Position numbers and translations under genes: made by a program
NCBI GenBank assembly: GCA_947311115.1
Contig: CAMZKE010000002.1
Span: 1-49,931 of the forward strand
DNA: 49,931 nucleotides
Reading direction: 5' to 3'
Origin: an uncultured Bacteroidales bacterium
GTDB taxonomy: Bacteria; Bacteroidota; Bacteroidia; Bacteroidales; JAFGXI01
Notes under the pieces: model-generated
What the model saw: the letters and a program-made list of their open reading frames with translations, nothing else
What the model was told of the DNA's origin: nothing
Database searches by the model: none
Shown here: positions 1 to 49,931 of the stretch, piece by piece
Layout: the number at the start of each line of letters is the position of its first letter
How positions within the stretch are numbered: the first letter of the stretch is position 1

Positions 1-24
1 TCCTGCCCTTCCCACATTTTTTAA

Positions 25-97
25 GCGGGTGTAGCTCAGTTGGTAGAGCTTCAGCCTTCCAAGCTGAAAGTCGCGAGTTCGAGTCTCGTTGCCCGCT
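25..97 (+). tRNA. tRNA-Gly (TCC anticodon)
   Basis: Cloverleaf GCGGGTG...TGCCCGC acceptor, GTTCGAGTC T-loop, anticodon loop CTTCCAA. Confidence 0.93.
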
Positions 98-179
98 CAT
101 AAGGCATTTGTTCTTAGGTAAGTTTATTTACCAAAGAGTATCACATATTTATATGTATATAAAGTAGTGATATTATAAT

Positions 180-251
<72 letters not shown>

Positions 252-313
252 CAAATATTTTTTGTAGAATTATTAATTTATTATTTTTTTTGAAATTTAA
301 AACATCTTAAGCT

Positions 314-1501
314 ATGGCAAAAGAAAATTTTGATAGATCCAAACCACACGTAAACATTGGTACAATTGGTCATGTGGATCACGGTAAAACAACGTTAACA
401 GCTGCTATTACAACAGTATTAGCAAATAAAGGATTATGTGAAATTAAATCATTTGATTCTATCGACAATGCTCCAGAGGAAAAAGAAAGAGGTATAACTA
501 TTAATACTGCTCACGTTGAATATTCAACTGAGAATCGTCACTATGCTCACGTTGACTGTCCGGGTCACGCTGATTATGTAAAAAATATGGTTACAGGTGC
601 TGCTCAAATGGACGGTGCTATTATTGTTGTTGCTGCAACTGATGGTCCTATGCCTCAAACAAGAGAGCATATCCTTCTTGCAAAACAAGTAAACGTACCT
701 CGTTTGGTAGTATTCTTGAATAAAGTTGATATGGTTGACGACGAAGAGATGTTAGAATTAGTTGACATGGAAGTTCGTGAATTATTAGACTTTTATGATT
801 TTGATGGTGATAATACTCCTGTAATTATGGGATCTGCTTTGGGTGGATTAAATAATGAGCCTAAATGGGTTGATAAAATTATGGAGTTAATGGACGCTGT
901 TGATTCATGGATTGAATTACCTCCTCGTGATACTGAAAAACCTTTCTTAATGCCGGTAGAAGATGTATTCTCTATTACAGGTCGTGGTACTGTTGCTACA
1001 GGTAGAATTGAAACTGGTATTGTAAATACAGGTGATGAATTACACTTAATTGGTTTAGGTGCTGAAGGAAAGAAAACAGTTTGTACCGGAGTAGAAATGT
1101 TCCGTAAAATTCTTGATAGAGGTGAAGCTGGTGATAACGTTGGTCTTTTACTTCGCGGAATGGACAAAAAAGAAATTAAACGTGGTATGGTATTAGCTCA
1201 GCCGGGTACTATTACTCCACATACTAAATTTAAAGCTGAGGTATATGTATTGAAGAAAGAAGAAGGTGGTCGTCACACTCCTTTCCACAATAGTTACCGT
1301 CCTCAATTCTATTTACGTACATTAGACGTAACTGGTGAAATTAAATTACCAGAAGGAATTGAAATGGTAATGCCTGGTGATAATGTAACAATTACTGTTG
1401 AGTTAATTACTCCTGTTGCTATTGATAAAGGTCTTACTTTCGCTATTCGTGAAGGTGGTCGTACGGTAGGTGCTGGTCAAGTAATTGATATTATTGAATA
1501 A
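314..1501 (+). CDS. tuf: Elongation factor Tu
   Basis: [26 protein letters not shown] GTPase motifs; full length 395 aa. Confidence 0.99.
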
Positions 1502-1513
1502 ATATAACAATTA

Positions 1514-1538
1514 ATAGGTAACTTTTTTAGTTACCTAT
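1514..1538 (+). other. Intergenic hairpin between tuf and tRNA-Trp
   Basis: ATAGGTAACT-ttttt-AGTTACCTAT, perfect 10-bp stem, no trailing U-tract. Confidence 0.6.
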
Positions 1539-1540
1539 AT

Positions 1541-1613
1541 ACGGGTGTGGCTCAATTGGTAGAGCGGCGGTCTCCAAAACCGCAGGTTGGGAGTTCGAGC
1601 CTCTCCACCCGTG
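1541..1613 (+). tRNA. tRNA-Trp (CCA anticodon)
   Basis: ACGGGTG...CACCCGT acceptor; anticodon loop CTCCAAA; located between tuf and secE as usual. Confidence 0.95.
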
Positions 1614-1629
1614 CATAAAATGAATTAAG

Positions 1630-1821
1630 ATGAAAGTATTATCATATTTTGGTGAAGCATATAAAGAGTTAGTTGAAAAAGTAACTTGGCCAACATGGAA
1701 AGAATTACAGGGTAGTTCAGTTATTGTGATGGTGGCATCAATAATTATTGCGTTGGTAATATCTGCAATGGATGGTGCTTTCAAAAATATAATGGAATTC
1801 ATTTATAATATTTTTTACTAA
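1630..1821 (+). CDS. secE: Preprotein translocase subunit SecE
   Basis: 63 aa, EKVTWPTWKELQ motif plus one TM; position before nusG. Confidence 0.95.
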   Translation: MKVLSYFGEAYKELVEKVTWPTWKELQGSSVIVMVASIIIALVISAMDGAFKNIMEFIYNIFY

Positions 1822-1841
1822 ACAATAACGTACATTAAGAA

Positions 1842-2390
1842 ATGGCTGATATTGATAAGAAGTGGTATGTTGTACGTGCAATGTCCGGTAAGGAAAAGAA
1901 AGTAAAAGAATTTATCGAGTTTGAAATTTCTTCTGCTGGTCTAAATGACTATGTATCTCAGGTTTTAATCCCTACAGAGAAAATATTCCAAATAAGAAAT
2001 GGAAAAAAAATTAGCAAAGAGCGTAGTTTTTTTCCTGGATATATTTTAATTGAAGCTGCCCTTGATGGTGAAGTTGCTCACGTAATAAAAGGAATAAACG
2101 GAGTAATCGGGTTTTTAGGAGCAGAAAAAGCAGGAGCACCTTTGCCACTTAGAATGAGTGAAGTAAATAGGATATTAGGAACTGTTGATGAGCTTGAGGC
2201 AAGCGAAGAAGAAATGACAGCTACTTTTTATGTTGGAGAAACAGTAAAAGTTACTGACGGACCATTTAATGGTTTCTCCGGAATAATTGAAGAAGTAAAT
2301 AACGAGAAAAAGAAACTAAAAGTAATAGTTAAGATTTTTGGCAGAAAATCGCCATTAGAACTTAGCTTTTTACAGGTAGTAAAAGAATAA
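1842..2390 (+). CDS. nusG: Transcription termination/antitermination protein NusG
   Basis: [16 protein letters not shown]-term, KOW-like [16 protein letters not shown]. Confidence 0.97.
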
Positions 2391-2415
2391 TTTAATAACA
2401 GAGACGAGTCGTATT

Positions 2416-2859
2416 ATGGCAAAACAAGTAGAAGGGTTTATTAAATTACAGATTAAGGGAGGAGCTGCAAATCCATCTCCACCTGTAGGACCTGCATTAG
2501 GTGCTAAAGGTGTGAATATAATGGAATTTTGTAAGCAATTTAACGCAAAAACTCAAGAGCAGGCAGGAAAAACGCTTCCAGTTGTAATAACTGTTTTTTC
2601 TGACAAATCATTTAGTTTTATAGTTAAAACCCCACCTGCAGCTGTACAATTATTAGAAGCCGCAAAATTGAAGTCCGGGTCACCGGAATCTAATCGTAAC
2701 AAAGTAGGGAAAGTAACTTGGGAACAAGTTAAAGCTATCGCTGAGAACAAAATGCCTGATTTAAATGCATTTACTATTGAGTCTGCTATGAAAATGGTAG
2801 CAGGTACTGCAAGAAGTATGGGTGTAGTTGTAACAGGAGAGTTTCCTACAAATAATTAA
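2416..2859 (+). CDS. rplK: 50S ribosomal protein L11
   Basis: [26 protein letters not shown]. Confidence 0.99.
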
Positions 2860-2870
2860 AAAATTGTAAA

Positions 2871-3566
2871 ATGGCTAAATTAACAAAAAAACAGAAAGCT
2901 GTAAGTGATAAATTCGAGCATGGTCTTGAATATAGTGTAGCTGACGCTTCCCGTTTGGTTAAAGAGACATCAACTACAAAGTTTGATGCATCGGTCGATT
3001 TTGCTATTCGTTTAGGAGTAGATCCACGTAAAGCCAATCAAATGGTTCGTGGTATTGTGTCGTTACCTCATGGTACCGGTAAAGAAACTAGAGTTCTAGT
3101 TTTGTGTACTCCAGACAAAGAGCAAGAAGCTAAAGACGCAGGTGCTGATTTTGTCGGTTTAGATGATTATGTTGAAAAAATCCAAGGAGGTTGGACTGAT
3201 ATCGATGTAATTATCACAATGCCTCAAGTAATGGCTAAAGTTGGTAAATTAGGACGTGTCCTAGGACCGAGAGGTTTAATGCCAAATCCGAAGAGTGGTA
3301 CTGTTACCCCTGAAGTAGGAAAAGCTGTGAAAGAAGTAAAAGCTGGTAAAATCGACTTTAAAGTTGATAAGTATGGAATAATTCATGCATCTATTGGAAA
3401 AGTATCTTTTGATGCTGATAAAATAAAAGATAATGCAAACGAATTATACCAAACTATTAACAAGCTTAAACCAACTTCTGCTAAAGGAACTTATGTGTTA
3501 AGTGTATATTTATCTAGCACCATGGGACCTGGAATCAAAGTTGATCCTAAATCATTTGAGGTTTAA
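2871..3566 (+). CDS. rplA: 50S ribosomal protein L1
   Basis: [18 protein letters not shown] motif. Confidence 0.99.
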
Positions 3567-3578
3567 TTCGTATTAAGT

Positions 3579-4103
3579 ATGAAAAAAGAAGAAAAAGCTA
3601 AAATGATAGATGCTATTTTAGAGCAGGTTAATTCTTTTTCACATCTGTATTTAACAGATATCTCAGGACTAAACGCCGAAGATACAAGTGATTTAAGAAG
3701 AAAATGCTTTGAAAACGATATCAAATTAGCAGTTGTGAAGAATACTCTTTTGAAATTAGCTTTAGATAAAGCTGAGGGAGAGTATGAGGAGTTGTATGAT
3801 ACACTTGTTGGTAATACTACAATAATGTTTTCAAACACTGGTAATGCACCAGCTAAATTAATTAAAGAATTTAGAAAAGATGGCGATAAACCATTCTTGA
3901 AAAGTGCATACGTTGAGCAATCAACTTATATTGGTGATGAACAAGTTGAAACATTATCGACAATTAAATCTAAGGAAGAACTTATTGGTGATGTTATTAC
4001 ATTATTACAATCGCCAGCTAAGAACGTTATTTCTGCATTACAATCAAGCGGAAATATCCTTTCAGGATTAGTTAAAACTTTATCCGAACGAGAAGAAAAA
4101 TAA
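3579..4103 (+). CDS. rplJ: 50S ribosomal protein L10
   Basis: Length, position in operon, L10-like sequence. Confidence 0.96.
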   Translation: MKKEEKAKMIDAILEQVNSFSHLYLTDISGLNAEDTSDLRRKCFENDIKLAVVKNTLLKLALDKAEGEYEELYDTLVGNTTIMFSNTGNAPAKLIKEFRKDGDKPFLKSAYVEQSTYIGDEQVETLSTIKSKEELIGDVITLLQSPAKNVISALQSSGNILSGLVKTLSEREEK

Positions 4104-4128
4104 ATAAAAAACTTTAAAATTTAATAAA

Positions 4129-4506
4129 ATGGCAGATATTAAAAAACTTGCTGAAGAGTTAGTTAACCTAACTGTAAAAGAAGTAAACGAGCTAGCTGAA
4201 ATTCTTAAGGAAGAGTATGGTATAGAGCCAGCTGCTGCGGCAGCTGTTGTTGCTGCTCCTGCAGCAGGTGGTGCTGAAGGTGGTGCTGCAGAACAAACTG
4301 AATTTAATGTAGTATTAAGCTCAGCTGGTGGTTCAAAATTACAAGTAGTAAAATTAGTTAAAGAATTAACTGGTTTAGGACTTAAAGAAGCAAAAGCTCT
4401 TGTAGATAGCGCACCTGCTCCTATTAAGGAAGGCGTAGCTAAAGAAGAAGCAGAATCAATGAAAGCAAAACTTGAAGAAGCAGGAGCTGACATTGAACTT
4501 AAATAA
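4129..4506 (+). CDS. rplL: 50S ribosomal protein L7/L12
   Basis: Ala-rich hinge and C-terminal [20 protein letters not shown]. Confidence 0.98.
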
Positions 4507-4534
4507 GAGATTCAAAACATATTAATTTCTTAGT

Positions 4535-4561
4535 GGTTTAGAGCCTTAAAGGCTCTAAACC
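4535..4561 (+). terminator. Hairpin/attenuator-like element between rplL and rpoB
   Basis: GGTTTAGAGCCTT-A-AAGGCTCTAAACC followed by TTTTGTTGTT. Confidence 0.7.
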
Positions 4562-4603
4562 TTTTGTTGTTATAAATCATTTAAGTTCTTTAATTTTTAA
4601 ACA

Positions 4604-7600
4604 ATGTCTGTTACTTACAAAAAAGAAAGAGTAGATTTTGCAACTTTAGCAAATAAACTTGAATACCCCGATTTCCTCGATATACAGTTGAAATCATTTA
4701 AAGAATTTTTCGATCTTGGTGCGTCTAAAGAAGAAAGAGGCGACGAAGGATTATACAGAATTTTCCAAGAAAACTTTCCGGTAACTGATACCAGAAATAA
4801 TTTTGTACTAGAATTTATCGATTATTTTATCGATCCTCCCCGTTATTCAATGGATGAGTGTCTTGAAAGAGGCGTATCGTACAGCGTACCTTTAAAGGCA
4901 AAATTAAAATTATATTGTACTGACCCAGAACACGAAGACTTTGAAACAATAATTCAAGATGTTTTTCTTGGATTTATACCATACATGACTCCACGCGGTA
5001 CTTTTATCATTAATGGGGCAGAGCGTGTAATTGTATCTCAGTTACACCGTTCACCAGGAGTATTTTTTGGGCAAAGCATGCATGCTAACGGAACCAAATT
5101 ATATTCTGCAAGAATAATTCCATTCAAAGGTTCTTGGATTGAATTTGCTACCGACATCAATAGTGTTATGTATGCATATATCGATCGTAAAAAGAAATTA
5201 CCTGTAACAACTTTATTTCGTGCAATTGGATACGAAAGCGATAAAGATATTTTAGAAATATTTGACCTTGCTGATGAAGTTAAAGTTACAAAAAGTGGAC
5301 TTAAAAAATTAGTTGGAAGAAAATTAGCAGCTAGAGTTCTAAAATCATGGATTGAAGACTTTGTTGATGAAGATACAGGTGAAGTTGTATCTATTGAAAG
5401 AAACGAAATAATTGTAGATAGAGAAACATTAATTGAAAAGGAGCACCTTGAAATGATTTACGAATCAGGTGCAAAAACAATTTTGCTTCATAAAGAAGAT
5501 GCTAATCAATCTGATTATGCAATTATCTATAACACACTTCAAAAAGACCCATGTAATTCTGAAAAAGAAGCTGTTTTATATATATATAGACAATTAAGAA
5601 ATTCTGAACCACCTGACGAAGACACTGCAAGAGAAATTATAGATAATTTATTCTTTTCAGAAAAACGTTACGATTTAGGTGAAGTTGGAAGATATAAATT
5701 AAATAGAAAACTTGGTATTGATACTCCTGTTGAAACAAAAGTTTTAACTAAGGAAGATATTATAGCAATTATTAAGCATTTAATTCAGTTAGTGAATTCT
5801 AAAACTGATGTTGATGATATTGACCACTTAAGTAACAGACGTGTAAGAACAGTTGGTGAGCAATTATTTAATCAGTTTGGTGTTGGTTTAGCTCGTATGG
5901 CTAGAACAATTCGCGATAGAATGAATGTAAGAGATAATGAGGTATTCTCTCCAATGGATTTGATTAACGCAAAAACATTGTCATCTGTAATTAACTCATT
6001 TTTTGGAACAAATGCACTATCTCAGTTTATGGATCAAACAAATCCACTTGCTGAAATGACTCATAAGCGACGTATGTCGGCTCTTGGACCTGGTGGTTTA
6101 TCTAGAGAAAGAGCTGGTTTTGAGGTGCGTGATGTTCACTTTACTCATTATGGTCGTTTATGTCCTATTGAAACTCCTGAAGGGCCAAACATTGGTCTTA
6201 TTTCCTCACTTTGTGTATTTGCTAAAGTAAATAATCTTGGATTTATTGAAACTCCATATCGTAAAGTTGAAAATGGAGTAGTTAATTTAAATAACGATGA
6301 AGTTATTTATCATAGTGCTGAAGAAGAAGAAGAAAAAGTAATAGCACAAGCTAATGCACAAATTGATGAACAAGGTAATTTCTTAAGTACTAGGATTAAA
6401 TCTAGATTTGAAGGCGATTTCCCAATTTCGGAAGCAAAAGACCTTAACTTAATGGACGTTGCTCCTAATCAGATTACATCTATTGCTGCATCCTTGATTC
6501 CTTTCTTGGAGCATGATGATGCTAACCGTGCATTGATGGGATCTAACATGATGCGTCAAGCAGTACCGCTATTAAAAACAGATTCGCCAATTGTTGGAAC
6601 AGGAATTGAAAAGCAAGTTGCTGAAGATTCTCGTAACTTAATAATGGCTGAAGCCGAAGGTGTTGTTGATTATGTAGATGCAAACAAAATTGTTATTAGA
6701 TATTCAAGAACTGAAAAAGAGATATTTGTTAGTTTTAATGATGATTTAAAAACATATAATTTACCTAAGTTTAAGAAAACTAACCAAGGTACCTCAATAA
6801 ACCTTAGACCTCTTGTTAAAAAAGGTGATAAAGTTTTTAAAGGTATGGTTCTTACCGAAGGATACGGAACACAAGGTGGCGATTTAGCTTTAGGTAAAAA
6901 CCTTAAGGTGGCATTTATGCCTTGGAAAGGATATAACTTTGAGGATGCTATTGTAATTAATGAAAGAGTTGTTAAAGATGATATTTTTACCTCTATTCAT
7001 ATAACCGAACATACTCTTGAAGTTAGAGAAACAAAGCGAGGATTAGAAGAATTAACATCAGATATTCCTAATGTTAGTGAAGAAGCTACAAGAAATCTTG
7101 ATGAGAACGGAATTATTAGAATTGGTGCGAAAATAGGACCTGGTGATATTTTAATTGGAAAAATTACACCAAAAGGAGAATCTGATCCATCACCTGAGGA
7201 AAAATTACTTCGTGCTATTTTTGGTGATAAGGCCGGTGATGTTAAAGATGCCTCATTAAAAGCATCTCCATCAATGTATGGTGTTGTTATCGATAAAAAA
7301 TTATTTTCTCGTTCGGTAAAAGAAAGAAAAATTAGAGCTGCTGAAAAGCCGTTAATAACAAGAATTGAAGAAAAAGAAGCTCAAGATTTAGAAGCTTTAA
7401 CTTCAGTTTTAATAGACAAATTATTTGTTGTTGTTAATGGAAAAACTTCGCAAGGTATTAAAGATAATTACGATAATGTAGTAATTCCAAAAGGAACTAA
7501 ATTTACATTAAAGTCATTAAACGAATTAGATTTCAATTCTGTAAATCCATTAAAATGGACAACTGATGCTGAAAAAAATGATACTATTAAAGAGTTGATT

Positions 7601-8416
7601 AAGAACTACAATAATGGTGTTAAAGAAATTCAAGCAGCAGCAAAACGTGAAATATTTAACATTACAATTGGAGACGAACTTCCTAATGGAATTATTAAAC
7701 TTGCAAAAGTTTATGTAGCCCAAAAACGTATCCTTAAGATTGGTGATAAAATGGCTGGTCGTCACGGAAACAAAGGTATTGTTTCAAGAATTGTAAGAGA
7801 AGAAGATATGCCATTTATGGATGATGGAACAACAGTTGATATTGTTCTTAATCCATTAGGGGTACCATCTCGTATGAATATTGGACAAATTTACGAAACA
7901 GTACTTGGTTGGGCTGGATTAAAATTAGGGGTTAAATTTTCAACTCCAATTTTTGACGGTGCTACCTTAGACCAAATTACAGAATATACACGTAAAGCCG
8001 GTTTGCCAGATTATGGAAAAACATATTTATATGATGGTGGTACAGGTGTTAAGTTTGACCAGCCTGCTACAGTAGGGGTTATTTATATGCTTAAACTAGG
8101 ACACTTAGTTGACGATAAAATGCATGCTCGTTCTATCGGACCTTATTCTCTTATTACTCAGCAGCCACTTGGTGGTAAAGCTCAGTTTGGAGGTCAGCGT
8201 TTTGGTGAAATGGAAGTTTGGGCATTAGAAGCATTTGGTGCAGCAAATATACTTCAGGAAATTTTAACTATTAAGTCTGATGATGTTATTGGTCGAGCAA
8301 AAGCTTATGAAGCAATTGTAAAAGGCGAGCCAATGCCAAAAGCAGGTACTCCTGAATCGTTGAACGTATTACTACACGAACTTAGAGGCTTAGGTCTAAG
8401 TATAGATATGGAATAA
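4604..8416 (+). CDS. rpoB: DNA-directed RNA polymerase subunit beta
   Basis: 1270 aa, canonical RpoB motifs ([29 protein letters not shown]). Confidence 0.99.
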
Positions 8417-8453
8417 AATTATAGAGAGTTAATTTAATAACTCTCTATAATTT
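8416..8453 (+). other. Perfect 16-bp hairpin in rpoB-rpoC intergenic region
   Basis: AAATTATAGAGAGTTA-atttaa-TAACTCTCTATAATTT. Confidence 0.75.
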
Positions 8454-8495
8454 GTTAATTAAAGATTTATAATATAACAACTTAATATACAGTTT

Positions 8496-11400
8496 ATGGC
8501 TTTTAGAAAAGAGAGTAACGTAAGAAAAGAATTTACTAAAATCTCTATTGGTTTAGCTTCGCCTGAAGAAATACTTGAAAGATCGAGTGGTGAAGTATTA
8601 AAACCTGAAACTATAAATTACAGAACATATAAACCCGAACGAGATGGTTTATTTTGTGAAAGAATTTTTGGACCTGTAAAGGATTATGAATGTCATTGTG
8701 GTAAATATAAAAGAATAAGATATAAAGGTATTGTTTGCGATAGATGTGGTGTTGAAGTAACTGAAAAGAAAGTTCGTAGAGAGCGTTCTGGTCATATTGC
8801 TTTAGTTGTACCTGTTGCACATATCTGGTATTTCAAATCATTACCAAATAAAATAGGTTATTTATTAGGCTTACCTACAAAAAAGCTTGATGTAATTGTT
8901 TATTACGAAAGATATGTAGTTATTAATCCGGGCGGAGTAAAAAACGCTGAAGGAGAAGAACTAAAACGTTTAGATTTCTTAACAGAAGATGAGTATTTAG
9001 ATATACTTGAGCAACTTCCTAAAGAAAACCAATTTCTTGAAGATGACGATCCAAACAAATTTATTGCAAAAATGGGTGCTGAAGCAATTCATCATTTATT
9101 AACATTAATAGATTTAGATGAATTAGCATTCTCATTACGTCATAAAGCAAATACAGAAACATCACAACAACGAAAAAATGAAGCATTAAAGAGGCTTAAT
9201 GTTGTTGAAGCTTTTCGTGCATCTAAGGGTAGAAATAAACCAGAATGGATGATTGTTAAAGTTGTGCCTGTTATTCCACCTGAATTAAGACCACTTGTGC
9301 CTCTTGATGGTGGGCGTTTTGCTACATCAGATTTAAATGATTTATATCGTCGTGTTATTATTAGAAATAACAGATTAAAACGATTAATTGAAATTAAAGC
9401 TCCTGAAGTAATCTTACGTAACGAAAAACGTATGTTACAAGAAGCTGTTGATTCTTTGTTTGATAACTCAAGAAAAGCAAATGCTGTTAAAACAGATGCT
9501 AACCGACCTTTAAAATCTTTAAGCGATAGCTTAAAAGGTAAATCTGGTCGTTTCCGTCAAAATTTACTTGGTAAGCGTGTTGACTATTCTGCACGTTCGG
9601 TAATTGTTGTTGGACCTGAGTTGAAAATGCACGAGTGTGGTATTCCTAAGGGAATGGCGGCCGAACTTTATAAGCCTTTTGTAATTCGTAAATTAATTGA
9701 AAGAGGTATTGTTAAAACAGTAAAATCAGCCCGTAAAATTGTTGACAGAAGAGATCCTGTAGTTTGGGATATTCTTGAAAATATACTAAAAGGACATCCT
9801 GTATTGCTTAACCGTGCTCCAACTCTGCACAGATTAGGTATTCAGGCATTCCAACCAAAGCTTATCGAAGGTAAAGCTATTCAGTTACATCCTCTTGCAT
9901 GTACAGCGTTTAACGCCGATTTCGATGGTGACCAAATGGCTGTTCACTTACCTCTTGGTAATGCTGCAATTTTAGAAGCTCAATTATTAATGTTGGGTTC
10001 TCATAATATTCTTAATCCTGCAAACGGTGCTCCTATTACCGTACCATCTCAGGATATGGTTTTAGGTTTATATTATATTACAAAACCACGTAAGGGTGTT
10101 AAAGGCGAAGGTTTAAAGTTTTATTCTCCGGAAGAAGTTACAATTGCATTAAACGAAGGTGTTCTTGATATTCACGCAGAAATTACTGTTAGAATTGATG
10201 ATTATACACAAGGTGACGAGCCTGTTAAAGTAATGCAAAAAACTACAGTTGGTAGAGTTATATTTAATCAGTTAGTACCTAAAGAAGTTGGTTTTATTGA
10301 TGAAATTCTTACTAAAAAATCTCTTAGAGATATTATTGGTAAGGTATTAAAAGCATCAGGTAACTCACGTACTGCACAATTCCTTGATGATATTAAAGCA
10401 ATGGGTTATAGAATGGCATTTGAAGGAGGATTGTCGTTTAACCTTAATGATATTATTATTCCTGAGTTAAAAGAAAAACTAGTTAGTGACGGTTATGCTC
10501 AGGTTGAGGAAGTAATGAATAACTATAATATGGGATTCATTACAAATAATGAAAGATATAATCAGATTATCGATATCTGGACACATATTAATGCCAAGTT
10601 AACTAATACTCTTATGGAACAGATTAGTTCTGATAATCAGGGTTTTAACGCTGTGTATATGATGCTTGATTCAGGAGCTCGTGGTTCTAGAGAGCAGATT
10701 CGTCAGCTTTCAGGAATGAGGGGTTTGATGGCTAAGCCACAAAAATCAGGTGCAACAGGAGGACAAATTATCGAAAATCCAATTCTTTCAAACTTTAAGG
10801 AAGGATTATCAGTACTTGAGTACTTTATTTCTACACACGGAGCTCGTAAAGGTTTGGCCGATACAGCTCTTAAAACTGCCGATGCAGGTTATTTAACTCG
10901 TCGTCTTGTAGATGTGTCGCAAGATATGATTATTACAAAAGAAGATTGTGGAACTTTACGTGGTTTAACGGCAACAGCTCTTAAAAACGATGATGAAGTT
11001 GTTGAATCATTATTCGATAAAATATTAGGTAGAACTACGGTTCACGATATTTATGATCCTAAAACAAACGAATTAATTATTGCTTCAGGCGATGAAATAA
11101 CTGAAGATATTGCACAGATTATTGAAGATTCCTCTATTGAAAGTGTAGAAATTCGTTCTGCTCTTACATGTGAATCTAAAAATGGTATTTGTGCAAAATG
11201 TTATGGACGTAACTTATCAACAGGACGTATGGTTCAGAAAGGTGAAGCTGTTGGCGTTGTAGCTGCTCAATCAATTGGAGAGCCGGGTACACAGTTAACA
11301 CTTCGTACATTCCATGCCGGTGGTACTGCAGGTAACGTTAGTACAGAGAATACAATTGTAGCTAAGAGTGATGGTTTTGTTGAAATAGAAGAACTTAGAA

Positions 11401-12767
11401 CAATTGAAACTGTTCAAGAAGATGGAGCCAAAGTTGATGTAGTAGTAGGCCGAATGGCTGAAATGAGATTGATTGATAAGAAAACAGACATAGTTCTTTC
11501 TACACATCCAATACAGTATGCTTCAAAACTATTTGTTAAGAATAACACAGAAGTAAAAAAAGGAACATTAATTGCCGAATGGGATGCATTTAACTCTGTA
11601 ATTATTTCAGAGGTTAAAGGTAAAGTTGTATTTGAAGGTTTAGTTGATGGCGTTACATATAAAGAAGAATCTGATGAACAAACAGGCTTTAAAGAAAAAA
11701 TTGTAACAGAAACTAAGGATAAAACAATTAGTCCTATTATTAAAATTATTGATAAGAAAAAAGAAGTTTTAAGAACTTATAATATTCCTGTAGGTGCACA
11801 TATTAACGTTAATGAAGGCGATAATATTGAAGTAGGTAGTTATATTGTTAAGATGCCAAGAGCAACAAGTAAAGCGGGTGATATTACAGGTGGATTACCT
11901 CGTGTTACTGAATTATTTGAAGCTCGTAACCCTTCAAATCCGGCTGTTGTAGCTGAGGTTGATGGAGAGGTTTCTTTTGGTAAAATTAAGCGTGGTAACC
12001 GAGAGGTTATTATTACTACAAAAATGGGAGATGTTAAAAAGTATTTAGTTTCATTATCTAAACAAATACTTGTTCAGGCAAACGATTATGTTAAGGCCGG
12101 TACTCCTTTATCAGACGGAGCTATTACACCTGCTGATATTTTAGCTATTAAAGGTCCAACAAAAGTACAAGAGTATATTGTTAACGAAGTACAAGCTGTA
12201 TATCGCTTACAGGGTGTAAAAATTAATGATAAGCACTTTGAGGTAATTGTACGTCAGATGATGCGTAAAGTAGCTATTGAAGATCCGGGTGATACTATAT
12301 TCTTAGAAAAGCAAATTGTTGATAAATGGGTTGTTATGGAAGAGAATGATAGAATATTTGGTATGAAATATATCGAAGACGCAGGAGATTCTACAGTATT
12401 TAAATCAGGTCAGATTATTACAGCTCGTCGTTTGCGTGATGAAAATTCTATTCTTAAACGTAAGGATATGAAAATTATGACTGCAAGAGATGCTATGCCT
12501 GCAACATCTAAACAGGTGTTACAAGGTATAACTAGAGCTGCCCTTCAAACAAAAAGCTTTATATCTGCAGCATCGTTCCAGGAAACTACAAAAGTACTGA
12601 ACGAAGCAGCTATTAATGGAAAAATTGATAAGCTAGAAGGATTAAAAGAAAATGTAATTGTTGGTCATAAAATTCCGGCAGGTACTGGTCTTAGAGATTA
12701 TAACGATTTAGTTGTAGGTTCGCAAGAAGAGTATGATAGAATTACATCAGCTAATACTTTCTTGTAA
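8496..12767 (+). CDS. rpoC: DNA-directed RNA polymerase subunit beta'
   Basis: [15 protein letters not shown], zinc-binding [20 protein letters not shown]. Confidence 0.99.
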
Positions 12768-12787
12768 AAATAATTTAATATAATAAT

Positions 12788-12819
12788 AAAAAAGTCGTAG
12801 TTTTACTACGGCTTTTTTT
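12788..12819 (+). terminator. Rho-independent terminator after rpoC
   Basis: AAAAAAGTCGTAG-TTTTA-CTACGGCTTTTTTT. Confidence 0.85.
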
Positions 12820-12832
12820 AAAACAAAATATT

Positions 12833-13156
12833 ATGAGCGAAGAATTAAAAGACAAAAATCAAATTAACATTGAGCTAGATGAAGAAGTAGCACAAGGAAC
12901 TTATTCAAATCTTGCCGTAATAACACATTCTAATACTGAATTTGTTATTGATTTTGTGAGAATCGTACCAGGAACACCAAAAGCAAAGGTTAAATCAAGA
13001 ATAATTTTAACTCCAGAGCATGCAAAACGATTAATGTTTGCATTGCAAGATAATTTAAATAAGTTTGAAGCAACTCACGGAAAAATAAAAGATATTCATC
13101 CAGGAGGAGGGAATATGATGCCTCCAATGAATTTTGGACCTAAAGGACAAGCATAA
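12833..13156 (+). CDS. DUF3467 domain-containing protein
   Basis: 107 aa; position directly after rpoC and sequence typical of the Bacteroidetes DUF3467 family. Confidence 0.85.
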   Translation: MSEELKDKNQINIELDEEVAQGTYSNLAVITHSNTEFVIDFVRIVPGTPKAKVKSRIILTPEHAKRLMFALQDNLNKFEATHGKIKDIHPGGGNMMPPMNFGPKGQA

Positions 13157-13189
13157 AAAAAAGAGGTTTCAATTTGAAGCCTCTTTTTT
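13157..13189. terminator. Bidirectional terminator between convergent genes
   Basis: AAAAAAGAGGTTTC-AATTT-GAAGCCTCTTTTTT. Confidence 0.85.
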
Positions 13190-13208
13190 GTTTAACAACT
13201 ACCTAAGT

Positions 13209-14390
13209 TTATATTTTGGCTAAAGCCTGGTCTAAATCATCGATAATATCTTCTACATTTTCAATACCTACTGCGTATCGTACTAATTCGTCAGTAATAT
13301 CGGCTTCTATACGAGCTTCTTTGGTCATTGCAGCATGTGTCATTGATGCCGGGTGCTGAATTAAAGATTCAACTCCACCTAACGAAACTGCAAGTTTTGC
13401 TAAGTGTACGTTATCCATTACAATTTTACCGGCTTCTAAACCACCTTTAACACCAAAGCTAATCATACTTCCAAAACCTGACATTTGTTTTTTAGCTAAT
13501 TCGTGCTGTGCAAACGATTTTAATCCCGGGTACTTAATCCACTCAACTTTCGGGTGTGCCTCTAAGTATTCAGCAACTTTCATTGCGTTTTCCTGAGCTC
13601 TTTCAACTCTTAATGATAATGTTTTTACACCTCTAATAACTAAATATGCTTGATGCGGATCCATATTTCCACCCATATAAGTCATTGCTTTACGCAATTT
13701 TGCATATACATCTTCATCTTTAGCAATTAATGCACCACCTACAATATCGGCATGACCGTTAATAAATTTTGTTAACGAATGTAAAACTATATCAGCACCT
13801 AAATCAAGTGGTTTTTGTAAAACAGGACTTGAGAATGTGTTGTCAACACAAACCAAAATATTATGTTTATGAGCAATTTTACAAGCCTCAACAATATCGG
13901 TTAGTTGTATTGTTGGATTTGCCGGAGTTTCTAAATATAATAATTTAGTATTTGGTTTAATAGCTTTTTCAATATTTTCTATTACAGATGTGTCTGTATA
14001 TGTAGATTCTACACCAAAATCAGCAAAAATACTTTCCATTACAGCTCTACTTGGCCCGTAAACAGAACCTGTACTAACCATGTGGTCGCCGGTTTTTAGC
14101 AATGCAGTATACAATGTTGAAACAGCAGCCATACCTGATGCAAGAGCAACACCTCTAAAACCATTTTCTAATTGAGCTAATTTGTTTTCTAATGCATCGA
14201 TTGTTGGATTTCCTATTCTTGTATAGATAAATCCTTTTTCTTTTCCTGCAAATAAATTTGCTCCATGATCTGCATTCTTAAAAGAAAATGTAGATGTTTG
14301 ATAAATAGGAGTTACTGCACTTCCAAATTCATCTTCGAAATCGCCGGCATGAACAAGCTTTGTGTCAAAACCTTTATTTTTAGTATCCAT
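13209..14390 (-). CDS. Cys/Met metabolism PLP-dependent enzyme (methionine gamma-lyase / cystathionine gamma-lyase-like)
   Basis: PIYQTSTF, RIGNPT, HSLTKFINGHADIVGG PLP-lysine motif. Confidence 0.9.
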   Translation of the reverse strand: MDTKNKGFDTKLVHAGDFEDEFGSAVTPIYQTSTFSFKNADHGANLFAGKEKGFIYTRIGNPTIDALENKLAQLENGFRGVALASGMAAVSTLYTALLKTGDHMVSTGSVYGPSRAVMESIFADFGVESTYTDTSVIENIEKAIKPNTKLLYLETPANPTIQLTDIVEACKIAHKHNILVCVDNTFSSPVLQKPLDLGADIVLHSLTKFINGHADIVGGALIAKDEDVYAKLRKAMTYMGGNMDPHQAYLVIRGVKTLSLRVERAQENAMKVAEYLEAHPKVEWIKYPGLKSFAQHELAKKQMSGFGSMISFGVKGGLEAGKIVMDNVHLAKLAVSLGGVESLIQHPASMTHAAMTKEARIEADITDELVRYAVGIENVEDIIDDLDQALAKI

Positions 14391-14413
14391 ATTGTTATAT
14401 TTTTATATTGGTA

Positions 14414-14421
14414 CAAAGGTA
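14414..14421 (-). promoter_or_regulatory. Bacteroidetes -7 element (TACCTTTG) for the PLP lyase gene
   Basis: TAnnTTTG match a short distance upstream of ATG at 14390; no clear -33 element seen. Confidence 0.5.
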
Positions 14422-14668
14422 ATATTTATATTATTGTTTGGTAATTTTTTATTTATGAATAAATTATGTTATATGACAATTATCATTATATTTCGAAAGT
14501 TATCTGTTTATTTCTTTAATTATTATACACTGATTTTATATAATTTTTAACAATTATTATTGTCAATAACATGTTGTAAACTATGTCTGTATGTAGTTTG
14601 TTGAAATAAATTGTTAAGCATATTTTCTTTTGAATTGATTTAAATTATATCATTTTATAAATATAATC

Positions 14669-14699
14669 TTGACTTTTTATTTTTTCCATATTATCTTTG
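14669..14699 (+). promoter_or_regulatory. Bacteroidetes-type promoter TTG-N20-TATCTTTG
   Basis: TTG 14669-14671 and TATCTTTG 14692-14699. Confidence 0.55.
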
Positions 14700-14704
14700 T
14701 AATG

Positions 14705-14774
14705 CTAAATGAGTTTTAATTGTTGTTGTTTTTATGTTTTTTCATTTAAGGTTGTCGCTAGGCAACCTTTTTTA
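14705..14774 (+). ncRNA. Candidate short transcript (about 65-70 nt), promoter- and terminator-bounded
   Basis: Downstream of the promoter at 14669-14699; internal complement TAAATGA/TCATTTA; terminator AAGGTTGTC-GCTA-GGCAACCTT+T-tract. Confidence 0.4.
14748..14774 (+). terminator. Rho-independent terminator
   Basis: AAGGTTGTC-GCTA-GGCAACCTTTTTTAT. Confidence 0.75.
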
Positions 14775-14778
14775 TTAC

Positions 14779-14812
14779 AAAAAAAAAGGAGATTAACTAA
14801 TTAACCTCCTTT
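14779..14812 (-). terminator. Minus-strand terminator downstream of the oxidoreductase gene
   Basis: Minus strand: AAAGGAGGTTAA-TTAG-TTAATCTCCTTT followed by a T-run. Confidence 0.7.
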
Positions 14813-14923
14813 AATCTGTTTGGGTTTAATTCCCCGTCCCTTGGGACGTATAAAAGAATAGTATTGCAAAACGATACCTCGTCCGCTTGCGGCGAGGAGA
14901 TTCATTATACTTTGTAAAAAAAT

Positions 14924-15892
14924 CTATTTCTTTAAAAAAGGATGAAATTCTATTTCTTTTTTTGCAAAAGGGTGATAATCGCCTTTTAAACCAATAGGTG
15001 TGGAGTTTCTAATTTTTTGCACAATATTTATACTTTGGCGTGCATCGTCTAATCCGAAACCATTACCTGCAAGTATTTCTTCGTAACTTCGTGTATGTAA
15101 ATCTGTAAAACCACCCGAGAATTCAATTTCTTCTCCTTCAATAGTTATTGAACGGTATGTGCGTTGCCCTGTTGCTTTTACTTCATCAGGAATTGCATTG
15201 TAATCAACGCTTAAGAACCAACGAACTCTTGCTTGTTTAAATTCTAAAAACCCTGCTGCACGTTTTGGTTCGTAAACATGAACAATGTTTTCTTTTACAT
15301 CGCCAAAAATCCAAGAAAGCATATCGTAAAAATGCACTCCAATATTTGTAGCAATTCCACCTGATTTTTGTTCGTCGCCTTTCCAAGAAGCAAAATACCA
15401 ATGTCCACGAGAAGTGATGTAAGATAAATCTACATCATAAATTTTATCTTTTGGCCCTTCTGCAATTTTCTTTTTTAGAGCAATTATTGAAGGGTGCAAG
15501 CGTAGTTGCAAAATATTGTACAATTTTTTACCGGTTTCTTTTTCGACTTCGGCAAGAGCATCAATATTCCAAGGGTTTAAAACAAGCGGTTTTTCACAAA
15601 TTGCATTGGCTCCTTGTCGCATAGAAAAACGTATATGCGAATCGTGTAAATAGTTTGGCGTACAAATACTTACAAAATCTATTTTGTTTTCAGTACGTTT
15701 TAGCTTATCAATATGACGCTCAAAACGCTCAAATTCTGTAAAAAAATCGGCATTTGGAAAATGGCTGTCAATTATTCCAACGCTATCGTTTTTGTCTAAG
15801 GCAGACACTAAGCGATTTCCTGTTTCGGCAATTGCCTTTAAATGGCGTACTGCTATGTATCCACCTAATCCTATTATTGCAAAATTTTTCAT
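14924..15892 (-). CDS. Gfo/Idh/MocA-family oxidoreductase (UDP-N-acetylglucosaminuronate 3-dehydrogenase WlbA/WbpB-like)
   Basis: N-terminal AIIGLGGYIAVRHLKAI Rossmann motif, CEKPL motif, overall WlbA-like sequence. Confidence 0.82.
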   Translation of the reverse strand: MKNFAIIGLGGYIAVRHLKAIAETGNRLVSALDKNDSVGIIDSHFPNADFFTEFERFERHIDKLKRTENKIDFVSICTPNYLHDSHIRFSMRQGANAICEKPLVLNPWNIDALAEVEKETGKKLYNILQLRLHPSIIALKKKIAEGPKDKIYDVDLSYITSRGHWYFASWKGDEQKSGGIATNIGVHFYDMLSWIFGDVKENIVHVYEPKRAAGFLEFKQARVRWFLSVDYNAIPDEVKATGQRTYRSITIEGEEIEFSGGFTDLHTRSYEEILAGNGFGLDDARQSINIVQKIRNSTPIGLKGDYHPFAKKEIEFHPFLKK

Positions 15893-15908
15893 CTTTATTT
15901 AGATATTT

Positions 15909-15936
15909 AGACTCAAGATACTAGACCTAAGACTTA
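15909..15936. repeat. Degenerate heptanucleotide tandem repeat (4 units)
   Basis: AGACTCA|AGATACT|AGACCTA|AGACTTA. Confidence 0.6.
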
Positions 15937-15947
15937 TTTACTACAAA

Positions 15948-17330
15948 TTATAAACTTTTCACAAAAGTAATAATTTCTTTTGCCATTTTATCGGCATTAG
16001 ACATAGAATTACTTTCTGAGTAAATTCTGATGATTGGTTCGGTGTTAGATTTACGTAAATGTACCCACCCTTCTGCAAAATCAATTTTAACTCCATCAAT
16101 AGTTAAAAGTTTTTCATTTTTGTATTTTTCTTCTACTTTTTTAAGTATATCGTCAACATTAATTTCAGGGGTTAGCTGTATTTTATTTTTTGATATAAAA
16201 TAATCAGGATAACTTGCACGAAGTTGACTACATTTCTTGCCTGTTTTTGCAAGATGGGTTAAAAATAATGCTATACCAACTAAGGCATCTCTACCATAAT
16301 GTAATTCAGGATAAATAACGCCACCATTACCTTCGCCACCAATTACGGCATTTGTTTCTTTCATTTTGGCAACTACGTTTACTTCGCCAACCATACTTGC
16401 TTGGTAGGTTCCTCCATTTTTTTTGGTAACATCGGCTAATGCACGTGTTGATGACAAATTTGAAACCGTGTTTCCTTTTTTATTCTGCATTATATAATCG
16501 GCAACCGAAACAAGTGTATATTCTTCGCCAAACATTGTTCCGTCTTCGTTAATTATTGCAAGTCTGTCAACATCAGGGTCAACAACAAAGCCAACATCAA
16601 CTTTATCAGTAGAAATTAAATTTGAAATTTCTACTAAATTTTCAGGTAATGGCTCAGGGTTATGTGGAAAAATTCCGTTTGGTTCGCAATAAAGCTCCAG
16701 TACATTTTCTACACCAATAGCTTTTAATAATTGAGGTATTACAAGTCCACCAATAGAATTTACACCATCTATTGCAACTGTAAAATTAGCATCTTTAATT
16801 GCGTTTACATCAACAAGGGGTAAATTAATAATTGCTTGTATATGCTTATTTAGTTGTGTGTTATCGGTTTTAATTTTACCTAAATCATCAACATCACAAA
16901 ATTCATAATCTTTATCTTCTGCAATACGCAAAACTTCTTCGCCTTCATCAGAATTTAAAAACTCGCCTTTATTATTAAGTAATTTTAAGGCATTCCACTG
17001 TTTTGGGTTATGACTTGCGGTAATAATTATGCCACCATCGGCTTTTGTATCTATAACAGCCATTTCGGTAGTTGGCGTTGTAGCCATTCCTATATTAATT
17101 ACATCTAAACCTAAATTTAATAGTGTTCCTGATATAATATTATAAACCATTTCACCAGAAATTCTAGCATCACGACCTACTACTACAGTTCCTTTTTTTA
17201 TGTTTAAATTACGCTTTAACCAAGTTCCGTAACCTGTGGTAAATTTAACTATATCGCTTGGCGAAAGGCCTTCTCCTTCTTTACCACCAATTGTTCCGCG
17301 TATTCCTGATATTGATTTTATTAATGTCAT
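15948..17330 (-). CDS. glmM: Phosphoglucosamine mutase / phosphohexomutase
   Basis: SGIRGTIGG N-term, TASHNPKQWNALK active-site loop, DPDVDRLA metal-binding motif, RKSNTEPIIRIY. Confidence 0.9.
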   Translation of the reverse strand: MTLIKSISGIRGTIGGKEGEGLSPSDIVKFTTGYGTWLKRNLNIKKGTVVVGRDARISGEMVYNIISGTLLNLGLDVINIGMATTPTTEMAVIDTKADGGIIITASHNPKQWNALKLLNNKGEFLNSDEGEEVLRIAEDKDYEFCDVDDLGKIKTDNTQLNKHIQAIINLPLVDVNAIKDANFTVAIDGVNSIGGLVIPQLLKAIGVENVLELYCEPNGIFPHNPEPLPENLVEISNLISTDKVDVGFVVDPDVDRLAIINEDGTMFGEEYTLVSVADYIMQNKKGNTVSNLSSTRALADVTKKNGGTYQASMVGEVNVVAKMKETNAVIGGEGNGGVIYPELHYGRDALVGIALFLTHLAKTGKKCSQLRASYPDYFISKNKIQLTPEINVDDILKKVEEKYKNEKLLTIDGVKIDFAEGWVHLRKSNTEPIIRIYSESNSMSNADKMAKEIITFVKSL

Positions 17331-17381
17331 ATTTATAAGATTTTTAGACGTAAGCTATGAGATAAAAGGCTCATTTTAACG

Positions 17382-18905
17382 CTATTTTTTTATATTTTCA
17401 ATTGCTAAATTAATTCTTTTTACGGTCTCATCTTTTCCAATCATTTCAATAATAGAAAATAAATCGGGACCTGCTCCTGCACCAACAATGCAAAGACGAA
17501 GAGCATTCATTACTTTACCCATGCCAAGTTCATTTTTTTCAATGTATGCAACAACGGCATTGTGAGCCGTATCTCTGTTAAAGTTTGATATTTCTGATAA
17601 AATATTTTTTACCGATACCATTAATTCAGGAGAGTCTTGTTTCCATTTCTTTTTTACAGTTTTTGCATCGTATTCTGTTGGTGCTTGAAAAAAGAAATAT
17701 GAGTTATTCCAAAGTTCTGAAACAAAATTACTTCTTTCACGAACCATTTCTACAATTTTTGTAATTTTTTGCTCTGATGCGTTTATTGATTTTTCTGCAA
17801 GAATAATTTTAAATTCGTTTACAATAGTTGCAATTGGTAACTTTTGCATCCATTGATGATTATACCATTTTGCTTTATCGGGGTCGAAACGTGCACCTGA
17901 TTTACTAACTTTTTCAAGTGAAAATTCATTAATTAGTTCGTTAAGTTGCATTATTTCTCTTTCGTCGCCCGGATTCCAACCTAAAAATGCAAGCATATTT
18001 ACAAAGGCTTCAGGGAAGTATCCATCTTCGCGGTAACCTTTATAAATATCGTCAGAATTTGGAACATTCCAATTTATTGGAAATACAGGAAAGCCCATTT
18101 TGTCACCATCACGTTTGCTTAATTTACCATTGCCTGTTGGTTTTAAAATAAGAGGTAAATGCGCAAATTTAGGCATTTCATTTTCCCAACCTAATGCTTT
18201 ATAAAGCATAAAATGTAAAGCTAAAGATGGCAACCATTCTTCGCCACGAATTACATGCGAAATTTTCATTAAATGGTCGTCAACCACATTTGCCAAATGA
18301 TAAGTTGGTAATCCGTCTGATTTAAAAAGTACCTTATCGTCAAGGGTTGATGTGTTTACTCTTACTTCGCCACGGATAATATCTTGCATTATTATTTCTT
18401 CATTTTTAGGTGTTTTAAATCTAATAACGTAAGCTGTATTTTTATTTATTAATTCGTCAACTTCTTCTTTAGAAAGATTTAACGAGTTTTTTAAATTAGC
18501 ACGAGTATTTGGCCCGTAAGTAAAAACAGATTTGTTTGCTTCGGCTTCTTGTCGTAAAGAATCAAGTTTTTCAGCTGTATCAAAAGCATAATATCCCCAG
18601 CCGTTTTCAATTAATATATTTGCATATTTTTTATAAATATCGCGACGTTCCGATTGTTTGTAGGGTCCGTATTTACCACCTTGTTTTATTCCTTCATCAA
18701 CTATTAAGCTTGCCCATTTAAGCGATTCTTCAATATATTCTTGAGCACCCTCTACAAAACGAGTTTGGTCGGTATCTTCAATTCTTAAAATAAAATCACC
18801 ACCGTGTTTTTTTGCAAACAAATAGTTAAATAATGCTGTTCTAACTCCACCTATGTGTAACGGTCCTGTTGGACTAGGGGCAAATCGTACTCTTACTTTC
18901 GACAT
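17382..18905 (-). CDS. gltX: Glutamyl-tRNA synthetase
   Basis: RFAPSPTGPLHIGG (HIGH) and KLSKRDG (KMSKS). ATG at 18905 preferred because the longer ORF start (18926) overlaps a -7 motif. Confidence 0.97.
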   Translation of the reverse strand: MSKVRVRFAPSPTGPLHIGGVRTALFNYLFAKKHGGDFILRIEDTDQTRFVEGAQEYIEESLKWASLIVDEGIKQGGKYGPYKQSERRDIYKKYANILIENGWGYYAFDTAEKLDSLRQEAEANKSVFTYGPNTRANLKNSLNLSKEEVDELINKNTAYVIRFKTPKNEEIIMQDIIRGEVRVNTSTLDDKVLFKSDGLPTYHLANVVDDHLMKISHVIRGEEWLPSLALHFMLYKALGWENEMPKFAHLPLILKPTGNGKLSKRDGDKMGFPVFPINWNVPNSDDIYKGYREDGYFPEAFVNMLAFLGWNPGDEREIMQLNELINEFSLEKVSKSGARFDPDKAKWYNHQWMQKLPIATIVNEFKIILAEKSINASEQKITKIVEMVRERSNFVSELWNNSYFFFQAPTEYDAKTVKKKWKQDSPELMVSVKNILSEISNFNRDTAHNAVVAYIEKNELGMGKVMNALRLCIVGAGAGPDLFSIIEMIGKDETVKRINLAIENIKK

Positions 18906-18923
18906 TTTACTATATTTTTTATG

Positions 18924-18931
18924 CAAAGATA
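18924..18931 (-). promoter_or_regulatory. -7 element TATCTTTG upstream of gltX
   Basis: CAAAGATA on + strand = TATCTTTG on - strand. Confidence 0.5.
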
Positions 18932-19071
18932 AGTATTAAATATTTGATTTTTTATTCATATACAAACTGTTTTTTTAATGAAAAAACTAAAAGCACCAAA
19001 TATAGTTATGGGTATAACACGCCTATTATTTAGCCTCATTATGTAATATATTTACATATTATATAAAACAA

Positions 19072-21300
19072 CTATAAACCTTTTATATACTGTTTATTGG
19101 TTGTATTTGCAATGTATTGTTTTAAATTTGTGTTTGCATCTTCATTTATAGCTTTTTCAAATAACTGAATAATTTTTTCTTTCTCGATAAGTAAAACCGT
19201 ATTTGTTTTAATATTGCGAAAATCTATTAAATAATTATCAAAAAAGTTTGGTAAATCGGAAATAATATTAGTGTTTAAAAAGTTATTTCCGTTATATAAT
19301 TTGTTATAATTCCCTTTAGTTTTATTTATAAAATAAGTTTGTTGTTTTGTGTTTGTTATTGAATCCCATTTTTTGCAATCAGAAATACAAGTGTTTTCAA
19401 TTATATTTTTTTTGCAGCCACTAACTTGCTGAAATAAGCAGGCTCTACTTATCATTGTAGTAATTGGATGGTAAATACTATAATGTAAAGTGAAATTATC
19501 AGGCGATTTAATATTTTTAATTTGGTTTTTGTTTATTTCGTTAGAAATAAATGCTCCGGAGCAATTAAATTTTTCTTTTAGTGCAAGCAAGCTGTATGAG
19601 TTTGTAATATTTAAATGCGGTCCGGCAATCCACTTAATTCTATTTTCTGATGCAAAATTTGCAATTCCTGTGTTATTTGTTGCAATTATTTTAGGTTTTA
19701 ATTCTTGTATAAATTTTGTTGCTAAAGCAAAATCATCATCAATAATAATTGATTGAAACCAAGGGATAAGTTTAGTGTTTTCCTTAAACAAATTAATATA
19801 TTTATTGTAACTATTTTTTAATGAACTAGGTATCTCAAAATATATTTTTGCGTTTGTTTTATTGCATAAGCAAATGTCGTTAAACGAAGAAATTAATACC
19901 GAAATTGAGGTGCTTGTGTTTTGTTTCTGATGGCTAATGTTGGGTAATTCTATCGGTTTATTAAATATTTTACCATTATATAATTGCGATAAAACTTCAT
20001 TCTTTAAGGAAGTTATTTCGCTGAAAGCTAAAAATAATTCTGTTTTTAAATTTACCGCTAATTTGCTTATTATAAATTCAGTATCGTTAATTGTTTTGAA
20101 TCGTTTAATTATAGTTTCGTAGTTTAAAGGTTCGTTGCCGCTTGTTTTTAAATTTGACTTAGAGTATAAGGTAAAAGTATTGATTTCAGTTTTAACAACA
20201 ATTTTTAATGGTTCTCCTTCTTCGCCAAAAACACTTATTTCAATAGGCTTTTTGTGAATATTTACAACATCTATTTTATGTTTAACAGTTTCTTTAATTT
20301 TATCTTTTTCAGCATATAATTTTAATGATGCTTTTTCTAACTCATTGCTATTATCTATATTGTTAATATCTGACAAATGTTTTATTGAATTATCGCGAGG
20401 ATTATCAATAAACATATTTTTACTTATTTTATTTGTTAAAAAGCCATTTGTAAAATCGCGATTAAAAATTTTAAATAAATCAGAGTTATCAGTGTTTTTT
20501 ATATTAGAATAGTAATTATTTATATGTTTTCGCCAAGTATTAACAACAGTGTAAACATAATCGTATTTTTTAATTCTTCCTTCAATTTTAAGTGATGATA
20601 CACCCGCTTTAATTAATTCATCTAAATTATTAAATGCTGAATTATCTTTTAAATTTAGAGGGTAGTTATTACCGTTTTCTGTTGTTAAATATTTATCTCT
20701 GCAAGCCTGACTACACCTACCTCTGTTGCCGGAATTACTACTCTGTACAGAGCTTATATAGCAAACGCCGGAAAAAGAAATGCAGTACGATCCGTGTACA
20801 AAAACTTCTGTTTTTATATTTTTATTTGTTGCGTAGTTTGTAATATATTTAATTTCAGATATATTAAGTTCTCGTGCTAAATTTACCCTGTCGATATTAA
20901 ACACCTTCAAAAATTTTATTTGACCTGAATTATGTGTGGTTGTTTGAGTTGATGCATGTATTTTCAAACTCTTGAAATATATAGAAACTAAATAAAATAA
21001 ACCGATATCTTGAATTATTACAGCATCAATACTAGTATTAACTAGTTTATTTAATAAATTAATAATTGCAGATATTTCATTTTCTAAAATTATTATATTT
21101 AAAGTTAGAAAAACTTTACAATTGTTTTTATGAGCTAAATATAATATTCCTTGCAAATCATAAAAACTTAGTTTCTCAGATTTATTCCTAGCATTAAATT
21201 TATCTAAACCGCAATAAACAGCATCTGCACCACCAATAATAGCTGCTTTTATCGATTCAATATTTCCTCCGGGGGCAAGTAATTCTATATAGTTTTTCAC
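19072..21300 (-). CDS. Peptidase U32 family protein (RlhA/YdcP-like)
   Basis: LLAPGGNIESIKAAIIGGADAVYCG N-term, FVHGSYCISFSGVCYIS...GRCSQACR motif; likely GTG start at 21300. Confidence 0.85.
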   Translation of the reverse strand: MKNYIELLAPGGNIESIKAAIIGGADAVYCGLDKFNARNKSEKLSFYDLQGILYLAHKNNCKVFLTLNIIILENEISAIINLLNKLVNTSIDAVIIQDIGLFYLVSIYFKSLKIHASTQTTTHNSGQIKFLKVFNIDRVNLARELNISEIKYITNYATNKNIKTEVFVHGSYCISFSGVCYISSVQSSNSGNRGRCSQACRDKYLTTENGNNYPLNLKDNSAFNNLDELIKAGVSSLKIEGRIKKYDYVYTVVNTWRKHINNYYSNIKNTDNSDLFKIFNRDFTNGFLTNKISKNMFIDNPRDNSIKHLSDINNIDNSNELEKASLKLYAEKDKIKETVKHKIDVVNIHKKPIEISVFGEEGEPLKIVVKTEINTFTLYSKSNLKTSGNEPLNYETIIKRFKTINDTEFIISKLAVNLKTELFLAFSEITSLKNEVLSQLYNGKIFNKPIELPNISHQKQNTSTSISVLISSFNDICLCNKTNAKIYFEIPSSLKNSYNKYINLFKENTKLIPWFQSIIIDDDFALATKFIQELKPKIIATNNTGIANFASENRIKWIAGPHLNITNSYSLLALKEKFNCSGAFISNEINKNQIKNIKSPDNFTLHYSIYHPITTMISRACLFQQVSGCKKNIIENTCISDCKKWDSITNTKQQTYFINKTKGNYNKLYNGNNFLNTNIISDLPNFFDNYLIDFRNIKTNTVLLIEKEKIIQLFEKAINEDANTNLKQYIANTTNKQYIKGL

Positions 21301-21393
21301 AATAAATTTTCGCAAAAGTAAATATTAAATATCGTAAACTATAATTCGTTAACTAAGTGTTGATATACCTAATTTTTTTTAATTAATTTTAAC

Positions 21394-21424
21394 TTGATAA
21401 ACTCTACTAATTAGTATATTTTTG
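21394..21424 (+). promoter_or_regulatory. secA promoter TTG-N20-TATTTTTG
   Basis: TTG 21394-21396, TATTTTTG 21417-21424, same spacing as the 14.7-kb promoter. Confidence 0.5.
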
Positions 21425-21469
21425 TGAGTTGCTAAAAAAATAGCATAATTTAAAAATAATTGTAAAATA

Positions 21470-24400
21470 ATGGGAATTTTTGATAAAATACTTGGAGCTT
21501 TTGTAGGAAACAAGGCAGATAGAGATATTAAAGCCATACAGCCATATGTTGATAAAGTTAATGAAGTATATGATAGTATTAAAGTATTATCTAATGATGG
21601 TTTACGTGAAAAAACACTAGAGCTGAAACAACGAATAACAGATAGTATTCAGCCTTTAAACGATGAAATTTCTGAGCTTAATAAAAATATTACTGATAAT
21701 AAAGTTGAATTAGAAGACCGAGAAGCCATTTATAACAAAATAGATAAACTTGAGGAAGAAATAACAGTAAAAATAGAAGAAATACTAGAAGAAATATTAC
21801 CAGAAGCATTTGCTATTGTTAAAGATACTGCTCGTAGATTCTTTGAAAATGAAGAAATAGAAGTTACAGCTACTCAATTTGACAAAGATTTATCGTTAAA
21901 AGCTGCTAATGTTGAAATTGATGGAGATAAGGCGATATGGTATAATAAGTGGGAAGCTGGAGGAACTGAAATTACTTGGGATATGGTACATTACGATGTA
22001 CAGCTTTTTGGTGGTGTTGCTCTACATAAAGGTAATATTGCTGAGATGGCAACAGGAGAGGGTAAAACACTTGTGGCAACCTTGCCTGTTTTCTTAAATG
22101 CACTTACCGGTCGTGGTGTCCATTTGGTAACAGTAAACGATTATCTTGCAAAACGTGACTCGGAGTGGATGGGACCTTTATTTCAATTTCATGGTTTAAG
22201 TGTTGATTGTATCGACAAACATAATCCAAATTCTGATGCTAGAAGAAAAGCTTATAAAGCCGATATTACTTACGGAACAAATAATGAGTTTGGTTTCGAT
22301 TATTTGCGTGATAATATGGCAGTAAGTCCAAAAGACCTAGTTCAACGTAAACACAATTTTTCTATTGTTGATGAGGTTGATTCTGTGTTAATTGATGATG
22401 CTCGTACTCCATTAATTATTTCTGGACCTACCCCAAAAGGCGACAACCAGTTATTTGATGAGATGAAACCAAAGGTTGAAGTTTTATTTAGTGAGCAAAA
22501 GAAATTGGTGACAGAAATTCTAGCAAAAGCAAAAAAATATATTTCTGAAGGAAACGAGAAAGAAGGTGGGCTTTTGCTTTTACGTGCATGGAAAGGTTTA
22601 CCTAAAAATAAAGCAATAATAAAGTATTTAAGCGAAGAAGGCATGAAATCACTGTTATTAAAAACAGAGAATATATACATGCAAAACAATAACAAAGAAA
22701 TGTATAAAGTTACTGATGATTTATTCTTTGTTATTGATGAAAAAAACAATTCAATTGAACTTACCGATAAAGGAGTTAACACAATAACTTCTAATACTGA
22801 TGACCCCAATTTCTTTATTTTACCTGACATAGGAACCGAAATTGCCGATATCGAGAAATCGGAATTGGACGACAATGAAAAGTTAGAACAGAAAGATAAA
22901 ATGCTTAGCGATTATGGTGTGAAATCGGAACGTGTTCATACAATAAATCAACTATTAAAAGCATATACATTATTCGAAAAAGAAAATGAATACGTTGTTG
23001 TTGACAACAAGGTTAAAATTGTTGATGAGCAAACAGGTCGTATGATGGAAGGCCGTCGTTATTCTGACGGATTGCACCAAGCTATTGAGGCAAAAGAGAA
23101 TTGTAAAATTGAGGCAGCAACACAAACCTATGCAACCGTAACTTTACAAAACTATTTTAGAATGTATAATAAGCTTGCCGGTATGACAGGTACAGCTGAA
23201 ACAGAAGCAGGTGAGCTTTGGAATATCTATAAATTAGATGTAATTGTAATTCCAACAAACCGTCCAATTGCTAGAATTGACCACGAAGATTTAATTTACA
23301 AAACAAAACGTGAAAAATATAACGCAGTAATCGATACTATTGTTGATTTGGTTAATGCAGGTCGTCCGGTTTTGGTAGGTACAACTACAGTTGAAATTTC
23401 AGAACTTTTAAGTCGTACTCTTAAAATTAGAGGAATAAAACACAATGTGCTTAACGCAAAGCTACACCAAAAAGAAGCTGATATAGTTGCCGAAGCCGGT
23501 AGGGCAGGAGTAGTAACTATTGCAACAAATATGGCAGGGCGTGGTACCGATATTAAGCTTACCGATGAGGTTAAAAAAGCAGGCGGTCTTGCTATTGTTG
23601 GTACAGAGCGTCATGAATCTCGTCGTGTTGACCGTCAGTTACGTGGTCGTGCCGGACGTCAGGGTGACCCGGGTTCATCACAATTTTATGTTTCGCTTGA
23701 AGATAATTTAATGCGTCTTTTTGGTTCAGATAAAATTTCTAAAATGATGGATAGACTTGGCTTAAAAGAGGGTGAAGTTATTCAGCATTCAATGATAACA
23801 AAATCAATTGAGAGAGCTCAAAAGAAAGTTGAAGAAAATAACTTTGGTATTCGTAAACGACTTCTTGAGTACGATGATGTAATGAACTCGCAACGTGAGG
23901 TAATTTACAAACGAAGAAGACATGCTTTATATGGCGAACGTATTGGCGTTGATATAGTTAATTTATTTTATGATGTTTGCGAAGGTATAGTTGCTGAGTG
24001 TCATGGCTATGTCGATTATAATGAGTTTGCAATTGAAATATTAAGAGTACTTTCAATCGAAAATCCGGTAACAGAAGAGGAATATTTAAAATTAAACTTA
24101 ACTGAAATTGTAGAAAAAGTTTACGAAGAGGCATTAGGTTCGTTTAAACGTAAAGCTGAAATTATTACAAAGCAAGCATGGCCTGTAATTAAAGATGTAT
24201 ATGAAAATCAGAGAGGTCAATATGAAAATATTGTAGTTCCAATTTCTGATGGTTTAAAAGTTTACAGTATTACGGTAAATCTTGAAAAGGCTTATGAAAC
24301 GCAGGGAGCAGAGCTCGTTAGTGAGTATGAGAAAGCTTCAATATTAATGTCAATTGATGATTCGTGGAAAGAGCATTTGCGTGAAATGGACGACTTAAAA

Positions 24401-24769
24401 ACATCGGTGCAAAATGCAAGTTACGAGCAAAAAGATCCATTATTAATTTATAAATTTGAATCGTTTGAGTTATTTAAACAGGTAGTAGATAAAATTAACA
24501 GAGATGTAATATCAATGTTAATGAAAGCACATATTCCTATTTCTGATGGTAGCTCGGTACAGCAAGCACCACAAGTTAAACAGATGGATATGAGTAAATA
24601 CGAAACAAGTCGTACCGACGATTCGTTTACCGGAGGTGATACTCGTGAAAAACAAAAAATACAGCCTGTTAAAGTTGAAAAACAAGTAGGGAGAAACGAA
24701 CCTTGCCCTTGTGGAAGTGGTAAAAAATATAAAAATTGCCACGGAAAACCCGGTGCAGAGTCTTTATAG
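21470..24769 (+). CDS. secA: Preprotein translocase ATPase SecA
   Basis: [39 protein letters not shown]-terminal SEC-C zinc motif [15 protein letters not shown]. Confidence 0.99.
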
Positions 24770-24780
24770 GTATATTTCAG

Positions 24781-25326
24781 ATGCCCGAAAAAACAGATAT
24801 AAAACAAATAGTATTGATATTAATATCAGCAGTTGTATTTATGTCTGTTTTTTTTATACTAACTAAGAAAATATATGTAAAAAAAGATACTGCATTTTAT
24901 ACAACTACTTTTTTTTACAAAAAAAGCAAAATTGATAGTGTTACATATAATTGTGAATATAGCCATATAAAATCTGAAATAAAACTAGACACAATAAGTT
25001 TTGATACCTTAAAATCGATAGTAATATCGCCAACTGTAAAACTTGATACATCAGATACCGAGTTATTTTTAATTTTAAGTATTGATTATAATAATAAGAA
25101 TGTCTTTTGGAAATCTTATAGATTACAAAGTCAGGTATTTGAATTAAATAAATGGAAAAAAATAAAGCAAATTCAAAATTTTGATAATTTTTATTTTGAT
25201 AAAAATTATGTGGTAAAAACATATTTTTGGAATAAAACTAAAAGTAATTTTCAAATAAAAAATATTGAGTTAAAGTTATATTCTGAACCTCAAGAAAATT
25301 ATAATTTAATTTTCAATAAGAATTAA
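24781..25326 (+). CDS. Hypothetical protein with one N-terminal TM helix
   Basis: ORF MPEKTDIKQIVLILISAVVFMSVFFIL...; abuts the next gene by 1 bp; longer ORF start (24736) would overlap secA. Confidence 0.7.
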   Translation: MPEKTDIKQIVLILISAVVFMSVFFILTKKIYVKKDTAFYTTTFFYKKSKIDSVTYNCEYSHIKSEIKLDTISFDTLKSIVISPTVKLDTSDTELFLILSIDYNNKNVFWKSYRLQSQVFELNKWKKIKQIQNFDNFYFDKNYVVKTYFWNKTKSNFQIKNIELKLYSEPQENYNLIFNKN

Positions 25327-25327
25327 C

Positions 25328-27610
25328 ATGAAATTTTCAAGCAAAAATATTGCACTGGTAATACTAACTTTAATGTCTGTTATTTTTGTTGTGTTTTTTT
25401 ATGGAAATATATTGCAATCTCCAAATAATTTTATGTTTTGTTATTCAGGTGATGCGTTAAAAAATTATGCGAATTTTAAGTATCATATTCAGTACGATAA
25501 TAGTTTTATAAGTTATAATGGTGTTTTTTATCCTTATGGGGAAAGTATTATTTTTACAGATATTCATCCTGCCTTAGCTAGTTTTTATAAGCTACTAGGT
25601 TTTATTTTTCCAAGTATTGGGTATTATTCTGTTGGAATAATAAATTTACAGATTCTATTGTCAATTATTATAACTTCAATAGTATTATTTTTTGTATTTA
25701 TAAGATTAAAAGTATCTGAGTTTACATCTGTATTTGGTGCTTTTGCAATTACAGTTTTATCATCACATATTTTGCTTCTAAATTATGGACATTGGGCTTT
25801 GAGCTATGCATGGTCATTACCACTTGCGTGGTTATTACTTATTATTTTTCTAGAGAAAAATAATAAGTTGAAATGGTCAATATTTATTGCAATAAATACT
25901 TTTTTATGGTTTTTAACACATGGATATCAGGGATTAACAACGCTTTTATTTACCGCATCGGTATTTTTAATGCTGTTAATTAATAATATTAAAGAAAAGC
26001 AGAAGTTGATATTATTTGCCAAACATTTTGTAATACAAGTTATTGCTCCGGTAGGTGTGTATTATTTTTTTACAATTATTTTTGATAATCATCTAGAAAG
26101 AATAAATATGCCATTTACTACGGCATATACATCAGATATTAATTTTATATTAACACCAAATTATTCATTTTTAAAACCTTTGTACTATTTTTTTAATGAT
26201 TTTACTGTTGTTGATAAAAGCTGGAGTTTAATTGGTAATTACATTGGTTTTTCAACTCTTGTAATAGGCTTTGTGTTTTTAATAAAATATTCAAAATATA
26301 AGCACATTCTTAAAAAAGATGGCTTTAATTTATTTATTCCCGCATCCTTTATTATTCTTGCCTATTCGTTTGGAATGCCATTTAAATATAATTTAGAATT
26401 TGTATTAGATTTTATACCTAAAATAAAGCAATTTACTGGTCTAGGGCGATTTGCATGGGTGTTTTATTTTGTAATAACAGTGTTTGGTTTTTATTTTATC
26501 GATAAAATTATTAAACAAAAATATTTAAAATATTCATTGGTGTTTTTAGCTGCTTTTGTAATGAGTATAGAGGGTGGGGCATATCATGCTCATATTTCAA
26601 AAACAATTGATAATCCTAATATTTTAAAACAAGAGAGTATTCCTGTAGTATATAAAGAGTTAACAAATATTGATGTGTCAAAATATCAGGCAGTAATAAC
26701 CTTGCCATTTTTTATAAATTATGGTAATCCTTATTCTACCGATTATGCAGCGCAAAAATCATCATATTTATATTCTGTTATTCCTTCATTTACAGGGCTA
26801 CCCACCTTAAATGCTACATTATCACGTCCTCCATTAGACGAAGAACGAAAATTAATGCAGTTTTTTTCGCCAAATAATTATTATAAAGAGATAAAAACAG
26901 ATTTTAAATCGGATAAGCCTTTTTTAATATTACATACGAAAGAAAAATTACCCAAGAGAGAAGCTGATTTCTTGAAAAATTGTACAAAGTTAAAGTCTAC
27001 AAAAAATTACGACTTATATGAAATTGATTTTAATAAGGTTTTTGATTTTGATTCTAAAAAAGTTTTTGATGATTATTACAGAATAAAAAATTCTTTAATA
27101 CTAAAAAATTCTGTTCTTATTTCAGACTCATCGTTTATTTATTTCAATAATTTTAATAAAAATATTAATGATACAAGTTTGTTTGGTAATGGAGTGTATT
27201 CCAAATATAAATTAAATAGTACTCCTGTATTAAGATATGAATGTACTAATTTAGAAATTGGAAAAATATATAATATCAGTTTCTGGTATTTCAATAAAAA
27301 TTACGATCAAGCATTTACTGTTATTAATTTAAAAGAAATAAATCTATATAATAATTCTACTGTTAATAATGTTAATATTTCCCCATTAAGCAGTGAGATT
27401 ATATACGGAAATTGGAGTTATGTTGAAATAGATTTTGAAATTGTAGATAAATCTAATATCTTATTATTGAATAATATCTCGCAAGATGAATTTCTTGATA
27501 ATAAAATTTACATTGATAATTTATTAATTAGAGAAAAATCGATTGATTGTTATCAAGAAGTAGGAGATAGTATATTGTTAATTAATAATATGATATACAA
27601 ATTGCCATAG
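25328..27610 (+). CDS. Polytopic membrane protein, GT-C glycosyltransferase-like, with C-terminal beta-sandwich-like region
   Basis: About 400 aa of multiple TM helices followed by a soluble region resembling carbohydrate-binding/discoidin-like sandwiches. Confidence 0.6.
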   Translation: MKFSSKNIALVILTLMSVIFVVFFYGNILQSPNNFMFCYSGDALKNYANFKYHIQYDNSFISYNGVFYPYGESIIFTDIHPALASFYKLLGFIFPSIGYYSVGIINLQILLSIIITSIVLFFVFIRLKVSEFTSVFGAFAITVLSSHILLLNYGHWALSYAWSLPLAWLLLIIFLEKNNKLKWSIFIAINTFLWFLTHGYQGLTTLLFTASVFLMLLINNIKEKQKLILFAKHFVIQVIAPVGVYYFFTIIFDNHLERINMPFTTAYTSDINFILTPNYSFLKPLYYFFNDFTVVDKSWSLIGNYIGFSTLVIGFVFLIKYSKYKHILKKDGFNLFIPASFIILAYSFGMPFKYNLEFVLDFIPKIKQFTGLGRFAWVFYFVITVFGFYFIDKIIKQKYLKYSLVFLAAFVMSIEGGAYHAHISKTIDNPNILKQESIPVVYKELTNIDVSKYQAVITLPFFINYGNPYSTDYAAQKSSYLYSVIPSFTGLPTLNATLSRPPLDEERKLMQFFSPNNYYKEIKTDFKSDKPFLILHTKEKLPKREADFLKNCTKLKSTKNYDLYEIDFNKVFDFDSKKVFDDYYRIKNSLILKNSVLISDSSFIYFNNFNKNINDTSLFGNGVYSKYKLNSTPVLRYECTNLEIGKIYNISFWYFNKNYDQAFTVINLKEINLYNNSTVNNVNISPLSSEIIYGNWSYVEIDFEIVDKSNILLLNNISQDEFLDNKIYIDNLLIREKSIDCYQEVGDSILLINNMIYKLP

Positions 27611-27714
27611 TTTAGTAATTATGTTGTAAAACATTTATTTAGCATTATATTAAAATAATAAATTTATAATTGATGCGTTAGTAATGTAAACTAATCAAAA
27701 AGTTATATTTGCGT

Positions 27715-27891
27715 ATGAACAGTAACTCTACTTTATTAATTGACGTATCACAACAAGGGAAAATAGAAATAATAGATTTGCGAGAAATAATTAATCTTGA
27801 CAATCAGTTTTCAGATGTGTTATCACATATTGAAAAATCTAATTTAACACCTTCACAAAAAGTGATTGAAAATATATTAAACGAATTATAG
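27715..27891 (+). CDS. Small hypothetical protein (58-60 aa)
   Basis: MNSNSTLLIDVSQQGKIEIIDLREIINL...; TATATTTG -7 motif directly upstream (27704-27711). Confidence 0.5.
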   Translation: MNSNSTLLIDVSQQGKIEIIDLREIINLDNQFSDVLSHIEKSNLTPSQKVIENILNEL

Positions 27892-27893
27892 TC

Positions 27894-29705
27894 TTATTTA
27901 ATCTCTATAGTTAAGTCGTTTTTATATATAATTGTATTCAGTTGAGAATTTACAAAATGGTTTTTAAATTTTTCAAATTTAAACTTATAAATATACCCTT
28001 CTATTTCTGCATTTAGAATGCAATTACACATATTAGATTTGTACTTAACATAACTAGATATTAAAAGCTTAGAAATATCATATCCAATATATGAATAAGT
28101 AGTTGCCTCACAATTATATTCATCTTTATAAGATTTGTTAAAATCTAACACTTTTTCATTATTGTAATCAACATTTCTATTATTAAATACTGTTAAGTTT
28201 AAATTATGATAATATTCTGTTTGAATTTTGAATTTTAACCATTCTTTAAAACCAATTAAAATAATTGTATCGGTTAATGCTGCTACATGTAATTTAGTAA
28301 CTACATTTGTTACAAACCCTTCTTTAGTTGATAAAACTATTACAACATTGTGTTTTGTTTTGTCAATAAATGGTTTTAGCTTTTTTGTTTCTGTAAAGTT
28401 AATATTATGAATAGTAATCGAATCATTTCTTAATTTCCTAAGTTTTTGAGAGTATTTCCAAACAGTTTTTAAATTATCTTCAGAGCCATCTGAAATTACA
28501 ATATAATTAACGTCACCAATATTTGAAACGTAATCAGTAATCTTATTAAAAATTACATCTTTAGATGACTCTACCTGAATAAAAGAATAATCTTTGTTAA
28601 ATTTAGAAGATACATCAATCAATGGGTTAATTATAGGAACATTAACTGGCTTATATTTTAAAGCGGTATCAAAAGTATTCTGATAAATAGGTCCAATAAT
28701 AAAGTTTAATGATTTTATTTCAGGTTTAGACATAATTGCTTTAATCGTATAAACACTTTTTTTTGTATCATAAGCATATAAATCAATATTATAACCTTGT
28801 TCTTTCAGCTCTTTAAGTTTTATTAAAACTCCTTGGTAAAACTCGAAAAAAGGTTTTATTTTGGGGCGTTTATGTCCGTCTATTTTTAAATTGTTTTGCT
28901 CAATATTCAATGTTTTTATATCTAAATCGAATGGTAATAATAAGCCAATTTTTATTGTTTCAGATTTGTTAAAACTTTTTTCATCACAATTTATATTTAC
29001 AGTATCAATTATATTTTGTAAGGTATCTTTTGTATTAACGCTGTCTTTTTTCTCCCATAGCGAGTTGTTGATAAATTCTTTTGTTGGTATGTTAATTATC
29101 ATAGCTTTTTTTAGTCCACTTTCTTTTATTGATGGGTTGGCTTTTAGTATATCGTCTTGTGTTACATTGTATTTCTTAGATATAGAATATAAAGTTTCTC
29201 TCCTTTTAACCTTATGTTTTAAATAAGGCACATCAGTAAGTCTTGCTTCATGATTAATAGGCTTTTTGTGTTTTTTTATTTTAATTTCTTCGCCTACTTT
29301 TAAACCGTTTTTAGCATCAGGGTTGTCAGTAAAAAACTGTTCTTGACTTATTTCATATTTCTTTGTTATTGCATATACTGTTTGTCCTTTTTCTATTTTA
29401 ACATAAATATAATCAGGCGATTTTCGTAAAGGTCTGCCGGTTTGTTTAAATATTTTTAGCTCTTGTCCTAACTTTAAGCCATCAAATATTTCAGGGTTTT
29501 CAGAGGCTAATTGTTTTTCTGAAACACCATAAGCTTTACATATTGAATATATTGTTTCTCCTTTTTTTACAGTGTGAATGTAGTAATGCTTACCGTTTAT
29601 TATTCTAATAACTTCAGATTTTGCTACAGTATTATCTTGTGCAACTATTGTATTAGATAATATAAAAACACTAAATATTATTGTTATTATTTTTAAGTAT
29701 CTCAT
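27894..29705 (-). CDS. LysM-repeat protein with periplasmic-binding-fold C-terminal domain
   Basis: Signal peptide; three LysM units (VKKGETIYSICKAYGV.., IEKGQTVYAITKKYEI.., VKRRETLYSISKKYNV..); C-terminal KIGLLLPFDLD... receptor-ligand-like fold. Confidence 0.8.
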   Translation of the reverse strand: MRYLKIITIIFSVFILSNTIVAQDNTVAKSEVIRIINGKHYYIHTVKKGETIYSICKAYGVSEKQLASENPEIFDGLKLGQELKIFKQTGRPLRKSPDYIYVKIEKGQTVYAITKKYEISQEQFFTDNPDAKNGLKVGEEIKIKKHKKPINHEARLTDVPYLKHKVKRRETLYSISKKYNVTQDDILKANPSIKESGLKKAMIINIPTKEFINNSLWEKKDSVNTKDTLQNIIDTVNINCDEKSFNKSETIKIGLLLPFDLDIKTLNIEQNNLKIDGHKRPKIKPFFEFYQGVLIKLKELKEQGYNIDLYAYDTKKSVYTIKAIMSKPEIKSLNFIIGPIYQNTFDTALKYKPVNVPIINPLIDVSSKFNKDYSFIQVESSKDVIFNKITDYVSNIGDVNYIVISDGSEDNLKTVWKYSQKLRKLRNDSITIHNINFTETKKLKPFIDKTKHNVVIVLSTKEGFVTNVVTKLHVAALTDTIILIGFKEWLKFKIQTEYYHNLNLTVFNNRNVDYNNEKVLDFNKSYKDEYNCEATTYSYIGYDISKLLISSYVKYKSNMCNCILNAEIEGYIYKFKFEKFKNHFVNSQLNTIIYKNDLTIEIK

Positions 29706-29877
29706 TAATATATTTATTATCAGGTTTATATAATGTTGTGCAAAAATAGTAATTTATAAAGTTATTAAAAAGTATTGTTTATAAATAAAACTATCAACTA
29801 TAAATACATCTTGGTCTGTATAATTCGTTGATTTAAAAACTATTTTAAAAATAAACATAATATTGATTATTTTTTGT

Positions 29878-29885
29878 TAAATTTG
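29878..29885 (+). promoter_or_regulatory. -7 element TAAATTTG upstream of the giant SprB-repeat gene
   Basis: TAnnTTTG match about 42 nt upstream of ATG. Confidence 0.4.
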
Positions 29886-29926
29886 TTACAACCTATTGAG
29901 AAAATTATTTTATAAAATAAACACAC

Positions 29927-32900
29927 ATGAGAAAAACTTACTTTGCAAGTTTGATAGCTATTATAATTATGGCTTCAGGCAGTGCGTTCGCACAAGAGGT
30001 TGTTCATCCAACAAAAGTTACAACAGGTCATTTCTTAGGTAAATCAATACCTTTGAGAGATATTAAACCTGTAAAAAAGGATGATACTATAAAAGACAAG
30101 GGAATATCTTCAAACGAAAGAAACGAAGAAGAATTTGAACTAAATGAAAGTATGCGTGCTATTAGAGAGTATCCATACAAATCTACTGCTCAACCACAAG
30201 GACCAGACCCTGTATGGCAAAAAACAATGCCAAATAATAGGGCAGGAACTCGTGCTCCAATATTAAATTTTCAAGGGCAGAGCTCTCCTTACAATCCATC
30301 AGACTGTAATGGTTCTGTTGGGGCAAATCATTTTATGCAAGGAGTAAATAGCGATTACGAAATTTATGATAAAAACACAGGTAATGTTGTTGTTAGCTCT
30401 ACAGCTTTTAATACTTTATTTTCCGGTGTTACAGGTGCCGATAGAAATGATGGCGATATTATTGTTTTATATGATGATAATGCAGATCGTTGGTTTGCTT
30501 CAGAATTTTCCATTCCTTCACAATATGGTGGAGGAAATGATATGATGCTTATTGCTGTTTCTGAAACAAACGACCCAACAGGTTCTTGGTATCGATGGTC
30601 TTTCGATGTTGACGATATGCCCGACTATATGAAATTTGGTATTTGGGAAGATGGCTACTATATGGCAGATAACCACACGGGTGGAAACGATATTTATGTT
30701 TTTGAACGTAGTGTTATGTTAAACGGAGGAGCATCTCCTAAGATGATAGGTTTTGATAATCCAAATCGTCCTAATAGTGGTTTTCATTGTATTGAGCCCT
30801 TAGATAATGATGGTCAATTTGCACCGACAGGAACTCCGGGGCAATTTATTACAATTAATGACGACGCATGGGGAGGCGGAGGCGATGAACTTTGGATTTT
30901 TGAATGTAATGTTGATTGGAATACAACCTCAAACTCAACTTTTGCAAGAACTCAAACTATTACAGTTCCTGCATTTGATAGTGATTTTGGTAACAATATG
31001 GATAACATAGCTCAACCGGGTACAAGCCAGGAGCTTGATGCAATACCTCAAATATTAATGTATCGTGCTCAATACAGAAATTTTGGTACTACGCAAACAA
31101 TTGTTTGTGCACATACTGTTGATGTAGATAACACCGACCATGCAGGAGTTCGTTGGTATGAATTGCAAAATTCAGGTTCCGGTTGGAGTATTCGTCAAAG
31201 TGGTACTTATGCACCCGATGGCGATAGCCGTTGGATACCAAGTATCGCAATGGACGGACAGCATAATATTTCTTTAGCATATAGTATTTCAAGTACATCT
31301 ACTTATCCTGGAATAAGATATTGTGCACAATCAGCAGCTGAAAATGCAAATGCTACCGGTACTATGGATATAGCAGAAGAAGTTATCTTAAACGGAACAG
31401 CTTCTCAAACATCATCAAACCGTTGGGGAGATTATGCCGAACTTAGCGTTGACCCTGTTGATGATGTTACATTTTGGTTTACAACACAATACAGCAATAG
31501 TGGAGTAAAAACTCAAATTGCAAATTGGCGTTTTGGAAATCCACATCTACCTCCGGGAACAAATTTTGTAATTAATACTCCAAATACACTTATTCGTCCG
31601 GTTCCTCTTTTAGAAGGTGATGATGCAACATACACAAACCTAACTACCGGAACTGTTGATACTTGGGCGTGGGATATTCAAGGAGGAAACCCTTCTACTT
31701 CAACACAGCAAGACCCCGGCACAATAAACTATCCTACCGCAGGTTTATATTACACACAACTAACAGCAACAAATGCTGATGGTGATTCAACATTAAGACG
31801 TTCAGACTACATAAGAGTAATAGATCCAAATAATGTGTTTTGCGATACAATTGTTCAGTTTTATGGAACACCTTCAATATATACTTCAGCAAATGGTTAT
31901 GTTGGTGGAACAAACGAATATGATTGTAATGCTATAGCTGAAAAATTTGAAAATTTCACTCCATATAATAAATTAACAGGAGGTCGTTTCTTCTGGGCAA
32001 AAGCTACAAACGGAACATCTCCAAATGTAACATTTGCAGTTTGGGGCGATGATGGCTCCGGTAATCCTGGAACTCAGTTAGCAACAAAAACTATTGCCTT
32101 ATCAGATATTGTAAATGATGCTGCAACATTAGGTTACACTGATGTTGCCTTCGATACTGATGTTATTTTACCAGGTTCTGGTGCATTTTTTATTGGTTTT
32201 GAAATACCGGGAGATGCCGTATCTGGTGACACACTAGCTATAGTAACAAATAGCGATGGTGATGGAAATGATAACACAGGTTACAGCTTATATTCTTCAT
32301 GGACAGATTACTCTGCTTGGAATATGACACTTATGAATGCTATTTTTGCTTATGGTTGTTATGACCCTAACTTAGAACCTGTTGCAGATTTTGTCGGAAA
32401 TCCAACTACTGTAAATGCAGGTAGCACAGTAGATTTTACAGACTTATCTTATGGTGGAGCAGCTACATCATGGTCTTGGAGTTTTGCAGGAGGTACTCCT
32501 AATACATCAACTCAACAAAACCCAACAATAACCTACAATACTCCCGGATATTACGATGTAACTCTAACCGTTTCTAATGCTAACGGAACCGATACTGAAA
32601 CGAAAACTTCATACATACATGTTGTTGATGCAAACTCATGCTCATGTACAGATTTAGGGAATGTAGTTGGTAGCGAGGTGCTTTATAAAACAGGTGGTCC
32701 GGGTTACATTTCAGGAAATAACGAATATGGCGATTTAGCTAAAGCCGAATATTTTGATAATTATGCACCATATGCCAATTTAGAGGGGGCATATATTTCA
32801 TTTGGAATGGCTTATGTTAATAATCCTTCAACTAATATAACAATAAACGTTTATGCTGATGATGGCGGTAATTCAGGAAATGGAACATATTCTTATAGTC

Positions 32901-35900
32901 CCGGAACCGTTTTAGCTACAGCAACAGTAAATATTAATGATATAAAAACTGATATTGATAATGGAGATTCTACCTATGTTTCATTTGGTTCTTTATCAAT
33001 ACCCGGTAATTTTTATATTGGTTTTATAATTCCTGACCCAACTGGTGGCGGTGACTCTTTAGCTGTTAGAACAGGACAACAAGATGCTGGTACTGATAAA
33101 GGATGGGAACAATGGGATAATAATAATTGGTACTCGTATAATGAAGCCGGATGGGGTGGAAGCTTTAATAATGCAATTTATCCTGTAGTTTGTAATACAG
33201 GTGCTCCAATGCCTGATTTTGAAGCAAACAATACAATTATAGCAGCAGGTGGTGTTGTAGATTTTACTGATATATCTACTTGCTCTCCTACTTCGTGGGA
33301 TTGGAATTTCCAAGGAGGTACACCAAACACTTCAACACAACAAAATCCAAGTATTACATATAATACTGCAGGAACATACGATGTTACTTTAACTGCAACA
33401 AATGCTGATGGAAGTAATTCAGAGCAAAAAACTGCATACATTACAGTATTAGAGCCAATTGTTTGGTGGGATTTCCCTAATAATCCTGATAACGATTTAT
33501 CCGATGGCGGAATTCCTGCTAATGATGGAACAAAAAGTATAACAACTTTTGGAGGTGCCGGAGCACCTAGTTTTGGTGCAACTGGAGCTTCTACAAATGC
33601 GGCAATTGCTCGTACTTGGGGAAGTGGCGCAGATACAAAAGGGTGGCAAGTTGATTTTACTACAACAGGCTATGGTTCATTAATGCTTTATTCTAAGCAA
33701 AATGGCGATAATCGTTCTCCAAAAGATTGGAAAGTACAATATAGTACTGATGGTAGTAGTTGGACAGATTTACCAGGAGCAACTATAACTTGTGCTAACG
33801 ATTGGACAACAGGAGTATTAAACGGAGTTTCATTACCAGCTTCATTAGAAAATCAAGCCGATGTTTATCTACGTTGGATAATGACAACAAATGATGGTAT
33901 TGGAGGAAGTATTTTTAATACTAGAGACAATTTAATTGATGATATAATGGTGGTAGGAGTAGCAATAGGAACACCTCCTGTTGCAGATTTTACTGCTGAT
34001 AATACATCTATTTGTGAAGGTGCATCGGTAATATTTACCGATAACTCAACAAATACACCAACTTCATGGGCATGGAATTTTGGTGATGGAAATACATCAA
34101 CACAACAAAACCCAACGCATGTTTATACAAGTGCAGGAACTTACACTGTAGTATTAACTGCAACAAATGCTGCAGGAAGCGATACTCAAACAAAAACAGA
34201 TTATATTACTGTTTATGCAAACCCTACAGTAAGCACTTCAGTTACTGATGTAAATTGTTACGGTGGTAACGATGGAACTGCTACTGCAACAGGATCAAAC
34301 GGACAAACTCCTTACGGATATTCTTGGAATACCGGTGCATCAACAGCTACAATATCAGGTTTAACATCTGGAACATATAATGTAACTGTTACCGATGCAA
34401 ATACTTGTACAGCAACCGGTACTGCAACAGTTAATCAACCTGCATCTGCATTATCAGCTAATATTACTGCAACAACAAATGTTTCTTGTAATGGTGGTAG
34501 CGATGGTTCTGCAACAGTTTCTGCTAGCGGTGGAACATCTCCATATACTTATGAGTGGCCTTCTACAAATACAGGAACTACAGAAAGTAATTTAGCCTCA
34601 GGAAATTATATTGTAACTGTTACTGATGCTAATTCGTGTACAGCAACAGCAACAGCAACAATTTCAGAGCCTTCAACTGCTCTTTCTACTTCTATTTCGG
34701 GTAATGATGTAAATTGTAATGGTGGTAACGATGGTGATGCAAGTGTTACAGCTACAGGTGGAACATCACCTTATTCTTATAACTGGAGTAACGGAGGTTC
34801 TACAGCAACGATATCAAATCTAACTGCAGGAAATTATAACGTAACTATTACTGATGCTAACGGTTGTACAAGTACTGAAAGTATAACTATTAATGAACCT
34901 TCAACAGCCCTTTCTACTTCAATTAGTGGAAACGATGTAAATTGTAATGGTGGTAACGATGGTGATGCAACTGTTACTGCTACAGGTGGAACTACTCCTT
35001 ATTCTTATTCGTGGTCAACAGGTGGAAGTACTGATAATATAACAGGTTTATCACAAGGAACATATACTGTTACAGTAAGCGATGCTAACAGTTGTATAAG
35101 TACAGAGAGTATAACTATAAACGAACCTGCAAACGCACTTTCAACATCAATATCAGGTAATGACATAAGTTGTAATGGTGCTAACGATGGCGATGCAACT
35201 GTTGCTGCAATAGGAGGAACTACTCCTTATTCATATTCATGGTCAACAGGTGGAAGTAGTGATAACATAACAGGTTTATCACAAGGTACATATACTGTTA
35301 CAGTAAGCGATGCTAACAGTTGTACAAGTACCGAAAGTATAGTTATAAATGAGCCGACAACATTATCAACATCAATTTCCGGAACTAATGTAGATTGTAA
35401 CGGAAATAGCACCGGTAGTGCTAGTGTTACTGCAACAGGAGGAACAAGTCCTTATTCTTATGCATGGAACACAGGGGCAAGTACAAATACAATAAACAGC
35501 TTAACAGCAGGCAGTTATACTGTAACTGTTACCGATGCAAATAATTGTTCAAATAACGAAAGTATAAATATAACAGAACCTAATGCATTAACACTGTCAA
35601 TTGCAGGAACCGATGCAAGTTGTAATGGTAGTTCAGACGGTTCGGCAACCGCAACTGTTGGTGGAGGAACTTCTGCTTATAATTACTCATGGTCGTCAGG
35701 CGGAAGTAGTGCAACAGAAACCGGTTTAGGAACAGGAACATATAATTTAACTGTTACTGATGCTAATTCTTGTACAATTTCTGATAATGTTACTATAAAC
35801 GAACCAACAGCAATAGTGGTTTCTGAAACACATAATGATGCAACTTGCGGAAACTCTGATGGTAGTATAACAGCATCGGCAACAGGTGGTGCAGGTTCTT

Positions 35901-38900
35901 ATACTTACGCTTGGTCAAACGGAGGTAGTAGTGCTACAATCTCAGGTTTAAATGCAGGAACTTACACTGTAACAGTAACCGATGCTAATGCTTGTACTAA
36001 CAGTTTAGCTATATCAATAAGTAATATTGGAGGACCTTCATTAACAATGAGTAGCACCGATGTAACTTGTAATGGTGGTAACGATGGTTCAGCAGCAGTT
36101 TCAGCTACAGGCGGCACAACGCCTTATTCTTATTCGTGGTCAACAGGTGGAACTAACGATAATATATCCGGTTTAACCGCAAATAGTTATTCTGTAACTG
36201 TTACTGACGGAAACTCTTGCTCGGCAACAGGAAACGTAACTATCAATGAGCCAAGTGCGATTACTGCAATAGAAACAATTACTGATGTTGAATGCAACGG
36301 AGGTAATGATGGCGAAATTTCATTAGCTGTTTCAGGTGGAACAAATCCATATACTTTTGTATGGTCTAATTCATCTACATCTAACCCATTAACAGGGTTA
36401 CAAGCAGGAAATTATAATGTTACTGTTACTGATAATAATGCTTGCACTCAAACTTTTGCTAATTATATGGTAAATGAGCCAACAGCAATAATAGTAGCAC
36501 AAACAGTTACTGATGCAACTTGCTACGGTGGTAACGATGCTTCTGTAACACTTAATGTAAGTGGAGGTACAAGTCCATACACTTACGCTTGGTCAAGTGG
36601 AGGAAATGGTGCAACAGAAACCGGATTAAGTGCAGGAAACTATACTGTAACGGTAACTGATAATCATAACTGTTCTACAGTAGAAAATGTTACAGTTGGC
36701 GAAGGTGCAGAAATTATTCTTACAATGAACTCTACTGATGCAAGTTGTGGTTCATCAAACGGAACTGCTGATGTAAGTGTTACAGGTGGAACATCACCTT
36801 ATACATATTTATGGAACACAAGCGAAACAACTGATGCTATATCGGCACTTGCTGCAGGTACATATTCTGTAACTGTTACAGATAATAACTCTTGTACAGC
36901 AAATTCAAGTGTAAATGTAAATAATGTAGGTGGTCCTACCTTAACAGTGAACACTACTGATGTAAGTTGTTATGGCGGAAATGACGGTACTGCAAATGTT
37001 GTGGCTACAGGTGGTACAACTCCATATACATATGCTTGGTCATCAGGTGGAAACACTGATACAGAAACAGGATTAAGTACAGGTAGCTATACTGTTACAG
37101 TAACTGATGCTTCAACTTGTTCATCTACAAGTGTTGCAAATATTAATGAACCGGCTGAATTAATAGTTTCTGGTACAGTAAGTGATGCAACATGTGCCGG
37201 TTGTACCGATGGCTCAATATCATTAAATATTACCGGAGGAACAACTCCATATTCATATTCTTGGTCAGACGGAAGTTCTAATCAAGATATAACAAATGCA
37301 GGAGCAGGAAGTTACACTGTAACAGTTACCGATGCTAATGGCTGTCAAGCAATTGAAACATATAATATAAATGAACCAAACTCAATGACAATTACAATTG
37401 TGTCAACAACAGATGCAAGTTGTTACGGAGTTTGTGATGGTTCAGCTACAATATCTGTAGCAGGAGGTACAAGCCCATATTCTTATGCTTGGCCAAGTGG
37501 AAATGCAGGAACAACTGAAAACGGATTGTGTGCAGGAATTTGGACTGTTACTGTAACCGATGCAAGTGGTACTACTGCAATGCAAGATATTACTATTAAT
37601 GAACCAACTGAAATATCAAATACATTTACTGTAAACGATGCAAATTGCGGAGTTTCAGATGGCTCAATATCAACAAATGTAAGCGGTGGCACATCTCCTT
37701 ATAACTATGTTTGGAGTACAGGTTCTACAAACGATAATATTTCATCTGTTGGTGCAGGAACATATTATTTAACCGTAACTGATGCAAACTCTTGTCAAAA
37801 AATAGATAGTGCAGATGTTGGAAATATTGGAGGTCCTACTCTATCAATAACATCAACAAATGTTAGTTGTTTTGGTTTGTCAGATGGAAGTGCAACTGTT
37901 GTTGCAAATGGTGGTTCATCACCTTATACTTATGCATGGTCATCAGGTGGAAACACTGATACAGAAACAGGATTATCGGCATCAACATATACAGTAACTG
38001 TAACCGATGCAACATCTTGTATATCAACTGAAGATGTAACAATTTCAGAACCAACTGAAATTACAGCAATAGAAACTGTAACTGACGTAAGTTGTGCAGG
38101 TAGTAGTGATGGAAGTATTTCAATTAGTGTTTCAGGAGGTTCTTCTCCGTATAACTATAACTGGTCGAGTGGAGGAACAAACGCTACAGAAACAGGCTTA
38201 GCAGGTGGAGCATATTCTGTTACTGTTACCGACAATAATGCTTGTACTTTTGAGGCAACTTATACAGTTAACGAAGGTCCTGCACTGAATATGAGTGTAG
38301 TTTCAACAAGCGATGTAAGTTGTAATGGTGGAAACAATGGTTCTGCTATTGTTAATTTAGATGGAGGAACTGCTCCTGTTACATATACTTGGGATAACAG
38401 CTCAATAGGTAATACAATCTATAATCTTGAAGTTGGAACATATAATGTAACTGCCGTTGATGTAAATGGTTGTACTGCAAATACAAGTGTTACAATAAAC
38501 GAACCTACAGCAATGCAGATTGATGTAAATACTGTTGATGCTCATTGCGGAAACAGCGATGGTTCTGCTACAGTTGTTGCAAGTGGAGGAATATCACCAT
38601 ATAATTATTTATGGTCTGATGGTTCAACCGAAGATAATTTAACCAACTTGGCAATGGGAATATATATTGTAACTGTTACCGATGCAAACGGATGTCAGCA
38701 AGTTATCACTAATGTGATAAATAATACTAATGCTCCAATTATTACATTGGTTGGCTCAAATGTATATTGTAACGGAGATAGTACCGGAACAATTACATCA
38801 AATGTAACAGGCGGTACTCAGCCATATAGCTATTTATGGTCAACAGGAAGTACAGAGGATAATATTTACAATTTAGTTGCAGGAGATTATTTTGTATCTG

Positions 38901-39541
38901 TAAGCGATGCTAACAATTGTACTTCTATTGCTCAGCACTCTATCACACAACCTGATACAAAACTTAAAATTAATTCGGAGATTACTCAGTCAAGTTGTAA
39001 TGAGATGAATGATGGAGCAATTCAACTTTCTGTAGAGTATGGTACAGAACCATATAATTATACATGGAGTACAGGTGAAGCAACTGATTATCTAGAAAAT
39101 GTGAAGGTGGGTATATATAATGTAACTGTTACCGATGCTAACAATTGTGAAACTAGCAATGTAGTTGAAGTAACATCTGTTAAAGAAAGTTGTTTACATG
39201 TTTATAATACTTTAACACCAAATGGTGATGGTAAAAATGATACTTGGATTATTGATGGAATTGAAAACTTCTCTAATGTTGATGTAAAAGTATTTAACCA
39301 ATGGGGTAACTTAGTATGGGAGCATACTGGTTATTATGAAAATTGGGATGGTACCAAAAATGGTAAATTATTACCTGCAGCAACTTATTATTACATTCTT
39401 GATTTAGGAAATGGTTTTGATGTGTTAAAAGGAGACTTAACAATAATATCATCGGTAAATAGAACGCCTATAAAGCCAAAAAAGAAAAAGGTAATTTATA
39501 AAAAAGGAGTAGTTTTAAATAATAATTCTAAAAACTTATAA
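29927..39541 (+). CDS. Giant secreted/surface protein: beta-propeller-like N-region, PKD-like domains, SprB repeats, gliding motility-associated (CHU_C/type B) C-terminal domain
   Basis: 3204 aa; signal peptide; PKD-like motifs (WAWNFGDGNTSTQQNPTHVYTSAGTYTVVLTATN); about 22 SprB units; CTD TLTPNGDGKNDTWII...VKVFNQWGNLVWE. Confidence 0.95.
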   Translation: MRKTYFASLIAIIIMASGSAFAQEVVHPTKVTTGHFLGKSIPLRDIKPVKKDDTIKDKGISSNERNEEEFELNESMRAIREYPYKSTAQPQGPDPVWQKTMPNNRAGTRAPILNFQGQSSPYNPSDCNGSVGANHFMQGVNSDYEIYDKNTGNVVVSSTAFNTLFSGVTGADRNDGDIIVLYDDNADRWFASEFSIPSQYGGGNDMMLIAVSETNDPTGSWYRWSFDVDDMPDYMKFGIWEDGYYMADNHTGGNDIYVFERSVMLNGGASPKMIGFDNPNRPNSGFHCIEPLDNDGQFAPTGTPGQFITINDDAWGGGGDELWIFECNVDWNTTSNSTFARTQTITVPAFDSDFGNNMDNIAQPGTSQELDAIPQILMYRAQYRNFGTTQTIVCAHTVDVDNTDHAGVRWYELQNSGSGWSIRQSGTYAPDGDSRWIPSIAMDGQHNISLAYSISSTSTYPGIRYCAQSAAENANATGTMDIAEEVILNGTASQTSSNRWGDYAELSVDPVDDVTFWFTTQYSNSGVKTQIANWRFGNPHLPPGTNFVINTPNTLIRPVPLLEGDDATYTNLTTGTVDTWAWDIQGGNPSTSTQQDPGTINYPTAGLYYTQLTATNADGDSTLRRSDYIRVIDPNNVFCDTIVQFYGTPSIYTSANGYVGGTNEYDCNAIAEKFENFTPYNKLTGGRFFWAKATNGTSPNVTFAVWGDDGSGNPGTQLATKTIALSDIVNDAATLGYTDVAFDTDVILPGSGAFFIGFEIPGDAVSGDTLAIVTNSDGDGNDNTGYSLYSSWTDYSAWNMTLMNAIFAYGCYDPNLEPVADFVGNPTTVNAGSTVDFTDLSYGGAATSWSWSFAGGTPNTSTQQNPTITYNTPGYYDVTLTVSNANGTDTETKTSYIHVVDANSCSCTDLGNVVGSEVLYKTGGPGYISGNNEYGDLAKAEYFDNYAPYANLEGAYISFGMAYVNNPSTNITINVYADDGGNSGNGTYSYSPGTVLATATVNINDIKTDIDNGDSTYVSFGSLSIPGNFYIGFIIPDPTGGGDSLAVRTGQQDAGTDKGWEQWDNNNWYSYNEAGWGGSFNNAIYPVVCNTGAPMPDFEANNTIIAAGGVVDFTDISTCSPTSWDWNFQGGTPNTSTQQNPSITYNTAGTYDVTLTATNADGSNSEQKTAYITVLEPIVWWDFPNNPDNDLSDGGIPANDGTKSITTFGGAGAPSFGATGASTNAAIARTWGSGADTKGWQVDFTTTGYGSLMLYSKQNGDNRSPKDWKVQYSTDGSSWTDLPGATITCANDWTTGVLNGVSLPASLENQADVYLRWIMTTNDGIGGSIFNTRDNLIDDIMVVGVAIGTPPVADFTADNTSICEGASVIFTDNSTNTPTSWAWNFGDGNTSTQQNPTHVYTSAGTYTVVLTATNAAGSDTQTKTDYITVYANPTVSTSVTDVNCYGGNDGTATATGSNGQTPYGYSWNTGASTATISGLTSGTYNVTVTDANTCTATGTATVNQPASALSANITATTNVSCNGGSDGSATVSASGGTSPYTYEWPSTNTGTTESNLASGNYIVTVTDANSCTATATATISEPSTALSTSISGNDVNCNGGNDGDASVTATGGTSPYSYNWSNGGSTATISNLTAGNYNVTITDANGCTSTESITINEPSTALSTSISGNDVNCNGGNDGDATVTATGGTTPYSYSWSTGGSTDNITGLSQGTYTVTVSDANSCISTESITINEPANALSTSISGNDISCNGANDGDATVAAIGGTTPYSYSWSTGGSSDNITGLSQGTYTVTVSDANSCTSTESIVINEPTTLSTSISGTNVDCNGNSTGSASVTATGGTSPYSYAWNTGASTNTINSLTAGSYTVTVTDANNCSNNESINITEPNALTLSIAGTDASCNGSSDGSATATVGGGTSAYNYSWSSGGSSATETGLGTGTYNLTVTDANSCTISDNVTINEPTAIVVSETHNDATCGNSDGSITASATGGAGSYTYAWSNGGSSATISGLNAGTYTVTVTDANACTNSLAISISNIGGPSLTMSSTDVTCNGGNDGSAAVSATGGTTPYSYSWSTGGTNDNISGLTANSYSVTVTDGNSCSATGNVTINEPSAITAIETITDVECNGGNDGEISLAVSGGTNPYTFVWSNSSTSNPLTGLQAGNYNVTVTDNNACTQTFANYMVNEPTAIIVAQTVTDATCYGGNDASVTLNVSGGTSPYTYAWSSGGNGATETGLSAGNYTVTVTDNHNCSTVENVTVGEGAEIILTMNSTDASCGSSNGTADVSVTGGTSPYTYLWNTSETTDAISALAAGTYSVTVTDNNSCTANSSVNVNNVGGPTLTVNTTDVSCYGGNDGTANVVATGGTTPYTYAWSSGGNTDTETGLSTGSYTVTVTDASTCSSTSVANINEPAELIVSGTVSDATCAGCTDGSISLNITGGTTPYSYSWSDGSSNQDITNAGAGSYTVTVTDANGCQAIETYNINEPNSMTITIVSTTDASCYGVCDGSATISVAGGTSPYSYAWPSGNAGTTENGLCAGIWTVTVTDASGTTAMQDITINEPTEISNTFTVNDANCGVSDGSISTNVSGGTSPYNYVWSTGSTNDNISSVGAGTYYLTVTDANSCQKIDSADVGNIGGPTLSITSTNVSCFGLSDGSATVVANGGSSPYTYAWSSGGNTDTETGLSASTYTVTVTDATSCISTEDVTISEPTEITAIETVTDVSCAGSSDGSISISVSGGSSPYNYNWSSGGTNATETGLAGGAYSVTVTDNNACTFEATYTVNEGPALNMSVVSTSDVSCNGGNNGSAIVNLDGGTAPVTYTWDNSSIGNTIYNLEVGTYNVTAVDVNGCTANTSVTINEPTAMQIDVNTVDAHCGNSDGSATVVASGGISPYNYLWSDGSTEDNLTNLAMGIYIVTVTDANGCQQVITNVINNTNAPIITLVGSNVYCNGDSTGTITSNVTGGTQPYSYLWSTGSTEDNIYNLVAGDYFVSVSDANNCTSIAQHSITQPDTKLKINSEITQSSCNEMNDGAIQLSVEYGTEPYNYTWSTGEATDYLENVKVGIYNVTVTDANNCETSNVVEVTSVKESCLHVYNTLTPNGDGKNDTWIIDGIENFSNVDVKVFNQWGNLVWEHTGYYENWDGTKNGKLLPAATYYYILDLGNGFDVLKGDLTIISSVNRTPIKPKKKKVIYKKGVVLNNNSKNL
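34225..39185 (+). repeat. About 22 tandem SprB-type repeats (about 75 aa / 225 nt each)
   Basis: Counted by eye from the recurring D(V/A).C.G..DG......GG..PY.Y.WS.G......L..G.Y.VTVTDAN.C pattern. Confidence 0.9.
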
Positions 39542-39552
39542 AAAATAGTGTA

Positions 39553-40449
39553 ATGAAAAAGTTTTTAATAATAATATCGATAGTTTTTGTAGCGTTTACA
39601 GTAAATGCACAGCAAAATACAACTTTCAGCCAATATATGTTAAATTACTACTCTATAAATCCTGCAGTAGCAGGAACAGAGTCGTATATGCCAATTGCTT
39701 TGGGCTTTCGTCAGTCGTGGACAGGTTTTACAAATGCCCCAAGTATGCAAATGATTAGTGGGCACACAGCCATTAATAATGAAATGGGAGTTGGTGCAAA
39801 AATTTATAATTTTTCAACCGGTCCATCTCGTAAAACAGGTGTTGAGGGTACTTATGCTTACCGTTTTGATTTTGGCGATGATATGCACTTATCTTTAGGG
39901 CTTTCAGTTCTTATGTATCAAATGTATTTAGATATTACAAAACTTGATATGAAAGACCAAGATGATAATGTACTTTATGGTTCGTCAGCTCATAGAGTTA
40001 TAGTGCCTGATGCTTCATTTGGGGCTTATTTTTATGCAAAAAACTATTTTGCAGGTGTTTCAATTAATCAATTGTTTAATCGTAAAGTTGACTTTGCGAC
40101 TAATTATTTGAAAGAGGAACAAGTAAGACATTATTATTTAATAGGTGGTTATAATTACGAAATTAATGATAATTTTACTGTTCAACCATCGTTGATGGCT
40201 AAATTTATTGAAGCAGGTGCGTTCCAAATGGATTTAAATGCTAAAGTGATTTATAAGAAAATGTTCTTTGGGGGAGTGTCGTACCGTTTTGGAGAATCGA
40301 TTGTAATGATGTTTGGTGTTGATATTAAAAATATAACACTTGGCTATTCTTATGATTATACACTTAATGAAATTGGTAATTACAGTAATGGCTCTCACGA
40401 GTTAATGGTTATTTTTAAACTTGGTGGTAAATCTACAGCTTCGTTATAG
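39553..40449 (+). CDS. PorP/SprF family type IX secretion partner membrane protein
   Basis: QQNTTFSQYMLNYYSINPAVAGTESYMPIALGFRQSWTGFTNAPSMQ; 11 bp downstream of the giant gene. Confidence 0.95.
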   Translation: MKKFLIIISIVFVAFTVNAQQNTTFSQYMLNYYSINPAVAGTESYMPIALGFRQSWTGFTNAPSMQMISGHTAINNEMGVGAKIYNFSTGPSRKTGVEGTYAYRFDFGDDMHLSLGLSVLMYQMYLDITKLDMKDQDDNVLYGSSAHRVIVPDASFGAYFYAKNYFAGVSINQLFNRKVDFATNYLKEEQVRHYYLIGGYNYEINDNFTVQPSLMAKFIEAGAFQMDLNAKVIYKKMFFGGVSYRFGESIVMMFGVDIKNITLGYSYDYTLNEIGNYSNGSHELMVIFKLGGKSTASL

Positions 40450-40456
40450 AAGTGTA

Positions 40457-40508
40457 AAAATATAGCATAAAAAAAGCTCCTTATGGAGCTTTTTTTATGC
40501 TATATTTT
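40457..40508. terminator. Very strong bidirectional terminator (24-bp perfect stem, TTAT loop)
   Basis: AAAATATAGCATAAAAAAAGCTCC-TTAT-GGAGCTTTTTTTATGCTATATTTT. Confidence 0.9.
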
Positions 40509-40518
40509 CTGTAAATTA

Positions 40519-41064
40519 TTAAAATCCAAAAGCATCTTTAATAGATGGCAACCAAGCTTTAATTCTTTCATCAGTTTTTTCTTTTTCGTTGTCTTCGTCA
40601 ACAACTAAACCGTAAAAGTTACCGTTTTCATTAACAGCGTGCGACTCTTGATATTCAAAACCTGTAGTAGGAAATTCGCCAACTAATTTAACTCCTTTGC
40701 TAGCTAACTCGTGAGCTAAAAAGCCTAAAGACTCAACAAAATGAGAAGGATAAGTTATTTGATTTCCTAAACCAAATGCAGCAATAGTTTTACCGGTAAA
40801 ATCAATTTTGTTAAACTCAGGTAAAAATTTATCCCAATCTGTTTCAGTATCTTCGTTATCCCATGCGTCTTTTCCTAATGATGAAATACCAAATATTATT
40901 TTATCATATTTTTCAACATCACTGTGTTTAGCGTCTTTTATTGGAATCAAGTCAACCTTATTGTTTCCAATTTGTTCTGCAACTTTTGTTGCAACATTAT
41001 TGCAATTTCCGCCAACCGGTCCAAAAAATAATCCTATTTTATCCATAATAATATAATTTTTCAC
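40519..41064 (-). CDS. fldA: Flavodoxin (true start probably ATG at 41046, MDKIGLFFG)
   Basis: KIGLFFGPVGGNCNNVATKVAE FMN-binding loop; GLGNQITYPSHFVESLG. Confidence 0.9.
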   Translation of the reverse strand: MKNYIIMDKIGLFFGPVGGNCNNVATKVAEQIGNNKVDLIPIKDAKHSDVEKYDKIIFGISSLGKDAWDNEDTETDWDKFLPEFNKIDFTGKTIAAFGLGNQITYPSHFVESLGFLAHELASKGVKLVGEFPTTGFEYQESHAVNENGNFYGLVVDEDNEKEKTDERIKAWLPSIKDAFGF

Positions 41065-41071
41065 AAAAGTA
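41064..41071 (-). promoter_or_regulatory. -7 element TACTTTTG upstream of flavodoxin
   Basis: CAAAAGTA on + strand. Confidence 0.4.
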
Positions 41072-41238
41072 ATAAATAAGGTATTTAAATACCTTTTATT
41101 TATTATGTCTTATAACATACTTAGCTATTTATATAATCAAATGTTTTAATGAATTTACTTATATCAAGAGAACGATATTATTTTGAAATACTATTCTTTT
41201 ATATATTTCAATAAAACCTATATCAAACCCAAACAAAA

Positions 41239-41760
41239 TTAAAATACTTGTTGTATTTCACCCTTTAAGAAATCGATAGCTGCTTGTGTAGGGCTTGCAT
41301 TTAAAGCAACAGTACTCTCTAAAATTGTTTTACTCAGTTCTATAGCCGGACTATCTCTGTCAACTTTATCCATACTGCTGTTAATTAATTTTATTGTTTG
41401 TTCTTTTGATGTTTTAATTACAGCCCAAGCTTGTGCTGAAATGTAAATTTGTTGGCTCAAATTATGTTCGTATTCAGCTCTAATAACTTTTAATAATCCA
41501 CTTTGTAATTGTCTTGATGTCATTTTAGGTTCCATTATTCTCATAATAATAGATTCAGGAGAAATGCGTTCAAGAAACAAAGTTAATCGCTCGTAAGCTT
41601 GAAGCTTTATTGGTGTTATTGTTTTTAAATTAGCCATACGTAATTCCATTTTACGTTTTTTTTGGTCGGTTTCTAAAAACGAACGAATAATTAAGTATGA
41701 CGTGCCAAAAACTATTAGCGATGGTAATGTGTATTTTAATACTTCGAATAATGTTTCCAT
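41239..41760 (-). CDS. Conserved Bacteroidetes hypothetical protein with one N-terminal TM
   Basis: 173 aa; N-terminal TM then KMELRMANLKTITPIKLQAYERLTLFLERISPE. Confidence 0.75.
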   Translation of the reverse strand: METLFEVLKYTLPSLIVFGTSYLIIRSFLETDQKKRKMELRMANLKTITPIKLQAYERLTLFLERISPESIIMRIMEPKMTSRQLQSGLLKVIRAEYEHNLSQQIYISAQAWAVIKTSKEQTIKLINSSMDKVDRDSPAIELSKTILESTVALNASPTQAAIDFLKGEIQQVF

Positions 41761-41885
41761 AAATGTATTTTTTTTGTAAAAATAAATAAAAATAAACGAT
41801 TATTAATATTTACTTTTATTTCAGCTTCAAATTAATAAATTTTAATATTTATATAATTTATCTCAATGTAATTGTAATAAAATAT

Positions 41886-41893
41886 TACTTTTG
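41886..41893 (+). promoter_or_regulatory. -7 element TACTTTTG upstream of the phosphonate operon
   Basis: TAnnTTTG match 28 nt upstream of ATG 41922. Confidence 0.5.
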
Positions 41894-41921
41894 TAGTTAA
41901 TTTAAGAAAAATACAAGACTT

Positions 41922-43214
41922 ATGGCAAAGACCGTTTACGTAGGAATGAGTGCCGATTTAATTCATCCAGGACATTTAAATATAATAAAAGAAGCTAGTA
42001 AATTAGGCGATGTGATTGTCGGAGTTTTAACTGATAAAGCTATTGCATCATATAAACGATTACCAACTTTAAAATTTGAGCAGAGAAAACTTATTATAGA
42101 AAGTATAAAAGGAGTTACAGAGGTCGTTGCCCAAAATGAATTAGATTATTCTGTAAATTTACGTAAAATAAAACCTGATTTTGTTGTTCATGGCGACGAT
42201 TGGAAAGATGGAGTACAAAAAAGAGTAAGGCAAAAGGTTATTGATATTTTGGCAGAATGGGGTGGAAAGCTGCATGAAGTTCCTTACACAAAAGGTATTT
42301 CGTCAACTCAACTTAATAAAGCTGTAAAAGAAATTGGGACTACTCCAAATATCCGATTAGAGAAATTACGAAGATTAATTGATTCGAAGCCCATTGTAAA
42401 AGTAATGGAAGCTCATAATGGATTAACAGGTCTTATTGTTGAAAATGCCAGTGTAAAAAAAGATGGGCAGGTAAAAGAATTTGATGCAATGTGGTTAAGT
42501 AGTTTAACCGATTCTACAGCTAAAGGCAAGCCTGATATTGAGGCAGTTGATGTAACATCAAGATTGCATAGTTTAAACGATATTTTGGAGGTTACTACAA
42601 AACCAATTATTTACGACGGAGATACGGGTGGAATACCTGAGCATTTTATTTTTACTGTAAGAACCCTTGAGCGATTAGGTGTTTCTGCTATTATTATTGA
42701 AGATAAAACAGGATTGAAAAAAAATTCTCTTTTCGGAACTGATGTTGCTCAAACACAAGATACAATTGAAAAATTTTGTGCTAAAATAAAAACAGGAAAG
42801 CAATCGCAAATAACAAAAGATTTTATGATAATTGCACGTATTGAGAGTTTAATTCTTAAACAAGGAATAGATGATGCAATAAAACGAGCAAAAGCATACA
42901 TTGAGGCCGGTGCAGACGGAATAATGATTCATAGCAAGGAGAAAGATGGCTCAGAAATATTAGAGTTTTGTAAACTTTACAATAATTTTGAAAATATTGT
43001 CCCATTGGTAGTTGTTCCATCAAGCTATAACCATTTATACGAAAAACAGTTAATAGAAGCAGGTGCTAATGTTGTAATATATGCTAATCATTTATTAAGG
43101 GCGGCATACCCTGCAATGCTTGATGTGGCTAAAACTATTTTAGAAAACGAACGCTCAAAAGAAGTTGACGACCAATGTATGTCGATAAAAGAAATTTTAA
43201 CACTTATTCCTTAA
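41922..43214 (+). CDS. aepX: Nucleotidyltransferase-phosphoenolpyruvate mutase fusion
   Basis: N-terminal HPGH and KGISSTQL cytidylyltransferase motifs; C-terminal PEP mutase signature [12 protein letters not shown]. Confidence 0.93.
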
Positions 43215-43217
43215 AAA

Positions 43218-44336
43218 ATGATAAATACTAAGACCTTTTACGAATATTTAGGGAGTAAAGAAATAGAGTTTTTTACTGGTGTACCTGATTCATTATTAAA
43301 AGATATTTGTGCGTATATTACTGATAATACATCTGAAAAAAAACATATAATAGCAGCAAACGAAGGAAACGCAATAGCCTTAGCCGCAGGTTATCATATG
43401 GCTACAGGAAAAGTACCAATGGTTTATATGCAAAATTCTGGTATTGGTAATGCTGTTAATCCGTTGCTATCACTAACTGACCAAGAGGTTTACAATATTC
43501 CTATATTACTAATGATTGGTTGGCGAGGTGAAACTAAAGATGAGCCTCAACATGTAAAACAAGGTAAAGTTACAACCGATTTGCTTGATGCAATGCAAAT
43601 TCCATATTTAATTTTAGATATTGATGAGGATATAGCAAAAAAACAAATTGATGAAGCTGTTAAAATAATAAAAGAAACAAATAAAGCTTTTGCTATAATT
43701 ATAAGAAAAGGAACTTTTGAGAAATATAATATTAAGCAAAAAATAAAAACAGAATATAAATTATCTCGCGAGCAAGCAATAAAAATTATTGTTGATAATA
43801 TATCAGATAATGAGCTTATTGTTTCAACAACAGGAAAAACTTCACGCGAACTTTTTGAATATAGAGAAGAGTTAAGCCAAAAACATAACTCCGATTTTTT
43901 AACTGTAGGTTCAATGGGGCATGCAAGTCAAATAGCATTAGGAATTGCATTAAGTAAACCAAATCGTAAAATTATTTGTATTGATGGCGATGGAGCTGTG
44001 TTAATGCATATGGGAGGTTTTGCAATTATTGGAACTCAACAGCCTAAAAACTTTTTACATATTGTGGTAAATAACGGAGCTCATGAATCGGTAGGAGGGC
44101 AACCAACAGTTGCATTTAATATTGATATACCAAAAATTGCTGAAGCAAATAATTATAAATTTGTAAAGCGTGTTTCTACCGAAAACGAGCTAAATAATGC
44201 CTTAAAACAGGTCGATTCTTATCCTGCACTTATTGAGATAATGACTATGGTTGGTGCAAGAGAAAATTTAGGTCGCCCAACAATAAAACCTGTTGATAAT
44301 AAAAAAGATTTCATGCAAAATTTAGCCTCGGAATGA
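43218..44336 (+). CDS. aepY: Phosphonopyruvate decarboxylase
   Basis: FFTGVPDSLLKDICAYI, NEGNAIALAAGYHMATGK; ThDP GDGAVLMHMGG motif; adjacent to PEP mutase. Confidence 0.94.
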   Translation: MINTKTFYEYLGSKEIEFFTGVPDSLLKDICAYITDNTSEKKHIIAANEGNAIALAAGYHMATGKVPMVYMQNSGIGNAVNPLLSLTDQEVYNIPILLMIGWRGETKDEPQHVKQGKVTTDLLDAMQIPYLILDIDEDIAKKQIDEAVKIIKETNKAFAIIIRKGTFEKYNIKQKIKTEYKLSREQAIKIIVDNISDNELIVSTTGKTSRELFEYREELSQKHNSDFLTVGSMGHASQIALGIALSKPNRKIICIDGDGAVLMHMGGFAIIGTQQPKNFLHIVVNNGAHESVGGQPTVAFNIDIPKIAEANNYKFVKRVSTENELNNALKQVDSYPALIEIMTMVGARENLGRPTIKPVDNKKDFMQNLASE

Positions 44337-45454
44337 CACAGCAAGTTTTTAAAGAAAACAATTTATCTGAGTTAAAAAGCTATATTAATTCTTTAGAGAA
44401 AAGAAAAATATTTATTGTTGCAGACTCACTGTCATACAGTATATCAGGTGCGAAACAATTTATTGAAAACACATTGCAACTAAATGATAATATTGTTTTC
44501 ACAGATTTTAATCCAAATCCTCAAATTGAAGATTTAAGAAAAGGAATAAGACTTTTTAATTCTAAAAGTTTTGAATTTATTATTGCTATTGGCGGAGGTT
44601 CTGTTTTAGATATGGCAAAACTCATAAGTGTTATGGCTCATCAAACCGAAAATTTGGAAGAAATAACAAAGGGAAATGCCAAAATAAATAACAATAAAAC
44701 AAAATTATTAGTTATACCAACAACTGCCGGAACAGGTGCCGAAGCTACAGCTTTTTCGGTATTATATATTAACAAAATTAAATACTCGGTAGCAAGTAAA
44801 TTAATTTTACCTGATATTGTTTTTTTGTCGTCAGAGTTTTCAATGTCGGCTCCGCCATATTTAACAGCAAGTACAGGTTTAGACGCCTTTTCGCAAGCAA
44901 TAGAGTCAGTTTGGAGTGTAAACTCAAATACTCAATCGCAAGAATACGCATTTAAGGCTATAGAGCTGGTTTGGAATAATTTAGAAAAAGCTGTTAACAA
45001 AAACAATAAACAAGCAAAACAAAAAATGCAAGAAGCAGCATTTTTAGCAGGCAAAGCAATAAACATTACAAAAACTACAGCTCCACACGCTTTATCTTAT
45101 GGTTTTACAAGCTATTATAATATACCTCATGGGCATGCGGTAATATTAAGTTTAAATTATTTTCTAGAGTTTAATTATAATGTAACCGATAGTAATTGTA
45201 CTGATAGTAGAGGTGCTGAGGCAGTTAAAAAACGAATAGATAAAATTCTACAAATTTTAGATACAAATATATCAAATGTAAAAGTGGTATTAAATAGTTT
45301 TTATAAATCAATTAATATAAATACTAATATATCGGTATTAATTAATAATTTTGACGCAAATTTAATACTCAATAGTACTAGTGTAGAACGGTTAAACAAC
45401 AACCCCAGAAAAGTAACAAAAAGTGATATAAATATTTTTTTAATAGATAAATGA
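44333..45454 (+). CDS. Iron-containing alcohol dehydrogenase, putative phosphonoacetaldehyde reductase
   Basis: GGGSVLDMAK, TTAGTGAEAT, HALSYGFTSYYNIPHGHA; ATGA overlap with aepY. Confidence 0.85.
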   Translation: MTQQVFKENNLSELKSYINSLEKRKIFIVADSLSYSISGAKQFIENTLQLNDNIVFTDFNPNPQIEDLRKGIRLFNSKSFEFIIAIGGGSVLDMAKLISVMAHQTENLEEITKGNAKINNNKTKLLVIPTTAGTGAEATAFSVLYINKIKYSVASKLILPDIVFLSSEFSMSAPPYLTASTGLDAFSQAIESVWSVNSNTQSQEYAFKAIELVWNNLEKAVNKNNKQAKQKMQEAAFLAGKAINITKTTAPHALSYGFTSYYNIPHGHAVILSLNYFLEFNYNVTDSNCTDSRGAEAVKKRIDKILQILDTNISNVKVVLNSFYKSININTNISVLINNFDANLILNSTSVERLNNNPRKVTKSDINIFLIDK

Positions 45455-46710
45455 TGCCAATTTTATTATATATCGACCCTGCATCAACGAGTGCATTATT
45501 ATACATTATTATTGCAATAGGTGCAACATTAGCATTTGCTTTAAGAGGTTTTTTTTATAAAGTGAAAAATTTAATACTTGGTAAAGGATTTGTTAATAAA
45601 AACGAATTTGAAAATATCGATATAGTTTTTTATTCTGAAGGAAAACAATATTGGTATGTGTTTTCGCCAATTATTAAGGCGTTAGAAAAAAAAGGTAAAG
45701 AGTGTGTTTATTTAAGTTCAGACCAAAACGACCCGGGCTTAGAGTATAAATCGGATTTACTAAAAACAAAATATATTGGTAATTTAACAATGACATCAGT
45801 ATATTTAAATAAATTAAAAGCAAAATTTGTAGTAATGACAACACCTCAGCTTGATGTTATGATGCTTCGCCGTTCTAAAAAAGTTGACCATTATGCTCAT
45901 ATAGTTCATGCACCTATTGATGTTTTTACTTATCGTAAATTTGCTTTCGATTATTTTGATTCGGTATTTTGCTCTGGCCCTCATCAGATAAAAGGTATTA
46001 GAAAACTTGAAGAAAAACGTGGTACTAATAAGAAACTTTTATTAGAAACAGGCTTTACTATTTACGATGTTATGCTCGAAGATATAAAGAAACTATCTAA
46101 ACCTAATAAAGAAAAACCTATTGTTTTGGTTGCTCCTACCTGGAAAGAATACTCTATAATTAATAGGTTTGGAATAAATTTTTTTGAAAATTTATTAAAA
46201 GATAATTCTTACGATATAATTTTGCGTCCGCACCCACAAACTTATGTTAGTCATCCTAAACTTATTGCAGAAATTGAAGAAAAATATAAAAATGAACCAC
46301 GAATTACAATAGACCGTAATCCGTTAGGTACAGAAAGTATGCATAAAGCCGATTTAATGATAAGTGATTTGTCAGGTGTGTTTTGGGATTTTGCATTTTT
46401 ATATTCAAAACCTGTGCTGTTACTTAAAACTGATTTTGAATCGATAGAGGGTTTTGAAGGAAGTGAACTTGATTACCAGATGTGGGAAATGCGTGAGAGA
46501 AATCGCTTAGGAAAACAATTTGATGAAAATGACATCGAAAATATAAGTGTAATAGTTAAAGATTTGATAAATAATCCGCCTTTAAATAAATTAGAAGAAT
46601 TGAAAAATAGTTCGGTTTATAATTTTGGAAATGCAGGCGAAGTAGCAGCAAATCAGATATTAGAAATAATAAGCAGTATAAATACAAACCAAACTGTTGT
46701 TGCTAAATAG
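45451..46710 (+). CDS. CDP-glycerol glycerophosphotransferase-like (TagB/TagF family) putative phosphonyl transferase, N-terminal membrane anchor
   Basis: LRPHPQTYVSHP, MISDLSGVFWDFAFLYSKPVLL; N-terminal TM; ATGA overlap with upstream gene. Confidence 0.82.
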   Translation: MMPILLYIDPASTSALLYIIIAIGATLAFALRGFFYKVKNLILGKGFVNKNEFENIDIVFYSEGKQYWYVFSPIIKALEKKGKECVYLSSDQNDPGLEYKSDLLKTKYIGNLTMTSVYLNKLKAKFVVMTTPQLDVMMLRRSKKVDHYAHIVHAPIDVFTYRKFAFDYFDSVFCSGPHQIKGIRKLEEKRGTNKKLLLETGFTIYDVMLEDIKKLSKPNKEKPIVLVAPTWKEYSIINRFGINFFENLLKDNSYDIILRPHPQTYVSHPKLIAEIEEKYKNEPRITIDRNPLGTESMHKADLMISDLSGVFWDFAFLYSKPVLLLKTDFESIEGFEGSELDYQMWEMRERNRLGKQFDENDIENISVIVKDLINNPPLNKLEELKNSSVYNFGNAGEVAANQILEIISSINTNQTVVAK

Positions 46711-46711
46711 T

Positions 46712-49700
46712 ATGAGTTTTTTTGAAAGCATAATATCGCCATTTATATTTTTTATTGAAAAAGTATTTTTGTTTGCATATCATATAACCGGAAATTACGG
46801 AATAGCAATAATTTTATTAAGTTTTTCGGTTTCGTTGCTTTTACTTCCCGTTTTTATCTACATCGAGAAATCGAAAAAGAAAGACGATGTAATAAAACAA
46901 AAAATGAAGCCTTTAATAGATGAAATTAAACGTGTTTATAAGGGACAAGAACGATATTATTACATCAAAACCATAAACCGACAACATAATTACAGCTCGT
47001 TAAAGGCATTACTACCAATACTAAGTTTGTTAATTCAGATACCGTTTTTTATTGCTGCATACCAATATTTAGAATATTTTGAGGGCTTACAAGGCGTAGG
47101 TTTTGGCTTTATTAAAGATTTGAGCAAACCTGATGGGCTGTTTGGAGTTGTAAATATTTTACCAATATTAATGACTGTAATAAACTTAATAACAGTTTAT
47201 TACTATACCAGATTAGGCGATGGTTCAGAACTTAAACAAATGCTTGTAATAGCAATTGCATTTTTAGTTTTACTTTTTAATTTGCCTGCAGGTTTGGTTT
47301 TATATTGGACAATGAATAATGTTTTTAGCTTTTTCAGATTATTTATTACTAACCCCGAAGTGTTTAAGAAAAAACAAAATTCAATATCGATAAACATTAA
47401 ACAAGAAATTCTCACTCTTTTACCTAAGTTAAAGATAGGTTTTATTGTGTTGTTGGCAATTTCTGTTTTTGTACAGTTTTATTGGGCTTTTACTCATAAT
47501 TTTGATGATATATATTTTAGGATAATAGCTGCTGTTATCTTTAGTTTGGTATTTTCTTTAATTCTAGGGATAATTAATATTTATTACCAAAGATATAAAT
47601 ATATAATATTTAATATTAATGTTTCTAGTAATGTATTTTATTCATTAATTTTTTTAACAATATATTTTCATTTAGCATCTCAATTTTATTATACAGGGGT
47701 AAATAATCTTTTAGGCTTTATTTCTATAATGTTTTTAATACCTACTCAATTTATTTCGTTTCTGTATTTAATTAGGCTAAAACAAAATGTATTTTTTAAA
47801 ATATTTTTTAAAATTTATTATATTGTTGTTTCTTATCAGATTATATCGCTAATTACGTTAATTAAAGGTGATAATATAATTATAAATATAGCTAAATTAA
47901 AAGTGGTTTTTGTTGAGGGTTCATTTTCAGATGTTTTGGTCCCCGGTATATTTTTAATTTTGAGTTTAATATTTGTTTTTTATCGAACACAAAATAATAT
48001 TGTGCCAATTGTGAAAAAACAATGGTGGATATTTGTACTTTCAAGCATATACATATATGGATTAACATTTTTGTGGAATCCGTTATTAGTATTTTCAACA
48101 TCTCCAGGTAGTTTTGGATTTACAAGTTTTGAATTATTAAAAACAAATTCAATTTATTTTATATTTTTTGTTGCCGGTAATTTATTCTTATTTTACATAT
48201 TACCGTCAAATATAAAATATCTTATTTCTGTTGTTTTTCTAATGATAGTTGTTGTTAGTGTTATTAATAATCAAATAATTCCTATAGATTTGGGAACATT
48301 ACAAATGAATAAATTTAATAAAATTGATTCTATTATTAAACCATTATATTATTATTTAGTAGAAGCATCGTCTATAATATTATTATATTTTTACATAAAT
48401 AAAATAATAAAAAATAAATCTTCTGTAGTTTTTATTACTCTCATTATTTTAAATGTAATAGTAATATTAAATACATTCTATAAAATAATAAATATTAATG
48501 AGGAGAATAAGAAACAAGCTCTTGTGTTAACAAATAATAAAGATAATCTGAATAATAATTTTATTACATTTTCACAAAATAAAGAAAACGTGTTGGTTAT
48601 TGTATTAGATATGTTTCAAGGTTGGTATTTGAAATACATTTTAGATGAAAATAAATCATTAAATAGTAATTTTAGTGGCTTTGTATGGTATCCAAATACT
48701 GTATCAATCACAAATTACACTTCTTCTTCTGCTCCATCTATATTGGCAGGAAATATGTATACACCTGAAAAATTAAATTTAGATACTAAACATACTATTG
48801 TTGAGAAAATAACTAAGGCTCAAGAAATATTACATAATAAAGTTGAAAAAGAATCATACAATTATATTAGTTCTACAATACCTTACTCTATATATGATAA
48901 AAATAAAATGGAGTCTTATATTCCATTTTGGAGTAAAAAGTGGGATAAATATAAATCCTCATTAAATATAGGTGTAACTAAAGAAAATGCCTATTCTGTT
49001 TTATGGCAGAATTCGTTGTTTTACAGTTTGCCTCTTTTCCTTAAACCTAGAATATATAACAAAGGTAATTGGCTGATACAAAAAAATAATGTACATGAAA
49101 ATAATTTTCAAGCTCAACAATATAATCTTTTACGAATTTTACCGTATATTTCAACTACTTATTCTGAATCAAAAAAAGGAAGCTTTATTTGGTTATGGTT
49201 TAATGCTACGCATTTTCCATGGGATATTATTGATGATGATGGGGATTTTATTTCAGATGTTGCACCTTTTGAAAATAACAAATGGGCAATGTTAAGAATT
49301 AATGATTATATTACATGGATGAAAAAAAATAATGTTTATAACAATACAAAAATAATTATTTTATCAGATCATGGTTTAAGGGATACTAAGATTACTAAAC
49401 ATGAAGTTATGATTGCGAACCCTTATATTGCCGATAAAAAAAATAACATACCAAATACAGATTTATTATCTTTTAATCCATTGATGATGGTTAAAGAAGT
49501 AAATAAAAATGAAGTTCTTAAAATTGATAGTTCATTCTTGAGTAATGCGGATACTTATAATATTATTTTTGACGATAATAATCCTATATATAACATTAAT
49601 AATAGAACTTTATCTTCTTATCTTATTTCTTGGAAAATAAAACCCTATAAATATAAACAGTATCTAATTTCAAGAGCATATAATATAAGGACTAATGTAT

Positions 49701-49735
49701 ATGAAACTAAAAACTGGGAGTTGATAAATAAATAA
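46712..49735 (+). CDS. YidC/Oxa1-like domain fused through extra TM helices to an alkaline-phosphatase/sulfatase-superfamily domain
   Basis: N-term IILLSFSVSLLLLP...LLIQIPFFIAAYQYL...IKDLSKPD...LFNLPAGLVLYWTMNN (YidC-like); C-term NVLVIVLDMFQGW, TSSSAPSILAG, IILSDHG (AP-like). Start at 46712 rather than 46697 by comparison with the second copy. Confidence 0.8.
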   Translation: MSFFESIISPFIFFIEKVFLFAYHITGNYGIAIILLSFSVSLLLLPVFIYIEKSKKKDDVIKQKMKPLIDEIKRVYKGQERYYYIKTINRQHNYSSLKALLPILSLLIQIPFFIAAYQYLEYFEGLQGVGFGFIKDLSKPDGLFGVVNILPILMTVINLITVYYYTRLGDGSELKQMLVIAIAFLVLLFNLPAGLVLYWTMNNVFSFFRLFITNPEVFKKKQNSISINIKQEILTLLPKLKIGFIVLLAISVFVQFYWAFTHNFDDIYFRIIAAVIFSLVFSLILGIINIYYQRYKYIIFNINVSSNVFYSLIFLTIYFHLASQFYYTGVNNLLGFISIMFLIPTQFISFLYLIRLKQNVFFKIFFKIYYIVVSYQIISLITLIKGDNIIINIAKLKVVFVEGSFSDVLVPGIFLILSLIFVFYRTQNNIVPIVKKQWWIFVLSSIYIYGLTFLWNPLLVFSTSPGSFGFTSFELLKTNSIYFIFFVAGNLFLFYILPSNIKYLISVVFLMIVVVSVINNQIIPIDLGTLQMNKFNKIDSIIKPLYYYLVEASSIILLYFYINKIIKNKSSVVFITLIILNVIVILNTFYKIININEENKKQALVLTNNKDNLNNNFITFSQNKENVLVIVLDMFQGWYLKYILDENKSLNSNFSGFVWYPNTVSITNYTSSSAPSILAGNMYTPEKLNLDTKHTIVEKITKAQEILHNKVEKESYNYISSTIPYSIYDKNKMESYIPFWSKKWDKYKSSLNIGVTKENAYSVLWQNSLFYSLPLFLKPRIYNKGNWLIQKNNVHENNFQAQQYNLLRILPYISTTYSESKKGSFIWLWFNATHFPWDIIDDDGDFISDVAPFENNKWAMLRINDYITWMKKNNVYNNTKIIILSDHGLRDTKITKHEVMIANPYIADKKNNIPNTDLLSFNPLMMVKEVNKNEVLKIDSSFLSNADTYNIIFDDNNPIYNINNRTLSSYLISWKIKPYKYKQYLISRAYNIRTNVYETKNWELINK

Positions 49736-49931
49736 TGAATATTTTTGAACACATAATAGCGCCATTTATATTTTTTATTGAAAAAGTATTTTTGTTTGCA
49801 TACCAAATAACAGGAAATTATGGGGTGTCAATAATTTTATTAAGTTTTTCGGTTTCGTTGCTTTTACTTCCCGTTTTTATCTACATCGAGAAATCGAAAA
49901 AGAAAGACGATGTAATAAAACAAAAAATGAA
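49735..49931 (+). CDS. Second tandem copy of the YidC-like/AP-fold protein (truncated by window edge)
   Basis: MNIFEHIIAPFIFFIEKVFLFAYQITGNYGVSIILLSFSVSLLLLPVF...; 184/197 nt identical to 46712-46908; TAATG overlap with copy 1. Confidence 0.85.
   Translation, partial: MNIFEHIIAPFIFFIEKVFLFAYQITGNYGVSIILLSFSVSLLLLPVFIYIEKSKKKDDVIKQKM

Follow-up and report, generated by a model that had tools for sequence, protein, structure and literature searches.

What does a protein do that begins like a membrane insertase and ends like a sulfatase? The window, by which we mean the whole stretch of 49,931 nucleotides that was analysed, encodes such a protein of 1,007 amino acids in an uninterrupted frame at 46712–49735 of the forward strand. 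We refer to the protein as YidC-AP and to this gene as copy 1. Three parts were found, all on the forward strand: a YidC/Oxa1 core (residues 1–222; 46712–47377), a membrane region of 11 helices (residues 223–610; 47378–48541) and a periplasmic domain of the alkaline-phosphatase (AP)/sulfatase fold (residues 611–1007 plus the stop codon; 48542–49735). The AF2 model had a mean pLDDT of 81.7, and the topology predicted by the positive-inside rule placed the AP domain outside and the cytosolic C1 hairpin of the YidC core inside. An earlier note on this DNA, made from the sequence alone, had described a YidC-like N-terminus, many extra transmembrane (TM) segments and a C-terminus of the alkaline-phosphatase/sulfatase superfamily. 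The N-terminus was borne out by Pfam, NCBIfam, phmmer and the predicted fold, the TM segments by 11 predicted helices, and the C-terminus by both sequence and fold; the structure check that the note had proposed, carried out with AF2 and Foldseek, returned a YidC fold for the N-terminal part and sulfatase/LtaS folds for the C-terminal part. Its view that a frameshift joining two genes was unlikely also held, because independent contigs from many metagenome-assembled genomes (MAGs) carry this fusion too, and a frameshift or assembly fusion was therefore ruled out as the origin of YidC-AP. Its author knew of no characterised protein with such an arrangement, and we found no description of a YidC-sulfatase or YidC-AP fusion in the literature searched, a scope that lay outside most subscription journals. 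This architecture is genuine, it recurs, and it goes together with a supply of phosphonate; its parts are each of known kinds, and their combination is new.

The YidC module was compared with known families and structures. The results showed that it matched Pfam 60KD_IMP (PF02096; E = 7.9e-26, 91.4 bits, cut-off 35) and NCBIfam yidC_oxa1_cterm (TIGR03592; 92.3 bits, cut-off 84.3), that single-sequence phmmer matched it to E. coli YidC at E = 1.4e-7, and that its AF2 model aligned in fold with E. coli YidC (6al2_B) over 216 columns (rmsd 4.0, E = 1.3e-5). Like the YidC/Oxa1/Alb3 insertases of these two families, it has an EH1-like helix, five TM helices, the C1 helical hairpin and polar groove positions, and S37, Q109, T155, N202 and N203 in the groove are polar and nearly invariant among YidC-AP modules. 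It differs from them in that the conserved groove Arg/Lys of bacterial YidC is replaced by Ser, the ribosome-binding C-terminal tail has given way to the fusion, and the module is joined to the 11-TM region and an enzyme, bound to a phosphonate cassette and present in addition to a housekeeping YidC. In the profile alignment, S41 of YidC-AP occupied the position of E. coli YidC R366; the E-values of this alignment are not independent because the profile includes one genuine YidC row, and the independent match to YidC is the single-sequence phmmer one. Every one of the 18 aligned YidC-AP modules, which are full or near-full, carries Ser41, and one further fragment outside these 18 (L033_2) carries Phe at position 41. 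The source genome retains a normal YidC on contig C155, which has Lys at the groove position.

Between the YidC and AP domains, AF2 and topology prediction gave 11 TM helices (model pLDDT 78). No Pfam family was found for this middle region in any of 15 members, and no PDB fold matched it (best E 2.0). It contains a TM-hairpin unit with a spacing of about 74 residues, which occurs in one to four tandem copies among homologues and as a single 74-aa unit in copy 1; the count of membrane helices therefore differs from one homologue to the next. The motif QxNWAxxxxFDDIxLRL of this unit was observed in the loci L023 (10001–13690), L024, L025 (10001–12412), L026, L029 and L034 (10344–13613).

The C-terminus of copy 1, scanned alone, matched Phosphodiest at E = 1.4e-5 (25.4 bits, cut-off 23), and with the whole protein this match fell below the cut-off. 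Sulfatase reached E 0.06–0.48 against copy 1, with 13 bits for the domain scanned alone; orthologous C-termini scored up to 46 bits with Sulfatase, as much as 21 bits over its cut-off, and copy 2 of the source genome scored 34.8 bits. Foldseek on the AF2 model returned sulfatases, LtaS and PbgA/YejM, with carbohydrate sulfatases as the top matches, and LtaS was also matched by profile (E = 5e-4). D633, T670, H834 (HxPW), D886 and H887 (SDHG) were invariant in 18 homologous sequences. In the AF2 model, T670 lies at the start of a helix (670–679), the usual site of AP-superfamily nucleophiles, and this invariant residue probably acts as the nucleophile. Judged by position, D633, T670, D886 and H887 would provide the Thr nucleophile together with Asp/Glu, Asp and His metal ligands, and their invariance agrees with the metal/nucleophile layout of LtaS, EptA and sulfatases that had been noted earlier; further metal ligands of the domain showed no clear conservation.

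The Cys/Ser-x-Pro-Ser-Arg motif of fGly-sulfatases was absent from this place throughout the family; the Thr670 region itself reads TSSSAP, and an ordinary sulfatase was ruled out by the missing Cys motif. A Thr nucleophile without the sulfatase Cys is what we take to be the LtaS/EptA pattern and not that of an fGly-sulfatase, and the T-x-x-S-x-P spacing presumably resembles EptA/MCR, as a lead only. Among AP-fold proteins embedded in the membrane, those with a Thr nucleophile are for the most part transferases. LtaS, EptA/MCR and PbgA/YejM have five N-terminal TM helices, and we know of none among them with a YidC module. YidC-AP shares with these proteins an outer-face AP fold placed after TM helices and the set of D633, T670, D886 and H887, but it has 16 TM helices instead of 5 and its headgroup is likely a phosphonate. 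Both the enzyme class of the AP domain and its phosphonate context are well supported. The source genome (G000) also encodes two more Sulfatase-family proteins of about 633 aa (C44 28714–29529 and C79 20252–21061), which have the size of LtaS/YejM and are possible conventional counterparts of YidC-AP.

YidC-AP is the fifth gene of a cassette whose genes, all on the forward strand of the window, overlap or sit no more than 3 nt apart. The first (41922–43214) encodes a 430-aa fusion of a Fom1-type cytidylyltransferase (CyTase) and a PEP mutase (PepM), with matches to PF13714 (2.5e-57), PF01467 (3.2e-14) and TIGR02320 (421 bits, cut-off 320). Its PEP mutase part carries an EDKxxxxxNS-type motif as well as HPGH, and the best PDB relative of its N-terminal CyTase domain was 5x3d (E = 1e-57), which we take to be the Fom1 CyTase. 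The product of Fom1 CyTase is CMP-hydroxyethylphosphonate (PMC6697681). By analogy with this closest relative, the fusion protein, which makes phosphonopyruvate, would make CMP-hydroxyethylphosphonate too. The next genes encode a phosphonopyruvate decarboxylase (Ppd, 372 aa; 43218–44336; TIGR03297 504 bits, cut-off 312.5), an iron-containing alcohol dehydrogenase (Fe-ADH, 373 aa; 44333–45454; PF00465 2.9e-37) and a CDP-glycerol:glycerophosphotransferase-like protein with an N-terminal membrane hairpin (Gly, 419 aa; 45451–46710; PF04464, Glyphos_transf, 1.4e-11). Fe-ADH is presumed to be a phosphonoacetaldehyde reductase that yields 2-hydroxyethylphosphonate (HEP). Among NCBIfam equivalogs it scored above no cut-off (TIGR03405, 167 of 424 bits), and because it passes no phosphonate-specific model, the choice of HEP over another phosphonate is a guess, in which hydroxyethylphosphonate is more likely than aminoethylphosphonate. 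Gly is presumed to be a CMP-phosphonate:membrane-acceptor transferase, and no PDB relative of it was found at E 0.01.

The order PepM-CyTase, Ppd, Fe-ADH, Gly, YidC-AP was kept in 10 of the 10 contigs with enough upstream sequence, and in five loci cut by contig ends it agreed as far as the sequence reaches; one to three YidC-AP copies stand in tandem per cassette. The phosphonate link suggested by the earlier note was confirmed by the PEP mutase (421 bits), the decarboxylase (504 bits) and this invariant cassette. None of the five genes encodes a LicD-like or glycosyl transferase, and Gly is found instead. Compared with Fom1 of the fosfomycin pathway, the first enzyme is likewise a PEP mutase with an N-terminal CyTase domain, but the product of the cassette presumably goes to the cell surface and not into an antibiotic. 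The phosphonyl-tailoring (Pnt) clusters (PMC6697681) share with the cassette a PEP mutase-nucleotidyltransferase fusion and the CMP-phosphonate logic for surface decoration, whereas Gly and YidC-AP take the place of LicD and a glycan locus here; the main text of that paper makes no mention of YidC. Elsewhere in the window, a 3204-aa protein (29927–39541) has repeats of PKD-like and SprB-like kinds and ends in a gliding-type C-terminus; PorP/SprF follows at 39553–40449, and together they probably make up an adhesin pair of type IX secretion.

We scanned 84,980 species genomes with an alignment of YidC-AP N-termini as the query. The results showed 15 YidC-AP loci, all from MAGs, labelled Bacteroidales, Salinivirgaceae, Bacteroidetes or Chlorobiota (one short contig, L033) and of Bacteroidota type; L023 and L024 come from near-identical genomes and are to be counted as one. 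Within the order, 4 of 295 genomes carried YidC-AP. Among 396 phylum-wide genomes, the source genome was the only one with Gly and likewise the only one with the YidC module, and P0001 had no match among plasmids. A fused PepM-CyTase occurred in 11 of the 295 genomes, and the four of these that carry YidC-AP were the same four found by a C-terminal query. The seven others have Ppd and mostly Fe-ADH too; six of them have readable surroundings, which are mostly glycan loci, with LicD in four. The same phosphonate supply thus feeds one of two routes, LicD-type tailoring in the cytosol or Gly together with YidC-AP. Apparent frameshifts in L034 were traced to N gaps in the assembly, and an apparent break in copy 2 of L025 is open to doubt as an assembly error or a frameshift.

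The window ends within a second copy of YidC-AP. Its first 197 nt lie at 49735–49931 on the forward strand, and the gene resumes at nt 198 on the minus strand of contig C84 (L004), which carries the remaining 944 residues; from this we infer that the window and C84 join. The second copy, which had been recognised earlier by its start with the same YidC-like module, is real, as C84 resumes exactly at nt 198. Within the YidC module of copy 1, a homogenised stretch of 206 nt (46806–47011, forward strand) is identical to copy 2, namely to 49829–49931 (103 nt) followed by the first 103 nt of C84, and this identity between the copies is the probable cause of the contig break at the window end. After copy 2, C84 carries two MBOAT genes, several AlgX/SGNH-like genes and a GT2 gene, which are not conserved in homologous loci. 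Since the downstream genes are not conserved, the five genes from PepM-CyTase to YidC-AP form the unit, and the MBOAT/AlgX genes were ruled out as part of the cassette. The two MBOAT acyltransferase genes (L004 9572–16806), with AlgX/SGNH-like genes behind each of them, lie 6 nt from the stop of YidC-AP; related genes occur in another part of locus L025 and in none of the other loci. By eye, the C-terminal 125 residues of the YidC-AP copy at L022 13047–16466 resemble the short helical tails (KAxxNxxxxxxxLxxDAxW) of the C84 AlgX/SGNH-like proteins (L004 3193–13898).

The three parts of the protein were then compared between genomes and between tandem copies. Median identity between genomes was 70% in the YidC module, 40% in the AP domain and 28% in the middle region. 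Between tandem copies, the YidC modules were 95% identical in the source genome, 98% in L022 and 95% in L034 (77 columns), and the AP domains of these paralogues were 24–42% identical; the pairs in L023, L024, L025 and L029 were less homogenised, with 72–90% in the YidC module. At codons for identical residues, synonymous differences amounted to 2–10% between copies (source genome, L022) versus 40–63% between the genome pairs compared. The YidC tree paired copy 1 with copy 2 of the source genome and L022_1 with L022_2, but the AP tree did not. AU tests, with groups picked after the trees were seen, rejected the grouping of copies 1 and 2 of the source genome in the AP tree (p = 5e-5) and AP-type groupings in the YidC tree (p < 3e-7). 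In L023 and L024, which are 99.4–100% identical elsewhere in the array, the two genomes differ in one tract within the YidC module of copy 2, and the L024 version of this tract equals copy 1; this looks like gene conversion, which repeat assembly in MAGs can mimic. In L034_1 (L034 7484–9985), the YidC module matches that of the neighbour copy at 95% identity, but the middle and AP parts are very divergent (24% identity); this suggests that enzyme parts of only distant relationship can be fused to a YidC module. With a shared YidC module and unlike enzyme domains, tandem copies would give several acceptor specificities on a common donor-handling unit.

With moderate confidence, we propose that YidC-AP acts in the membrane as a phosphonyltransferase and attaches HEP to the cell surface, its YidC module handling a lipid-linked donor. 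What the earlier note had put forward as a possible function, a transferase or flippase-transferase in the membrane that acts on a lipid or glycan bearing a phosphonate, appears to be the best explanation of this protein. PEP mutase and phosphonopyruvate decarboxylase, both strongly supported, would together with Fe-ADH produce cytosolic HEP, and the Fom1-like CyTase domain, if it acts like its closest relative, would activate HEP to CMP-HEP. Membrane-anchored Gly may then move the phosphonyl group from CMP-HEP onto a membrane lipid or carrier. In the least certain step, the YidC-like module would carry the lipid-linked headgroup through the membrane or present it, and the periplasmic AP domain would load the group on Thr670 and transfer it to an external acceptor made elsewhere in the cell. 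We found no published precedent for such a phosphonate-transporting use of YidC in the literature searched. YidC, Oxa1 and Get1 scramble phospholipids in vitro, and in simulations the path is the insertion groove (PMC10491306). Insertase mutants, among them one of B. halodurans YidC, scrambled more weakly in simulations (PMC10491306), so the loss of groove charge could weaken lipid movement and not favour it.

The YidC module could instead still serve as an insertase or chaperone, either for its own middle and enzyme parts or for partners such as Gly, which would make the protein an ordinary surface transferase. The full, strongly conserved YidC core with its cytosolic C1 hairpin and the large 11-TM domain adjoining it are consistent with this; we nevertheless consider it unlikely, given that the groove cation is lost, the ribosome-binding tail is replaced, a normal YidC is retained in the genome and a chaperone would not obviously be limited to a phosphonate cassette. 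The lost groove charge also fits an inactive scaffold, by which the transferase would be anchored and docked onto Gly or the enzymes of the biosynthesis while another protein moves the donor lipid, and a common docking partner would be expected to keep the YidC module as the most conserved part, common to all tandem copies. The conserved polar residues S37, Q109, T155, N202 and N203, needless for a pure anchor, argue against a scaffold, and we regard it as improbable too.

A hydrolytic role of the AP domain, as a phosphodiesterase or sulfatase-like enzyme that removes or remodels surface groups, is very unlikely. The Pfam Phosphodiest and Sulfatase matches and the carbohydrate sulfatases at the top of the fold search point in that direction, but the Cys/Ser-x-Pro-Ser-Arg motif is replaced by an invariant Thr, proteins of this Thr-nucleophile membrane class are in general mostly transferases, and phosphonate synthesis genes are always alongside where upstream sequence exists. 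For the preferred reading, a phosphonyltransferase with a donor-handling YidC module, we offer a tentative and rather doubtful extension: a YidC-type insertase module may have been turned into a dedicated phosphonolipid translocator, covalently joined to the transferase that it feeds and kept uniform by gene conversion while enzyme modules were diversified or swapped, giving one donor and many acceptors.

YidC-AP is a candidate for a step of phosphonate biology that has been called enigmatic, the route of activated phosphonates to the cell surface. Lipid scrambling by YidC/Oxa1 proteins was recently shown in vitro. With a YidC core that lacks the usual groove charge and a headgroup-type transferase in a phosphonate cassette, YidC-AP provides a natural test case for the use of such scrambling by cells, and if its YidC module proves to be a lipid carrier, this would be a new use of the YidC family.
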